A stretch of 64,000 nucleotides of DNA from Algiphilus aromaticivorans DG1253 (GTDB lineage Bacteria > Pseudomonadota > Gammaproteobacteria > Nevskiales > Nevskiaceae), in assembly GCF_000733765.1 (NCBI RefSeq), contig NZ_JPOG01000001.1:3296501-3360500 (forward strand). Direction: 5' to 3'. Of the stretch, positions 1-64,000 are shown one piece after another. The position numbers and the translations under genes were made by a program. Every line of letters starts with the position of its first letter. Position 1 is the first letter of the stretch. The notes under the pieces were generated by a model. It was not told the origin of the DNA. It searched no databases and saw only the letters and a program-made list of their open reading frames with translations.

Positions 1-508
1 ACAGCGGTGCCTCCCGCTCGTCAGGGGTGCGACTGAGGCTACGCGAGAGCAGCCGGATACCGGTATAGCCGTCGATGAGGCTGTGATGCACCTTGAAATA
101 GAGCGCGAAGCGGCCGCCTTCCAGCCCTTCGATAAGGTGCACTTCCCACGGCGGGCGATGGAAGTCGATGCTGTGGCTGTGCAGGCGGGAGACCAGCACG
201 CCCAGGGCGCGCTCGTCGCCCGGCTCGGGCAGCGCCGAGTGACGGATGTGATAGTCGACATCGAAGCTGTCGTCCACCACCCAGCCCTGCAGCGGATGCG
301 CGAGGAAGCCCGGATACTTGAGCTTAAGATTCCAGGGTGGCTGCACCTGCGGCTCACTGCGCAGCTGCTCCATCAGCGCGCTCAGCGCCCCGGGTTCGGC
401 ATCGGCCGGTGCGGAGAAGGGCATCATCGAGCCGACGTGCATCATCGACTCGCGCGTCTCCGCGGCCAGGAAGGTCCAGTCCAGCGAGTTCAGGCGCTTG
501 GTCGCCAT
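1..508 (-). CDS. Wax-ester synthase/diacylglycerol acyltransferase (WS/DGAT), C-terminus cut by window edge
   Basis: The N-terminal 169 residues of a WS/DGAT-family O-acyltransferase are visible, starting MATKRLNSLDW. The protein continues beyond base 1. The acyltransferase motif HHxxxDG is present as HHSLIDG near residue 147, preceded by a PPWEVHLIEGL segment typical of the family. These enzymes condense fatty acyl-CoA with a fatty alcohol or diacylglycerol to make wax esters or triacylglycerol storage lipid at the inner membrane. The ATG at 508 follows a GGGAGA ribosome site. Family assignment is firm; substrate preference cannot be read from the fragment. Confidence 0.88.
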   Translation of the reverse strand, partial: MATKRLNSLDWTFLAAETRESMMHVGSMMPFSAPADAEPGALSALMEQLRSEPQVQPPWNLKLKYPGFLAHPLQGWVVDDSFDVDYHIRHSALPEPGDERALGVLVSRLHSHSIDFHRPPWEVHLIEGLEGGRFALYFKVHHSLIDGYTGIRLLSRSLSRTPDEREAPL

Positions 509-564
509 GCCGCGTCTCCCGTTCTTTTAGTCTCCACGGCCACCTTAGCAGGCGGACGCGGTGG

Positions 565-1320
565 CTACTCCAGGAGGCGCGCGCGCAATCGCTCGACGAC
601 GGCTTCGCTCAGCCCGTAGGGCGCGAGGTAGTCGCGCAGGCTGCCGTGGACGTCGCGCATGCCGGCGAGAAAGCGCTGCATGTGCTCCGGTCGCGCATTC
701 AGCGCCTCCGGCGGCGCGCCCTGCTCGCGATAGAGCGTAAAGGCTGCCGCGCGGTCCTCGGGGCGGATACCGGCGGCGACCAGCTCGGTGAGGGCATAGT
801 CGGCGACGATCAGCTCGTCCGGCACACCGAGCAGGTCAAGCAGAGTCGCGGCGACGATGCCGGTGCGATCCTTGCCGGCCGCGCAGTGAAAGACCAGCGG
901 CGTGGCTTCGTCGGCAGCGATGGCGGTCAGCACGCGCGCCAGCACCGGCCCGACGCCGCGCGCGATCCACAGATAGACCGTGCCCAGATCGTCGAGATCG
1001 GGCACCGGATCGTCCTTGGGCACATTCTCGCGATTCAGCGGCAGATGCAGCAGGCGAACGGCGTCGTCGTCGACGATGGGCGCAACGCCATTGCGCTCGC
1101 ATTCGCGAGCATGGCGCAGGTCGATGACGCTGCTGATGCGCAGTTCATTGCGCATTCGCAGGATGTCGGCCGGTGTCAGGCCGCCAAGGGCGTCTGCGCG
1201 ATAGAGTTGTTGCCAGCGCAGCCGCCGGCCGTCGCGCGTGGGATAACCGCCCAGATCACGCAGGTTGTGGCAACCCTCCAGCGGAATCCAGCGGCGGGCA
1301 ATGGCGAGCTCCTGCTCCAG
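565..1320 (-). CDS. Tyrosine-protein phosphatase-like protein (Y_phosphatase3 type)
   Basis: The P-loop HCAAGKDRTG matches the HCxxGKDRT signature of PF13350 tyrosine/serine phosphatases, which act through a cysteinyl-phosphate intermediate. The first in-frame ATG (1155) would remove the conserved N-terminal block, which is encoded upstream as IPLEGCHNLRDLGGYPTRDG. No ATG, GTG or TTG occurs in this frame until about 1506, inside the opposite HNH gene. A CTG at 1320 lies 6 bases after CGGAGG, so I place the start there (251 residues, MEQELAIARRWIPLEG). The substrate is unknown; members can act on phosphoprotein or phosphoinositide. Product confident, start inferred. Confidence 0.8.
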   Translation of the reverse strand: MEQELAIARRWIPLEGCHNLRDLGGYPTRDGRRLRWQQLYRADALGGLTPADILRMRNELRISSVIDLRHARECERNGVAPIVDDDAVRLLHLPLNRENVPKDDPVPDLDDLGTVYLWIARGVGPVLARVLTAIAADEATPLVFHCAAGKDRTGIVAATLLDLLGVPDELIVADYALTELVAAGIRPEDRAAAFTLYREQGAPPEALNARPEHMQRFLAGMRDVHGSLRDYLAPYGLSEAVVERLRARLLE

Positions 1321-1439
1321 AACGAACCTCCGGTGCTTGAGAAAGGGGTTGCGCCGCGCTTCGACGGTAGCCGCTCGAGAGCGACGGCGCAGGGCATAGT
1401 ATCGCGCAGTCGCCGGCCGCTTCTCGTCGCTGACGCCAT

Positions 1440-1736
1440 ATGCCCAAGGAATCCGCCAACACCCGCTGTGCGCTCTGCGACCGCGCCGTGCCGCTGAGCT
1501 TTCATCATCTGATTCCGCGCAAGAATCATCGCAAGCCCTGGTATCGGCGATATTTCAGCGTCGAGGAAATGCGCAGCCGCGGCGTCTGGCTGTGTCGCGA
1601 GTGCCACGCGGCCGTGCACCGCTTCTTCGACGAGCAGACCCTCGGCCGCCGGCTCAACACACTGGATGCGCTGCGGGCCGACGCACAGATCCAACGCCGC
1701 GTGGCCTGGGCGCGCAAGCTGCGCGCCCAGCGCTGA
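1440..1736 (+). CDS. Small HNH-type nuclease-like zinc protein
   Basis: A 98-residue protein with paired cysteines CALC near residue 11 and CREC near residue 53, plus HHLIPR and CHAAVHR histidine motifs. This is the layout of an HNH/treble-clef fold in which two CxxC pairs bind zinc and HH supplies the catalytic face. Stand-alone copies of this type are common in proteobacteria and their role is unknown. It lies divergent from the phosphatase gene, with 119 bases between the two starts, and converges on the GGDEF/EAL gene. Nuclease activity is inferred from the fold motifs only. Confidence 0.65.
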   Translation: MPKESANTRCALCDRAVPLSFHHLIPRKNHRKPWYRRYFSVEEMRSRGVWLCRECHAAVHRFFDEQTLGRRLNTLDALRADAQIQRRVAWARKLRAQR

Positions 1737-1750
1737 GGTCGATGCCCACC

Positions 1751-4615
1751 TCAGAACGAGCTTGGCGGCCCCAGGCGGCGCAGCGTCTGCAGCACCGCCT
1801 CATCCTCCACGAAATCGGCCGCCGAGCGTGCCTGCAGGATGGCTTCCGGCTTCTGCGCGGCGCTTATGGCCCAGCCCTGTACGTAATCGGCACCGCATTC
1901 GGCAAGGGCTTCGACAGTGGCTGCATCCTCCGCCCACTCGGCAATCGTGCGCATGCCCATGTTCTGGGCCAGCGCGACGATCGCGGAGACAATGGCGGCG
2001 TTGCGCGGATGCGCCGTCAGATCCCGCACCAGGGAGCCGTCGATCTTCAGCACTTCGGCTTCCAGCTCGCGCAGATAGTTGAAAGAGGTGTAGCCCGCCC
2101 CGAAATCGTCCAGCGCCACGCGCACGCCGCGCTCACGCAAACGCTCCATGAAGCGACGGCTCACCGGAAGGTCGCGTAGCGCCACGGCTTCGGTGATCTC
2201 CAGGCAGAGCAAGGGCGCGACGTCAGGGTGGTCCGCCAGCGTCCGCAGCACGGTGTCGATGAAGTCCTCGTCGTTGAGGGAGGTGCCGCTGAGGTTCACG
2301 CAGACGAAGCGCGTGGCCGGCAGCTGCTCCTTGTGCTCACGCAGCCACTGTAGAGTGCGGCCGAGAACCCAGGTATCGAGCTTGGTCATGTTGCCGCTGG
2401 TCTCGGCAGCAGCCAGCGCCCGACCGACAGGTACGGAACACCCGTCGGCGTCCTCCATGCGCAGCAGTACCTCGAAGTCCAGGCTTGCCCGCGGATCTTG
2501 CAAGGACATGATCGGCTGCATCTCGATGCGCAGACCGGCCGGAGCATCCCGGCGGTCCATGCTCTTGATGACGCGCAGCTCTTCGACCCGTTCGGCAAGC
2601 GCCCTCGCATTGCGGTCGTAGACGACCAGACGGGGGCCGCGCTTAGCCTCGTGGCAGGCGCGCTCAGCCGAGGAGATGGCGTCGATGGCCGCCATATTCG
2701 GCGTCAGCTCCAATACCCCGAAAGCGGCGCTGAGCGGAAAGGGCCGTTCGCCAACCACGATGGGGCGCTCGGTGATCGCGCTCTGGATCCGCCGGCAGAT
2801 CCGCGCGGCCGGCGCCAGCGGCACATCGGCGAAGAGCAGCAGGAAGGTGTCACCACTGAGGCGCGCCACTACGGCCTCCGGCGGCAGCTCTTCCTGAATG
2901 CGCGCGCAGAGCTGGCGGAGCACGTCGTCACCCACGGCGTAGCCATGCAGCTCGTTCACCAGCTTGAAGCGATCCACATTCAGATAGACCAGCGCGCCGG
3001 GGCGTTGGGCGTCGCCGTCTGCGAGCGCTGTTTCCAGACCGACCTCAAGGCCACGCCGATTGCGTGCGCCGGTGACGGAGTCGTGATCGGCCAGGAAGCT
3101 GAGCCTGCGGGTGGCGGCGACCCGCTCGCTGACGTCCTGCAGCGAGCCCTCGATGCCGTCCTCGCCGCGCAGGGCGCGCAATTGGTACCAGCGCGCGTGG
3201 TCCGGCCCCCCCGTCCCTGGAATCTCCAGCTCCTGCGCACCCTCGGCGGCAAGGGTGTGCTGCAGCATCTGCTCCGCTTCCGGGCCGAAGAAGCCGGCCA
3301 GCCTCGCTGGATCGCCGGCCTGCTCCAGCCCGAGCATCTCGCGCAGCGCCGTGTTGCTGCGCTGGATGCGGCCCGCCTCGTCCAGCGTAAACAGGCCGAT
3401 CGGCGTGTTCTCGTAGGTTCGTGCCAGCTTGCGCTGGGCCTGTTCTCGGCGCCGCCGCTCGTCGCGCAGCTGTTCGATGAAGGCCAGCACCGCCAGGGCG
3501 CTGGAGGCCAGCGCCGCCGTGACGTTGTTCAGGACGCCCATGAGCGCATCGAAGCCGAAAGCGGCAGCGACAATCTCGGAGGCCGAGCCAGACAGCACCA
3601 TGAGCAGCGCGCCACCGTAGTACATTGCGACGCGCCCATTCGGTCGCAGTGCCATGCCGAACATGCAGGCCAGCACCACGGTGATGCCGAAGCCGACGAT
3701 GCCCCACATCAACGGCAGGAAATCGCCGAAGGGAAGCAGGATGGCGGCCGCCAGCAACAGCGGGCCCAGCGCCTTGGCCGTAGCGAGCAGTCCATTGAGC
3801 ACGACCGGCAGGCGCATCTCGCCGAAGAGCCGATCGAAAAGCGCGAAGGTCAGCAGGTAGTAGGCGGCGATTGTCAGCTGCCGTATCGGCTCCAGCCAGT
3901 CGGAGGGAAGGGTCGCGCCCATCCATTCGTCGTCCCAGCCGATGGATATGGCAGCAAGGCGCAGGTTGGCGAAGAGCCAGGTCGCGAGCAGCAGATAGCG
4001 TGCGTCGCGATTGACCAATGAGAAGGCCAAGGCCAGAAAAACGAGCCCGAGCAGGGCGCCTTCGAGCATGCCCGCAGCGCGGGCGGCATGGCGGCTGGCG
4101 CGATCCAGCGCTGCGGCCGACCACAGCTCGGCCGAAATATTGGCTGGCCCCGAGAAGCGACCGCGGCACAGCACTTCCTCGGGAGCCGCTTCATCAAAGG
4201 ACACCGCAAAGCCGGTATCGGCCGGATACATTGCACCCGCCGTGCGATCACGGTCTGCACGGCCGAGGCTTTGCAGGCTCGCCCCTTCCCAGCATTCGAT
4301 CTCTCGCGTGTGCCGCGACGGCAGCACAAGGACCGGTTCGCCGGAGACACGCCCGTCGATCGGTGTCCAGATCCAGAACGGCGTCTCCGCCAGATGCGTG
4401 CTGTAGCTATCGACCGCTGCGCGATCCTGGAGGCGCGCACGCGCCTCGACAGGTGACAGGGCCGTCTCGGTCTCGCCTAGCACGGCGATCGACAAGGGCT
4501 CGGATCGGGCGCCGAAATCGTCGGGCTGCACAAGCAGGAAGACCGACAGCGCAACAACGACGGCCGGAATCAGGAGATAGCTGAGAAAGCGAATAACCCG
4601 GTCGACGAGCTTCAT
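1751..4615 (-). CDS. Membrane GGDEF/EAL c-di-GMP signalling protein with PAS domain
   Basis: About 954 residues. An N-terminal membrane segment (7-25) is followed by a periplasmic sensor region (about 30-170), about seven transmembrane helices (175-395, 7TMR-DISM-like), a PAS-like region (405-530), a GGDEF domain (540-690) and an EAL domain (710-940). The GGDEF signature is degenerate (SGDTF), so cyclase activity is doubtful. The EAL domain keeps EVLLR, NLSG, EITE, DDFGAGY and LKID, consistent with an active c-di-GMP phosphodiesterase. A TTG at 4636 is an alternative start. I prefer the ATG at 4615 (MKLVDRVIRF), although its GGAGG is rather far upstream. It is probably monocistronic. Confidence 0.88.
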   Translation of the reverse strand: MKLVDRVIRFLSYLLIPAVVVALSVFLLVQPDDFGARSEPLSIAVLGETETALSPVEARARLQDRAAVDSYSTHLAETPFWIWTPIDGRVSGEPVLVLPSRHTREIECWEGASLQSLGRADRDRTAGAMYPADTGFAVSFDEAAPEEVLCRGRFSGPANISAELWSAAALDRASRHAARAAGMLEGALLGLVFLALAFSLVNRDARYLLLATWLFANLRLAAISIGWDDEWMGATLPSDWLEPIRQLTIAAYYLLTFALFDRLFGEMRLPVVLNGLLATAKALGPLLLAAAILLPFGDFLPLMWGIVGFGITVVLACMFGMALRPNGRVAMYYGGALLMVLSGSASEIVAAAFGFDALMGVLNNVTAALASSALAVLAFIEQLRDERRRREQAQRKLARTYENTPIGLFTLDEAGRIQRSNTALREMLGLEQAGDPARLAGFFGPEAEQMLQHTLAAEGAQELEIPGTGGPDHARWYQLRALRGEDGIEGSLQDVSERVAATRRLSFLADHDSVTGARNRRGLEVGLETALADGDAQRPGALVYLNVDRFKLVNELHGYAVGDDVLRQLCARIQEELPPEAVVARLSGDTFLLLFADVPLAPAARICRRIQSAITERPIVVGERPFPLSAAFGVLELTPNMAAIDAISSAERACHEAKRGPRLVVYDRNARALAERVEELRVIKSMDRRDAPAGLRIEMQPIMSLQDPRASLDFEVLLRMEDADGCSVPVGRALAAAETSGNMTKLDTWVLGRTLQWLREHKEQLPATRFVCVNLSGTSLNDEDFIDTVLRTLADHPDVAPLLCLEITEAVALRDLPVSRRFMERLRERGVRVALDDFGAGYTSFNYLRELEAEVLKIDGSLVRDLTAHPRNAAIVSAIVALAQNMGMRTIAEWAEDAATVEALAECGADYVQGWAISAAQKPEAILQARSAADFVEDEAVLQTLRRLGPPSSF

Positions 4616-4639
4616 TGCGTTTACCGTCGCCTCCAACCC

Positions 4640-4701
4640 CGGGAAGAAAAGACAACCGCCGCCGCACGGAGCCTGCTGTGTGGCCAGCCGTGCGGCGGCG
4701 G
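4640..4701 (-). terminator. Rho-independent terminator of the FeeM-like gene
   Basis: A perfect 14-base inverted repeat, CCGCCGCCGCACGG (4656-4669) and its complement (4688-4701), encloses an 18-base loop. Read on the minus strand it is followed by the T-rich tail TTGTCTTTTCTT. It sits 100 bases downstream of the stop of the gene at 4805 and just upstream of the GGDEF/EAL gene, separating the two transcripts. Confidence 0.8.
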
Positions 4702-4804
4702 AATGCTGCGCACCGATACTTTATCGTCTTCGGCCAAACGATTGTTCAGCAATAACCTCTCAAGCTGGTATCGGGAGTCGTGCTTGGGGAGGTTTCAACA
4801 GATC

Positions 4805-5485
4805 CTACGCGCTGGCGCCGAGAACCAAGTCCGGATGCCGGGTACGGAACACGAAGTCGTAGAGCGGATGCCGGGCCTCGCGCCAGCGACGCTCGGCCGT
4901 ATTCACTTCGAAGGCCAGCACCCGATGCGGAATGTTGCCCGCGTGTGCCATCGGCATGAAGCCCTGGCCAGGGAAAACCTCCTGAAATTGCAGCGCCTCG
5001 TACTGGCGATCGAGCGGTGATCGTCCCGCTACCACCATCCATTCGATCGAAGTCTGCAGGCAGTAGAGGAAGTAGGCCTTGAAGAGCACGGTCTTCGCGA
5101 GCCTGCCGGCAACGCCACCCGACACACCGAGCCGGGTCGCCTCGGCCAGCGGCCGGCCGCACAACCAGTCGGGCAGGGTCACGGACTGCTCCAGCAGCAG
5201 CGGGTTGTGACGGTTGCTCTGGATGCGCATGGTGCCGAGCGGCGCACCGTCGAGCTTGGATTCCGCCAGCAGGATGACCGCGCCCGGATCGCTGTCGCAG
5301 AGCTCGGCCGAACCGAGGGTCCGCGCCAGATCGGGGATGTGTCGCCCATAGGCCGATTGGCGGATAGTCAGAGCCTTGGTGAGCTGGGCTTCATCCAAGG
5401 CCAGCCGTACCGTGAAGGGCAGCTGCTCTTCGTGCAGCGCCTCGGCCGGGGCGCGTTGTGCCTGAGCTTGATTGTCTTGCGTCAT
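4805..5485 (-). CDS. N-acyl amino acid synthase FeeM-like / autoinducer-synthase-fold acyltransferase
   Basis: 226 residues with no signal peptide. The N-terminal half carries RQSAYGRHIPD and GTMRIQSN, and the middle EATRLGVSGG, the pattern of the FeeM/LuxI-like GNAT-fold family. These enzymes transfer an acyl chain from acyl carrier protein to an amino acid or related amine. A second ATG at 5485 has GGAG nine bases upstream and is preferred to the ATG at 5500. A strong terminator follows, so the gene is a single transcript, divergent from a secreted hydrolase. The acyl donor and acceptor cannot be read from sequence; the family call is moderate. Confidence 0.6.
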   Translation of the reverse strand: MTQDNQAQAQRAPAEALHEEQLPFTVRLALDEAQLTKALTIRQSAYGRHIPDLARTLGSAELCDSDPGAVILLAESKLDGAPLGTMRIQSNRHNPLLLEQSVTLPDWLCGRPLAEATRLGVSGGVAGRLAKTVLFKAYFLYCLQTSIEWMVVAGRSPLDRQYEALQFQEVFPGQGFMPMAHAGNIPHRVLAFEVNTAERRWREARHPLYDFVFRTRHPDLVLGASA

Positions 5486-5636
5486 AGCGTAGAGCTCCAT
5501 ATGCGAGTGAGTGCACCGCCACGGTCATGGCGGCAACTGCAGACTCGCACCCCTGGCACGACACCTCACGCCGGAAGGCGCACGACGTTAGGGTGGTATG
5601 CCGCGTCCGCAAGTTACGCCGGAAACGGAGAAGGAC

Positions 5637-6599
5637 ATGCCCCGTTTCGCAACCCTGCTTCTGGCGCTCGGGATCGGCGCCGCCCACGCCGGCGATGCGC
5701 CGGATTACCCCTATCCCGTCGAGCGCTTCGCCTTCGACAGCCAGCGGCAATCGCTGGAAATGGCCTACATGGATGTGCAGCCGGAGGCCGAGCCGCGCGG
5801 CACCTTCGTGCTGCTGCACGGCAAGAACTTCAACGGCGCCTATTGGCACCAGACCATCGACTTTCTGGTCGACTCCGGCTATCGGGTGATCGTCCCCGAT
5901 CAGATCGGCTTCGGGCGCTCGTCGCTTCCCGAGCGCTACCAGTACAGCTTCGACCAACTCGCAGCCAACACGCGCGTGCTTCTCGATCAGCTGGATGTCG
6001 AGCGCGCTCGCGTGATGGGACATTCCATGGGCGGCATGCTCGCCACCCGCTTCGCGCTGCGCTATCCCGATTTCACCGAGGTGCTACTGCTGCTGAATCC
6101 GATCGGCCTGGAAGACTGGCGCGCCATGGGCGTGCCTTTCGTGCCCATCGACCAGATCTACCGGGCCGAGCGCGCCAAGGATTTTGATGCCATCAAGGCC
6201 TATCAGAAGGCTAGCTACTACGACGGTCAGTGGCACGACGTCTACACGCCCTGGGCACGCATGCTGGCCGCACAGTATGAAGGCGAGGATGGCGAGCGCT
6301 TCGCCTGGAACATGGCGCTGACCGCGGACATGATCCTGTCACAGCCAGTGATCTACGAGCTTGAGCAACTGGAGGTGCCGACCGTGCTGATGATCGGCCA
6401 GCGCGACCGCACCGCCATCGGCCGTGATCTGGTCGACAACAAGCTGGCCGAGGCGATGGGCGACTACCCTTCCCTCGGCCGTCGCGCCGCCGCGCGCATT
6501 CCCGAGGCTCGGCACATCGCCTTCGACGGCATCGGTCATCTGCCGCACATCGAGGCGCCGCAGCGCTATCTGCAAGCGCTGGAGAGCGTGCTCGACTGA
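5637..6599 (+). CDS. Secreted alpha/beta hydrolase
   Basis: 320 residues. The start at 5637 (MPRFATLLLALGIGAAHA) gives a short signal peptide cleaved near residue 18 and has GGAG seven bases upstream; an ATG at 5598 lacks both. The fold shows HGKNFNG (oxyanion region), the nucleophile elbow GHSMGG (Ser130), an acid candidate in GQRDRT, and the histidine in GHLPHIE. It probably hydrolyses esters or lactones in the periplasm. The N-terminal match to haloalkane/epoxide-hydrolase-like proteins is only general, and no substrate can be assigned. Confidence 0.8.
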   Translation: MPRFATLLLALGIGAAHAGDAPDYPYPVERFAFDSQRQSLEMAYMDVQPEAEPRGTFVLLHGKNFNGAYWHQTIDFLVDSGYRVIVPDQIGFGRSSLPERYQYSFDQLAANTRVLLDQLDVERARVMGHSMGGMLATRFALRYPDFTEVLLLLNPIGLEDWRAMGVPFVPIDQIYRAERAKDFDAIKAYQKASYYDGQWHDVYTPWARMLAAQYEGEDGERFAWNMALTADMILSQPVIYELEQLEVPTVLMIGQRDRTAIGRDLVDNKLAEAMGDYPSLGRRAAARIPEARHIAFDGIGHLPHIEAPQRYLQALESVLD

Positions 6600-6918
6600 G
6601 GAGGGCCGCGACGAATGCGCACGCGTGATGCCAGCCGCCGGGCCGTGCACATCAGCCTGGACCCAGGATGCCCCGTTTCCGACGACTATCCCCGGCGTGT
6701 GCCGGCACGACACCAGCTGGGGCCTGTCTCCGGCCCATGTAGCGCGGGCCGGATGGGGGTTCATGGGCACGCAGCCGCAGCGCTGGCACCGTCGGTCAAC
6801 TGTCGTTCGCCGAGGAGCGGACAAACTGGCATACCTATAGGGCCTAGGCGCACCATGGGTCTACGTACTAGACGAGCGCTATCGCATCGCCGCGGAACCG
6901 ACACGGAGCGGCATCACC
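6600..6918. other. Non-coding gap before the pilin operon
   Basis: No convincing gene is seen in this 319-base gap. The only open frames are GC-driven and lack recognisable motifs or good ribosome sites. The upstream part could hold the hydrolase transcript end and the downstream part the pilin-operon promoter, but no clear terminator or consensus promoter was found. Confidence 0.5.
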
Positions 6919-8688
6919 ATGAGCCTGAATCGACAACGACAACGCGGAGCGGTACTGGGCACCAGCCTGATTCTGCTCACCGTCATGACGACAGTGGGCA
7001 TTACCGCTGCAACCCTGTCGGGTGACCGCGAGCAATCGGCGGCAAGCTACCGGCAGCAGGTGGATGCCATGATGGCCGCCGAGCACGGTGAGCTGGTCGT
7101 GCGCAACATCGTCTCTGACTGGATTGAGGCCAACAACGACTGGCCCGACGAAGCGCAAGCCCGCAATCTCGTCAATGCCGGCAATTGGCGCGGCATGGGT
7201 GGCGACGACGGCCAGGTGCGCCAGGCGCAGAGCTTCCGCGTAGCGGAAGTCAACGCCGCCGTCATCGACGGCACGGAATCCCTCGTTTTCGACATTGAGG
7301 GAGCGATCCGCCCCGGCGACGAGACACGGTCCTTGCGACAGATGCAGCTCGTCATCCAGCGCAGCAGCGAAGCCGGCGACAGCATTTCCCCCTTCGAGGG
7401 CGGGCTGATCGGCTGCGACGGCCTCAGCCAGAGCGGCAGCGCCAGCGTCGACAGCTTCCATTCCGGGCGCGGCGCCTACGGAGCCAATCTCGACAACGGC
7501 AGCGTCAATGCGCGCACCGGCGAGGTCCGCATGCGCACGATCAATGCAGGCGCCGACGGCAGCTTCTCCGGCAACGCGCCGGTCTACGGCGATGTCGCCG
7601 TAACCGGCGATCTCAGCATGAGCGGCGCGACGCCGATCCACGGCAACCTCTTCGTCGACGGCTCGGTCAACAACATGAACGGCACCGTCGGCGGCACGGT
7701 GCAGGTCGGAGGCAATATCAGCCTCGGCAGCGCCAGCAACGTGCAGGGCCCCGTGCGCGCCGGCGGCAATGTCACCGTAGGCAGTACCAGCACGCCTCCG
7801 CCCGCCATTTCCGCCATGGGCAGTGTCAGCTGGCCGAGCTGGTGGATATGGAGGCCCCTCCTCGATGCGCTGACCGGGAATTACAGGGAGCAGCAGGAGG
7901 ATCTGGAGCTGGATCCGGTGCTCGACCCCTCGCTGGAATGCGACCCGCTGGCGGTGGTCGACCCCGACACGCTCGGGCCGGGTCAGATGTTCTGGGACGC
8001 CTGGAACGATCCGGCCATGCAGCCGCTCACCGACTACTTCATCGAGAGCGGCTGCGCTCACTGCATCGACAGCGGCAATCGGAGCACGCAGCTGACCGGC
8101 GGCAGAGGCAACCAGGACGCCCGCGACACCGTTATCGGTAACGACGGCAGCCGCACCGTCGTGCGCGTCGACAACGGCCTGGGAACCCAGGGTCGACTGT
8201 CCTCCTTGACCATCCGGGGCGATGTCACCCTGGTCGTCGACGGCGACTTCGACATCGGCAACAACACGCAGATGCGCATCGCCCCCGATGCCAATCTCAC
8301 GGTCATGGTCAGCGGCCAGACCGATCTGGGCGGCGGCAGCAATGTCCTGACGGGCGCCCAGAATCAGGGCGCGCCCTTCGTGCGCAACGACAAGCCAGCC
8401 TTTTCGCTGTACTCAGCACATCGCGGCAGCCAGTACCAGCCCGGGGTGCGTGTCTCCGGCGCAAACAGCTCGCACGTTGCGGTGTACGCGCCCAACACCG
8501 GTGTGCGCATCCGTGGCTCAGGAAACATCTTTGGCGCCGTGCGCGCCGGCTTTCTCGACTTGAGCGGCAGCGGCGACATCCACTACGACACCATGCTCGG
8601 CGAGCTGAGCCCGCCCGGAGGCGGCGCTGCGGCGTCCCAGATCAGCGTCCAGCGTGGCGGTTGGTGGGAAGGCGCCGTCGATGAATAG
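6919..8688 (+). CDS. PilX-type minor pilin with large repetitive beta-solenoid-like passenger
   Basis: 589 residues. The N-terminus [19 protein letters not shown] (residues 7-25) is the PilX_N membrane anchor, without the F/E prepilin motif of major pilins. From about residue 210 to 295, short repeats rich in V, G, N and S ([44 protein letters not shown]) resemble the bactofilin/polymer-forming solenoid. A second repeat block lies near 510-570 ([20 protein letters not shown]). PilX proteins are normally about 150-200 residues, so this is an enlarged form. It heads a pilin operon and overlaps the next start by 8 bases. Confidence 0.72.
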
Positions 8689-9076
8689 CGGCAGGCCCAC
8701 CGTACACGGCTTCACCCTCATCGAGCTGATGCTCGTCGTGGGTATCGTTGCCATCCTGGCGGCCATCGCGATTCCGAGCTACCAGATCTATGTGGAGCGT
8801 TCGCAGGTACGGGAGGGTCAGGCGGCGCTGTCGAACGCGCGCAACGCCTTGGAGCGCTGCTATACCGCCAGCGAGAACTACAGCTACGAGGATTGCGAAG
8901 ACCGCATCGCAGCACAGAGCGAGAACGGCATCTACGGCCTGAGCGCGGCCATCGACGAGGATCTGGCCGGATTCCGGATTACGGCCACGGCGAGGCGCGC
9001 GCCGGCTTCGCGCGGCGGCTGCGCCGAGATGGAAGTCACGCACGACGGTGAGCGCAGCCCGGCGGGCTGCTGGTGA
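8681..9076 (+). CDS. PilE-like type IV pilin
   Basis: 131 residues from the ATG at 8681, which overlaps the pilX-like stop. Prepilin peptidase would cleave in HG|FTLIELM after residue 10, leaving N-methylated Phe and Glu5. A hydrophobic assembly helix follows ([19 protein letters not shown]). The C-terminal half has cysteines at [13 protein letters not shown] and near the end, as in PilE-family minor pilins. It belongs to the translationally coupled operon 6919-10552, and its ATG at 8681 is preferred to one at 8654 inside the upstream gene. Confidence 0.85.
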
Positions 9077-9564
9077 TGCTTCGTCGCCGCAGGCACCGCG
9101 CCGGCCAGCAGACCGGCTTCACGCTCATCGAGCTGCTGGTCACGCTGTCGGTGCTGGCCATCCTCGCCACCGTCGCCGCACCGGCGATGGTTTCGCTGGT
9201 GGACCGCAACACTCTTGCCGCACGCACGAACGCAGTTAACGCGACCCTGCGCACGGCGCGCAACGAGGCGATCCGCGGCGCGCGACGCATCGAACTCGTA
9301 TACAACAGCGGCGCCAAGACACTGCGCATCATGGACGAGGCGGAGAACGAGCAGCTGCACGAGAGTGACGCGCTGAGTGGCGTGGACGTATCGCTGTCGG
9401 CAGACATCGTTTTTTCCCAGGAAGGCCACCTCGTCGGACCGAACGACGTCGTGCACCTGCAGATCACGCGACACGAGTCGCGCTGGATCTGCGTCTTCCG
9501 CACCGGCATCATCGCCAGGGTCGACGCGGATTTGGCCAACAACTACTGCCGCGAGCCTTCATGA
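9076..9564 (+). CDS. GspH/FimT-family minor pilin
   Basis: 162 residues. The prepilin site is QTG|FTLIELLVTL, followed by the helix SVLAILATVAAPAM and the NAVNATLRTARNEAI segment typical of FimT/FimU/GspH pseudopilins. It is placed in the pilus tip or priming complex by homology. The ATG at 9076 overlaps the stop of the previous gene (TGATG); a GTG three bases upstream is also possible. It overlaps pilV by 4 bases. Confidence 0.85.
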   Translation: MLRRRRHRAGQQTGFTLIELLVTLSVLAILATVAAPAMVSLVDRNTLAARTNAVNATLRTARNEAIRGARRIELVYNSGAKTLRIMDEAENEQLHESDALSGVDVSLSADIVFSQEGHLVGPNDVVHLQITRHESRWICVFRTGIIARVDADLANNYCREPS

Positions 9565-9956
9565 ACCAGCTTCAAGCACGATCGATCAACAACGCGCGCG
9601 GCTTCACGCTGATCGAGGTATTGATCTCGCTGCTCGTTCTTGCCATCGGCATGCTCGGCATCGCCGGCCTGCAGACCATGTCCTTGCGCGCCGCGCAGGA
9701 GGCGCAGTTCGGAAGCATCGCCAGCGTGACGGCGCAATCGCTGGGCGAGCTGATCGCCCTTCGCGGCAGCTACGTCGCGGCCGATCGCAATGAACTCCTC
9801 GACGAGCTGGGCGGCGTACTTCCCGGAGCGGCCATCGACGTCGACTCCGTCGACAGCGGCACGGCCAGCATCGATCGTTTCGCCATCGACGTCGCCTGGG
9901 ACGGCCGCGACGACGAGCGCGTCAGCTTGCGCTACCTCGTGTCGGCGCCGCAATGA
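9561..9956 (+). CDS. pilV: Type IV pilus modification protein PilV
   Basis: 131 residues. A prepilin leader ends at ARG|FTLIEVLISLLV, followed by the PilV signature LAIGMLGIAGLQ. PilV is a minor pilin that helps prime assembly of the pilus fibre at the inner membrane. ATGA overlaps on both sides (9561-9564 and 9953-9956) indicate translational coupling with fimT and pilW. The C-terminal globular part is short and has few family marks. Confidence 0.88.
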   Translation: MNQLQARSINNARGFTLIEVLISLLVLAIGMLGIAGLQTMSLRAAQEAQFGSIASVTAQSLGELIALRGSYVAADRNELLDELGGVLPGAAIDVDSVDSGTASIDRFAIDVAWDGRDDERVSLRYLVSAPQ

Positions 9957-10552
9957 TGCGTGCGCGTGGAATGCCCAGCCGCCGGGCCGCTGCCGGCGTA
10001 ACCCTGGTCGAGCTGATGATCGGCCTGGCGATCGGGCTGCTGCTGCTGCTCGGCGTCTTCTCGCTGTATCTGGCGCATCAGCAGACAACGCGCACGCAGG
10101 ACGCACTGAACGACCAGACCGAAACACTGGGGTCGCTCACTGCCACCGTCACCCGGGAGATCCGCCGCGCCGGCTTCAACCTGCTCGACGAGCCGATCTC
10201 GGCGTGGCTCAGCGTCGACGGCGACGCGCGCGGTGTCCGCCTGCGCTATCGACCGCCCGATGCCGCCGACGAGGTCGCACTGCATCTGCGCTGGGATGCC
10301 GATACCGGCACCGTCACCTCCTCCCGCAACGGTGATCCGGAGGTTCCGCTGCACCCGGTCGGCGGTATCACCGATGTAGAGATCACGTGCTTCGCAGCGC
10401 GCGACGCTCCCGCAACGGACTGCGCTGGCGTCACCGACCCGCTGGCGCTGGCCTGGACGGTCACTCTGGCCGGTGCCGCCAATGCCGACGTGCGTGCGCG
10501 CGAGCTGCGCTTCGTGACAACCGCCCGCAACGGGCTCATAGCGAACGATTGA
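9953..10552 (+). CDS. pilW: PilW-family minor pilin
   Basis: 199 residues. The leader ends at AAG|VTLVELMIGLAIGL; V at +1 in place of F is usual in PilW. It is followed by the LLLLLGVFSLYLAHQQT helix and the TREIRRAGFN block that marks PilW. It acts with PilV, FimT and PilX in the priming subcomplex of the type IV pilus. It is the last gene of the operon; no pilY1 follows, unlike the usual arrangement. Confidence 0.87.
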   Translation: MMRARGMPSRRAAAGVTLVELMIGLAIGLLLLLGVFSLYLAHQQTTRTQDALNDQTETLGSLTATVTREIRRAGFNLLDEPISAWLSVDGDARGVRLRYRPPDAADEVALHLRWDADTGTVTSSRNGDPEVPLHPVGGITDVEITCFAARDAPATDCAGVTDPLALAWTVTLAGAANADVRARELRFVTTARNGLIAND

Positions 10553-10652
10553 CGGGTGCTGGCGCGGGCCACCTCCGCAAAATCGACGCTTGTGACAGCG
10601 GGGTTACAAGGTGTCTACTAAAGGCACTAGAAATCAAGAAGGAGACCCCGTC

Positions 10653-12431
10653 ATGTCCTATTCGAAAAGCCTGCTGGTCGCGATGGCCGCGACTATCCTG
10701 GCCGCCTGCGGCAGCGGCGGTAGCAGCGGTGAAGGCGCCCCCGGCAATGGCAACAATGGCGGCGGAGGTGAGGCGCGGGACGGCGTCATCGAGCGTGTCG
10801 CCATCGAGTCACCGGTAGACGGCGAGATCGTCTTCCAGCTCTTCGAGCCGGAGCAAATCGTCCCCGGCGAGCGCTATCCGCTGGTGCTGGAGGGGCACGG
10901 CTACGGCGGCAGCCGGCAGACCGAGCCGAATGGGTTCATTGGCGAGCTGATCGCGCGCGGCTACTACGTCATCAGCATCGACCAGCGCGGCTTCGGCGAA
11001 TCCACCGGACCGGTGCGCGTCATGGACCCCGACGCCGAAGGCCGCGACCTGATAGCGATCCTTGACTGGGCGGAAGAGAATCTTGAACAGGTCGCGCGTG
11101 ACGGCGGCGGCACGATGATGGTGGGCTCCTATGGCTCCAGCTACGGTGGGGGCTACCAATTCCTTCTGCAGGCCGTCGATCCGCAGCACCGACTGCGGGC
11201 GATGGTGCCGGACATCACCTGGCACGACCTCAGCTACTCCTTGAACCCCGGCGACACGGTCAAGTCGGGATGGGCGCTACTGCTATCCATCGGCGGCGAG
11301 ACCGGCTCGCAGCTGGGTCAGGACAACATCATCCGCGAGGCGCTGATCGAGGGCGCGGTCACGAACAACTTCCCGGACGGCGCGCAGGACTGGTTCCGTT
11401 ATCACAGCCCGCGCTACTTCTGCGATGGCGAGCAGCTCGGTCCCTTCGAGTTCCTGCAGGGCAACGAGACGCCGCAAACGCCACCGACCGCACCGCCAGC
11501 GGCGGACGTCATGATCTGGCAGGGCTTCCCCGACACCCTCTTCAATGTCACCGAGGCCTTCGACAACTATCAATGCTTCCGGCAACGCGGCGGCGACGTC
11601 CGTCTGCTCACGCACCAGAGCGGTCACATCCTGCCGCTCGGGCCCGCCGCGCTCGGCGAGGATGTCGACGCAGCCCTAGACCAGCTCTCCGGCCTGGTCA
11701 CCGTTCCCGAGTTCCAGGGCCCGGCCGGCGCCAACGCTTGCGGCGGCATCGACCGTGCCACGGCGACGCTGGCCTGGTTCGAGGCCAAGCTGAAGGGCAA
11801 AAGCGGGGTGCTCGACGCCGTCCTGCCCACCGGCGACGACATCTGCCTGTCGCTGGCCGACGACGATGCCGTTGCCGTTTCCGAAGTACCGGTCGGCGGC
11901 GAGGATTTCCCGGTCATCGCGGAAACGCCGCGGTTGTCGGGCCTGCTTGGTACCGTCGGCAGCCTTCTGGGCAGCGAGTTGCCCGGCGGCATCGCCGGTA
12001 TTCCGCTGACCACCATCGGTGACGACGGCGCCGTACTCGCCGGGCAGCCGACCTTCCATCTGGATGTCTCCCCGGTACTACCCGGACTGGCGCTGGAAGA
12101 CTGCCTGCTCGAGTTCCTGCCGCTGGCCTGCGATCCGATTCTCTATCTCGGCCTGGGTGTGCAGCGCGATGGCAGCTGGCAGCTCATCGACGACCAGCTG
12201 CAACCCCTGCGCGGCTTCGGCCCCCACGGCACGCCGCAGGATCCGGCGCGGCTGGTGGCCGTGGCCGAGCGCCTGCAGGCCGGCGACGTGCTCGGCCTGA
12301 TGGTCTTCGGCTTCCACCCGCAGTATCCGATCTCCTTCTCGCGCGACGTGCTCGTCCCGGCCGTGAACCTCGAGGGCCGGGTGCAGGTGCCGCTGCTCTC
12401 CGACGGGCAGATCACCGCCGAAGGTTTCTGA
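10653..12431 (+). CDS. Lipoprotein alpha/beta hydrolase, Xaa-Pro dipeptidyl-peptidase/CocE-like (S15)
   Basis: 592 residues from the ATG at 10653, which follows AAGGAG. A lipoprotein signal ends in ILAAC with lipidated Cys19, followed by a GSGGSSGEG linker. The catalytic part shows LEGHGYGGSRQ, DQRGFGESTG and the nucleophile elbow GSYGSSYGG near residue 160, as in the S15/CocE group that cleaves prolyl peptides or esters. A C-terminal beta-rich part resembles the accessory domain of that group. It probably faces the periplasm or outer surface. Substrate unknown. It follows the pilin operon by 100 bases and is separate from it. Confidence 0.75.
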   Translation: MSYSKSLLVAMAATILAACGSGGSSGEGAPGNGNNGGGGEARDGVIERVAIESPVDGEIVFQLFEPEQIVPGERYPLVLEGHGYGGSRQTEPNGFIGELIARGYYVISIDQRGFGESTGPVRVMDPDAEGRDLIAILDWAEENLEQVARDGGGTMMVGSYGSSYGGGYQFLLQAVDPQHRLRAMVPDITWHDLSYSLNPGDTVKSGWALLLSIGGETGSQLGQDNIIREALIEGAVTNNFPDGAQDWFRYHSPRYFCDGEQLGPFEFLQGNETPQTPPTAPPAADVMIWQGFPDTLFNVTEAFDNYQCFRQRGGDVRLLTHQSGHILPLGPAALGEDVDAALDQLSGLVTVPEFQGPAGANACGGIDRATATLAWFEAKLKGKSGVLDAVLPTGDDICLSLADDDAVAVSEVPVGGEDFPVIAETPRLSGLLGTVGSLLGSELPGGIAGIPLTTIGDDGAVLAGQPTFHLDVSPVLPGLALEDCLLEFLPLACDPILYLGLGVQRDGSWQLIDDQLQPLRGFGPHGTPQDPARLVAVAERLQAGDVLGLMVFGFHPQYPISFSRDVLVPAVNLEGRVQVPLLSDGQITAEGF

Positions 12432-12466
12432 AGCGGGTCCCGTCCGGGGCTCCAAGGATCGAAGCG

Positions 12467-12498
12467 CGCGGCCGGCGACGGCGAAGTCGCCGGCCGCG
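12467..12498. terminator. Strong GC hairpin between convergent genes
   Basis: CGCGGCCGGCGAC at 12467-12479 pairs perfectly with 12486-12498 around a 6-base loop. It lies 35 bases past the lipoprotein gene and about 100 bases past the end of the convergent universal-stress-protein gene. Only three T follow on the plus strand, so it could end transcripts in either direction but is not a textbook terminator. Confidence 0.5.
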
Positions 12499-12594
12499 AC
12501 GCGTTTCGGAATCGCTGAAGAGCGTCGCGGGCGCGGGCAAGTGAGCGCCGGCTGCGCTCAAGATGCCGAGCGCAGCGGATTGCAGTGCTTCTTT

Positions 12595-13470
12595 CTAGCG
12601 ACTGCGCTTTCGGTGAACGAGCACAGGACAGGGCGCGATGCGTGCGACGCGGTCGGCCGTGCTGCCAAGAATCAGGCGCTCGACCGCGGAGGCGTGCCCC
12701 GCCGCAGCCACCACCAATAGATCGGCATTGAGCTTGCGCGCACTGTCACTGATCGTGCGCGCCGAGGGCCCTTTCTCGATGCGCGTCTCCGGCGTGACCG
12801 CCAGCTGGAGCGGACCGAGGAAGTCGTCGAGTGCCTTCTGGCCCTTCTTGGGGTCCGGGTCCTTCATGACCTGCTTGAGATCGTAGGGCGTGGCGAGCGG
12901 CGGCTCGATGGCGTGCATGACGGTTAAGCGGGTCTCCAGGCTGGCCGCCAGCTCGGCGGCGTGCGCGACCGCCAGGCCCGACGGCTCCGACAGATCGGTG
13001 GCCACGACGATGTGCTTCGGCGGAATCTTGCCCTTGGTGTCGCGCCCGACAATACAGACCGGCCGCTTGGCGCCGTTGAGCACCTTCATCGTGACACTGC
13101 CCATGAAGAAGCGCTTCACCCCGTCGGCACGATCCATGCCCATGCAAATGAGGTCGATATTGTTCGCGCTGGCGTAGTCCATGATCATCTGGCCCGGCGA
13201 CTGCCCGGTCTGGACTTCACGAACGATCTTGAGCCCTTCCTCGTCCGGGACGTCTTTCAGCGCCTTCTCGCTCGCGCGCATGACGGTACGCACGTACTCG
13301 TCAGCCTTCTTGAGGCCGCGATACTCCATGTGCAAAGCAGACAGCACATTGATGTGCAGCAGATGCAGTTCGGCATCTTCTGCTTTTGCGAAAGCCATCG
13401 CCGCGGCACGGGCGTGATCGGACCGCTTGGCCAGATCGGTCGCCAGTAGGATCTTCTTGTAGATCGCCAT
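12595..13470 (-). CDS. Tandem-domain universal stress protein
   Basis: 291 residues with two UspA-like domains, 1-145 and 150-288, both beginning with KILLATD/HIVVATD. The second domain carries the ATP-binding pattern GHASAVERLILGSTADRV followed by CPVLV; the first has the comparable DGVKRFFMGSVTMKVL. UspE-like two-domain proteins protect cells during starvation and oxidative or membrane stress; the molecular role is unclear. The ATG at 13470 follows GGAGAAGG. It is monocistronic and convergent with the lipoprotein hydrolase. Confidence 0.9.
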   Translation of the reverse strand: MAIYKKILLATDLAKRSDHARAAAMAFAKAEDAELHLLHINVLSALHMEYRGLKKADEYVRTVMRASEKALKDVPDEEGLKIVREVQTGQSPGQMIMDYASANNIDLICMGMDRADGVKRFFMGSVTMKVLNGAKRPVCIVGRDTKGKIPPKHIVVATDLSEPSGLAVAHAAELAASLETRLTVMHAIEPPLATPYDLKQVMKDPDPKKGQKALDDFLGPLQLAVTPETRIEKGPSARTISDSARKLNADLLVVAAAGHASAVERLILGSTADRVARIAPCPVLVHRKRSR

Positions 13471-13599
13471 TGCCTTCTCCTCGTTCTTGTCGAAGGCGGT
13501 GTCCGGCGTCTCGCTCGCCCCTGTCCCGTCACCGCCGGTTCTCAGCCTGTCCTAGTGACGTCCGCAACGCAACGGGTCGCCCGGCACGCGGGGGCTAGC

Positions 13600-14502
13600 T
13601 CAGGCAGCGCTTCGGCTGGCGGGAGCGTGGATGGTCGGGTGAATCGCGAAGCCGTTCTGTATGGCCAGCTCGGCGCCGCGCAGCTCCGGCTCTACCAGTT
13701 GCCAAAGACGCGCATGGCGGTAGAAGGGCGTCGTCGGAAAGAGGTGATGCATCAGGTGGTAATTCTGATACTGCAGCAACGGCCCGAGCAACCACTCCTG
13801 CCCTAAGCGCATGGTGGTGGCGCGCGTGAAGTTCTCGGCCTGTGAAACGTCGTGCGGCACGTGCGGCAGCCAGAAGAAGCTGAACCCCAGCATCATCTGC
13901 ACCAGCCGCGACGGCAGGAACCAGAGCAGCAGCAGCTCCCAGCCGTAACCGGCAGCGGTGAGCGCTACTGCCAGCGCTGCGGCGATCGCCAGCATCCAAA
14001 GCGAGGGGCGCAGGAAGCGGCGCGCGCGCGGATCCTCCGAGCGCATCACTTCGCGGAAGTAGGCGAGATCGATGAAGGACCAGCGCAACGGCAGCTGCCA
14101 CCAGGGGCCGCGGAAGACGCGGTCGGGATCCTTGTCGCTCACCGCGAAGCGATGGTGCTGCACGTGCCCCCAGCGGAAGAGCCCCAGATGCACATAGGGC
14201 GCGATCATCAGCACAGCAATCTGGCCGACCCAGTCGTTGACGCGGGTGTTGCGACAGACCGCGCGATGGATCGCGTCGTGGGCCACGCTGAAGGCGAGAT
14301 AACCGAGCAAGCTGTTGGCGATCAAGCCGGCCCAGAGTGGGATCACGCCAGTCAGTGCCAGCACGTCAGAGGCCGCTACGCCGGTCACCAGGATCACGCA
14401 CAGGATCACGGTTGGCCAAGCAGTTGCCTGCACGCGCGTGATCTGCTCCAGCTCTCTCCGGCGCGTGCTATCGAGGCTGGCAACAAGTTCCTGTGGCGTC
14501 AT
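13600..14502 (-). CDS. Membrane fatty acid desaturase/hydroxylase-like diiron enzyme
   Basis: 300 residues with the three histidine boxes of membrane non-haem diiron enzymes: HDAIH near residue 78, HVQHH near 115, and HLMHH in QNYHLMHHLFP near 246. Several hydrophobic stretches place it in the membrane. The family introduces double bonds or hydroxyl groups into acyl chains or carotenoids using O2. It overlaps the upstream TetR gene by 4 bases (ATGA), so it is presumably controlled by that repressor. The substrate could be a fatty acid or a carotenoid. Confidence 0.8.
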   Translation of the reverse strand: MTPQELVASLDSTRRRELEQITRVQATAWPTVILCVILVTGVAASDVLALTGVIPLWAGLIANSLLGYLAFSVAHDAIHRAVCRNTRVNDWVGQIAVLMIAPYVHLGLFRWGHVQHHRFAVSDKDPDRVFRGPWWQLPLRWSFIDLAYFREVMRSEDPRARRFLRPSLWMLAIAAALAVALTAAGYGWELLLLWFLPSRLVQMMLGFSFFWLPHVPHDVSQAENFTRATTMRLGQEWLLGPLLQYQNYHLMHHLFPTTPFYRHARLWQLVEPELRGAELAIQNGFAIHPTIHAPASRSAA

Positions 14503-15104
14503 GGTTTACGCTCTTCGCTGGTCAGCAGCCTATCGATGATCGGATCGATGAGCTGCGCCAGCGTCATGCCGTGCACCAGCTGCTGGGCGCCGTGCAGCAT
14601 CATCAAGCCATGCAGATTGATCCACAACGCGTGCGCGATCAGACGCGCATCGCCGCGCAGCTCGCCGCGCTGCACATAGCGATCGATGAGAGCGACCGTG
14701 TGCTCGAAGAGACTCTGGCGCGCGGCGAGCAGCTGCGGGTACCGGTCCGGCGGCGGCTGCTCGGTGCTGAACATCAAGCGGTAGTCGGCCGGACACTGCT
14801 GCGCGAAGTCGATATAGGCCTGCGCCACGGAATGGATGTGTGCGGTCATACCGCCGTCTTCGGCTTCGCGCGCCCGGACGAAGGTCTCGAAGTCGCGAAA
14901 GCAGGCGGCCCGCGCCTGCGCCAGCAACGCATCCTTGTCCGGGAAATAGCGGTAGATCAGTGTATGACTGATGCCAACGGCTTCAGCCACGCGCCGGAAG
15001 CTGACGGCGGCAAGGCCACGCTCGCGATAGATGGCCAGCGCCTGATCGGCGAGACGCCGGCGCATAGCTGCGAGTTGCTGCGCATCAAGGGCGGGACGTG
15101 CCAT
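14499..15104 (-). CDS. TetR-family transcriptional regulator
   Basis: 201 residues. The N-terminal helix-turn-helix is GLAAVSFRRVAEAVGIS, followed by HTLIYRYFPDKDALL, a clear TetR_N pattern, with a variable C-terminal ligand domain. It is the first gene of a two-gene operon with the desaturase (4-base overlap). A perfect palindrome lies 10 bases upstream of its start and is the likely self-operator, suggesting autoregulation and induction of the desaturase by a lipid or aromatic ligand. Confidence 0.9.
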   Translation of the reverse strand: MARPALDAQQLAAMRRRLADQALAIYRERGLAAVSFRRVAEAVGISHTLIYRYFPDKDALLAQARAACFRDFETFVRAREAEDGGMTAHIHSVAQAYIDFAQQCPADYRLMFSTEQPPPDRYPQLLAARQSLFEHTVALIDRYVQRGELRGDARLIAHALWINLHGLMMLHGAQQLVHGMTLAQLIDPIIDRLLTSEERKP

Positions 15105-15113
15105 AAATCAATC

Positions 15114-15128
15114 ATAAACACTGTTTAT
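15114..15128. promoter_or_regulatory. Palindromic operator, probably for the adjacent TetR regulator
   Basis: ATAAACA C TGTTTAT is a perfect 15-base inverted repeat beginning 10 bases before the TetR start. Its size and placement match TetR operators that overlap the promoter. Confidence 0.65.
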
Positions 15129-15168
15129 TTATCGCGTCAAGCCGCCGCCGCATCAGCTGCTGGGCGCC

Positions 15169-15990
15169 TCAGCGCAAAGCGTTAATTCCGAAGACGCGCG
15201 CTGCGTTGCCGCCCAGGAAATCGGCCCGGATCTCGGCGTCCAGGCCGAGGCTGTCTAGCTCGGCGAGCGCCTTGGCCGGGGCGATCATCGGCCAGTTGCT
15301 GCCAAAGAGCACCTTCTTGCGGCCGTTCGCCTTTAGGTAGCGGATCAGTTCCGGCGGGTAGCGCCGGACGGTGTAGGCCGAGGTATCGATATAAACGTTG
15401 GAGTGCTTGGTGGCGACCGCCACCATCTCCTCGGTCCAGGGATAGCCGATGTGACCGCCGACGATGACCAGCTCCGGGAAGTCCAGCGCGATCTGGTCGA
15501 TGTAGGGAATGGGCCGGCCATACTCTGAGGGCTTGAGCGGCCCGGTGTGCCCGACCTGCGTGCAGAAGGGAACGCCCAGCTCGCAGCATTCGGCGTAGAC
15601 CGGATAGAAACGCGCATGGGTGGGCGGCAGCTCCCACAACCAGGGCAGCACACGGATGCCCTTGAAGCCCAGCTCGCGGACGCAGCGCCGTATTTCCTTT
15701 ACGGCCTGCATCGGCTGACTGATGTCCACCGAACCGATGCCGCTCAGCCGCTCGGGTGCCTGCGCGACCCAGCTCGCCACCTCGTCGTTGGAGATCAGCG
15801 CCCCCTGCGGACCCTGCCAGGCACTGAGCAGGCTGTGGCCGACCCCACCCGCATCCATGGCCTCGAGGGTCATTGACAGCGGTAACTCGCCGTCGGGGAT
15901 CGCGCCGCCCGTCCAGCGACGAAGCGATTCCAGGAAGGGCGCGCCGAGCATGCGTGCCGTTGGATGCTGCGCCCAGGCGTCGATGATCAC
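15169..15990 (-). CDS. Amidohydrolase-2 family protein
   Basis: 273 residues, GTG start preceded by GAGG. The TIM-barrel amidohydrolase_2 pattern is seen in QVGHTG, GGHIGYPW and FGSNWPM. The N-terminal metal motif is IDAWAQH rather than DxHxH, and the acid usually near GTDWP is Asn in GSNWP, so metal ligation may be altered. Relatives hydrolyse or decarboxylate ring carboxylates or lactones. It is 11 bases after the serine hydrolase gene in an operon led by the LysR gene. Function cannot be assigned. Confidence 0.75.
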   Translation of the reverse strand: MIIDAWAQHPTARMLGAPFLESLRRWTGGAIPDGELPLSMTLEAMDAGGVGHSLLSAWQGPQGALISNDEVASWVAQAPERLSGIGSVDISQPMQAVKEIRRCVRELGFKGIRVLPWLWELPPTHARFYPVYAECCELGVPFCTQVGHTGPLKPSEYGRPIPYIDQIALDFPELVIVGGHIGYPWTEEMVAVATKHSNVYIDTSAYTVRRYPPELIRYLKANGRKKVLFGSNWPMIAPAKALAELDSLGLDAEIRADFLGGNAARVFGINALR

Positions 15991-16001
15991 GGCGCGCCGC
16001 C

Positions 16002-17285
16002 TCAGACCGCTCTTGCCAGCGCAGGCGCCTCCGGCGCGTCGCGCGGGATCTGCGTACCGATGGTGCGCAGCAGCTGCCCCAGCCGGTAGAGCGCGCTAGG
16101 TGCGACGGTTTTGCCCGTATTCAGTATCGCCACCGAAATTTCGCGGCTGGGGTCCGCCCAGCAGATGATGTTCATGAAGCCGAGGTGCCCGAAGGCGCCG
16201 CGGCAATTCGGCCCGTAAAGACCAAAGGGATTTTCCCCCAGCACCATGCCCATCGAGAAGCGCACCGGGAGCATCAAGCTGCGATCGATGCGGATGCGGC
16301 TGGCCGGCTCTACCGCACGCGCCACCGTTTCCGGTGCAAGCAGTTGCCGCCCCTGGTAGCGACCGCCGACGCGTAGCATCTCGAAGAAGCTCGTGGCCTC
16401 CTCGGCGGTGGCGTAGAGGTTGCCGGCCGGAATGACGGCCGACAGGAATTCCGGGCAATTGGAGATGCCCGGCACGCGCTCGAAGTCGGCACCCAGCACG
16501 CGCCGCGCAATCATCCGCAGCGGTGCCGGAAGCGGCGCGCCCGTGAAGGCGTTACGCGCCGCCTCGTGATGCCGCTCGCGCGGCAGGCCGTACTGGAAGG
16601 TCTTCATGCCCATCGGGCGCGCGAAGTGCTCGGCCAGATAGTCATTCAGCGGCTTCCCGGATACGCGCTGCACCAGCTCACCGAGGATGAAGCCCGCGGT
16701 TACGGCGTGATAGGCCTGCTGCTCGCCGGCACCGTGCAGGGGCTTCGCGGCGCAGAGCATGGCCACCGCGCGCTCCCAGTCCCAGAGCAGGCTCGGATCG
16801 GGCTCGCGCATCGGAATGCGCGGGATGCCCGCCTGATGCGCAAGCAGATGCCGCACCAGTGTCTGTTCCTTGCCGTTGACGCCATACTCTGGAAGATAGT
16901 CGGTGACGCGGGCGTCCAGATCGACCAGGCCGTCCTCGGCGCACTTGTGCACGAGCATCGCCGTTACCGCCTTGGAGGCGGAGAACAGGCAGACCGGCGT
17001 ATCGCGCTGCATGGGCCGGCGGGCCCCGTGTAAGGGATCGTCACCGGCCACACCCGCGGCATAGCCGATAGCACGGTCGTAGAGAATCTCGCCGCGACGC
17101 CGAACGCAGAGCTGCAGCCCCGGATGCAGACCGGTGCGGTAGAGGTCGAGCAGCGCGGCGTGAATCGCCTGCGTCGCCGCCGGATCCAGACCGAGCTGCT
17201 CGGCCGGCAACTCTGCCGGGTTGCGGTCGATGATCAGATCCAGATTGCGCCGGATATGCACGCGGTTGCGGCGAAGTGGATTCAT
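16002..17285 (-). CDS. Serine beta-lactamase-fold hydrolase (esterase-like)
   Basis: 427 residues without a clear signal peptide. The SxxK motif is SASK (Ser102, Lys105), the KTG-like element is HLG near residue 355, and the Tyr motif is YHA instead of YxN. This is the class C beta-lactamase/EstB esterase fold, usually a carboxylesterase rather than a beta-lactamase. It overlaps the upstream LysR gene by 4 bases and precedes the amidohydrolase, so the two enzymes probably act on one compound. Confidence 0.82.
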   Translation of the reverse strand: MNPLRRNRVHIRRNLDLIIDRNPAELPAEQLGLDPAATQAIHAALLDLYRTGLHPGLQLCVRRRGEILYDRAIGYAAGVAGDDPLHGARRPMQRDTPVCLFSASKAVTAMLVHKCAEDGLVDLDARVTDYLPEYGVNGKEQTLVRHLLAHQAGIPRIPMREPDPSLLWDWERAVAMLCAAKPLHGAGEQQAYHAVTAGFILGELVQRVSGKPLNDYLAEHFARPMGMKTFQYGLPRERHHEAARNAFTGAPLPAPLRMIARRVLGADFERVPGISNCPEFLSAVIPAGNLYATAEEATSFFEMLRVGGRYQGRQLLAPETVARAVEPASRIRIDRSLMLPVRFSMGMVLGENPFGLYGPNCRGAFGHLGFMNIICWADPSREISVAILNTGKTVAPSALYRLGQLLRTIGTQIPRDAPEAPALARAV

Positions 17286-18208
17286 AGCTCGTCTCCTGAT
17301 GGTCGGTCCGCCGACTCGCGGTCGGCGACCGCGCGGAGGCGGTCGCGCAACCAGCGGCTGCCGGCGTCGTCTTCGGCCGAATGATGCCAGTAAAGCTGCA
17401 CGCGGAAGCTCGGCAAGCGCATCGGCGCCGGCGCGATGTGCAGAGGAAATCGACGCGCCTGCTCGCGCGCCACGCGGCCGGGCAGCGCCAGCAGAAGATC
17501 ACTGGTGGCCACCGCCGCGCATCCCGAGGCATAGCTCTGGCAACGCAGCTGCACCTGCCGATGCAGACCAGCGCGCTGCAGCGCAGCATCCTCAAGCGAC
17601 AGCCCACTGGGGCGCCCCGACACGACGACATGCGCCCCCGCCAGCCAGTCCTCCTGGGCGAGGGGAGCAACCGCCAGGGGATGGTCGCGACGCATGACGA
17701 TGCAGAGCGGATCGTCGAAGAGCGACTCGCGATGAATCTCCGGCCCTAGCGGCAGGGCGATATCCATGACCAGATCCAGCTGCCCGCGCGCCAGATCCCG
17801 GGCGACGCTCTCGCGCGCGAACTGCACCGAAGCCAGCGTCACCCCCGGTGCCTCGGCGCGCAGCACGGTCAGCAGCCCCGGCAGCATCGTCATTTCGATG
17901 ACCTCGCGCAGGCCGACGGCGAAGCGGCGCACGGCGCTGGACGGCTCGAAATCGTGGCCGGCGCGAAGCCCGGCATCAAGCAGCGCCAGTGCCTGCCGAA
18001 CACCCGGGGCCAGGGCGTGCGCACGCGGCGTGGCCACCATGCCACGCCCCTCGCGACGGAACAGCGGATCGCCGAAGCGGCTGCGCAAGCGGCCCAGCGC
18101 GTGGCTGACGGCGGGCTGGGTCAGGTGCAGCAGCTCGCCGGCCCGCGTCAGGCTGCCAGTTGCGTAGATGGCGTCGAAGACGCGGAATAGGTTGAGATCA
18201 AAGCGCAC
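17282..18208 (-). CDS. LysR-family transcriptional regulator
   Basis: 308 residues from the GTG at 18208. The N-terminal winged helix has GSLTRAGELLHLTQPAVSHALGRLR, clearly LysR, and the remainder is the PBP2-type effector domain (NodD/PcpR-like group). It leads the operon with the serine hydrolase and amidohydrolase and is divergent from the acyl-CoA dehydrogenase operon, with a dyad between them, so it may control both directions. Confidence 0.9.
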   Translation of the reverse strand: MRFDLNLFRVFDAIYATGSLTRAGELLHLTQPAVSHALGRLRSRFGDPLFRREGRGMVATPRAHALAPGVRQALALLDAGLRAGHDFEPSSAVRRFAVGLREVIEMTMLPGLLTVLRAEAPGVTLASVQFARESVARDLARGQLDLVMDIALPLGPEIHRESLFDDPLCIVMRRDHPLAVAPLAQEDWLAGAHVVVSGRPSGLSLEDAALQRAGLHRQVQLRCQSYASGCAAVATSDLLLALPGRVAREQARRFPLHIAPAPMRLPSFRVQLYWHHSAEDDAGSRWLRDRLRAVADRESADRPSGDEL

Positions 18209-18213
18209 GCATC

Positions 18214-18236
18214 AATCATGCATCACATGCATGATT
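18214..18236. promoter_or_regulatory. Dyad in the LysR/acyl-CoA dehydrogenase divergent region
   Basis: AATCATGCAT and its complement flank a CAC spacer, a perfect 10-base-arm inverted repeat lying 6 bases upstream of the LysR start and 77 bases before the acyl-CoA dehydrogenase start. It contains the T-N11-A form of LysR sites and is the best candidate for the regulator's binding site. Confidence 0.65.
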
Positions 18237-18312
18237 AAGCATACATAACCGCCATTGGATGCATGGCACTGCCTGGGTTTACCGTAGCCAGACTCACCCC
18301 GAGGAGACGGTC

Positions 18313-19545
18313 ATGGATTTTTCCCACAGCGAGCGCACACGCGACTACATCAAGCGCATCGATGCCTTCATTCGCGACCGTGTCGCACCCGTCGAGGAAG
18401 CCCATCTCGAAGAGATGATGCAGGCTCGGCGCGGTGGTGACTGGAAGAACTGGCGCCTCAATCCCGAGATCGAGAAGCTCAAGGTCGAGGCGCGTGAGGC
18501 CGGTCTGTGGAACCTCTTTCTGCCCGACCCCGAACACGGCAGCGGCCTGAGCAACGTCGACTATGCACCGCTGTGCGAGGCCATGGGTAGGAGCCTGATC
18601 GCGCCGGAGGTCTTCAACTGCAACGCTCCCGACACCGGCAACATGGAGGTGCTGGAGAAGTACGGCAGCGACGAGCAGAAGGAGCGCTGGCTGAAACCGC
18701 TGCTCACCGGCGAGATCCGCTCGGCCTTCTGCATGACCGAACCCGACGTGGCTTCCAGCGACGCCACCAACATGGCGGCCACGGCCACGGTGGAAGGCGA
18801 CGAGGTCGTGCTCAACGGCCGCAAGTGGTGGTCCTCCGGCATCGGGCATCCGAACTGCAAGGTGGCCATCTTCATGGGGCTGACCGACCCCGAGGCCAAC
18901 CGCCACCAGCGCCACAGCATGGTACTGGTGCCGCTGGACACCCCCGGCGTGCAGATCAAGCGCATGCTGCCGGTCTTCGGCGAGTACGACGAGCCGTACG
19001 GTCACGGTGAGGTGCTCTTCGACAACGTACGGCTGCCGAAGTCCGCCTTCATTCTCGGTCCCGGCAGAGGCTTCGAGATCGCCCAGGGACGCCTCGGGCC
19101 GGGGCGCATCCATCACTGCATGCGTGCGCTGGGCGCAGCCGAGCGCGGCCTGCAGCTCATGATCGAGCGCGGTCTGGCGCGCGAGGCCTTCGGCAAGCAG
19201 ATCGTCAACCTCGGCGGCAATCGCGAGCGCATCGCCGATCTGCGCGCCGGCATCGACCAGGCGCGGCTGCTGACCCTGTATGCCGCCTGGAAGATCGACC
19301 AGGTCGGCGCACTGGCCGCGCTCACCGAGATATCCGCCATCAAGGTGGTCGCCCCCAACGTGCTGCAGCAGGTCATCGACGAAGCCATCCAGATGCACGG
19401 CGGCGCCGGTGTCTCCAACGACACCCCGCTGGCGGCGATGTACGCCCAGGCGCGGGTGCTGCGCATCGTGGATGGCCCGGACGCAGTTCACCGCGGCATG
19501 ATCGCGCGCATGGAGCTGGGCAAGTACGCCGCCGCCAAGCGATGA
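18313..19545 (+). CDS. Acyl-CoA dehydrogenase (ACAD10/ACAD11-like)
   Basis: 410 residues from the ATG at 18313, which follows GAGGAGA; an ATG at 18259 lacks a ribosome site. Family marks are CMTEPDVASSDATN (FAD/substrate loop), GRKWWSSGIGH, and the C-terminal HGGAGVSNDTPLA and IVDGPDAVHR. In the ACAD10/11 group this enzyme works with an APH-domain kinase, here encoded separately at 21433. It starts an operon running to 24456 and overlaps the next gene by 4 bases. The chain length and hydroxylation of the substrate are unknown. Confidence 0.85.
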   Translation: MDFSHSERTRDYIKRIDAFIRDRVAPVEEAHLEEMMQARRGGDWKNWRLNPEIEKLKVEAREAGLWNLFLPDPEHGSGLSNVDYAPLCEAMGRSLIAPEVFNCNAPDTGNMEVLEKYGSDEQKERWLKPLLTGEIRSAFCMTEPDVASSDATNMAATATVEGDEVVLNGRKWWSSGIGHPNCKVAIFMGLTDPEANRHQRHSMVLVPLDTPGVQIKRMLPVFGEYDEPYGHGEVLFDNVRLPKSAFILGPGRGFEIAQGRLGPGRIHHCMRALGAAERGLQLMIERGLAREAFGKQIVNLGGNRERIADLRAGIDQARLLTLYAAWKIDQVGALAALTEISAIKVVAPNVLQQVIDEAIQMHGGAGVSNDTPLAAMYAQARVLRIVDGPDAVHRGMIARMELGKYAAAKR

Positions 19546-20441
19546 AGCCGGCGCGGATCGACGCGCTGCTCTACGGGACGCTGGCGGGACGGCGCGAGCG
19601 CGTCGCCGCCGGCTGGCCCGAGGGCATGCGCTGGGTCCCCACCACCAGCGGCACTATCCGCGTACTCGACGGCGGCGGCGACGGGCATCCCGTGGTCTTT
19701 GCCCCGGACGGCCCCTGCGTGATCGAGCACTACGCGGCGTTGCGTGCACTGCTTGAGCCTGATTTCCGCGTCATCGTCTTCGACCTTCCGGGCTTCGGCT
19801 TCAGCGCGCCACCCGCCGACTACGGGCATCGATTAAGCGAGGGCGCGCGCGTGGTCGCGGGGCTGCTCGAATCGCTGGCACTACCACCGGTGACGCTGGT
19901 GATGTCCTGCGTCAACGGCTTCTACGCCATGGCGGCCACGCGGCTTGCCCGCGCCCGCATCGCCCGCCTGGTGCTGTGCCAGACGCCCTCGCTCGCAGCC
20001 ATGCAGCGTTGGACCGAACGCATGGTGCCCTCGCCCATCACCACGCCGGTGCTCGGCCAGCTGCTCAGCTTCTTCAGCCGGCGCCGCATCGCCACGGGCT
20101 GGTATCGGGTGGCGGTCGCCGATCGCGAGCAACAGGCGGTGTTCTCGAGAACCGCGCGCACTGCGCTGCGCCAGGGCGGCTGCTACTGCTTTGCCGGCGT
20201 CGTGCAGGGCATGCTGGCGACCGACGCAGCCGACCCGCAGCTGCAGCCGCCGCCGGATCTTCCTGTGACGATGGTCTGGGGCAAAGCGGATCGTTCGCAT
20301 AAGCGCACCGATCCTGCGTCGCTGCGTGCGCACTGTCCGCAGGCTGAAATCGTGCCGATCGCTGATGCCGGTCACTTCCCGGAGCTGGAAGCGCCAGAAG
20401 CCTTCGCGGCGCTGCTGCGCCGCCGCTGTCTGCCGGCGTGA
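19542..20441 (+). CDS. Alpha/beta hydrolase-fold protein, Cys at the nucleophile position
   Basis: 299 residues. The fold is clear: VFDLPGFGFSAPP, WGKADRSHK (acid region) and AGHFPELEAPEAF (His). The nucleophile elbow after strand LV reads MSCVNG, so Cys123 occupies the usual Ser position and GxSxG is lost. The paralogue 80 bases downstream has Ser at residue 123. The two share SxPPxxDY-like and CYCFAxxVxGM segments. It is translationally coupled to the acyl-CoA dehydrogenase. It may be a thioesterase or hydrolase of the operon's substrate; activity is uncertain. Confidence 0.75.
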   Translation: MKPARIDALLYGTLAGRRERVAAGWPEGMRWVPTTSGTIRVLDGGGDGHPVVFAPDGPCVIEHYAALRALLEPDFRVIVFDLPGFGFSAPPADYGHRLSEGARVVAGLLESLALPPVTLVMSCVNGFYAMAATRLARARIARLVLCQTPSLAAMQRWTERMVPSPITTPVLGQLLSFFSRRRIATGWYRVAVADREQQAVFSRTARTALRQGGCYCFAGVVQGMLATDAADPQLQPPPDLPVTMVWGKADRSHKRTDPASLRAHCPQAEIVPIADAGHFPELEAPEAFAALLRRRCLPA

Positions 20442-20523
20442 CGATGGCCTGTAGCTTTCGACCACTGGCGACAGCGGCCGATCCGGCATGCAAGATGCAC
20501 GCAGACTCACGAGGAGCGCAGCG

Positions 20524-21426
20524 ATGATCGGTAGCCGCTTCGACGCCTTCTTCTACGGCCGTCTTGCCAAGAAGCGCCGCGAGGCACAGGCGCAGTGGCC
20601 GGCGGACATGCGCATGATCGACACGTCAGCCGGCCCCATGTGCGTGCGCGATACCGGCGGCGACGGCCCCGTGGTCGCTTTCGCGGTGGCCAGCCCCTGT
20701 GTTACCACGCACTACGACGGCGTTCTCGAAGCGCTGCGCAGCGACTATCGCGTTGTCGTTTTCGACATGCCGGGCTTTGGCTTCAGCCCGCCCATGGCCG
20801 ACTACGATCACAGCCTGGGAGCCGGCGGCAAGGCCATGGCCGGCCTGCTGGAGACGCTGGCGCTGCGCGACGTGACGCTGGTAGCAGGCTCGATCAACGG
20901 CCTCTACGGGCTGGCCGCGAGCCAGCTGAGCGATCGGCTGGCTCGGCTGATGCTGGTACAGACGCCGTCGGCGCAAACGATGAAGGCCTGGTTCGGCCGC
21001 ATCACGCAGCCGATCTTGCATCGGCGGCTGCTCGGCCAGTTCATCAACTTCACCAGCCGCGATCGCTTCCCGCCACTCTGGTACCGCATCGTGCTGAGCG
21101 ATCCGGGACTTCGGGAAGCCTTCACCGCGCCGGCCATGCAGGCGCTGGCGCAGGGCGCCTGCTACTGCTTCGCCAGCTTCGTGCACGGCATGCGCGACAT
21201 CGACCCGAACGATCCCTTGCTGTCCGCCGACCCGGCGCTGCCCGTGGATCTGGTCTGGGGCAATGCCGACCGCACCCACCGCAGCACCCAGCCCGAGGCG
21301 ATTCAGCAGCACGCACCGCAGGCCGAGATCCTGCGCGTGCCCGAAGCCGGACACTATCCCGACCTCGAAGACCCCGAGGCCTTCGCGCGGCTGCTGCGCA
21401 GCCGCGTGCCCCCGAACCCACAATAG
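20524..21426 (+). CDS. Alpha/beta hydrolase-fold protein, paralogue of the preceding gene
   Basis: 300 residues from the ATG at 20524, behind GAGGAG; the ATG at 20488 has no ribosome site. It shows VFDMPGFGFSPP, the elbow AGSINGLYG with Ser123, WGNADRTHR and AGHYPDLEDPEAF, so the Ser-Asp-His triad is plausible, but GxSxG is AxSxN. It arose with the upstream gene by tandem duplication. It lies 6 bases before the APH-type kinase gene. Its partner substrate is unknown. Confidence 0.78.
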   Translation: MIGSRFDAFFYGRLAKKRREAQAQWPADMRMIDTSAGPMCVRDTGGDGPVVAFAVASPCVTTHYDGVLEALRSDYRVVVFDMPGFGFSPPMADYDHSLGAGGKAMAGLLETLALRDVTLVAGSINGLYGLAASQLSDRLARLMLVQTPSAQTMKAWFGRITQPILHRRLLGQFINFTSRDRFPPLWYRIVLSDPGLREAFTAPAMQALAQGACYCFASFVHGMRDIDPNDPLLSADPALPVDLVWGNADRTHRSTQPEAIQQHAPQAEILRVPEAGHYPDLEDPEAFARLLRSRVPPNPQ

Positions 21427-21432
21427 GTACCC

Positions 21433-22500
21433 ATGAGCAATCAGCTGATCGACACCGCGGATGACGTCCGCGACGGGGAAGAACTGGATGTCGGCGCGGT
21501 CGACGCCTGGCTGAAGCAGCGCGTCGAAGGCCTCCAGGGCCAACCCGAGGTGACACAGTTTTCCGGCGGGGCCTCCAACTGGACCTACCGGCTGGCCTAT
21601 CCGTCGCACGATCTGATCCTGCGCCGGCCGCCCGCCGGCACCAAGGCCGCATCGGCGCACGACATGGCGCGCGAGTATCGGGTTCAGGAGCGCCTGAAGC
21701 CGGTCTTTCCCTATGTGCCGCCGATGGTGGCGCTCTGCGAGGACACCTCGGTGATCGGCGCCGAGTTCTACGTCATGGAGCGGCTTCCGGGCATCATCCC
21801 GCGCGCCAACATGCCGCGCGGACTGGAAATGGACCCGGCCACCGCGCGCCGGCTCTGCCATTCGGTCATCGACAAGCTGGTGGCACTGCATCAGGTTGAT
21901 GTCGACGCCGCCGGCCTGGGCGATCTCGGCAGGGGCAGCGGCTACGTCAAGCGCCAGATCGAAGGGTGGACCGAGCGCTTTGAGCGCGCCCGCACCTGGA
22001 ATGTGCCGCGCTTCAGCTATGTCACGCGCTGGCTCACGGACAACATGCCCGAGGATGTCGCGACCTGCGTCATCCACAACGACTTCCGTCTGGACAACTG
22101 CGTGCTCGACCCGGACGACCCCACGAAGGTCACCGGTATCCTCGACTGGGAGATGGCGACCCTCGGCGACCCGCTGATGGATCTGGGCAACGCCCTGGCC
22201 TTGTGGACGCAGGCCGACGACGACCGCATCGCCCGCGCCATGCGGCGGCAGCCGACCCACCTGCCAGGCATGCTCACGCGCGCCGAGGTCGTGGAGTACT
22301 ACTGTCTGCAGACCGGCCGCAGCATCGACAACTGGGCCTTCTACGAGGTCTACGGCCTGTTCCGGCTGGCCGTCATCGCCCAGCAGATCTACTACCGCTA
22401 CCACCACAAGCAGACACGCAATCCCACTTTCCGGCACCTTTGGGTGGTGACTCACTACCTTTACTGGCGCTCCCGCAACGTCATCCGGCGGGCCGGCTGA
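21433..22500 (+). CDS. APH-type phosphotransferase, ACAD10/ACAD11 kinase-like
   Basis: 355 residues. The aminoglycoside-phosphotransferase-like kinase motifs HNDFRLDN (near residue 215) and DWEMATLGDP (near 238) are intact, with FSGGASNWTYRL as the nucleotide loop. Proteins of this group form the N-terminal domain of mammalian ACAD10/11 and the LvaA kinase of Pseudomonas, which phosphorylate 4-hydroxyacyl-CoA before dehydration by the dehydrogenase partner. Placement with the dehydrogenase at 18313 supports the same role. It overlaps the phosphatase gene start by 1 base. Confidence 0.82.
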   Translation: MSNQLIDTADDVRDGEELDVGAVDAWLKQRVEGLQGQPEVTQFSGGASNWTYRLAYPSHDLILRRPPAGTKAASAHDMAREYRVQERLKPVFPYVPPMVALCEDTSVIGAEFYVMERLPGIIPRANMPRGLEMDPATARRLCHSVIDKLVALHQVDVDAAGLGDLGRGSGYVKRQIEGWTERFERARTWNVPRFSYVTRWLTDNMPEDVATCVIHNDFRLDNCVLDPDDPTKVTGILDWEMATLGDPLMDLGNALALWTQADDDRIARAMRRQPTHLPGMLTRAEVVEYYCLQTGRSIDNWAFYEVYGLFRLAVIAQQIYYRYHHKQTRNPTFRHLWVVTHYLYWRSRNVIRRAG

Positions 22501-23192
22501 TGGGCGCGATCTATCTCATCCGCCACGGCCAGGCGAGCTTCGGCAAGACCGACTACGACCAGCTTTCCGATCTCGGCATGCAGCAGGCGAGCCGGTTGGG
22601 CGAGGCGCTGTCCTTCCGCCTGCCGCACCCGGACGCGATCATGGTCGGCGCCATGCTGCGCCACCAGCAGACCGCGGCCAAGGCGCTCGCCGGCATGGCT
22701 CTGCCCCCGGAGTGGCGAACCGATGCGCGCTGGAACGAGTTCGACCACGACGAGATCATCCGCGTCTACGAGCCGCGCTACGCCAGCCACGCCGTGCTGG
22801 CGGCGGACCTGGCGCGCTCGCTGCAGCCGCGGCGCGCCTTCCAGGACATGTTCGCAAAGGCCGTCGGGCGCTGGATCGACGGCGCCCACGACGATGATTA
22901 CGCCGAGCCGTGGCCCGCCTTCTGCGCCCGCGTCAAGGCTGCCTGCGATGATCTCTGCGCGGAACTCGGCCGCGGCCGCTCGGCTCTTGTCTTCACCTCC
23001 GGCGGGGTCATCACCAGCCTAGCCGCCGAGCTGCTGAAGCTGGGTACCCGCGAGACGATGCGGATGAACTGGACCCTGGCCAACGCCAGCGTCACGAAGT
23101 TGATCTTCTCGGATCGGGGGCTCTATCTCAGCACTCTCAACGAGCACGCCCACTTCGAGGGCGCGCATCGCGATTTCATCACCTACCGCTAG
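22500..23192 (+). CDS. Histidine phosphatase family protein
   Basis: 230 residues. The catalytic RHG is at residues 8-10 (LIRHGQAS), and a second histidine region follows near VFTSGGVIT. The ATG at 22500 overlaps the stop of the kinase gene (TGATG). Members remove phosphate from small molecules or proteins through a phosphohistidine. Beside an APH-type kinase it could reverse or edit the phosphorylation step, but that is inference. Confidence 0.8.
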   Translation: MGAIYLIRHGQASFGKTDYDQLSDLGMQQASRLGEALSFRLPHPDAIMVGAMLRHQQTAAKALAGMALPPEWRTDARWNEFDHDEIIRVYEPRYASHAVLAADLARSLQPRRAFQDMFAKAVGRWIDGAHDDDYAEPWPAFCARVKAACDDLCAELGRGRSALVFTSGGVITSLAAELLKLGTRETMRMNWTLANASVTKLIFSDRGLYLSTLNEHAHFEGAHRDFITYR

Positions 23193-23200
23193 GATTTCCC

Positions 23201-23947
23201 ATGCGCAAGAACATTCTCATCACCGGCGCATCCTCCGGCCTCGGCGCCGGCATGGCGCGCGAATTCGCCGCCATGGGCCGCAACCTCGCGCTCTGCGCGC
23301 GCCGCACCGACCGGCTTGAAACGCTGCGCGACGAACTGCTCGCCCAGAACCCCGACATCCGGATCAGCATCGGCGCGCTGGACGTCAACGATCATGACGC
23401 CGTCTTCGAGACCTTCCGCGCCTTCGAGGCGGATCTCGGCGGCATCGATCGCGTCGTCGTCAACGCCGGCATGGGCAAGGGCCAGCCGCTGGGCACGGGC
23501 TACTTCTACGCCAACAAGCAGACGGCCGAAACAAACTTCGTGTCGGCGCTGGCGCAGATGGAAGCGGCCATGGAACTCTTCCGCGCTGCGAACTCCGGCC
23601 ACGTGGTCGTGATCTCCTCGATCAGCGCCTTCCGTGGCATGCCCAGGAACCTCACCACCTACGCCGCCTCCAAGGCCGGGGTCGCCGCGCTGGCCGAGGG
23701 CTTGCGCGCCGACGTCATGGACACCCCGATCGAGGTCACCACCATCTACCCGGGCTATATTCGTTCGGAGATCAACGAGAAGGTCAAGAAGGTACCCTTC
23801 ATCGTCGATACCGCTACCGGCTGCCGCGCCATGGTGCGCGCCATCGAGAAGGAGCCTGCCGAAGCCAGCGTCCCGTCCTGGCCGTGGACACCGCTGGGCG
23901 CGGCGATGAAGCGCCTGCCGTTGCGCATCGTTGCGCGCATGGCCTGA
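23201..23947 (+). CDS. Short-chain dehydrogenase/reductase
   Basis: 248 residues. Classical SDR marks: TGASSGLGAGMA (NAD(P) binding), VVVNAGMG, and the active-site Ser in ISSISA with YAASK. It oxidises or reduces a hydroxy/oxo group, probably in the hydroxyacyl-CoA pathway of this operon. It lies 8 bases after the histidine phosphatase. Confidence 0.88.
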   Translation: MRKNILITGASSGLGAGMAREFAAMGRNLALCARRTDRLETLRDELLAQNPDIRISIGALDVNDHDAVFETFRAFEADLGGIDRVVVNAGMGKGQPLGTGYFYANKQTAETNFVSALAQMEAAMELFRAANSGHVVVISSISAFRGMPRNLTTYAASKAGVAALAEGLRADVMDTPIEVTTIYPGYIRSEINEKVKKVPFIVDTATGCRAMVRAIEKEPAEASVPSWPWTPLGAAMKRLPLRIVARMA

Positions 23948-23970
23948 ACCCATCGAGCAAGGAGTTCTAC

Positions 23971-24456
23971 ATGACCGACCGTCCCCAGCATCTCGGCCCG
24001 CTGCGTTTGCACTTCCAGGCCAACACACGTGCACCGCGCGAAGCCGTCTTCGCCTTCCTGGCCGACCACGACCGCTTCGGCACCCTGTTCGCGCCGCCCT
24101 TCGCCAGCAAGCCGGGCGCGCTGATCCGACGCAGCGCCACCGCGCCCGATGGCAGCGACCCGAACGGCATCGGGTCCAAGCGCGCTCTCCGGGTCGCCGG
24201 CCTGACGATGCTGGAAGAAGTGATCGTGGCCTATGAGCCCAACCATCTGATCGAGTACACCGCCACACGCGGGCCGATCCGCAACCACCTCGGGCGCATC
24301 GTGCTGGAGGAGGACGGCCATGGCGGCACGCACCTCGACTACCGCATCTGGCTCGACGGCAAGCTGCCCGGGCTGGGTGCCCTGCTCGGCGCACAGCTCA
24401 AGGGCGCGCTGCGCGGCGGCTGGGCGCGCGCGCAGCGCCAGCTCGAGGCGAGCTAG
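23971..24456 (+). CDS. SRPBCC/START-like protein
   Basis: 161 residues from the ATG at 23971, behind AAGGAG. The N-terminus (RLHFQANTRAPREAVFAFLADH) is the SRPBCC helix-grip pattern, which binds hydrophobic ligands. No catalytic residues are evident. It ends the operon that began at 18313 and converges on the PF10118 gene. Confidence 0.72.
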   Translation: MTDRPQHLGPLRLHFQANTRAPREAVFAFLADHDRFGTLFAPPFASKPGALIRRSATAPDGSDPNGIGSKRALRVAGLTMLEEVIVAYEPNHLIEYTATRGPIRNHLGRIVLEEDGHGGTHLDYRIWLDGKLPGLGALLGAQLKGALRGGWARAQRQLEAS

Positions 24457-24468
24457 AAGCTGGAGAAC

Positions 24469-25323
24469 TCAGGCCGCCTCGGGTAGCGCCTCTACCGAGG
24501 CGACCAGTTCGTCGACCTGTGCGAGGAATTCGCGGTTGTCGTGATCCCAGGGGTGGAAACCCGGACGGAAGTAGTCGAGATAGTCGCGCAGCCCGCGTCG
24601 GAAGACGCCCGGATCGCGGCCCAGCAGATAGCCATAGAGCCGACGCCAACCCCGGACGCTGCCCAGCGGGCGCGTGGTCGTGTCGCTGCGCAGCGTGCGC
24701 AGATACATGCGCCCGAGCTGGGCGAAGAGGATGGGGGTAGCGATGATCAGGCCCGACATGCGCAATGCTTCGGCGCGCGTGCCGGTACCAAAGACGCAGC
24801 GGAAAACGTCGAAGGCCACCGCCTTGTGCTCGGTCTCCTCCAGCGCGTGCCAACGCCACAGGGCGTCCATGGCGGGATCCAGCGGCTCGCCGAGCAATGC
24901 CTCGTCGGCCAGCAGACGGTTAGCGAGGACGGCCGTGAAGTGCTCCAGCGCCACCGTGCCGGAAAGCTGCATGCCGGGCGGGGTGTTGCGCTTGAACCAT
25001 TCCAGCAGCGCTCGTACCTGATCCTCCATGGCCTCGGCCGGAATGCCGGCAGCTTGCAGCGCGCGGTTGTATTGCTCGTGCTCACGGCCGTGCATGGCTT
25101 CCTGACCGATGAAGGCGGTGACAGCCTCCTGCAGCTCGGGGTCGTCAATGCGGTCGCGGAAGTGACGCACGCTGTGGATGAAGAAGCGCTCACCCACGGG
25201 GAACAGCACCGACATGCTGTTGAGGAAATGCGAGACCTGCCGGCCGGCTGGGTGCCAGTCCAGAATGCGGCGACGGTCGAGCGGGAACTGAAGATCGCGA
25301 CGTAGAGGAAGCATGATTGCCAT
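24469..25323 (-). CDS. PF10118-family predicted metal-dependent hydrolase
   Basis: 284 residues, mostly helical. Paired metal motifs GQEAMHGREH near residue 92 and LEETEHK near 160 are the ferritin-like diiron set of this family. Biochemical function is unproven despite the name. It is divergent from the MerR gene, with 150 bases between the starts. Confidence 0.75.
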   Translation of the reverse strand: MAIMLPLRRDLQFPLDRRRILDWHPAGRQVSHFLNSMSVLFPVGERFFIHSVRHFRDRIDDPELQEAVTAFIGQEAMHGREHEQYNRALQAAGIPAEAMEDQVRALLEWFKRNTPPGMQLSGTVALEHFTAVLANRLLADEALLGEPLDPAMDALWRWHALEETEHKAVAFDVFRCVFGTGTRAEALRMSGLIIATPILFAQLGRMYLRTLRSDTTTRPLGSVRGWRRLYGYLLGRDPGVFRRGLRDYLDYFRPGFHPWDHDNREFLAQVDELVASVEALPEAA

Positions 25324-25473
25324 CCTGTAACCTTGTCACCGAATGATGGCATAGTTATTCGAGCCTGCCAAACGGGATGACGGGCCGTCGATTCCGCGTG
25401 CGTGTGCACCGCATGCGTCGAGCTGTCATACACTGCCCGTTGATGGGCCACACGGGGGTCGCCGAGCGCGAGG

Positions 25474-26433
25474 ATGACCGGGGACATGGGCAGTTACGAC
25501 GAGCAGCCGGAAGACGGCCGGGTGCCGGCCGAACGCGAGTACACCATCGACCAGCTCGCCCGCGCGGCCAGAACCACTGTGCGCAATGTCCGCGCCTACC
25601 AGGACCGCGGGCTGATTCCGCCGCCCGAGCGGCGGGGGCGCACGGGCTACTACGGCGCCGAACACCTGTCGCGGTTGCGCATCATCGGCCAGATGGTCAA
25701 CCGAGGCTACACGCTGGCTTCCATCGGCGAACTCATCGACGCCTGGGAACAGGGCCGCGACATCGGCCATCTGATCGGCCTGGAGACGGCGGTTTCCAGC
25801 CCCTGGTCCGACGAGGCCGGCGGCTATTTCACGTTGCCCAAGCTGGTGAAGATGTTCGGCGGCAACTTCGACCCGCGCTGGCTGGCGAAGGCCGCCGAGC
25901 TGGGAATCCTGCGCTCGGAAGGCGCCAAGTTCTATGCTCCGAGCCCGCGCATGCTGCACGCTGGCGCGGAGCTGGTGAAGGTCGGTATTCCACTCGACCA
26001 GATGCTGGATGTGGTGGCCAAGCTGCGCGACAACGTCGAACGCGCCGCCGACGAGATGGTGCTGCTGGTCGAGCAGCATGTCTTCGACCGTTTCGGGCCC
26101 GGCCTGCCACCGGACGACGAGGTGCCGCGGCTGGGCGAGACAATCTGGCGACTTCGGCCACTGGTGGAGGTCGCCGTGCACGCCGAGGTCGCACGCGCCA
26201 TGGAGAAGGCCGCCACGCGCCATCTGGGTGATCGGCTGGCTTATGTTCTGGACCACCTGCACGAAGCGCCGCCGCCCGAAGCTGCCGAGGAGACGCCAGC
26301 CAGAACCGCGGCCCGGAAGGACAACGCCCGCAGGCGCGCCGCCAAGAAGGCGGCAACGAAGAAGTCCGCAGCGAAGAAGGCTACCGGCAAGCGCGCCGCT
26401 GCCAAGAAGACGACGACGCGCAAGAAGACCTAG
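25474..26433 (+). CDS. MerR-family regulator with lysine/alanine-rich tail
   Basis: 319 residues. The MerR winged helix is YTIDQLARAARTTVRNVRAYQ with DRGLIPPPERRGRTGYY (residues 23-60). A second winged-helix-like stretch (YFTLPKLVKMFGGN) follows. From residue 276 the tail is Ala/Lys/Arg-rich (AAKKAATKKSAAKK repeats), like histone H1 and bacterial histone-like tails. It may sense metals or organics through the middle domain, but no Cys-rich metal site is visible. Its TAG stop and the BVMO gene's stop overlap in one CTAG. Confidence 0.82.
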   Translation: MTGDMGSYDEQPEDGRVPAEREYTIDQLARAARTTVRNVRAYQDRGLIPPPERRGRTGYYGAEHLSRLRIIGQMVNRGYTLASIGELIDAWEQGRDIGHLIGLETAVSSPWSDEAGGYFTLPKLVKMFGGNFDPRWLAKAAELGILRSEGAKFYAPSPRMLHAGAELVKVGIPLDQMLDVVAKLRDNVERAADEMVLLVEQHVFDRFGPGLPPDDEVPRLGETIWRLRPLVEVAVHAEVARAMEKAATRHLGDRLAYVLDHLHEAPPPEAAEETPARTAARKDNARRRAAKKAATKKSAAKKATGKRAAAKKTTTRKKT

Positions 26434-27980
26434 AGACTCCGGCTATCGACCGGCTCACCCGCCTGCTCGCGTGCCTCGACAGGCAGCAGATGGTAATCGT
26501 GCCGCTTCATCCGGCGCATGGCGGCGCGATAGGCAAAGGTGAAACCCGGCCAGAGCGTGGTGTTGCGCCCGCTTTGCGGATGGATGTACCAGCTGGTGCA
26601 GCCAGTGGACCAGGCCGTGCCGCGCGCGTGGCTCGCATCCACCCATTCGTTGAAGCGCTGCTGCGCCTCGGCACGGGGCTCGATGGCGGCGAGTTCGTCG
26701 CGCCGCATGGTGCGCAGGCAATCCATGATGTATCCGATCTGGGTCTCGATCATGTACACCATCGAGTTATGGCCGAGACCGGTGTTTGGGCCCACGATGA
26801 AGAAGAGATTCGGGAAACCCGCCATGGTTGTGCCGTAATAGGCCTGCGGGCCGCGCTCGGCCCAGCCCTCGGTGATGTCGCGCCCGTCGCGGCCGATGAT
26901 GGTGTCGGGGGGAACGGGGTCCTGGGCCTTGAAGCCCGTACCGTAGATGATGACGTCCGCCGGTCGTTCGCAGCCATCGGCGGTGACCACGCCGTCGCGC
27001 GTGATGCGCGTCACGCCGTCGGTAACGACGTCGACATTCGGCAGGGTCAACGCCGGGTAATAGTCGTCGCTGATCAGCACGCGCTTGCAGCCGATCTCGT
27101 AGTCCGGCGTGAGCTTGGCGCGCAGCTCCGGGTTGGGCACCTGCCGGCGCAGATGCAGCTTGGCCAGCGCGCGCACCAGCTTCAGCAGGCGCGGCTCGGC
27201 GATGAAGGCCAGCGCCCGCGACTCCAGGCGCGCATAGAGCGCCGCCCGCTGCGCCTTCTGCAGCAGCGGGAAGCGGCGGAAGATTGCGCGCTCGATACCC
27301 GTGATCGCGCGGTCCGGCTTGGGCATGATCCAGGCCGCCGAGCGCTGGTAAAGGTCCAGGTGCTCGACCTCCGGCACGATCTGGGGCACGAACTGAATGG
27401 CGCTGGCGCCGGTTCCGATGACCGCCACGCGCTTGCCGCGAAGATCGACATCATGGCGCCAGGTGGCCGAGTGAAAAGTCTCTCCGGCGAAATCGGCCGC
27501 ACCGTCGATCTCCGGAATGGCCGGGTTGCTCAGTCCACCCATGCCCGAGACGACCGCGCGCGCCGAAAAGCGGGCGCCATTGCGCGTGCTGACCAGCCAG
27601 CGCGCGGCCCCTTCCTCCCAGCGCATCTTCGTCACTTCGTGCCCGAACCGGACCCACGGCAGCAGCTCATAGCGCTCGGCGCAGCCCTCAAGGTAGCGCC
27701 GGATCTCCGGCTGCGGCGCGAAGGCGCGCGTCCACTCCGGATTGGGTGCGAAGGAGAAGGAATAGAGATGCGACTGCACGTCGCAGGCGCAGCCCGGATA
27801 GTGGTTGGCGCGCCAGGTGCCGGCAACGCCGGTGTCGCGCTCCAGCACGACGAAATCGCGCATTCCGGCCTCCTTCAGCTTGATCGCCATGCCGAGGCCG
27901 GCAAAGCCGGTGCCGATGACCAGAACATCCACCGATTCGACGGTCGCGGTCGGGCCGGAAGTCGCAGCATCAAAGGCCAT
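26430..27980 (-). CDS. Flavin-dependent monooxygenase, Baeyer-Villiger type
   Basis: 516 residues from the ATG at 27980, with GGAGG six bases upstream; an upstream ATG at 28043 adds no conserved sequence. Two dinucleotide sites are seen, GTGFAGLG near 20 and GTGASAIQ near 180, with the BVMO fingerprint FAGETFHSATW between them. These enzymes insert oxygen into ketones to give esters, using NADPH. The gene is convergent with merR and divergent from the betaine-synthesis pair. The ketone is unknown. Confidence 0.85.
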   Translation of the reverse strand: MAFDAATSGPTATVESVDVLVIGTGFAGLGMAIKLKEAGMRDFVVLERDTGVAGTWRANHYPGCACDVQSHLYSFSFAPNPEWTRAFAPQPEIRRYLEGCAERYELLPWVRFGHEVTKMRWEEGAARWLVSTRNGARFSARAVVSGMGGLSNPAIPEIDGAADFAGETFHSATWRHDVDLRGKRVAVIGTGASAIQFVPQIVPEVEHLDLYQRSAAWIMPKPDRAITGIERAIFRRFPLLQKAQRAALYARLESRALAFIAEPRLLKLVRALAKLHLRRQVPNPELRAKLTPDYEIGCKRVLISDDYYPALTLPNVDVVTDGVTRITRDGVVTADGCERPADVIIYGTGFKAQDPVPPDTIIGRDGRDITEGWAERGPQAYYGTTMAGFPNLFFIVGPNTGLGHNSMVYMIETQIGYIMDCLRTMRRDELAAIEPRAEAQQRFNEWVDASHARGTAWSTGCTSWYIHPQSGRNTTLWPGFTFAYRAAMRRMKRHDYHLLPVEAREQAGEPVDSRSL

Positions 27981-28068
27981 TCTGGCCTCCGTAAAGGTTA
28001 CATTGATTGCTGACAATCTAATGCCGGCAGCACGCCGATGCAACCCCGAAAGCCATGTATGACAACGC

Positions 28069-28088
28069 CGTCAAGTTTTAATTTGACG
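28069..28088. promoter_or_regulatory. Inverted repeat in the monooxygenase/betaine divergent region
   Basis: CGTCAA and TTGACG, separated by the 8-base GTTTTAAT, lie 89 bases before the monooxygenase start on one side and 160 before the betaine gene on the other. The bound protein is unknown. Confidence 0.45.
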
Positions 28089-28247
28089 CTATTCGCGTTA
28101 AAGTGAAGAGGCTTTGCGGCTGCATTCGACGCGTTGATTCGCTCGATGCGGACTGCGGTCGCCGCCCCTGATGGCGAAATGTGCTTGCTGGATCTTCGAG
28201 TCCGGCCGCGTTTCGTTGTTGACCATGCACCGCCACAGGAAATCATC

Positions 28248-29075
28248 ATGAAACCTGAGAATCAGCAGAAAACCGAGCAGGACTTCGGCGCAGATCCGAT
28301 ATCCGTCCGCGACTCCGACCATTTCACCGAGGAGTACACGCAGTCCTTCGCCGAGAAGTGGGACGATCTCATCGACTGGGAGAGCCGCGCCGAATCAGAG
28401 GGTCGCTTCTTCATCGACCTTCTCAAGGAGAAGGGCAAGCACAAGATCCTCGACGCCGCCGCCGGCACCGGTTTCCACTCCGTGCGCCTGATGAAGGAAG
28501 GCTTCGACGTCGTCACCGCCGATGGTGCGCCCGAGATGCTGTCGATGGCCTTCGACAATGGCCGCAAGTACGGGCTCATCATGCGAACCGTGCAGGCCGA
28601 CTGGCGCTGGCTGAACCGCGACGTGCACGGCAAGTACGACGCCGTCATCGTGCTCGGCAACAGCTTCACGCACCTCTTTGACGAGCGCGACCGCCGCAAG
28701 GCCCTGGCCGAGTTCTACGCCGCCCTCAAGCACGACGGCATTCTGATCCTCGACCAGCGCAACTACGACCGCATCCTGGACAAGGGCTTCTCCTCGAAGC
28801 ACAAGTACTACTACTGCGGCGACCAGGTTTCGGCCGAGCCCGAGCACGTCGACGACGGCCTCGCCCGCTTCTGCTACAGCTTCCCGGACGGCTCGCAGTA
28901 CCACCTCAACATGTTCCCGCTGCGCAAGGACTACACGCGCGGGCTCATGAAGGATGTCGGCTTCCAGAAGATCGAGACCTTCGGCGACTTCAAGGAAACC
29001 CACCGCGAGGAAGAGCCGGACTTCTACATCCACGTCGCCTACAAGGACTATCACAGCGGCGACGAGGAAGCGTAA
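28248..29075 (+). CDS. Glycine/sarcosine N-methyltransferase
   Basis: 275 residues from the ATG at 28248, behind AGGAAA. The SAM site is ILDAAAGTGFHSVRL (motif I), with VTADGAP next. Overall similarity to halophile GSMT is supported by DHFTEEYTQSF near the N-terminus and FPLRKDYTRGLMKDVGF near the C-terminus. It converts glycine to sarcosine and dimethylglycine with S-adenosylmethionine, the first steps of glycine betaine synthesis. It overlaps the next gene by one base. Confidence 0.88.
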   Translation: MKPENQQKTEQDFGADPISVRDSDHFTEEYTQSFAEKWDDLIDWESRAESEGRFFIDLLKEKGKHKILDAAAGTGFHSVRLMKEGFDVVTADGAPEMLSMAFDNGRKYGLIMRTVQADWRWLNRDVHGKYDAVIVLGNSFTHLFDERDRRKALAEFYAALKHDGILILDQRNYDRILDKGFSSKHKYYYCGDQVSAEPEHVDDGLARFCYSFPDGSQYHLNMFPLRKDYTRGLMKDVGFQKIETFGDFKETHREEEPDFYIHVAYKDYHSGDEEA

Positions 29076-29911
29076 TGTCGAAGTACGACGACGAAGCGAT
29101 CAACACCGCCCGCGACTACTACAACAGCGAGGACGCGGATAATTTCTACTTCCACGTCTGGGGCGGCGAAGATCTCCACGTCGGCATTTACAAGGACGAC
29201 GACGAACCCATCTTCGACGCCAGCCGTCGCACCGTGCAGCGCATGGCGGAGCGGCTCGCCACGCTGTCCAAGGACAGCCGGGTACTCGACGTCGGCGGCG
29301 GCTACGGTGGCTCGATGCGCTATCTGGCACGCACCATCGGCTGCCATTGCACCGTGCTCAATCTCAGCGAGGTAGAGAACGAGCGCGACCGCAAGATGAA
29401 CGCCGAGCAGGGCCTCGATCACCTCATCGACGTCGTCGACGGCGCCTTCGAGAACATCGAGTTCCCCGACGACAGCTTCGATATCGTCTGGTCGCAGGAC
29501 GCCATCCTGCACAGCGCCGAGCGCGAGAAGGTTCTTACCGAAGTCGCGCGTGTGCTCAAGCCGGGTGGCGAGTTCGTCATGACCGACCCGATGGCCGCCG
29601 ACGACTGCCCCGAGGGCGTGCTGGACCCGATCCTGGAGCGCATCCATCTGCCCAGCCTGGGCAACCCGAGCTTCTACATCGCCACGGCGGAGAAGCTGGG
29701 CATGAAGGACATGGGCTTCGAGAATCACAGCCACCAGCTGCCACGCCACTATGGTCGCGTGCGCGCCGAACTGACGCGCATGACTCCCGAGCTGGAGGGC
29801 AAGGTCAGCGAGGCTTACATCGAGCGTATGAAGACCGGACTCGGAAACTGGGTAAACGGCGGCAACAACGGCCATCTCGCCTGGGGCATCTTCCTGTTCC
29901 GGAAGCAGTGA
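29075..29911 (+). CDS. Sarcosine/dimethylglycine N-methyltransferase
   Basis: 278 residues. The SAM motif VLDVGGGYGGSMRYLA is followed by SQDAILHS and the VLKPGGEFVMTD post-motif. It completes betaine from dimethylglycine, the osmoprotectant of salt-adapted bacteria. It is coupled to the GSMT gene (TAATG). A terminator follows at 29984. S-adenosylhomocysteine recycling is not encoded here, though metH lies 10 kb away. Confidence 0.88.
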   Translation: MSKYDDEAINTARDYYNSEDADNFYFHVWGGEDLHVGIYKDDDEPIFDASRRTVQRMAERLATLSKDSRVLDVGGGYGGSMRYLARTIGCHCTVLNLSEVENERDRKMNAEQGLDHLIDVVDGAFENIEFPDDSFDIVWSQDAILHSAEREKVLTEVARVLKPGGEFVMTDPMAADDCPEGVLDPILERIHLPSLGNPSFYIATAEKLGMKDMGFENHSHQLPRHYGRVRAELTRMTPELEGKVSEAYIERMKTGLGNWVNGGNNGHLAWGIFLFRKQ

Positions 29912-29983
29912 TCCGGCCGGCTGCGCCGGTCGTCATCGATCGGTCGGCGTAAGGCCGGGTTCACCCAGTCGTGGCACCCTTGC

Positions 29984-30019
29984 AGGGCCCGTCGGCACAC
30001 CGCCGGCGGGCCCTTCTTC
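29984..30019 (+). terminator. Rho-independent terminator of the betaine operon
   Basis: AGGGCCCG (29984-29991) pairs with CGGGCCCT (30007-30014), extended by TCGGC with GCCGG (one U-G pair) around a 5-base loop; the tail is TTCTTCATT. It lies 73 bases after the SDMT stop. Confidence 0.85.
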
Positions 30020-30033
30020 ATTGCGCGAGCCCC

Positions 30034-31128
30034 ATGAAGCCCATCCGCGACTGGTTCCAGCGTCAGTTCTCGAACCCGCAGGTCATCAGCCTGGTGCTGG
30101 TGCTACTGCTGTTCTGGGTGCTGGTCACCTTCTTCACCAGCACCTTCATGCCGGTCTTTGCCGCCGTGGTGGTCGCCTACCTGCTGGAAGGCCCTACCGG
30201 CCGGCTGGCCCGCATCATGCCGCGCTGGTCGGCCTCGCTGCTGATCTGGACCGCCTTCATGGCGTTGGCGCTGACCGCGCTCTTCACCCTGTTGCCGTTG
30301 CTGACGCGCCAGATCACTCAGCTGGTCACCGAGGTGCCGACCGTGCTGCGCGCGCTGCGGGACTGGATGATGACGCTGCCCGAGGATTACCCAAGCATCT
30401 TCTCGGCAGAGCAGCTGCGCGAGTTCGCCGATGGGCTGAACATCAATTTCGCCCGCGTCAGTGACGAGATTCTGGCGCGCAGCTACATGCTCGGTGCCGG
30501 CGTCACACTGGCGGTGGTCTACGGCGTGCTCGTGCCCCTGATGGTGCTCTTCCTGCTCAAGGACAAGGCCGCCATCCTGGGCTGGATGCGCGGCTTCCTG
30601 CCGGCGGACGTCAGCCTGCTGCAGCGGGTCTGGAGCGATATCGACCAGCAGATCGCCAACTACGTGCGCGGCAAGGTCGTGGAGATCGGCATCGTCTGGG
30701 CCGTAACCTATGTCGTCTTCCTGATGCTGGGGCTGAACTATGCGGCTCTGCTCGGCTTCATCACCGGCGTTTCGGTGCTGGTGCCCTATGTCGGCGCCAC
30801 GCTGGTAACGCTACCGGTGGCCGCGGTGGCCTATACCCAGTTCGGCATCGGGCCGGACTTCGCCTGGGTACTGGTTGCCTACGGCATTATCCAGATGCTG
30901 GACGGCAACGTGCTGGTACCTGTCATTTTCGCCGAGACCAATGACCTGCACCCGGTGGCCATCATCGTCGCAGTGCTCTTTTTCGGCACGGTCTACGGTT
31001 TCTGGGGTGTGTTCTTCGCGATTCCGCTGGCCACGGTGGTCGCCGCCGTGCTCAAGGCCTGGCCGCGCGCACCACGTGAAGCATCGACCGAGTCGCTGCC
31101 CGCGCCAGCGGAGGAAGAGTCGCCCTAG
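30034..31128 (+). CDS. AI-2E family (PerM-like) membrane transporter
   Basis: 364 residues from the ATG at 30034. Hydrophobic helices are seen near 18-55, 65-90, 150-175, 205-260, 270-300 and 310-340, with the family hallmark GVSVLVPYVGATL and the conserved C-terminal LVPVIFAETNDLHPVAIIVA. The family includes TqsA (AI-2 export) and putative Na+/H+ antiporters, so the substrate is uncertain. It follows the terminator closely and stands alone. Confidence 0.82.
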   Translation: MKPIRDWFQRQFSNPQVISLVLVLLLFWVLVTFFTSTFMPVFAAVVVAYLLEGPTGRLARIMPRWSASLLIWTAFMALALTALFTLLPLLTRQITQLVTEVPTVLRALRDWMMTLPEDYPSIFSAEQLREFADGLNINFARVSDEILARSYMLGAGVTLAVVYGVLVPLMVLFLLKDKAAILGWMRGFLPADVSLLQRVWSDIDQQIANYVRGKVVEIGIVWAVTYVVFLMLGLNYAALLGFITGVSVLVPYVGATLVTLPVAAVAYTQFGIGPDFAWVLVAYGIIQMLDGNVLVPVIFAETNDLHPVAIIVAVLFFGTVYGFWGVFFAIPLATVVAAVLKAWPRAPREASTESLPAPAEEESP

Positions 31129-31205
31129 CGCAACCGCAGCGCACCGGGTGCGCGGGCGCAGCACTGCGGCATAATCGCCGGCAGCACGAATTCCGGGAGA
31201 GCGAT

Positions 31206-32087
31206 ATGCGCGAGCGATTCACCAAGCTGGCCCTGCGCGGCCTCTTCAAGGCCGTCGTCGGCCCGCCGGTGCCGCTGGCCTTCCAGCGCGGATGGACGCA
31301 GGCGCTGACCGTCATCAACCCGCCCGCCCGCGGCATCGCGCGCGAGCAACAGCGCCTGGGCGGCGTCGATTGCGAGGTGCTTAGCCCGCGCGACGGCGAG
31401 GTGAAGCATACGATGGTCTTCCTGCACGGCGGCGCCTATGTTCTGGGCTCGCCTGCGACGCAGCGCGCCATCACTTCACATATCGCAGCCCTGGCGCAGG
31501 CACGTGTGGTGGTGCCCGACTACCGGCTGGCACCGGAACACCCCTGGCCGGCGGCCATCGAGGACGGCATGGTGGTCATGGCGGCCGTAGCCGAGCGCTT
31601 CGGGGCCTTCTCGCTGGGCGGCGATTCGGCCGGCGGCGGACTGGCACTGTGCTGCGCGCAGCGCGCGCGCGACGCTAAACAGGCCGAGCCGGAGGCGCTG
31701 GTGCTGATCTCGCCCTGGGTCGATCTCTCCAACAGCCTGCCCAGCCACAGCGAGCGCGCTTCGCGCGATCCCATGCTGCGCGGCGACTGGTCGGCGGGCG
31801 CGGCGGCCGCCTATGTCGCGGATCAGGGAGCGCTGGACGATCCGCGCTGGTCACCACTCTTCGGCGAGCAGCACGGGCTGCCGCGCACACTGATCCACGT
31901 CGGCAGCGAAGAAGTGCTGCTCGACGACGCCCGCTCGCTGGCCGAGGCCTTGCACGCCGCCGATGTCCCGACGTCGTTGGAAGTCTTCGACGGCCTGTGG
32001 CACGAGTTCCACATGCACGCTGCGCTGCTGCCGCGTGCCCGCGAAGCCGTGCAGGCCATCGCCGATTTCCTCGGCGAGACCGGCTGA
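31206..32087 (+). CDS. HSL/type IV carboxylesterase (alpha/beta hydrolase_3)
   Basis: 293 residues. Marks are HGGAYVLGS (oxyanion hole), GDSAGGGLAL (nucleophile Ser), an acid region near EEVLLDD, and the histidine in GLWHEFHM. It hydrolyses short-chain esters in the cytoplasm. The ATG at 31206 has a GGGAGAG site. Its stop lies in a 14-base palindrome shared with the convergent thioesterase. Confidence 0.87.
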   Translation: MRERFTKLALRGLFKAVVGPPVPLAFQRGWTQALTVINPPARGIAREQQRLGGVDCEVLSPRDGEVKHTMVFLHGGAYVLGSPATQRAITSHIAALAQARVVVPDYRLAPEHPWPAAIEDGMVVMAAVAERFGAFSLGGDSAGGGLALCCAQRARDAKQAEPEALVLISPWVDLSNSLPSHSERASRDPMLRGDWSAGAAAAYVADQGALDDPRWSPLFGEQHGLPRTLIHVGSEEVLLDDARSLAEALHAADVPTSLEVFDGLWHEFHMHAALLPRAREAVQAIADFLGETG

Positions 32088-32097
32088 GGCGCCTCAG
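32084..32097. repeat. Perfect palindrome holding both convergent stop codons
   Basis: CTGAGGCGCCTCAG contains the TGA of the esterase (32085-32087) and, on the minus strand, the TGA of the thioesterase (32094-32096). It has no loop and no T-rich tail. Confidence 0.55.
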
Positions 32098-32897
32098 CGC
32101 CGGAAGACGAGTAGATTCTGCACGGCCATGCCGAAGGCGCCGCGGCCGTCGAAGAGGGTAGAGCGCGTCTGGCCGATGCCGCCGGGCTCCACGCGGGTGT
32201 GGGCCTCCAGCCCCACCCACTCGCCTTCCGGCGGCCGGCGCATAAAGACCGTGAGATCGCTGTTGGCGAAGGCGTAATCGGCGAAGGGCGTCTCCCAGCT
32301 CAGGCCATTGCCGAAATCCGAGGCCGCGCAAGCGCGCATCGTCGGCGAATCGGCGCGATCGCCGATCAGCGGCATGGCTGGGCGCAGCCAAGCCGTGGCC
32401 GGCCCAGGACTATCGTCGCTGCCGCCGGCAACCAGGATCTGCATGCCGGTGGCGTGGAAGGCGGGGCGGTCCGGCATGCCGCCGAAGCCCGCACGCTTGC
32501 TGCAGGCCTCCGGTGGCGGCACCTCCGTTGCTGCGGGCTCGGCACCGAAGGCGGGCACCGCCTGCACATCACCGCGGCGATGCATCAGCGCCACGGCTTC
32601 CGCGGCGACCCGCTCGTCGGCGTCCAACAGGCTCAGGCGCAGGCGCCGCACCGAGCGGCCGCCTTCGGCGCGAACGCGATAGCGCAGCTCCTCCATCGGC
32701 ACCGGCCGCGGTAGCTCGAGGCTCAAGCGCAGCAACTGCCAGTCGCCCGTCTCTTCGGCCATGGCCTCCTCGGCCAGCGCTGCCATCAGCGCCGCCGGCA
32801 CGCCGCCGTGCTGAGCGTCCTCGCGCCAAGGTCCGGCAGCGTGCTCCGAGGGCTGCACACGATCGCCGTCGCGCCGCAGGATCGCGTTCTCAGGCAT
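32094..32897 (-). CDS. Acyl-CoA thioesterase, double-hotdog (TesB/4HBT_3-like)
   Basis: 267 residues with a double-hotdog layout: GVPAALMAALAEEA in the first half, and ASDFGNGLSWETPF with DLTVFMRRPPEGEWVG in the second, typical of the TesB-related PF13622 group. It releases free fatty acid from acyl-CoA. It starts 8 bases inside the end of the alcohol dehydrogenase gene, so the two are co-transcribed. Confidence 0.78.
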   Translation of the reverse strand: MPENAILRRDGDRVQPSEHAAGPWREDAQHGGVPAALMAALAEEAMAEETGDWQLLRLSLELPRPVPMEELRYRVRAEGGRSVRRLRLSLLDADERVAAEAVALMHRRGDVQAVPAFGAEPAATEVPPPEACSKRAGFGGMPDRPAFHATGMQILVAGGSDDSPGPATAWLRPAMPLIGDRADSPTMRACAASDFGNGLSWETPFADYAFANSDLTVFMRRPPEGEWVGLEAHTRVEPGGIGQTRSTLFDGRGAFGMAVQNLLVFRR

Positions 32898-33906
32898 CAG
32901 CGATGTCCACGATCACGCGATAGCGCGCCTTGCCGTCGCGCAGATGCTGAATCGCGTCGTTGACGCGCGCGACGGGGAAATGCTCGGTGGTGGGGGCGAT
33001 ATCGTGCCGGGCCGCGAAGTCGAGCATGTCGGCGATGGCGGCCGGACTGCCGGTGGGCGAGGCCGAGACGCTGCGCTGCGCGCCGAGAAGCTGGAAGACC
33101 GTCACCTGCACCGGCTCCAGCACCGCGCCCACGAAATGCAGCCGCCCACGCGGCGCCAGCGCGCTGATGTAGCGCTTCCAGGGCAGCGTGGCGTTGACCG
33201 TCACCAGAATCAGATCGAAGCGTCCGGCGCAAGCCTTTAGGGCGGCGTCGTCGGTGGAGTCGACCACCTCGTGCGCGCCCATCTTCCGGGCCTCCTCGGC
33301 CTTGGCGGGCGAGGAAGTAAAAGCGGTGACCTCGCACCCCCAGGCGCGCGCGAACTGCAGCGCCAGATGCCCGAGTCCGCCGATACCCACGACTCCAACG
33401 CGGTCCGTGGGGCGGATGCCGAATTCGCGCAGCGGCGAAAAAACCGTGATGCCGCCGCAGAACAGGGGCCCGACCTCGGCCGGGGCCAGCGCTTCCGGCA
33501 GTGGCGTGACCCAGCGCCAGTGCGCGCGCACGGCCTCCGCGAAACCGCCGTGGCGGCCGATGATGGTGCCCTCGACGCTGGGGCAGAGGTGGTGATCGCC
33601 GCCGGTACATGGGCGACAGTGCAGGCAGCTGCCGGCGATCCAGCCAAGACCCACACGCTGGCCGACTTCCAGCCCGCGCGCGTCGCGACCGAGCGCGCGC
33701 ACGCGCCCCACCACCTCGTGGCCGGGCACCAGCGGGTACTGACTCTGGCCCCATTCGTTGTCGAGCATCGACAGATCGGAATGGCAAAGGCCGCAGTGCT
33801 CGACAGCGATCTCGACGCCGTCGTCGGCCAGTGGGCCGGCGTCGTACTGCCATTCCTCGAGTGCTCCGCCGGCGGTCTGCGCCGCCCAGGCTCGGATCTG
33901 GGTCAT
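32890..33906 (-). CDS. Zinc-dependent alcohol dehydrogenase (YahK/CAD-like)
   Basis: 338 residues. The catalytic zinc set is seen as CGLCHSD and GHEVVG, the structural zinc as CLHCRPCTGGDHHLC, and the nucleotide site as GIGGLGHLALQ. It belongs to the YahK/cinnamyl alcohol dehydrogenase group, reducing aldehydes with NADPH. The start at 33906 (MTQIRAWAAQ) is chosen over a long N-terminal extension that has no family match. It is divergent from an SDR gene at 33992. Confidence 0.87.
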   Translation of the reverse strand: MTQIRAWAAQTAGGALEEWQYDAGPLADDGVEIAVEHCGLCHSDLSMLDNEWGQSQYPLVPGHEVVGRVRALGRDARGLEVGQRVGLGWIAGSCLHCRPCTGGDHHLCPSVEGTIIGRHGGFAEAVRAHWRWVTPLPEALAPAEVGPLFCGGITVFSPLREFGIRPTDRVGVVGIGGLGHLALQFARAWGCEVTAFTSSPAKAEEARKMGAHEVVDSTDDAALKACAGRFDLILVTVNATLPWKRYISALAPRGRLHFVGAVLEPVQVTVFQLLGAQRSVSASPTGSPAAIADMLDFAARHDIAPTTEHFPVARVNDAIQHLRDGKARYRVIVDIADA

Positions 33907-33991
33907 CCCTGGCTCCTCATCGAATTCGCGCGCAGCATAGCCCGCTCGCTTGTCAGCTGCGTCATCATGGCGCCCCCGAGGGAGATCGCAC

Positions 33992-34780
33992 ATGAGCAAT
34001 ACCGAGCTGTCCGGCCGCACGGCCCTGGTCACCGGCGCATCCAGCGGGCTGGGTGTCGACTTTGCGCGCGAGCTGGCGGCGCGCGGCGCCGACCTGGTTC
34101 TGGTGGCGCGGCGCGAGGATCGCCTGCGCGCAGTCGCCGATGCGTTGAAGCGGGATTTCGGCGTGCAGGTCAGCATCGTTGCCGCCGACCTCTCCGACCC
34201 GGCCACGCCGGAGATGCTGCACCAGACTGTCGGCGCGCAGCATCGCATCGACATTCTGGTCAACAACGCCGGCCTCGGGGTCTTCGGCCCGGAGCTGGAC
34301 ATCGACTGGGCGCGCAGCCGCCAGTTGCTACAGGTCGACATCGTGGCTCTGGCGCATCTGAGCAAGCTCTTCGGCCGCGACATGCGACAGCGGGGTTGGG
34401 GCCGCATTCTGCAGGTGGCGTCCATCGGCGCCTTCCAGCCGGCACCGAGCTACGCGGCCTACGCCGCGGCCAAGGCTTTCGTGCTGCATTTCGGCGAGGC
34501 GTTGAATGTCGAGCTGCGCGGCAGCGGCGTCAGCTGCACGGTGGTCTGCCCCGGCGTCGCGGCCACCGAGTTCCACGATGTGGCCGGGCAGAAACACAAC
34601 GGCTTCATCCGCCTGACCATCATGCCGCCGGCGCGCGTCGCCGCGGCGGGGGTGCGCGCCATGCTGCGCGGCCGCTCTAGCGTCGTGCCCGGCTGGATCA
34701 ACCGGCTGATGGTCTTCGCGGTACGCTTCACCCCGCGCTGGCTGCAGGCGCGTGCCTCGCAGCTGTTGATGCGCAACTGA
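33992..34780 (+). CDS. Short-chain dehydrogenase/reductase
   Basis: 262 residues from the ATG at 33992 behind GGGAG. It shows TGASSGLGVDFA, NNAGLGVFG, the Ser in VASIGAFQ and YAAAK, with a hydrophobic C-terminus, a set seen in membrane-associated SDRs that act on lipids. The first gene in a rightward set running to 36801. Confidence 0.87.
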   Translation: MSNTELSGRTALVTGASSGLGVDFARELAARGADLVLVARREDRLRAVADALKRDFGVQVSIVAADLSDPATPEMLHQTVGAQHRIDILVNNAGLGVFGPELDIDWARSRQLLQVDIVALAHLSKLFGRDMRQRGWGRILQVASIGAFQPAPSYAAYAAAKAFVLHFGEALNVELRGSGVSCTVVCPGVAATEFHDVAGQKHNGFIRLTIMPPARVAAAGVRAMLRGRSSVVPGWINRLMVFAVRFTPRWLQARASQLLMRN

Positions 34781-34797
34781 TGCTTCGGAGGGGACGC

Positions 34798-35265
34798 ATG
34801 CAGAAAAGAAGGATTCTCGGGGCGATGCTGCTCGGCGTCGCTGCGACAGCTGGTGGTCACGACAATGAAGTGACGCCGCGTGCCGAGCGCGAGCGCGCGC
34901 AGGTGCTGCAGGCCGAGGGCCCCCAGGACACGCGCGGCGTCAGCGCCATCGAAGCACTGGGCGCAGTTTCGCTCGCCGGCGAGATCCCCGACGACAGCGA
35001 TCGCGTGTTACGCACCCGCGAGCTGACCATCGCGCCGGGCGGCATCGTCGCCGTGCACCAGCACCAGCAGCGCCCCGGCGTGGCCTACATCCTGGAAGGC
35101 GAGATGGTCGAACACCGCAACGACCGCGACGAGCCGGTGCTGCGCCAGGCCGGCGACACGGCCTTCGAGCGCAGCGGCGTCACGCACTGGTGGGAGAATG
35201 TCGGCGACGAGCCGGTACGCGCACTGGTCGTCGACATCGTTCCGGCTGAAGGCGAAGAGCAATGA
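34798..35265 (+). CDS. Secreted cupin-domain protein
   Basis: 155 residues from the ATG at 34798, behind GGAGGGG. A signal-like stretch (RRILGAMLLGVAATAGG) precedes a single cupin barrel with HQHQQRPGVAYILEGEM, the metal-binding motif. It probably acts in the periplasm. It overlaps the MAPEG gene by 4 bases. Confidence 0.75.
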   Translation: MQKRRILGAMLLGVAATAGGHDNEVTPRAERERAQVLQAEGPQDTRGVSAIEALGAVSLAGEIPDDSDRVLRTRELTIAPGGIVAVHQHQQRPGVAYILEGEMVEHRNDRDEPVLRQAGDTAFERSGVTHWWENVGDEPVRALVVDIVPAEGEEQ

Positions 35266-35660
35266 GCGCGCTGCCGATCACCACCGGTTACGCCACCCTG
35301 CTGGCGCTGCTTCTGCTGGTGCTGTCGATGCGTGTCGTCGACGGACGCCGGCGCTTTGGCGTCAATCTCGGAGACGGCGACAACGCCGCCATGACACGCC
35401 GCATCCGTGCCCATGCGAACTTCGTCGAGTACGTGCCGCTGCTGCTGATCCTGCTGGCCCTGCTCGAAGCCGCACAGCTACCGGCCTGGCTACTACACGC
35501 TTTCGGCACGACGCTGCTGGGGTCACGGCTTCTGCACGGCTACGCGCTGGCCTTCACCGAGCACTGGATGCCCGGCCGCTTCATCGGCACGCTGCTCAGC
35601 TTCATCCTGCTGGCGGTGATGGCGCTGTGCGGTCTCTACACGGCGCTGATCGGGACGTGA
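35262..35660 (+). CDS. MAPEG-family membrane protein
   Basis: 132 residues with four hydrophobic stretches and the motif RIRAHANFVEYVPLLLI, the MAPEG (glutathione S-transferase-related) mark. These proteins conjugate glutathione or reduce peroxides in the membrane; the bacterial role is unproven. It overlaps the neighbours on both sides by 4 bases. Confidence 0.85.
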   Translation: MSALPITTGYATLLALLLLVLSMRVVDGRRRFGVNLGDGDNAAMTRRIRAHANFVEYVPLLLILLALLEAAQLPAWLLHAFGTTLLGSRLLHGYALAFTEHWMPGRFIGTLLSFILLAVMALCGLYTALIGT

Positions 35661-36001
35661 GCGCGCAGCCGCAACTGGCCGAGCATGTCATTGATCAGCT
35701 GGCCGACTGGGGCGAAGTGCGCGCCAGGCGCATGTTCGGCGGCGTCGGGCTCTTCCACGAGGCCCGCATGTTCGGGCTGATCTTCAGCGGCCAGCTCTAT
35801 TTTCGGGTGGATCGCGCTGCCGCCGAGGCCGACAGCGAGCGCGCGTTCGGCTATCAGCGCGGCCAGCGCTGGGTACGGCTACCCTATCTGCGCATCGACG
35901 CCGAAGCCCTCGAACACCCGGAAGCGCTCGCTCGTCTCGCCGATGCGGCCTGGCTGGCCGCCGGCACCAAACAACGCACACGCAAAGGAGTATCGGCATG
36001 A
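35657..36001 (+). CDS. TfoX N-terminal domain protein
   Basis: 114 residues, GTG start overlapping the MAPEG stop (GTGA). It carries the TfoX_N pattern VRARRMFGGVGLFHEARMFGLIFSG in shortened form: RRMFGGVGLF and LYFRVDRA. Full TfoX, a competence regulator, has a second domain that is absent here, so this is a TfoX_N-only protein. It overlaps the SDR gene by 4 bases. Confidence 0.78.
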   Translation: MSAQPQLAEHVIDQLADWGEVRARRMFGGVGLFHEARMFGLIFSGQLYFRVDRAAAEADSERAFGYQRGQRWVRLPYLRIDAEALEHPEALARLADAAWLAAGTKQRTRKGVSA

Positions 36002-36801
36002 CATTCGATTTTTCGGGCCAGACGGTCTTCGTTGCCGGCGGCACCAGTGGCATCAATCTGGGCGTCGCCCAGGCCTTCGCACGGGCCGGCGCGCGCGTAG
36101 CGGTGCTTTCGCGGCGTCAGGAGAAGGTCGACGCCGCGGTGGAGGGCCTGCAGGGACTGGGCGCGGAGGCCGCTGGTTTTGCCGCCGACGTGCGCGATTA
36201 CGAGGCCGTCGAAAAAGCCTTGGGCGCTGCCCACCAGCGCTTCGGCAACTTTGACGTTCTGGTCTCGGGTGCGGCGGGCAATTTCCCGGCCAAGGCCACC
36301 GGCATGTCGGCCAACGCCTTCAAGAGTGTGGTGGAGATCGACCTGCTGGGTACCTACCATGTGCTGCGCGCCGCGCACCCGTTGATGAAGAAGCCGGGCG
36401 GTTCCATCGTCAACATCTCGGCGCCGCAGGCCTTCCTGCCGATGAATATGCAGATGCACGTCTGCTCGGCCAAGGCCGGGGTCGACATGATTACGCGCGT
36501 GGGCGCCATGGAATGGGGCCGCGAGGGCCTACGCGTGAACTCGGTCGTGCCGGGCCCCATCGACGACACCGAAGGTATGCAGCGGCTGGCGCCCACCGAG
36601 GCGGCGCGCGAGGCCGTCATGGACAGCGTGCCCATGGGCCGCTACGGCAAGGCCAGCGAGATCGCCGATTGCTGCATGTGGCTGGCCAGCCCGGCGGCGG
36701 CTTACGTCACCGGCGCTGTCATTCCGGTCGATGGCGGCTGGTCGCTGGGCGGCGCGCAAGCCATGGGGCAGGGCTTCGAGCAGCTCGCCAAGCCGCAGTA
36801 G
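35998..36801 (+). CDS. SDR, 2,4-dienoyl-CoA reductase-like
   Basis: 267 residues. It has AGGTSGINLGVA, then NISAPQ and MQMHVCSAKAGVD in place of YxxxK, as in the DECR2-type 2,4-dienoyl-CoA reductases, which keep the lysine but lack the classical tyrosine. It likely reduces 2,4-dienoyl-CoA with NADPH during unsaturated fatty acid oxidation. Last gene in a coupled set (cupin, MAPEG, TfoX-like, SDR). Confidence 0.82.
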   Translation: MTFDFSGQTVFVAGGTSGINLGVAQAFARAGARVAVLSRRQEKVDAAVEGLQGLGAEAAGFAADVRDYEAVEKALGAAHQRFGNFDVLVSGAAGNFPAKATGMSANAFKSVVEIDLLGTYHVLRAAHPLMKKPGGSIVNISAPQAFLPMNMQMHVCSAKAGVDMITRVGAMEWGREGLRVNSVVPGPIDDTEGMQRLAPTEAAREAVMDSVPMGRYGKASEIADCCMWLASPAAAYVTGAVIPVDGGWSLGGAQAMGQGFEQLAKPQ

Positions 36802-36820
36802 GCTTGACCGCAGCGGCCTT

Positions 36821-38251
36821 CTAGAGATAGGAGGAAAACAGCCAGAAGAAGGCGTCGCGCAGCCGCGTCGGCAGGCGCCGACCGTCGAGGTCGGCCGCCA
36901 GCAGACGCGGTGCGCTGGCCTCGACGCTGTCGAAATAGGCGTTCAGCCGCTGCGCCAGCGGCGGGTCGTAGCACTCGACCGCCAGCTCGAAATTCAGGCG
37001 CAGGCTGCGCGGATCGATATTGGCCGTTCCGATCAGCGCGTAGTCGGTGTCGACGACGAAGAGCTTGCTGTGCGCGAAGGGCGGTGGCTGCATATGCACG
37101 CGCACCCCCGCCGCGAGCAGGGCCAGAAGGCTGTGGCGGGCGGCCCAGTCGACGAAGCGCATATTCGAGCGCACTGGCAGCACCACGCTGACGTCAACAC
37201 CACGCAGAGCGGCGGCCTCCAGCGCCGCACGCAGTTCCGGCGACGGCAGGAAGTACGGAGTCATGATGCGCACACGTTCCTGCGCGGCGGTGACGGCGCC
37301 AAGCAGGACGAAGGCGAGTTTGTCGAGATCGTCGTCGGGTCCGTCGGTAATCAGCCGTGCGACGCTGCCGCCTGCGACCTCGGCGGCCGGCGGCGGCAGT
37401 TCCAGCGTTTCGCGGGCCGCCATGCGCCAGTCCTCCGCGAAAGCCTGGGCGAGTTGATCGACGACCGGTCCCTGCACCCGGAAATGCACATCCGCGACCG
37501 GATGGCGGGCCGTCGTAACGGCGACGCGATGGTACTCGGCGATATTCATGCCGCCCGTGAAAGCGATCTGACCGTCCACAACCAGCAGCTTGCGGTGATT
37601 GCGCAGGTTGATGTGCAGCATGGGCGGGATCAGGCGCGGCGGCAGGAAGCGGGTGGCGCGCACACCGCGGCGGCGCAGCCAGAACACCGGGAAGGAAAAG
37701 CCGTAGAGCGAGCCCACACCATCCACAAGCACCCGCACGGTGACACCGCGCTGCACGGCTTCGGCGACAGCCGTCATGAACTGCCGACCGGTCCGATCGT
37801 TGCGGAAGATGTAACTGGCCAGCCAGACCGACTCGCGTGCGCCGGCGATGGCCGCAAGCATCTCGGGGTAGGCGGCGTCGCCGTTGTGCAGGGGCTCTAG
37901 GCGGTTGCCGGACTCGGCCGACCGATGGGTGAGGCTGTCGCCGACGCGCATGAGCGCCTTCAGATTGTCCGGCAAGGGCGGCAGCCGCTGCCGGGCGTCG
38001 GCTCGACTGGCCTCGGTCGACAGATCGAGCAGCAGCCGGGCGCGCCGTCGCACGCGGTTGATGCCGAAGAAGAAATAGAGCAACGCCCCGGCCAGCGGGA
38101 AAAGCAGACAGACTGCGATCCAGCCCCAGGCGGATCGCGGATCGCGCGCGTGCAGCAGTGCGTGGCCACCAGCCCAGAAGGCGGCCAGCGGATAAGCCGC
38201 CGCCGCAATCCAGGTGAGATATCCGGTGAGCGTCGCCGCGTCCAGAGCCAC
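36821..38251 (-). CDS. cls: Cardiolipin synthase (phospholipase D family)
   Basis: 476 residues, GTG start. Two N-terminal membrane helices are followed by two HxKxxxxD motifs, HRKLLVVD and HSKLFVVD, with the GGMN and GTANID residues that follow them. It condenses two phosphatidylglycerols to cardiolipin and glycerol. It starts 2 bases after the EEP gene ends, forming a pair on the minus strand. Confidence 0.9.
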   Translation of the reverse strand: MALDAATLTGYLTWIAAAAYPLAAFWAGGHALLHARDPRSAWGWIAVCLLFPLAGALLYFFFGINRVRRRARLLLDLSTEASRADARQRLPPLPDNLKALMRVGDSLTHRSAESGNRLEPLHNGDAAYPEMLAAIAGARESVWLASYIFRNDRTGRQFMTAVAEAVQRGVTVRVLVDGVGSLYGFSFPVFWLRRRGVRATRFLPPRLIPPMLHINLRNHRKLLVVDGQIAFTGGMNIAEYHRVAVTTARHPVADVHFRVQGPVVDQLAQAFAEDWRMAARETLELPPPAAEVAGGSVARLITDGPDDDLDKLAFVLLGAVTAAQERVRIMTPYFLPSPELRAALEAAALRGVDVSVVLPVRSNMRFVDWAARHSLLALLAAGVRVHMQPPPFAHSKLFVVDTDYALIGTANIDPRSLRLNFELAVECYDPPLAQRLNAYFDSVEASAPRLLAADLDGRRLPTRLRDAFFWLFSSYL

Positions 38252-38253
38252 GC

Positions 38254-39012
38254 TCAGCTCCCGCCCAGACGCAGCTGGATTGCCAGCGGGGCATGATCCG
38301 AGAGGTGCAGCGGCAGGGCGTCGACGCTGAGCAGTTCAACGTCCGAGGTGTGCAGCACCTGGTCCAGCGCGCGGCGCGGCTGCCAGCTCGGGTACGTCTT
38401 CGGAGCGTGCGCGACCGGCATGAATCCGCGGGCTCGCAGTGCCGGGTGCGCGCGCAGAAAATCCGAGCCGCTGTTGAGATCACCCATCAGCACCGTGCGC
38501 TGCTGGGTTCCGGCGAGGTCCGCCAGATAATCGAGCTGACGACGGCGGTCGCGCGCCCCGAGGGAGAGATGTGCAGCCACCAGGGTCAGATCGTCCCATT
38601 CCGGCCCGAAGTGCAGACGCATTGCCGCCCGCCCGGGAATGCGGGCCGGCAGGATGTGCGATTCCTGCGCCGTCGGCTCCACACGCGACAGCCAGCCGTG
38701 GCAGTGCTTTGCCACCGGTTGCAGATCACGCGTGACGATGTAACCGCAATGATTGAAGCCAGCGCGCTCTGCTAGGAACTCGATCTGGTTCGTCGCGCGC
38801 GTGCGCAGGCTACCGGCGTCGGCCTCCTGGATGGCAACAAAGTCGTAGTCCGCGATCAGCTCGGCGATGCGCTCGAGATTGGCCTGTTGGTCGCGCGACG
38901 GCCAGAAATGACGCCACGCACCGCTCACCATGTGCCCGTAGTCGCGCGTGTGCAGCCCGACCTGGATGTTGTAGGTCAGCAGACGCAGCGACTTGTCGAC
39001 AGATTCGGCCAT
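38254..39012 (-). CDS. Endonuclease/exonuclease/phosphatase family protein
   Basis: 252 residues. EEP-fold marks: LLTYNIQVG, AIQEAD (metal Glu), VAAHLS, LMGDLNSG and LSDHAPL. The family includes phosphodiesterases acting on nucleic acid, lipid or inositol phosphates; next to cardiolipin synthase a lipid phosphodiesterase role is plausible. The ATG at 39012 is clear. Confidence 0.83.
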   Translation of the reverse strand: MAESVDKSLRLLTYNIQVGLHTRDYGHMVSGAWRHFWPSRDQQANLERIAELIADYDFVAIQEADAGSLRTRATNQIEFLAERAGFNHCGYIVTRDLQPVAKHCHGWLSRVEPTAQESHILPARIPGRAAMRLHFGPEWDDLTLVAAHLSLGARDRRRQLDYLADLAGTQQRTVLMGDLNSGSDFLRAHPALRARGFMPVAHAPKTYPSWQPRRALDQVLHTSDVELLSVDALPLHLSDHAPLAIQLRLGGS

Positions 39013-39063
39013 GGGCCGATTCTACGCAGGCAGGGCGTGACGGTTAGCACGCCAAGAAGAAGG

Positions 39064-39166
39064 ACCGCAGATTACGCAGATTCCCGCAGATCATTCAGGA
39101 CTCTGGTGGCGCTGACTTTATCAGCGCCACCAATGAACAATCCCCTTAATCTGCGAAATCTGCGGT
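39064..39166. repeat. Nested palindromic element (REP/REPIN-like)
   Basis: An outer 19-base inverted repeat (39064-39082 with 39148-39166, one mismatch at the central base) surrounds a perfect 12-base hairpin (39104-39115 with 39121-39132, 5-base loop). The outer arms hold two CGCAGATT units, a form common in intergenic palindromic repeats. It also sits at the metH transcript end and may terminate it. Confidence 0.7.
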
Positions 39167-39178
39167 TTTGCCCCGCCG

Positions 39179-42946
<3,768 letters not shown>

Positions 42947-42985
42947 TATCTTCTTCAGTACAGATGAACCGATGATTATATCCTG

Positions 42986-42997
42986 TTATCCGGATAA
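42986..42997. promoter_or_regulatory. Palindrome upstream of metH
   Basis: TTATCCGGATAA is perfect; a second CGGATA follows two bases on, forming a direct repeat. It lies 40 bases before the metH start, at promoter range. It does not match the MetJ box (AGACGTCT), so the bound regulator is unknown. Confidence 0.5.
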
Positions 42998-43018
42998 GCG
43001 GATACCCCTAAGCCGGAA

Positions 43019-43519
43019 TCAGTTCGGATCGAGACATCGTCCGCGTAGCCAGTCGGCCACCGCAGCGCCCGTTCCGCCGGGCCATGGGCGCAGTTTCTCC
43101 GGCGCGATGCGGCGGTAGTCGTCGAGCTCCTCATTGAGCCGGATCTCGCCTTCCGCGCGCACGTGATAGGCGATGATGAGCTGGTTCATGCGCGCGAACT
43201 CGTAATGGCCGACGAAGGCCTCGACGCGACCGGCCAGCGCCAGCTCTTCTTCAACCTCTCGCAGCACGCCCTGTTCGGGCGTCTCGCCAGCCTCCAGAAA
43301 GCCGGTGATCAGCCCGTACCACTTGGGCGGCCAGCTGCGGTTGTGGGCCAGCACGATGTGGCCGTCGTGCTCGACGATGGCAGCCACAACCGGCGTCGGA
43401 TTGTTCCAGTGGATGTAGCCGCAGCTCTCGTCTGTGCAGACGCGGCGCAGTGCCTCGCCGCGCTCGGCGTCGATCAAGGGGGCGGCGCAATGGGGGCAGT
43501 AGCGAAAGACCGCCGTCAT
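43019..43519 (-). CDS. NUDIX hydrolase with zinc-ribbon head
   Basis: 166 residues. An N-terminal zinc ribbon (CPHC and CTDESCG) precedes the NUDIX box GFLEAGETPEQGVLREVEEE, which is intact. It resembles NudC-like pyrophosphatases, but the NADH-specific SQPWPFPxS mark is absent, so the nucleotide substrate is uncertain. It overlaps the YiiD-like thioesterase gene by 4 bases. Confidence 0.85.
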   Translation of the reverse strand: MTAVFRYCPHCAAPLIDAERGEALRRVCTDESCGYIHWNNPTPVVAAIVEHDGHIVLAHNRSWPPKWYGLITGFLEAGETPEQGVLREVEEELALAGRVEAFVGHYEFARMNQLIIAYHVRAEGEIRLNEELDDYRRIAPEKLRPWPGGTGAAVADWLRGRCLDPN

Positions 43520-43956
43520 GCCGGCACCGCCACGAAGCGATTGTCCTGACGCATGGCAATACCGTCGTCGCCGGCGATCGTTATCGCCACTTCAACCGAA
43601 GCGCGCTCGCCACGCGTCAGAGCTTCGCGATATGCCGCAGCGGCCTCCGCCTGCCAGCCCGCTTCGGCGATCAGATCCGCATGCAACGGGCGCTGATAAC
43701 GGCTACGACTGTCGGCAATGACGATGTTGCGTGTACGCGGCTCCGCCGTCTGGCCGGCATAAGCCAGCAGCCAGCCGGTAACGATACCCAGTAGCGACAG
43801 GCTGCCGCCGAAAGCACTGCCGTGGTGGTTGCCATTGGCGACCAGCGGGAGCATGGCGCGCACCCGATCGGGCGCCACCTCCAGCACGCGCAATCCGGCG
43901 TAGGCGAGCAGCGGTACCTGCCCGTGGAGCATCTCGGTGGCATCCTCGGCTTGCAT
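43516..43956 (-). CDS. YiiD-type thioesterase domain protein
   Basis: 146 residues. It matches the C-terminal hotdog domain of YiiD (PF09500): NHHGSAFGGSLSLLGIVTGW is the hallmark, followed by IADSRSRYQRPL. No GNAT domain is present. It is a putative acyl thioesterase, co-transcribed with the NUDIX gene. Confidence 0.78.
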   Translation of the reverse strand: MQAEDATEMLHGQVPLLAYAGLRVLEVAPDRVRAMLPLVANGNHHGSAFGGSLSLLGIVTGWLLAYAGQTAEPRTRNIVIADSRSRYQRPLHADLIAEAGWQAEAAAAYREALTRGERASVEVAITIAGDDGIAMRQDNRFVAVPA

Positions 43957-43986
43957 GGGCCTAGCTTAGCGCGACGCGCGCCGTGG

Positions 43987-45306
43987 CTATTTTCCGATGC
44001 AGAAACGGCTGAAGATGGCGCCGAGCAGATCCTCGTTGTCGGCACCGCCGGTGATGCGGCCGAGCGCCGTATGCGCGGCGGCCAGTTCGGCGGCGGCGAT
44101 ATCCAGATCCTCGCGGGCATCCAGCGCTGCGGCGGCTCGTGCCAGCGCCGTTCCGGCATCGCTCAGCGCCTGCAGGTGGCGCGCGCGGGCGCTGAAGGGG
44201 GGCTCGCTCTGCTGCAGGCCGGCGAGTGCACGGATGGCATCCAGCAACGCTTCGATACCCTGGCCGTCGCGCGCGCAGATGCGCACCGAGCCGTCAGTGC
44301 GCGCTCCGGCGGGCCGGCCGCTGAGATCGCATTTGTTGCGCACACGCAGAAGCTGCTGGCCCGGCGCCAGCTCGGGGGGTGGCTCGGGCTCGGCGGTGTC
44401 ATCGAGGAGCTGAAGCACGACATCGGCTTCCTGCATGCGGCGATAGCTGCGCGCCACGCCTTCACGCTCGACGCGATCCTCGGTTTCGCGCAGGCCGGCG
44501 GTGTCGACCAGGCGCAGCGGCATGCCGTCGAGCAGCAGATCGTGGACTAGCGGGTCGCGCGTAGTGCCGGGGACATCGGTAACGATGGCCAGATCCTCGC
44601 CGCACAGGCGGTTGAGCAGGGTGGACTTGCCGCTGTTGGGCGCGCCCGCCAGCACCACCGTCAGGCCCTCGGCCAGGCGCGCGCCGCGCGCAGCTTCCCC
44701 GCGCAGCTGCTCGAGATCTTCCCGCACCGTGTGCAGCCGCGGCAACACTTCGCCGCGCGCGAGCCAATCGACGTCCTCGTCGGAGAAGTCCAGCGAGCCT
44801 TCGATCTGCACGCGCAGATCGAGCAGCGCCTCGGCCAGCGCCGTCACCTGCGTCGAGAAGACGCCGGCGAGGCTGGCGCGCGCCGCGCGCGCGGCGCTGA
44901 GACTGGAGGCCGCAACCAGATCAGCGACCGCCTCGGCCTGGGCGAGATCGAGCTTGTCGTTGAGGTAGGCGCGCTGGGTGAATTCTCCGGGGCCGGCGCG
45001 GCGCGCGCCGGCCTCACAGGCCGCCTTGACGATGCCCTCCATAAGCACCGGCGCACCGTGGCCCTGCAGCTCGACGACATCCTCGCCCGTGAAGGAGTGC
45101 GGGCCGGTGAAGACCAGTACCAGTGCCTCGTCTAGCGGCTCGCCGTCGGCGTCGCGCAGGCTGCGCAATGCCGCCTGGCGCGGCGGCGGCAGCTTGCCGC
45201 AGAGTGCGGTGGCAACCGCGAAGGCCGCCGGCCCCGAGATGCGCACCACGCCGACGGCGCCTCGGCCGCCGGGGGTGGCGATGGCGACGATGGTCTCGCC
45301 GCGCAT
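43987..45306 (-). CDS. mnmE: tRNA modification GTPase MnmE (TrmE)
   Basis: 439 residues. The N-terminal THF-binding domain begins ETIVAIATPGGRGAVGVVR, followed by the GTPase core (GAPNSGKST near 222, DTAG, NKCD) and the C-terminal CIGK, whose Cys is conserved. It forms the MnmEG complex that modifies the wobble uridine of tRNAs; mnmG is not in the window. It lies 7 bases after yidC, in the rpmH-to-mnmE operon. Confidence 0.97.
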   Translation of the reverse strand: MRGETIVAIATPGGRGAVGVVRISGPAAFAVATALCGKLPPPRQAALRSLRDADGEPLDEALVLVFTGPHSFTGEDVVELQGHGAPVLMEGIVKAACEAGARRAGPGEFTQRAYLNDKLDLAQAEAVADLVAASSLSAARAARASLAGVFSTQVTALAEALLDLRVQIEGSLDFSDEDVDWLARGEVLPRLHTVREDLEQLRGEAARGARLAEGLTVVLAGAPNSGKSTLLNRLCGEDLAIVTDVPGTTRDPLVHDLLLDGMPLRLVDTAGLRETEDRVEREGVARSYRRMQEADVVLQLLDDTAEPEPPPELAPGQQLLRVRNKCDLSGRPAGARTDGSVRICARDGQGIEALLDAIRALAGLQQSEPPFSARARHLQALSDAGTALARAAAALDAREDLDIAAAELAAAHTALGRITGGADNEDLLGAIFSRFCIGK

Positions 45307-45313
45307 ACGCGTA

Positions 45314-46993
45314 TCAGGCCTTCTTGCGGCCCAGACCCTCTCGGTCGAGCTTGCGGTTGATGAAGTACTGCTGGGCGATGCTGACGAGGTTACTGACGAA
45401 CCAGTAGAGCACCAGGCCGGCCGGGAAGAGAGTGAAGAAAGCCGTCAGCATGATGGGCATGGCCATCATGATGCGTTGCTGCATGGGCTCCATCGTCGCC
45501 ATCTGCCCGGAGAGCTTCTGCTGCAGCCACATGCTACCGCCGAAGAGTACGGGCAGTACGTAGTAGGGGTCCGGCGTCGACAGATTGGTGATCCAGCCGA
45601 TGAAGGGCGCCTGGCGCAGCTCGACCGATTCCAGCAGCACCCAGTAGAGCGCGATGAATACCGGGAACTGGACGAGCATCGGCAAACAGCCACCCAGCGG
45701 ATTGAAGCCCTCTTTCTTGTAGAGGTCCATCATCGCCTGGTTGAGCTTCTGGCGATCGTCGCCGTAGCGCTCGCGCAGCTCCTGGATGCGCGGGCCGAAG
45801 TGGCGCATCTTGCCGAAGGAGCGGAACTGCGCCTCCGACAGCTTGTACATCGCCATCTTGACCAGCAGCGTCAGCGCGACGATGGCCCAGCCCCAGTTCC
45901 CGAGCAGGCTGTGAAGCAGATCGAGCACCCAGAACAACGGCGCCGACAGCGGCGTCAGAATGCCGTAGTCGATGGTCAGGCCGAGGCCGGGTGCGATGTC
46001 GTCGAGCTCCTTCTGCAGCTTCGGGCCAGCGAAAACGCGCGATTCGAAGGTTGCGCTGGCGCCGTCGGGAACCGTCTCGGTACTGCCGACGATTTGACCG
46101 AGATAGCCCCAGCGACTGCTGGGCTTTGCCGTGAAGCGAAGCGCTTCGTCCTGCGGCGGTAGCGCAGCGACAATGAAATAGTGCTGCATCATCGCCAGCC
46201 AACCGCCGTTCTGCTGGACCTGCAGCGGTTCGTCGGCGACATCGTCGAAGTCGATCTTCTCGAAGCCGTAGCGGCTACCGCCGTCGCGCGCCTCGTAGAA
46301 GCCGTAGCCGGTGAATGTGGGCGCGAAGGGGGGCTGATCGCCCAGGGTATGGTCGTTGCGCCAGAGCTGAGTGAAAGGCGAGGCATCTATCGAGGCGCCG
46401 CTGTTGTTGATCACCTCGTGGGCAACGTCAATGACATAGCTGCCGCGGTGAAAGCGCAGACGCTTGATGACGCGCACGCCGGTATCGCTTTCGGTCTCCA
46501 GCGTTACGGTGACGCTCTCCTCGCCTTCGCGCAGCCGGTACTGGCGCTGCTCACTGCGATATATGGATTGCTGCGTGGCGGGGTTGCCCTGCGGCGCCAG
46601 CACGCCGCTCTGCACCACCGACCACTTCGGCCGGCTATCGTCGAGGATCGGCAGGGGGTCTGGGCGAGCCTCGGATTCCGGATAGTCGAGTAGCGCCAGA
46701 TGCCGGATGTCGCCCCCGCGCAGGCTAATGCGCGCGCGCACGGTATCGGTGTTTACTCGGATTTCTCCGTCGCCGTCGGCCACCGGCGCAGCATCCTCTT
46801 GCGGCGCCGCGGACTCGTCGGCGCCCGGCGCCTGTGGCAGATCGTCAGCGGACTCCTGAGGCAGCTCGGATTCGGCAGCGAGCTCGGGCGGCAGCTCACC
46901 GGCGAGCTGCGCCTGATCCTGTTGCCACGCCTGATAGACGAAGAAAAGCAGGACACCAAAGACGCAGATGAGGATGAACCGGCGGTTTTCCAT
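45314..46993 (-). CDS. yidC: Membrane protein insertase YidC
   Basis: 559 residues. One N-terminal helix (RRFILICVFGVLLFFVYQAW), then the large periplasmic domain, and five C-terminal helices from about residue 340, including LLHSLLGNWGWAIVALTLLV and GGCLPMLVQFPVFIALYWVL. It inserts membrane proteins with or without SecYEG. It lies 5 bases after yidD. Confidence 0.96.
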   Translation of the reverse strand: MENRRFILICVFGVLLFFVYQAWQQDQAQLAGELPPELAAESELPQESADDLPQAPGADESAAPQEDAAPVADGDGEIRVNTDTVRARISLRGGDIRHLALLDYPESEARPDPLPILDDSRPKWSVVQSGVLAPQGNPATQQSIYRSEQRQYRLREGEESVTVTLETESDTGVRVIKRLRFHRGSYVIDVAHEVINNSGASIDASPFTQLWRNDHTLGDQPPFAPTFTGYGFYEARDGGSRYGFEKIDFDDVADEPLQVQQNGGWLAMMQHYFIVAALPPQDEALRFTAKPSSRWGYLGQIVGSTETVPDGASATFESRVFAGPKLQKELDDIAPGLGLTIDYGILTPLSAPLFWVLDLLHSLLGNWGWAIVALTLLVKMAMYKLSEAQFRSFGKMRHFGPRIQELRERYGDDRQKLNQAMMDLYKKEGFNPLGGCLPMLVQFPVFIALYWVLLESVELRQAPFIGWITNLSTPDPYYVLPVLFGGSMWLQQKLSGQMATMEPMQQRIMMAMPIMLTAFFTLFPAGLVLYWFVSNLVSIAQQYFINRKLDREGLGRKKA

Positions 46994-46998
46994 CTCGG

Positions 46999-47265
46999 TC
47001 AGCTTCTTGTGTGATGGGCGCAGTCGTGCGGCGCGTCCGGCACCGGATCAACTCCGCCTGGGTTCAGGGGATGACAGCGCAGAATCCGGCGCACCGCCAG
47101 CAGGCTGCCGCGCCAGGGGCCGAATCGTTGAACGGCCTCCAGCGCATAATGCGAACAGCTGGGCTGGAAGCGGCAGCGCGGCGGCAGCAGGGGGCTGATC
47201 AGTCGCTGATAGAGACGGATCAGCGTGACGATCACTGCTTCGACGAGGCGTCCAGGGCGCTCCAT
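46999..47265 (-). CDS. yidD: Membrane protein insertion efficiency factor YidD
   Basis: 88 residues. Family marks are [34 protein letters not shown] and RCHPLNPGG. It assists YidC by an unproven mechanism. Its start overlaps the end of rnpA by 34 bases, the usual arrangement. Confidence 0.95.
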
Positions 47266-47576
47266 AGTTGCTCCAGGTCGGCGACGATTTCGCTATCGGG
47301 GCTACGTCCGGCACCCGGCCGAGCCATTACGACATACCAACCCGGGCGTGGGGCACAGCGCAGAAAGCTGGCGCGGGTGAGGCGCTTGATACGGTTGCGC
47401 CGCACGGCACTGGGTGACGCTTTGCGACTGATCGCCAAGCCAAGCCGCGCCGGGGACTGCGGTTGTGGCAGCGCGACAACCGTGCAGATGCGTCCCCGAT
47501 GCCGGCGGCCGCGCTTCATCACCTGCGCGAACTCCCTTGGCAGTCGCAGGCGCTGCGGGCGCGGCGGATTCGTCAA
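47232..47576 (-). CDS. rnpA: Ribonuclease P protein component
   Basis: 114 residues. The RNR motif is [12 protein letters not shown]. It is the protein subunit of RNase P, which cuts tRNA 5' leaders. The start is TTG, directly after the rpmH stop, with no clear Shine-Dalgarno, so translation probably depends on coupling. It overlaps yidD by 34 bases. Confidence 0.95.
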
Positions 47577-47711
47577 CTAGGGCGCGAGCCGCTTGCGGCC
47601 CTTGGCACGACGACGAGCGATAACACGACGGCCACCGACGGTCGCCATGCGGGCACGGAAGCCGTGCTTGCGGCTGCGGCGCAGACGCTTCGGCTGATAG
47701 GTTCTTTTCAT
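47577..47711 (-). CDS. rpmH: 50S ribosomal protein L34
   Basis: 44 residues, [20 protein letters not shown] at the start and [11 protein letters not shown] at the end, an unmistakable L34. It binds 23S rRNA and heads the operon rpmH-rnpA-yidD-yidC-mnmE. Its ATG at 47711 is divergent from dnaA, 131 bases away. Confidence 0.97.
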
Positions 47712-47783
47712 CGGAATTTTCCGCGGGGAAAAAAGGCGCGCAAGTGTAATCGCGCGGACTGCCCCGCGGCAAGCGGACGACGC

Positions 47784-47792
47784 TGTGGATAA
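47784..47792 (-). promoter_or_regulatory. DnaA box upstream of dnaA
   Basis: TGTGGATAA is the reverse complement of the consensus TTATCCACA, 51 bases before the dnaA start. It may serve dnaA autoregulation or the origin. Confidence 0.75.
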
Positions 47793-47842
47793 GCTGGCGA
47801 CGCACCGCTAGACTGCGCGACCAATCCTACCGGTTACGTATC

Positions 47843-49180
47843 GTGGCAGCCGAGCTCTGGAACCGTTGCCTGCGCTTCATGGAGCGCGAGGTCGACGAAC
47901 GCGACGTTATGGCCTGGCTGCAGCCGCTGCGGCCCCATGCTCAAGGCCAGCACCTTCGGCTGGACGCACCCAACCCGGCGGTTCAGGCGCGCGTGCAGCG
48001 CGATTTCCTGGCACTGATCGAACGCGCGCTGGCCGCCTGCGACAGCTCCGAGCGCTGGAGTTTCGAGGTCACTGTCGGCGGCGGACGCAGCAGCAGCGAG
48101 AGCACTGAGGCCCTCAACGGCGAAGGCGAGGTGGTCGTTGGCGCTAGCGCCGCAAGCCGCGCCGCACAGCGGCTCGACGACCGCTACACCTTCGGCAATT
48201 TTATTGAGGGCAAATCCAACGCCCAGGCACGCGCCGCCTCGCTGCAGGTCGCTGAGGCTCCGGGCGAACGCTTCAATCCGCTTCTGATCTACGGTGAGTC
48301 GGGCCTGGGCAAGACCCACCTGATGCACGCCATCGGCAATCACATCGGCAATTCCGGCAGCGGCAAGCGCGTGCTTTACGTCGGCGCCGAGAAGTTCGTT
48401 CGCGACCTCATCACCGCCATCCGCGGCAACACCACCGAGCAGTTCAAGTCGCACTATCGCTCGGTGGATGCCCTGCTCATCGACGACATCCACTTCTTCG
48501 TCGGCAAGTCGGGGTCACAGGAGGAGTTCTTCCACACTTTCAATGAGTTGCTCGACGGGCGACAGCAGATGGTAATGACCTGCGACCGCTATCCGGCAGA
48601 GCTGGACGGGCTGGACTCGAGACTGAAGTCGCGCTTCACCTGGGGCCTGACGGTCCCCGTCGAAGCACCCGAGCTGGAAACGCGGGTGGCGATCCTGCTG
48701 AACAAGGCGGAGGAACGGGGCGTGATTCTTCCTGAGCGCGTTGCCTTTTTCGTGGCGCAACGCGTTCGTTCGAATGTGCGTGAGCTGGAAGGAACCCTGA
48801 ACCGCCTGGTGGCGAGCTCACGCTTCCTGGGCCGCGACATCACCGAGGATTTCGCTCGCGAGACGCTCTACGACATCTTCTCGAGCTACGAGCGGCTGGT
48901 AACCATCGACAACATCAAGCGGGTGGTCGCCGGCTACTTCAAGATCCGGGTTAGTGATCTCAACTCGGTGCGGCGCACGCGTACGGTTGCTCGTCCGCGG
49001 CAGATTGCCATGGCACTGTGCAAGGAGCTCACACAGCACAGCCTGCCGGAAATAGGCGCCGCCTTCGGAAAGGACCATACGACTGTCATGCATGCATGCC
49101 GCAAGGTACGCGAGCTGCGCGGCGACGACGCCCGCGTACGCGAGGATTGGGAGAATCTGCTACGTCAGCTCGGCGGCTAA
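47843..49180 (+). CDS. dnaA: Chromosomal replication initiator DnaA
   Basis: 445 residues, GTG start (AAELWNRCLRFM), no clear Shine-Dalgarno. Domain I at the N-terminus, a short linker, then the AAA+ core with GESGLGKTH near 152 and DDIHFF near 212, and the DNA-binding domain with SLPEIGAAFGKDHTTVMHAC near 405-425. It opens the origin by binding DnaA boxes. Typical gammaproteobacterial DnaA is about 450-470 residues, so this one has a short linker. Confidence 0.97.
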   Translation: MAAELWNRCLRFMEREVDERDVMAWLQPLRPHAQGQHLRLDAPNPAVQARVQRDFLALIERALAACDSSERWSFEVTVGGGRSSSESTEALNGEGEVVVGASAASRAAQRLDDRYTFGNFIEGKSNAQARAASLQVAEAPGERFNPLLIYGESGLGKTHLMHAIGNHIGNSGSGKRVLYVGAEKFVRDLITAIRGNTTEQFKSHYRSVDALLIDDIHFFVGKSGSQEEFFHTFNELLDGRQQMVMTCDRYPAELDGLDSRLKSRFTWGLTVPVEAPELETRVAILLNKAEERGVILPERVAFFVAQRVRSNVRELEGTLNRLVASSRFLGRDITEDFARETLYDIFSSYERLVTIDNIKRVVAGYFKIRVSDLNSVRRTRTVARPRQIAMALCKELTQHSLPEIGAAFGKDHTTVMHACRKVRELRGDDARVREDWENLLRQLGG

Positions 49181-49219
49181 GCGACTTCAACAAGCTGGGG
49201 GTAAGGGGGATGCAATAGT

Positions 49220-49228
49220 TGGGGATAA
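49220..49228 (-). promoter_or_regulatory. Imperfect DnaA box
   Basis: TGGGGATAA complements TTATCCCCA, one base off the consensus TTATCCACA. Confidence 0.5.
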
Positions 49229-49254
49229 ATCGGAGCGTGGCGCAAAAGCGCTTG

Positions 49255-49263
49255 TTATCCACA
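49255..49263 (+). promoter_or_regulatory. Perfect DnaA box
   Basis: TTATCCACA is an exact consensus box, 38 bases before the AT-rich tract. Confidence 0.8.
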
Positions 49264-49416
49264 GGCATTCCCCACGCTTTACCAGAGAAGCACACGTAGT
49301 TTGAATGTTCATAAATTATTGAATACAAATAAATTTTTTGACTTACAAGCAGCAAAGACCGGCCCCAGCTACCATCACAGTTCTCTATTAAATAAAACAG
49401 TTTAGGAAAGACGAGC

Positions 49417-50514
49417 ATGAAGATCGAGATCGCGCGGGATAGCCTGTTCGACGCGCTGAATGCAGTCGTCGGAGTAGTCGAGCGACGCCAGACCCTTCCC
49501 ATTCTGGGGAATGTGTTGCTTCGAGCGGATGAGGACAGCCTGACGCTAGTGGCTACCGACCTCGAGCTTCAGCTGACCAGTCGCGTCCCCGTGACGGTGG
49601 TTCAGCCAGGCGCGATCACGGTGCCAGCCCGCAAGCTCTACGACATATGCCGTGGGCTGCCTGAAGGGGCATCAGTCGCACTTCAGGTGGAGGACGCGCG
49701 CGCTGTCATGAGTTCTGCAGGCTCTCGCTTCATCCTTTCCACGCTCCCGGCCGAGGAGTTTCCGGCACTCGAGACGGAAAGCGAGCATCAGACAGTACGT
49801 CTGGCGCAACGCGATTTGCTGCGATTGATCGACAAGACACATTTCGCGATGGCGGCTCAGGACGTGCGCTACTACCTCAACGGCTTGTGCCTGCACCTGT
49901 CGGATACCCGCTTGAAGGCAGTTGCCACCGATGGCCACCGCTTGGCCTTGAGTGAGTGCGATCTTCCCGAGCGCTTCGAGGACCGCCAGGTACTGGTGCC
50001 GCGCAAAGGAATCCAGGAGCTGCAGCGCTTGCTCGACGACAGCGAAGCAGAGGTTGCGTTGATGCTCTCTGGCAGTCAGTTGGCGCTGGAGCTGGGAAGC
50101 ACAGCCTTCGTTTGCAAGCTCATCGACGGACGGTTTCCCGAATACCAGCGCGTTATTCCGGATCCGGAAGGCATGTATCTGCGCGCGGACCGGGAAAGGG
50201 TCCGTCAGGCGCTGGCACGTGCAGCGATTCTAGCCAACGAAAAGTTTCGCGGGGTCAGGTTGCAGATATCGGAGAACGAGCTGCGGCTGCAGACGCACAA
50301 TCCCGAGCATGAGGAGGCGGAAGAAGTCGTTGAGGTGAGCTATGAGGGCACACCGCTAGAGATTGGCTTCAACGTGACTTATCTCCTGGAAGCCTTAGGT
50401 GCGATGGACGGCGAGAGCTTCTGCCTGACGCTGAAGGCCAGCGATGCCAGTGGCCTACTGACAGAGCCGGATGATGCTGACACCCGCTATGTCGTCATGC
50501 CGATGCGGCTCTGA
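49417..50514 (+). CDS. dnaN: DNA polymerase III sliding clamp beta
   Basis: 365 residues in the three-domain clamp layout (each about 120 residues). VVERRQTLPILGNVLL, ATDGHRLALSE and the C-terminal VMPMRL, whose last residues contribute to the ring, are all present. It encircles DNA and tethers polymerase III. The start follows AGGAAAG. It heads dnaN-recF-gyrB. Confidence 0.97.
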   Translation: MKIEIARDSLFDALNAVVGVVERRQTLPILGNVLLRADEDSLTLVATDLELQLTSRVPVTVVQPGAITVPARKLYDICRGLPEGASVALQVEDARAVMSSAGSRFILSTLPAEEFPALETESEHQTVRLAQRDLLRLIDKTHFAMAAQDVRYYLNGLCLHLSDTRLKAVATDGHRLALSECDLPERFEDRQVLVPRKGIQELQRLLDDSEAEVALMLSGSQLALELGSTAFVCKLIDGRFPEYQRVIPDPEGMYLRADRERVRQALARAAILANEKFRGVRLQISENELRLQTHNPEHEEAEEVVEVSYEGTPLEIGFNVTYLLEALGAMDGESFCLTLKASDASGLLTEPDDADTRYVVMPMRL

Positions 50515-50566
50515 TTGACTGTGCGTCGCGCACGGTAAAGCGGCCGCCGCGCAGCGCGAGGCCGGG

Positions 50567-51637
50567 ATGATTCTGAGTCAGTTACAGCTCCGCGGCTTTC
50601 GCTGTCTGGCGGATCAGGAGCTAGCGCTCCATTCACGGATGAACTGGCTGATTGGTGGCAACGCTGCGGGCAAGACCAGTGTTCTCGAAGCGGTCTATTG
50701 GCTGGGGCGCGGCAAATCATTCCGCACGGCGCGCGCCGCCCAGTGCATTCGGCGTGGAGATCAAGGCTGGCGTATAGCGGCAAGGCTGGAGCATGCGGAT
50801 TGCCCGGCGGATCGGATCGCAGTGCGTTTCACAGGTCGCGGGCTGGAGCCGAGCTGTAACGATCGGGCCGAGACGGTGGTGGCTCAGGCGCGACGCGTGC
50901 CAGTGCAGCTTATCGAGCCCGGTCTTCATCGGGTTGTCGAAGACGGGCCGGGTTATCGGCGCCGCTTTCTGGATTGGGGAATGTTCCACGTGGAACAGGA
51001 TTACCTACCGGTCTGGCGGGCTTATGCCCGCGCCCTCCGCCAACGCAACACGGCCTTGCGCGAACGTGCCGATGCAGCGAGCCTGGCAGCGTGGACGCAG
51101 GAGCTGGTTGCGCGGGGCGAAGCACTGGCAGCGATCCGTGAGCGCGGTATGGCGCGTTTGCGCGAGAAGTTTCAGGCCCGCGGCGTTGAACTCGGGCTCC
51201 CGGAGCTGGAAGTGGCGCTGTATCAGGGCTGGGATGAGGGTGCGACGCTGACGGAAGTGCTGGCGGCGCGCGAGGATCGTGACCGACGTTTGAGCGCTAC
51301 CGGTAGTGGCCCGCATCGCGCGGAGCTGCGCTTCCGGATGGATGGCGAGCAAGCGCGCGAGCACATCAGTCGTGGGCAGCAGAAACTGCTGCTCGCAGCG
51401 CTAAGCCTCGCGCAAGCAGACGTCATTGTCGAGACCACCGGCGCCCAACCTTTGCTTCTGCTCGACGACTTCACCGCCGAGCTGGGTTCCGGTTTTCAGG
51501 CGCAGTTGGTTGCGGCACTGGCGGCGTATCCGGGCCAGAGCATCATCAGCTCGCTGGAACGGCCGGTGGCCTTGGTGGAGACGCTGCCCATGAGTATGTT
51601 CCACGTGGAACACGGGCGGCTGCAGGCCACCGCCTGA
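50567..51637 (+). CDS. recF: DNA replication/repair protein RecF
   Basis: 356 residues. Walker A is GGNAAGKTS near residue 30, the signature HISRGQQKLL near 265, and Walker B LLLLDDFTAEL near 300. RecF is an SMC-like ATPase that loads RecA at gaps through RecOR. Two perfect parS palindromes lie in its reading frame, each encoding FHVE. The ATG follows GAGG. Confidence 0.95.
   Translation: MILSQLQLRGFRCLADQELALHSRMNWLIGGNAAGKTSVLEAVYWLGRGKSFRTARAAQCIRRGDQGWRIAARLEHADCPADRIAVRFTGRGLEPSCNDRAETVVAQARRVPVQLIEPGLHRVVEDGPGYRRRFLDWGMFHVEQDYLPVWRAYARALRQRNTALRERADAASLAAWTQELVARGEALAAIRERGMARLREKFQARGVELGLPELEVALYQGWDEGATLTEVLAAREDRDRRLSATGSGPHRAELRFRMDGEQAREHISRGQQKLLLAALSLAQADVIVETTGAQPLLLLDDFTAELGSGFQAQLVAALAAYPGQSIISSLERPVALVETLPMSMFHVEHGRLQATA
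50982..50997. promoter_or_regulatory. parS centromere site (recF, first copy)
   Basis: TGTTCCACGTGGAACA is a perfect 16-base palindrome that fits the ParB-site consensus TGTTNCACGTGNAACA at every fixed base. It encodes MFHVEQ, a conserved stretch of RecF, so protein and site constraints coincide. Confidence 0.85.
51597..51612. promoter_or_regulatory. parS centromere site (recF, second copy)
   Basis: An identical 16-base palindrome to the first, 615 bases downstream, near the recF 3' end. Here it encodes MFHVEH, a part of the protein with no such conservation, which supports selection for the DNA site itself. Confidence 0.85.
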
Positions 51638-51689
51638 TGCGGCCTTCGCCTGCCTCGGCGGGCTATACTAGGCGATCGTCCAACGGTGA

Positions 51690-54062
<2,373 letters not shown>

Positions 54063-54088
54063 AGCCCGCGGCGGCCGGACTAAGCACC

Positions 54089-54856
54089 GTGCATCGTCTG
54101 GCCATCTACCAGCTCAAGGGCGGCGTAGGTAAGACGACAACCGCGGTGAACCTGGCTGCGCTGGCTGCGCGCGATGGCTGGCCGACACTGCTCTGGGATC
54201 TGGATCCGCAGGGAGCGGCTAGCCACATACTCGGCGCCCAAGCGGCTGACCTGAAGATCAAAAAGCTGCTTAACGGGGAACAGCCGGCTGGACGCCTCGT
54301 TGAAGCCACTCGCTGGCGTCACCTTGACGTGCTGCCTTCGACGCGCAAGCTTCGCAACGCCGACACGCATCTCGGCAGCGACAAGGCCGATGCGCGCTGG
54401 CTCAAGCAGCTGCTTGATCGGTTTTCGGAAAGCTATCAGCTGGTGATCATCGACAGTCCGCCTGCGCTGGGTGGTCTGGCAACCAGCATCATGCGTGCAG
54501 TCGACATGCTGCTGTTGCCCGTCGAAGCCGGGGCACTGGCGCGCCGCGCCGTCGTGCAGGTGGAGGAGCATCTGCGCGAACTCGCTATCCGCAAGCCCGT
54601 AATGCGCACCTTTCTCAACCGTGTCGACCGGCGGCGGCGCCTGCACCGCGAGAGGGCGGCCGCTCCCGGAGACTATCTGCCGTCGGCGAGTCCCGTCAGC
54701 ATACCGGCATCCGCAGCGATCGAGAGTATGGGCAGCGAATGCGCGCCGCTATGCGAACTCGCTCGGGGGTCCCATCCGGCGGCTCGGGCTTTCGCGGCGC
54801 TGTGGCAGGACACGCGCGCACAGCTTGAAGGCAACGCGACGAAGCGACGCAGCTGA
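54089..54856 (+). CDS. Solo ParA-family ATPase
   Basis: 255 residues, GTG start. Deviant Walker A KGGVGKTTTAVN near residue 10, then LLWDLDPQGAAS, and IIDSPPAL as Walker B. No parB partner follows, and the motif context differs from the chromosomal ParA that begins VANQKGG. Such orphan ParAs position various cargoes. It is 26 bases after gyrB and convergent with purK. Whether it acts on the parS sites in recF is unknown. Confidence 0.82.
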   Translation: MHRLAIYQLKGGVGKTTTAVNLAALAARDGWPTLLWDLDPQGAASHILGAQAADLKIKKLLNGEQPAGRLVEATRWRHLDVLPSTRKLRNADTHLGSDKADARWLKQLLDRFSESYQLVIIDSPPALGGLATSIMRAVDMLLLPVEAGALARRAVVQVEEHLRELAIRKPVMRTFLNRVDRRRRLHRERAAAPGDYLPSASPVSIPASAAIESMGSECAPLCELARGSHPAARAFAALWQDTRAQLEGNATKRRS

Positions 54857-54861
54857 ACGGT

Positions 54862-55980
54862 CTAGTTGCCCGTCGAAGATAGCGCTGCCTCCAACGCGCG
54901 CTCGCGCTCCGATAGCTGGGCCTCGTCGTCGGCGGTCAGCGTTATATGACCGACTTTTCTACCGGGACGCGCCGATTTTCCGTAGTCGTGCAGATGGACA
55001 CCCGGAATGGCCAGCAAGCCCTCGACGGGTGGAAGCGACCCGAGAAGATTGATCATGGCGCTGGCGCCGCGCAGACCGGTGTCGCCGAGCGGCAGGCCCG
55101 CCACCGCGCGCATGTGATTCTCGAACTGCGAGCAACTAGCGCCTTCGATGCTCCAGTGCCCGCTGTTGTGCACGCGCGGCGCGAACTCGTTGGCGAGCAG
55201 CTCGCCGCTCTTGCTGACGAAAAACTCCAGCGCCAGCACGCCAACATGCTCGAGCTTCTCGACCAGCCGTCGCGTGTACTCGGTCGCAGCTGTCGCCAGC
55301 GGATCGTCCGGTCGGGGCCGGGCGGCGCGAAGAATGCCTTCGTCGTGCCGGTTTTCGCTCAAAGGGTAGAAGGCCAGTGCGCCATCGGAAGCACGCGCAA
55401 CGAGGCACGACACTTCGCGCGCGAGGGCGACACGCGCTTCGACGATGGCCGGCTGGGCACCAATCTGCGCCCAGGCGGCCTCCAGATCGCTGTCGGCATC
55501 GAGCATCACCTGCCCCTTGCCGTCGTAACCCATGCGCCGGCTCTTCAGCACGCAGGGCATGCCAACGCGCTCGACGGCTTCGCGCAGGGCACGCGCATCG
55601 TCGACTTCTGCCCATGGTGCGACCGGAATGCCCAGACTTTCGAAGCAGCGCTTCTCGAGCAGCCGGTCCTGGGCGGTTTCGAGCGACTCGCGGCCGGGCC
55701 GCAAGACGCAGCGCCGGCTCAGATGGTCGAGCGCGGCCAAGGGCACGTTCTCGAACTCCAGCGTGACGATGCCGCTCGCCTCCGCCAGGGCATTGAGCAC
55801 GGCTTCGTCGGTGTAATCCGCGCGCAGCCGTCGTCCTACAGCGGCCGCGCAGCTCTCCTCGGCCGGGTCAAGGAAAAGACACTCGATGCCCAGCGGATGC
55901 GCTGCCAGGCCCAGCATGCGGCCGAGCTGGCCGCCGCCGAGCACGCCGACCCGTCGCGGTGACGCCACAACAGCACTCAT
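54862..55980 (-). CDS. purK: N5-carboxyaminoimidazole ribonucleotide synthase
   Basis: 372 residues, ATP-grasp. [13 protein letters not shown] at the N-terminus, [13 protein letters not shown] in the ATP site, and [16 protein letters not shown] near 270. It makes N5-CAIR from AIR, ATP and bicarbonate in purine synthesis. It overlaps purE by 4 bases. Confidence 0.96.
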
Positions 55981-56483
55981 GACGCGCTGGGCGGGAGTGT
56001 GTCGCGTGCCAGAACCGCGTCGCTCTGGTGTTGGCGGTAACCATCGAGGCGTTGTGCCAGCGCAGTGTCTGTGGTGGCCAGCATGGCTGCTGCCAGCAGC
56101 GCCGCGTTGCTGGCACCGGCGCGGCCGATAGCCAGCGTGCCGACTGGCACGCCGGCCGGCATCTGTACGATCGACAGCAGCGAATCCATGCCGGACAGCG
56201 CCTTCGACTGTACCGGCACACCCAGCACGGGCACTCGCGTCTTGGCGGCAAGCATGCCCGGCAGATGGGCTGCGCCACCGGCTCCGGCGATGATCACGCG
56301 CAGCCCGCGCTCCACAGCGCTTTCAGCGTAGGCAAAGAGCCGGTCCGGTGTCCGGTGCGCCGATACCACTCGTGCTTCGAAGGGAATCTGCAATTCTTCG
56401 AGCACCGCGGTGGCGTGCTCCATGGTCTCCCAGTCGGAAACCGAGCCCATCACCACACCGACGATTGCCGTGTCTTGCGCCAT
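55977..56483 (-). CDS. purE: N5-carboxyaminoimidazole ribonucleotide mutase
   Basis: 168 residues. [13 protein letters not shown] begins the active site, followed by [10 protein letters not shown] and [12 protein letters not shown]. It moves the carboxyl group from N5-CAIR to CAIR. It is the first gene of the purEK operon. Confidence 0.97.
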
Positions 56484-56555
56484 TGCCCCTCCAGGCCAGC
56501 AGGAAACCGCACATTATTCGGTTGGCGCTACCAAAAGGCAATGCGGGGCCGCTTC

Positions 56556-57275
56556 TCAGTCGCTCAGCGCGAAGCGGGCGCGCACGCGTGCAGCATGGAC
56601 GATCTCGCCGACCGAGACGCCGCCGCCCGCGTCATCCCGACTGGATTCCGCCATCGTGCGCATGGCGACCGGTCCCGGCGATCCACTCCGTTCGGGCTCC
56701 GCGTCGAGCGCAATCAGATCGCCCAGCTCACGGCCAGCTGCCTCGGCGATCGCCTGCGCGCTCTGCTGCGCGTCCCGCGTGGCATCGGCCAGCGTCTGCT
56801 GACGGGCTTTCGCCGGATTCGACAGCTGCATCTCGGGCGGTGAGACGTGGGTCATGCCGGTGGCCGCCGCGGCGCGCAGATAATCCGGTAACCGGCCCAT
56901 TTCCACCACACGCAGCTGAATGTCGCGCCGCGCCAGAAAGCCCGTCTGTTCGCGCTCGCCACGCTCCTCGTTCCAGCGATACTCGGGCATGACCTGGACG
57001 TCCGTGCTGCGGATCTGGCCGGGGCCTGCGCCGACATCGCGCGCTGCCTTCAAGAAACGGTCAGCCACGCGGCCGGCGGCTTCCATCGCCTGATCCGCGC
57101 TGTCGGCGCGCTGCTCGACGGCGAGCTTGAGCTCAGCGCGATCGGGCACCAGCCGCAGCTCGGCCTCGCCGGTGACCGTAATGCCGGCCGGCAGCTCGGA
57201 TGCCCCCAGCGTCGTGCTCAGGCCCATCAGGGCGATCAGCGCGGCGAGGCTGCTTCGAAAGGTGGTGGATCGCAT
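56556..57275 (-). CDS. SIMPL domain (DUF541) periplasmic protein
   Basis: 239 residues. A signal peptide is seen (SLAALIALMGLSTTLGA), followed by ITVTGEAELRLVPDRAEL, the DUF541 mark. These proteins are periplasmic and oligomeric, of unknown function. It is divergent from sufT, with an inverted repeat between. Confidence 0.85.
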   Translation of the reverse strand: MRSTTFRSSLAALIALMGLSTTLGASELPAGITVTGEAELRLVPDRAELKLAVEQRADSADQAMEAAGRVADRFLKAARDVGAGPGQIRSTDVQVMPEYRWNEERGEREQTGFLARRDIQLRVVEMGRLPDYLRAAAATGMTHVSPPEMQLSNPAKARQQTLADATRDAQQSAQAIAEAAGRELGDLIALDAEPERSGSPGPVAMRTMAESSRDDAGGGVSVGEIVHAARVRARFALSD

Positions 57276-57311
57276 GGGGTGTTGCCTCCGGTGTGAAATG
57301 TCTGGGCACTC

Positions 57312-57357
57312 GGAACACTGCAGGGATGTCCCCTGTCTGAGTACACTGCAGTGTTCC
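57312..57357. promoter_or_regulatory. Long inverted repeat upstream of sufT
   Basis: GGAACACTGCAG (57312-57323) and its exact complement (57346-57357) are separated by 22 bases. The right half also centres a 12-base palindrome ACACTGCAGTGT. It may be an operator pair or an RNA stem; the bound factor is unknown. Confidence 0.6.
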
Positions 57358-57380
57358 CCAAGCCGCCGAATCCCCGCTGA

Positions 57381-57929
57381 ATGTCCGCAGAAGACGAAGT
57401 CGTAAGCCTCAAGCGCGATGTCATCGCCGCCCTAGTCCCCTCCGGTCAGCGCGTGGAGCTGCCCGAAGGTACCGAGGCGCGCATCACTCAGGCGCTGGGG
57501 GGCAGCTTCACGGTCATCATCCAGGGCCACATGTTCCGTATCGAGGGCAGCGATGCCGATTGCCTCGGCAAGGACCCGCCCGCGCTGCCCGAGGTCAACG
57601 AGGACGCCAGCGACGAGGACGTTCAGAAGGCGATCTACGAGCAGATGGGGACAGTCTATGATCCCGAGATTCCGGTCGACATCGTCGAGCTGGGACTAAT
57701 CTACCGCTGTGAGCTGAGTCGTCGCGAAGACAACCAGGTCGACGTGGCCATAGACATGACGCTGACGGCTCCCGGCTGCGGCATGGGCGATTTCCTCGTC
57801 AACGACGTGCGCAGCAAGGTCCAGGCCCTGCCTGTCGTGGGCGATGTCACCGTCAATCTCGTCTTCGATCCGCCCTGGCGCCAGGACATGATGTCCGAGT
57901 CGGCGCAGCTCGCGGTCGGTTTCTTCTAA
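57381..57929 (+). CDS. sufT: Iron-sulfur cluster assembly protein SufT
   Basis: 182 residues. The MIP18/DUF59 domain spans about 80-165, with YDPEIPVDIVELGLIY and LTAPGCGMGDFL, whose Cys is conserved; the N-terminal extension (1-75) is typical of SufT. It helps mature Fe-S proteins. It converges on the OYE gene with a 4-base overlap of stops. Confidence 0.9.
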   Translation: MSAEDEVVSLKRDVIAALVPSGQRVELPEGTEARITQALGGSFTVIIQGHMFRIEGSDADCLGKDPPALPEVNEDASDEDVQKAIYEQMGTVYDPEIPVDIVELGLIYRCELSRREDNQVDVAIDMTLTAPGCGMGDFLVNDVRSKVQALPVVGDVTVNLVFDPPWRQDMMSESAQLAVGFF

Positions 57930-59236
57930 ATGCTCTTCTTGCGCGCGCGATGCACGCGCCGCGCCTGCGTGATCTCGTCCAGGAAGTAGCGGAAGAATGC
58001 GCCCAGCACGCCCATCGTCATGCGTGCGCCGCGTCCGTCGGCGATGCGCTGAAGCTGCTGGTAATACCAGGCCTGTGCGCCGAAGACGTTGAGGATCTTG
58101 ATGGCATAGATCGGGCTGTTGCCGGATAACCAGCGCCGGTCGCTGAGCTTTACCCGGTTCTCGTGACGCACGGCCTCGGTGCTTTCTCCCGCCAGCCAGC
58201 GCGCGGGCATATCCATATCGGTGGTCATCGGTCGGCCGATGCCGACGACATCGCAGTGCCCGGCGGTCAGCACCTTTTCGATGAAGGCGGGCGTGCGGAA
58301 GCCACCCGTGACCATGACCGGCATCTTCGCGACCTTGCGGATCGACTGCGCGTAATCGAGGAAATAGGCTTCGCGCTGCCGCGTGCTGGAGCGCGCGCCC
58401 GGATCGACGCTGTCGGCCTTGCCCTCGAAGCCGAGCAGCTTGGGCTGCTCGTAGGTGCCCCCCGAAACTTCCAGCAGATCGATGCCCTCGGCATTGAGCA
58501 TTTCCACGACCTGCAGGCAGTCGGCGTGGGAGAAACCGCCCTTGCGGAAATCGTCAGAATTGAGCTTCACCGCGACCGGGAAGTCCGTGCCTACCTCGGC
58601 GCGAACCGTGCGCACAGACTCGATCAGAAAGCGTGCGCGATTCTCCAGGCTGCCGCCCCACTCGTCGCTGCGCTGGTTGGTCACCGGCGACAGGAAGCTG
58701 GAGATCAGATAGCCGTGCGCGGCGTGGATCTGCACGCCCGTGAAGCCGGTTGCCTTGGCAATACCGGCGGCGTAGCCGAAGCGGCCGATGAAGTCGCGGA
58801 TTTCCTCGCTTTCCAGCGCGCGCGGGCGGGCGTAGTTGCCCAGAATCTGCAGACCCACGGCCGAGGGCGCCAGTGGCTCGCTGGTGACGTAGCGCGGCGA
58901 CTGGCGGCCAGCGTGGCTGATCTGCATCCACAGATGGTTACCGCCGCGCGTGCCGGCGCGCGCCCAGCGGCGCAGCGACTCCATGGCCGTCTCGTCCGGC
59001 GGATGCGCGCGGTCGATGGCGACATTACCCGGCCGCTCCAGCACGCGCCGATCGATCATAACGTTGCCGGTGAGCAGCATGCCGGCGCCGCCATCCGACC
59101 ACTTACCGTAGAGTTCGGCGTGTCTTTCCGTTGCGTTCAATCCCGCGTCGGAAAGGCCTTCGGTCATGGCCGCCTTGGCAAGGCGGTTGGGCAGCGTGCT
59201 GCCGCAGGGCAGCGTCAGCGGCTCGGACATGCGCAT
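57926..59236 (-). CDS. NADH:flavin oxidoreductase (Old Yellow Enzyme family)
   Basis: 436 residues. TIM-barrel FMN enzyme: QISHAGRQ near 107, HAAHGYLISSFLSPVTNQR near 175, DEWGGSLENRARF, and VTGGFRTP near 320. The His pair and Arg bind and reduce activated alkenes or enoates. The gene stands alone. ATG at 59236 follows GGGAGA. Substrate unknown. Confidence 0.88.
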   Translation of the reverse strand: MRMSEPLTLPCGSTLPNRLAKAAMTEGLSDAGLNATERHAELYGKWSDGGAGMLLTGNVMIDRRVLERPGNVAIDRAHPPDETAMESLRRWARAGTRGGNHLWMQISHAGRQSPRYVTSEPLAPSAVGLQILGNYARPRALESEEIRDFIGRFGYAAGIAKATGFTGVQIHAAHGYLISSFLSPVTNQRSDEWGGSLENRARFLIESVRTVRAEVGTDFPVAVKLNSDDFRKGGFSHADCLQVVEMLNAEGIDLLEVSGGTYEQPKLLGFEGKADSVDPGARSSTRQREAYFLDYAQSIRKVAKMPVMVTGGFRTPAFIEKVLTAGHCDVVGIGRPMTTDMDMPARWLAGESTEAVRHENRVKLSDRRWLSGNSPIYAIKILNVFGAQAWYYQQLQRIADGRGARMTMGVLGAFFRYFLDEITQARRVHRARKKSI

Positions 59237-59320
59237 GGAATCGGTCTCCCTGAATACCGCCGTCGGCGGTCTTGAACAAGCGGTCGGTACTCTAAAGCAG
59301 ATGATTACCCGCTGCGCGCG

Positions 59321-60142
59321 CTAACGCGGCTGGCAGTGCGCGCACCAGACGCTGCTGCGCCCGGTGATGCGGCTGCCGCGCAGCGGCTCGCCGCAGCGCC
59401 GGCAGGGCTGCCCGAGGCGCCCATACACCTTCAGATCCTGCTGAAAGTAGCCAGGCTTGCCGTCGGCGCCGCTGAAATCACGCAGCGTAGTGCCTCCCGC
59501 GACGATGGCCTGGGTCAGGGTCGCGCGTACGGCCGCGGCCAGGCGGTGACAATCCGGCCGGCTGAGTCGGCCCGCGGCGCGTCCGGGACGGATGCCGGCG
59601 GCATGCAGCGCCTCCTGTGCGTAGATATTGCCGACGCCGACGACGATGCCGGCATCCATCAGCAGCGACTTGATGCTGGCGCTGCGGCCGCGCAGGCGTG
59701 TGTAGAGATAGTCGCCGTCGAATTCGGACTCGAGTGGTTCCGGTCCGAGCGCGCGCAGCCAGCGGCTGGCTTCCGGTGGCCCGTCCAGCAACTGCAGGAA
59801 GCCGAAGCGGCGTGGGTCGTGGTAGCGCAGCAGTGCGCCGGCGTCAGTGCGCAGATCATAGTGATCGTGCTTGGCTGCCGGCAGCGGCTCCGGCAGTACG
59901 TGCAGGCGCCCCGACATGCCCAGATGGATCAACAGCGTATCGCCGCTGTCCAGCGCCAGCAGCAGATACTTGCTGCGCCGCCCGACCCCGGTCACGCGTC
60001 GCCCGATGACGCGTACCGGCAGCCCGGCATCGATGCCGAAGCGCAGCCGCGGGTCGCGAACCTCCAGCGTCTCGATACGTCGACCTTCGAGCCAGGGCGC
60101 GATGCCGCGCCGGATGGTCTCGACCTCGGGGAGCTCGGGCAC
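59321..60142 (-). CDS. mutM: Formamidopyrimidine-DNA glycosylase
   Basis: 273 residues, GTG start, giving PELPEVETIRRG with the catalytic Pro1 after Met removal. The H2TH part is GVGNIYAQEALHAAGI, and the C-terminal zinc finger has CRRCG and CAHC. It excises 8-oxoguanine. It is the last gene of the ABC transporter operon, 5 bases after the DUF4340 gene. Confidence 0.96.
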   Translation of the reverse strand: MPELPEVETIRRGIAPWLEGRRIETLEVRDPRLRFGIDAGLPVRVIGRRVTGVGRRSKYLLLALDSGDTLLIHLGMSGRLHVLPEPLPAAKHDHYDLRTDAGALLRYHDPRRFGFLQLLDGPPEASRWLRALGPEPLESEFDGDYLYTRLRGRSASIKSLLMDAGIVVGVGNIYAQEALHAAGIRPGRAAGRLSRPDCHRLAAAVRATLTQAIVAGGTTLRDFSGADGKPGYFQQDLKVYGRLGQPCRRCGEPLRGSRITGRSSVWCAHCQPR

Positions 60143-60147
60143 CGGGC

Positions 60148-61044
60148 CTACTTTGTCGGTGACATGACGGGCTCGCTGGCCTGCGCCTCGTCGTCGCTGC
60201 CTGGCTCGGCCGCGCTGTCGTCGAAATCGAGCAGCAGCGGCGCCTTGTTGCGTGCCACATGATACTGCACGGCGTAATCCGGTCGCCGCAGCAGCAACTG
60301 CTGGCCGCGCTCCGCCACCAGCGCGATGCGGCTGCCGTCGCCAAGCTCGAGCTCGACGGCCTGCTCGTCGGCGGCCTCGCCCTGGTCGATGGCACGGGTC
60401 CACATCGCGCGTAGCGAAGCCCAGGCTTCGCCGGCGGCGGCAGCGGTCTCAGTCGCAATCTCCTGATCGGGGTGATGAGCGCGCCATTGCCCGTCCTCGC
60501 GCCGAAGCGTCCGCTCGCCCATGCGCACCGCGATCAACGGCGACTCGGTGCCGGCGAGCAGCGCCTTGTGCACCAGCTGTGCGTGCGTGCTGGGCGGCGG
60601 CAGACCGGCTGGGTCCTTGACTTGCAGCACCGTGTCCCCGCGCTGCAGGTACCGCTGCCGGGTGACCGGATTGAGCCCGCCGACGATGATCTCCGCATCG
60701 TCGAAACGCAGGCGGTATTTCGGCTCGGTCAGCCCGAGCTCGGCCGCATCGACGGCTGACAGCGGAAAGCGCTCGCCAATACCGGCCTCGGCTACGCCCA
60801 GCAGCCGGTTGGCTTCCGCCGGATCGACCGGCGCGACAACTGGCTCATTCAGCCACCAGCCGTCGGAGCGTCGCTCGAGCATGACGCGCAGCCCGTCCTC
60901 GCGCATGAAGCCGGCGCGCTGGATGTCGGAGGTCGGTGTAGCAATGAGGGGCTCCGGCGGTGCATCACGGGTCTCCACCCAGACCAGGGCGGCGGCCGCG
61001 CCGACCAGAAAGAGCAGAAACAGATTGATCAAATGTTTGCGCAT
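60148..61044 (-). CDS. DUF4340 membrane-anchored protein
   Basis: 298 residues with one N-terminal helix (LINLFLLFLVGAAAALVWV) and a repeated beta-rich periplasmic part typical of DUF4340. It is always found next to the Gld-like ABC genes, as here, and its function is unknown. It lies 9 bases after the GldG-like gene. Confidence 0.85.
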   Translation of the reverse strand: MRKHLINLFLLFLVGAAAALVWVETRDAPPEPLIATPTSDIQRAGFMREDGLRVMLERRSDGWWLNEPVVAPVDPAEANRLLGVAEAGIGERFPLSAVDAAELGLTEPKYRLRFDDAEIIVGGLNPVTRQRYLQRGDTVLQVKDPAGLPPPSTHAQLVHKALLAGTESPLIAVRMGERTLRREDGQWRAHHPDQEIATETAAAAGEAWASLRAMWTRAIDQGEAADEQAVELELGDGSRIALVAERGQQLLLRRPDYAVQYHVARNKAPLLLDFDDSAAEPGSDDEAQASEPVMSPTK

Positions 61045-61053
61045 GACTCTCCC

Positions 61054-62394
61054 CTAGCGCCGGCGGCGCAGTGCCCAGCGCGTGACACCGAAGGCGACGA
61101 GCAGCAACGGTAAACCTATGACGATGCCGCCGGCGATGGCGGTGAGCGCGAAGCCCGACATGCGCAGCGAGCTGTCCGGTGCCTTGGGCACATCGATGTC
61201 GAGCTGCTTGTCGCGGGCGGCTGCCCACTGGAAGAGATTCAGCGCCAATTGCCGATTGGCTGCCTGCTCAAGATAGGCGTTGATCAGGAAATCGGAGTCG
61301 CCGATCAGGGCGACACGCTGCTGCAGGCGCGAGCCGTCCTCCTGCTCGCGCTCGCGCGTCAGCGTGGCGGCGACCGTGATGGGTCCGCGGATGTCGCCGG
61401 CCGCGTCGTCGAAAACGAGATCGCCTTCGATGGCACCCGTCTCCAGCCAGGCGTTGTCGCGCGTGACGATCAACGGCATGCCGTTCCACTCGCCGTCCAT
61501 GTCCCACTCGACACCGGAAATCAGCGGGAAGACCGTGATGGCATCAAGCCGTCGCGTCAGGGGGTTCGGTGGATAGCTTGTGGCGACGAAGATGCCCGGA
61601 TGCCCGGAGGTTTCCTCGTAGTCCGGGAAGACCGCCACGCCGGGTTGCCAAGTGACACCCAGAGCCTCGGTGACGGGCTCGAGTTCGCGGGCGCTGTCGG
61701 GATCGGCCAGCCAGACGAAATTGCCGCCGTCGTCGATCCAGCTGGCGATGCGCTGCTGCTCCTGCGGCAACGGCGTGCTGTTCGGGCTGGCGAGCACCAG
61801 GGTCGTGGCGTCTTCGGGAATGCGGCCGGCTTCGGCCAGGTTGAGGGGCTCCACGCGGAGGCCGCTGTCCGCCAGCGCCGTCACCAGGCCCGACATGCTC
61901 AGATCGCCGCCCTGGCCGCCGCCCCCGCTCAGGCTGCGTTCGCCGTGGCCGCGCAGGAAGTAGACGACGTGCTCGCTCGGGTTCGCCAGCTTCTGCAGCG
62001 CGCTGGTGATGGCGGGTTCGGTCAGGGAGCTGACGACTTCGCGGTTGCCCTCGTAGCGGATTTCCACTTCGTTGAAGTTGCGGATGCCGGCCTCGCGCGC
62101 CCGCTGCGGCTCACGCGAAGGATCCACGAAGCGAACCTCGATGTTGTCGCGCGCGCGCCGGTAGCGCGCCAGATCGCCGAGGACGGTGCGCTTCATCTCG
62201 GCGTCTGCGGAGGTGTAGGCCGTGAAGACGATCGGCTCGGGCATGCGCTCGAGCAGCGCCAGGCTGGCTTCGCTGAGCGTATTGCGCCCGCCATAGGTCC
62301 AGTCGAACTCGGTCTTGTAGAGCTGGCTCAGTGTGCCCAGCAGCACGACCAGTGCCAGCACCAGCACGATGCGCAGGATGGCCTGCAGTCGCAT
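61054..62394 (-). CDS. GldG-like ABC auxiliary membrane protein
   Basis: 446 residues: helices at both ends (ILRIVLVLALVVLLGTLS; near-C-terminal GFALTAIAGGIVIGLPLLLV) and a large periplasmic part with FLRGHGERS and IALIGDSDFL. This is the ABC_transp_aux/GldG family. Gliding does not follow from this in a gammaproteobacterium. It starts 1 base after the permease gene. Confidence 0.85.
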   Translation of the reverse strand: MRLQAILRIVLVLALVVLLGTLSQLYKTEFDWTYGGRNTLSEASLALLERMPEPIVFTAYTSADAEMKRTVLGDLARYRRARDNIEVRFVDPSREPQRAREAGIRNFNEVEIRYEGNREVVSSLTEPAITSALQKLANPSEHVVYFLRGHGERSLSGGGGQGGDLSMSGLVTALADSGLRVEPLNLAEAGRIPEDATTLVLASPNSTPLPQEQQRIASWIDDGGNFVWLADPDSARELEPVTEALGVTWQPGVAVFPDYEETSGHPGIFVATSYPPNPLTRRLDAITVFPLISGVEWDMDGEWNGMPLIVTRDNAWLETGAIEGDLVFDDAAGDIRGPITVAATLTREREQEDGSRLQQRVALIGDSDFLINAYLEQAANRQLALNLFQWAAARDKQLDIDVPKAPDSSLRMSGFALTAIAGGIVIGLPLLLVAFGVTRWALRRRR

Positions 62395-62395
62395 A

Positions 62396-63142
62396 TCAGC
62401 TCCGCTCCATGTCGAGGCGCTGCACGGCTGCCCAGAGAAAGGTGCCGGTGAACAGCAGGTAATAGATCACGTCCGCGGTATCGAAGACGCCACGGCGCAG
62501 ATTCTCGTAGTGGGCGATCAGGGAGAGATGCCGGAAAAGCTCCGCGAAGGGAATCTCCTGGTAGGCGAGCACGTCGACCAACCAGAACATCAGCACCAGA
62601 CCGAAGCCGCCGACGGCCGCGATGGTGGGCTCGCGCGTCAGCGTCGACACGAAGAGCCCCGCCGAGCTGAAGGCCATCAGCATGAGCAGCATGCCGAGCA
62701 TGCCCGCGGCCAGGCGCCCGTAGTCCAGCGAGGTGCTGAAGGACAGCGAGGCCGGCATGACACCGAGGATGAGCAGCAGCGCGGCCATGAAGACGCACAG
62801 ACCGAGGAACTTGCCGAGCACGATCTGTGTCAGCGACACCGGCGCGGCCATCAGCAGTGTCAGCGCGCCGTTCTTGCGCTCCTCGGCGAAGAGCCGCATG
62901 GTCATCAGCGGCATGACGAGCAGGAAGAGCAGCGTCGCGAAGCCGAATACGCCGGCGCTGATGTAGTCGGATACGCCGATGTAGTCGGACAGCGCCATCG
63001 GGTCCGCCTGCAGCGACAGCAGCAGGTTGATGAAGATGAAGCCGGAAATGGCGGCCACGACGGCCAGCACCGTCCAGGCCAGGGGCGAGGTGAAGATGCG
63101 CCGGGCCTCGTTGCCGGCGATGCTGAGCGTGCCTGCAATCAT
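62396..63142 (-). CDS. ABC transporter permease (GldF/ABC-2 type)
   Basis: 248 residues with six membrane helices and the ABC-2 coupling region RLFAEERKNGALTLLMAAPV. It forms the membrane part of the transporter with the ATPase encoded upstream, overlapping it by 4 bases. The substrate is unknown. Confidence 0.88.
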   Translation of the reverse strand: MIAGTLSIAGNEARRIFTSPLAWTVLAVVAAISGFIFINLLLSLQADPMALSDYIGVSDYISAGVFGFATLLFLLVMPLMTMRLFAEERKNGALTLLMAAPVSLTQIVLGKFLGLCVFMAALLLILGVMPASLSFSTSLDYGRLAAGMLGMLLMLMAFSSAGLFVSTLTREPTIAAVGGFGLVLMFWLVDVLAYQEIPFAELFRHLSLIAHYENLRRGVFDTADVIYYLLFTGTFLWAAVQRLDMERS

Positions 63143-64000
63143 GCCGCCTCCCGCGCGGGTGCCTTTGCCTCGGCGTCGCTGCCCGAAGTGAGCGCGACGA
63201 AGATGTCCTCCAGCGTGCGCAACTCCGGCTGCAGCTCGAAGAGCCCCCAGCCCTCGCTGGCCGCGGTTGCGGCCCAGCGTTCGCGCGCCGCCGTGTCGGT
63301 GCGGCAGCGCAGGCGAAAGCGCTGGGCGCCCAGCGCTTCGACAGCCTCGACGTCCTCCAACGCTGCGAGCTCCCCCTCTTCCGGCGGCTTGCGCAGGCCG
63401 ATGATGGCGCTGGAGAAGCTGGGCCGCATGGCCGTGGCCATGTCTTCGGAATACACCACCCGGCCGCGGTTGATGATCATGACGCGGTCGCAGATGGCCT
63501 GGATCTCGGGAAGGATGTGACTGGAAAGCAGTACCGAGTGCTTGCGGCCCAGCTCTGTGATCAAGGCGCGAATCTCGCGGATCTGGATCGGATCGAGGCC
63601 GACGGTGGGCTCGTCGAGCACGATGACCTCGGGGCTGTGGATGATCGCCTGCGCCAGGCCAACGCGCTGCTGGTAGCCCTTGGAGAGATTGCCCACCAGC
63701 CGTCGTCCCATGGCCTGCAGGCCGCAGGAGTTCTTGGCGCGTTCCAGCGCCGCCTCACGCTCGCCGCGCGGCACGCCGTGCAGGCGTGCGGCGAAGCCCA
63801 GGTACTCGTCGACACAGAGCTCCGGATACAACGGCGGCTGTTCCGGCAGATAGCCGAGCTTGCGCTTGGCCGCCACCGGCGCCGTGCGCAGATCAAAGTC
63901 ACCGATCGCGACGCTGCCGGCGCTGGGTGCCAGGCAGCCGGTAAGCATCTTCATGGTGGTGGACTTGCCGGCCCCGTTGGGGCCGAGCAGACCGAGGATC
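63139..64000 (-). CDS. ABC transporter ATP-binding protein (GldA-like), N-terminus beyond window
   Basis: 287 residues visible. Walker A is GPNGAGKST at the edge of the window, signature LSKGYQQRVGLAQ, Walker B IVLDEPTVGLD. The C-terminal DUF4162-like tail is present. The start lies past base 64000. It drives the transporter with the permease and auxiliary proteins downstream, in the operon that ends with mutM. Confidence 0.92.
   Translation of the reverse strand, partial: ILGLLGPNGAGKSTTMKMLTGCLAPSAGSVAIGDFDLRTAPVAAKRKLGYLPEQPPLYPELCVDEYLGFAARLHGVPRGEREAALERAKNSCGLQAMGRRLVGNLSKGYQQRVGLAQAIIHSPEVIVLDEPTVGLDPIQIREIRALITELGRKHSVLLSSHILPEIQAICDRVMIINRGRVVYSEDMATAMRPSFSSAIIGLRKPPEEGELAALEDVEAVEALGAQRFRLRCRTDTAARERWAATAASEGWGLFELQPELRTLEDIFVALTSGSDAEAKAPAREAA

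Follow-up and report, generated by a model that had tools for sequence, protein, structure and literature searches.

The mammalian proteins ACAD10 and ACAD11, in which an APH-type kinase is fused to an acyl-CoA dehydrogenase (ACAD), were identified only in 2024–2025 as the enzymes that process 4-hydroxy fatty acids by phosphate tagging. In ACAD11, the 4-phospho group is held by R626, H634 and R637, and D753 is the base, while R631 is common to other ACADs (PMC12440821). In ACAD10, a degenerate HAD domain next to the kinase restrains its activity, with negligible phosphatase activity of its own (PMC11342911). In the Pseudomonas Lva pathway, the kinase and the LvaC-type ACAD are separate proteins, encoded together with an SDR in the lva operon, of which the regulator LvaR is of the sigma-54 type. 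In Pseudomonas citronellolis LA18T, the cluster induced by levulinate also has a histidine phosphatase gene (protein WP_074983800), located between those for its LvaA and LvaC homologues. Removal of phosphate by this histidine phosphatase was proposed (PMC6692424).

With these systems we compared a set of seven co-directional genes located downstream of a divergent LysR gene in a stretch of 64,000 nucleotides from Algiphilus aromaticivorans DG1253 (hereafter the window). The positions of the genes are listed in Table 1. The original prediction had placed all the named genes in one operon, and each of them was confirmed at its place and on its strand, with Pfam scores far over the cut-off (APH, 170 bits; ACAD C-terminal domain, 124; His_Phos_1, 78; adh_short, 134; Polyketide_cyc2, 49; Abhydrolase_6, 62 and 54). 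Four of the six gene boundaries (ACAD/ABH1, ABH2/kinase, kinase/HP and HP/SDR) have start and stop codons that overlap or lie almost in contact, and the seven genes therefore likely form an operon.

Table 1. Features of the operon and its regulatory region (positions in the window).
Feature	Position	Strand	Basis
LysR-type regulator, divergent from operon	17282..18208	-	Pfam LysR_substrate and HTH_1
Perfect inverted repeat (10 bp, 3-bp spacer), candidate operator for LysR	18214..18236		Intergenic region shared by LysR and ACAD genes
Operon of seven co-directional genes	18313..24456	+	
ACAD10/11-LvaC-type acyl-CoA dehydrogenase (ACAD), predicted 4-phosphohydroxyacyl-CoA eliminase	18313..19545	+	ACAD11 match; active-site residues
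Alpha/beta-hydrolase-fold protein ABH1, Val at nucleophile position (SCVNG)	19542..20441	+	Pfam Abhydrolase_6; alignment to esterase 4uhh and relatives
Alpha/beta-hydrolase-fold protein ABH2, Ile at nucleophile position (GSING)	20488 (or 20524)..21426	+	Pfam Abhydrolase_6
APH-type kinase, class A, predicted hydroxyacyl-CoA kinase	21433..22500	+	Pfam APH; 9o56, 3dxp and ACAD11 matches; catalytic residues
Histidine-phosphatase-fold protein (HP), Ser for second catalytic His (FTSGG)	22500..23192	+	Pfam His_Phos_1; AlphaFold2 model; Foldseek
SDR oxidoreductase, PRK08251 equivalog	23201..23947	+	NCBIfam NF006099, 421 bits vs cut-off 253
SRPBCC (Polyketide_cyc2) protein	23971..24456	+	Pfam PF10604

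The divergent LysR gene and the inverted repeat were not part of the original prediction. A divergent LysR gene adjoins the ACAD gene in most of the class A relatives described below, and similar ATTCAT...ATGAAT dyads are located at the same place in loci L047, L050 and L055. We infer that the operon is under the control of this LysR-type regulator, in contrast to the lva operon with its sigma-54-type LvaR. The present operon shares with the lva operon a separate kinase, an LvaC-type ACAD and an SDR, but differs in the presence of the HP gene and in the lack of LvaB, LvaE, LvaF and LvaG. Inspection of the gene list between 18313 and 24456 gave no LvaB-type gene, and among the operon genes there was neither an acyl-CoA synthetase or CoA ligase (LvaE) nor a levulinate-type transporter (LvaG). 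The cluster of P. citronellolis LA18T is likewise composed of a kinase, a histidine phosphatase family gene, an LvaC-type ACAD and an SDR, with no LvaB (PMC6692424), but includes a CoA ligase and a transporter, and its gene order is different. Near the operon, a flavin-binding monooxygenase resembling Baeyer-Villiger enzymes is encoded (window 26430-28043, minus strand; best NCBIfam match, PtlE), but it is not conserved with the operon in locus L043. Two tandem genes at window positions 28134-29911, identified by Pfam only as methyltransferases, look like glycine/sarcosine and dimethylglycine methyltransferases, which we take to be involved in betaine synthesis.

The operon ACAD is 54% identical to mouse ACAD11, and its best matches of known type were ACAD11 and the mycobacterial relative 4hr3. 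The score against the ACAD11 structure 8v3u was 443 bits, compared with 139 bits against the medium-chain ACAD. The residues equivalent to R626, R631, H634, R637 and D753 are all present in the operon ACAD and in all 91 homologues. Seven other ACADs of the same genome hold none of the three phosphate-binding residues and, at the catalytic position, no Asp but mostly Glu. Because the five ACAD11 residues are kept in the operon ACAD and the phosphate-binding residues are missing from seven same-genome counterparts, it is very unlikely to be an ordinary fatty acyl-CoA dehydrogenase. LvaC-type ACADs were detected in 85 of the 299 genomes sampled within the phylum.

For the kinase, the best PDB match was 9o56, with further matches to 3dxp and ACAD11. 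The equivalents of the catalytic Asp and Asn (D220 and N225) and of R176 are invariant in 81 homologues, the window protein included. The CoA-contacting Arg residues are R176 and the Arg beside the helix C Glu, and this Arg–Glu pair is also kept. The reading of ACAD and kinase as a split form of ACAD10/11 was thus borne out by all the functional signature residues, the phosphate-binding residues and catalytic Asp of the ACAD and the catalytic residues of the APH-type kinase being those of the mammalian proteins. The bacterial proteins differ from ACAD10 and ACAD11 in being encoded by two separate genes and in belonging to a different clade.

The kinase homologues were sorted into three classes, A (including the operon kinase), B and C. 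Class A kinases are encoded beside an LvaC-type ACAD and an HP gene, and class B kinases, about 50% identical to the operon kinase, mostly without ACAD. A class B copy with 51% identity is present in the same genome (G000:C1:1375471-1376520; L004 7460-8524, minus strand); its neighbors, named by eye from the translation, are a predicted bile-acid/sodium-symporter-like gene and an SDR, with no adjoining ACAD. The class C operons also encode an enone reductase resembling CurA/2-alkenal reductase (L078 7037-8041; similar c5 genes in L071, L072, L073, L075 and others), which hints at lipid peroxidation products as substrates. In a tree of 92 ACADs, a clade of 28 was formed with full support (100/100), and 27 of its members adjoin a class A kinase. 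This clade is apart from the one holding ACAD11 and the class C-linked ACADs, within which the exact place of ACAD11 is unsure owing to its long branch, the split itself being unaffected. From these sequences, the kinase and the ACAD appear to travel as a matched pair.

The class A kinases are only about 33% (median) identical to the ACAD11 kinase domain, compared with 42% for class C, and for this reason their substrate could differ from that of ACAD11 in chain length or in hydroxyl position. In its wider form, this alternative supposes that the hydroxyacyl-CoA handled by the ACAD and the kinase is of another kind, such as a 5-hydroxy or branched one, or that the two enzymes serve a particular natural product, instead of 4-hydroxy acids in general. 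It agrees with the separate clades of class A for both kinase and ACAD, and with the absence here of the CurA-like gene of the sister class C operons, as the substrates may differ between the classes, but the phosphate-binding residues are identical in classes A and C, and we consider the alternative unlikely.

The original prediction had also proposed a comparison of gene order in related genomes. The ACAD, kinase and HP genes were found together in all 13 relatives with kinases of at least 61% identity, usually with an SDR, which was of the PRK08251 type in nine of the 13. Because the core order recurs in all 13, the arrangement of the operon is not a matter of chance. Among all the class A kinase loci sampled, 26 of 28 have both ACAD and HP nearby. 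When the scan was anchored on HP instead, 69 of 80 loci had a kinase of this kind and/or ACAD no more than 6 kb away; as one of the two search patterns held FTSGG, the result does not count as separate support for the motif. For the HP loci without kinase, masked sequence was ruled out as the reason, there being no runs of N, and the absence is real. The co-occurrence spans Gamma-, Beta- and Alphaproteobacteria, Myxococcota and Actinomycetota, and the same block is present in annotated replicons of Azospirillum, Ideonella, Pseudoalteromonas and Streptomyces. The class A operons of Solimonas, Azospirillum, Ideonella, Pseudoalteromonas, Acinetobacter, Streptomyces and Kribbella are similarly composed of ACAD, an optional SDR, class A kinase and HP, often with an SDR and a divergent LysR gene. 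By contrast, of the relatives compared, only L043, from the same genus, shares the SRPBCC gene, which had been counted as part of the set.

In a sampled Pseudomonas-like genus (relatives of G297), an LvaC-type ACAD was found in 194 of 200 genomes and a kinase of this family in 79 of 80, mostly at separate places in the genomes inspected; nearly every member of the genus may thus have the pathway, with its genes unlinked. In a search of these Pseudomonas-like genomes for an lva operon of the P. putida type, the kinases of 29–36% identity were found to adjoin non-LvaC ACADs.

As the ACAD11 phosphate-binding residues and the kinase catalytic and CoA-binding residues are all kept, the best reading of the operon is that 4-hydroxyacyl-CoA, the predicted substrate, would enter beta-oxidation via a 4-phospho intermediate. 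The operon would then represent a two-protein bacterial form of the ACAD10/11 route (probability about 0.78), by which the cell would very probably burn hydroxylated fatty acids, a phosphate tag being added and then removed. Within this predicted route, the APH-type kinase would phosphorylate the hydroxyl of 4-hydroxyacyl-CoA, and the ACAD11/LvaC-type ACAD would take the phosphate off, with FAD being redox-active but with no net oxidation, to yield 2-enoyl-CoA for beta-oxidation. The SDR would probably interconvert the keto and hydroxy forms, before or after the phosphorylation and elimination. HP would most likely be an accessory outside the main route, binding or slowly hydrolyzing the phospho-intermediate or tuning the kinase. 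The points against this reading are the low identity of the kinase to ACAD11 (about 33%) and the lack of a CoA synthetase, a transporter and LvaB in the operon. Of the hydroxy fatty acid pathway in the original prediction, the core of kinase and ACAD stood, but the extra hydrolytic and phosphatase steps found no support in the form proposed.

The hydrolytic steps had been assigned to the paralogues ABH1 and ABH2. In both, the triad Asp and His are still present, but the nucleophile (Ser, Cys or Asp) is missing from the elbow, where Val is found in ABH1 (S-C-V-N-G) and Ile in ABH2 (G-S-I-N-G). Val, Ile or Ala is located at this position in six relatives, class C loci among them. Such nucleophile-less hydrolases were detected in only two of the 13 close relatives, and the slot between ACAD and kinase is elsewhere filled with an SDR, an intact hydrolase (NSWGG; L050 and L055), an SDR plus a hydrolase, or nothing; in the class A operons of the seven genera listed above, it holds an SDR, another hydrolase or nothing, unlike the two nucleophile-less hydrolases here. 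The two hydrolases were accordingly ruled out as a core step. ABH2 and the slot SDR of L045 (9029-9892) match the N- and C-terminal halves, respectively, of NCBIfam PRK05855, and hydrolases of the ABH2 type and SDRs of the L045 type occupy the same operon slot in different genomes. Since the matches are to the two halves of one protein, this hydrolase type and the slot SDR may serve related purposes.

The HP gene directly follows the kinase gene, and this position is near-constant in class A loci. The AlphaFold2 model of HP (pLDDT 95.5) matched branch-1 phosphatases in Foldseek, the fold being like that of metabolite phosphatases, and the RHG motif, the second Arg and the acidic residue (Glu) are invariant. 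The second catalytic His is replaced by Ser (FTSGG) in all 45 sequences, the window protein included, which were gathered without reference to this motif; the position was equated by sequence alignment and by the strand-then-helix context in which the residue lies. The second His is kept in two further histidine phosphatases encoded by this genome. Because this His is missing, a phosphatase step by HP is not safe to assume from the sequence. Nor was such a step absent from the known versions, as had been thought, since the P. citronellolis LA18T cluster has a gene of this kind (PMC6692424).

The missing His is not proof of inactivity, because Lys stands at the expected place of the second His in a histidine acid phosphatase domain from yeast, for which catalysis has been reported (PMC11836120). 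HP could be an active phosphatase on 4-phosphoacyl-CoA, which would provide a safety valve or a way of disposing of the phosphate other than elimination by ACAD. This tentative reading, at somewhat below even odds, is consistent with the yeast example, the invariant RHG, Arg and Glu, the fold, the location of the gene directly 3' of the kinase gene and the proposal made for P. citronellolis, but the uniform Ser at a position where the same-genome histidine phosphatases checked keep His argues against it, and hydrolysis of the kinase product would amount to a futile cycle. By analogy, HP may instead sense or regulate the phospho-intermediate: flea phosphatase-like proteins without catalytic residues serve instead to bind leukotrienes and biogenic amines (PMC10728186), and in ACAD10 a degenerate phosphatase-type element is likewise located next to the kinase and restrains it (PMC11342911), although the histidine phosphatase fold is unrelated to HAD. 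The idea that HP binds or regulates the kinase without catalysis of its own is also favored by the uniform loss of the second His within an otherwise invariant pocket and by the near-constant position of HP right after the kinase, but HP strictly keeps its nucleophilic His and the two Arg, which points to some remaining phosphoryl chemistry, and we hold this reading just as tentatively. The odds of a regulatory role and of a true phosphatase are about equal. A narrower proposal, that HP is a crippled partner dedicated to bacterial hydroxyacyl-CoA kinases, which senses phosphoacyl-CoA and restrains the kinase, is rather doubtful; if it is true, the bacterial kinases and ACAD10 would have arrived independently at one regulatory solution, ACAD10 via its degenerate HAD domain.

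The basic route is already known, and clusters of this kind had already been seen to include a histidine phosphatase gene. What is new, as read from the sequences compared, is that class A is a distinct lineage of wide distribution and that HP, its constant partner, has an altered active site. The operon belongs to a second, widespread bacterial lineage of kinase and ACAD, in which the third partner is constant but its catalytic site is altered. It offers a simple system for the question, equally posed by ACAD10, of why a phosphatase-like protein is located beside a kinase whose product, a phosphoacyl-CoA, may be harmful.
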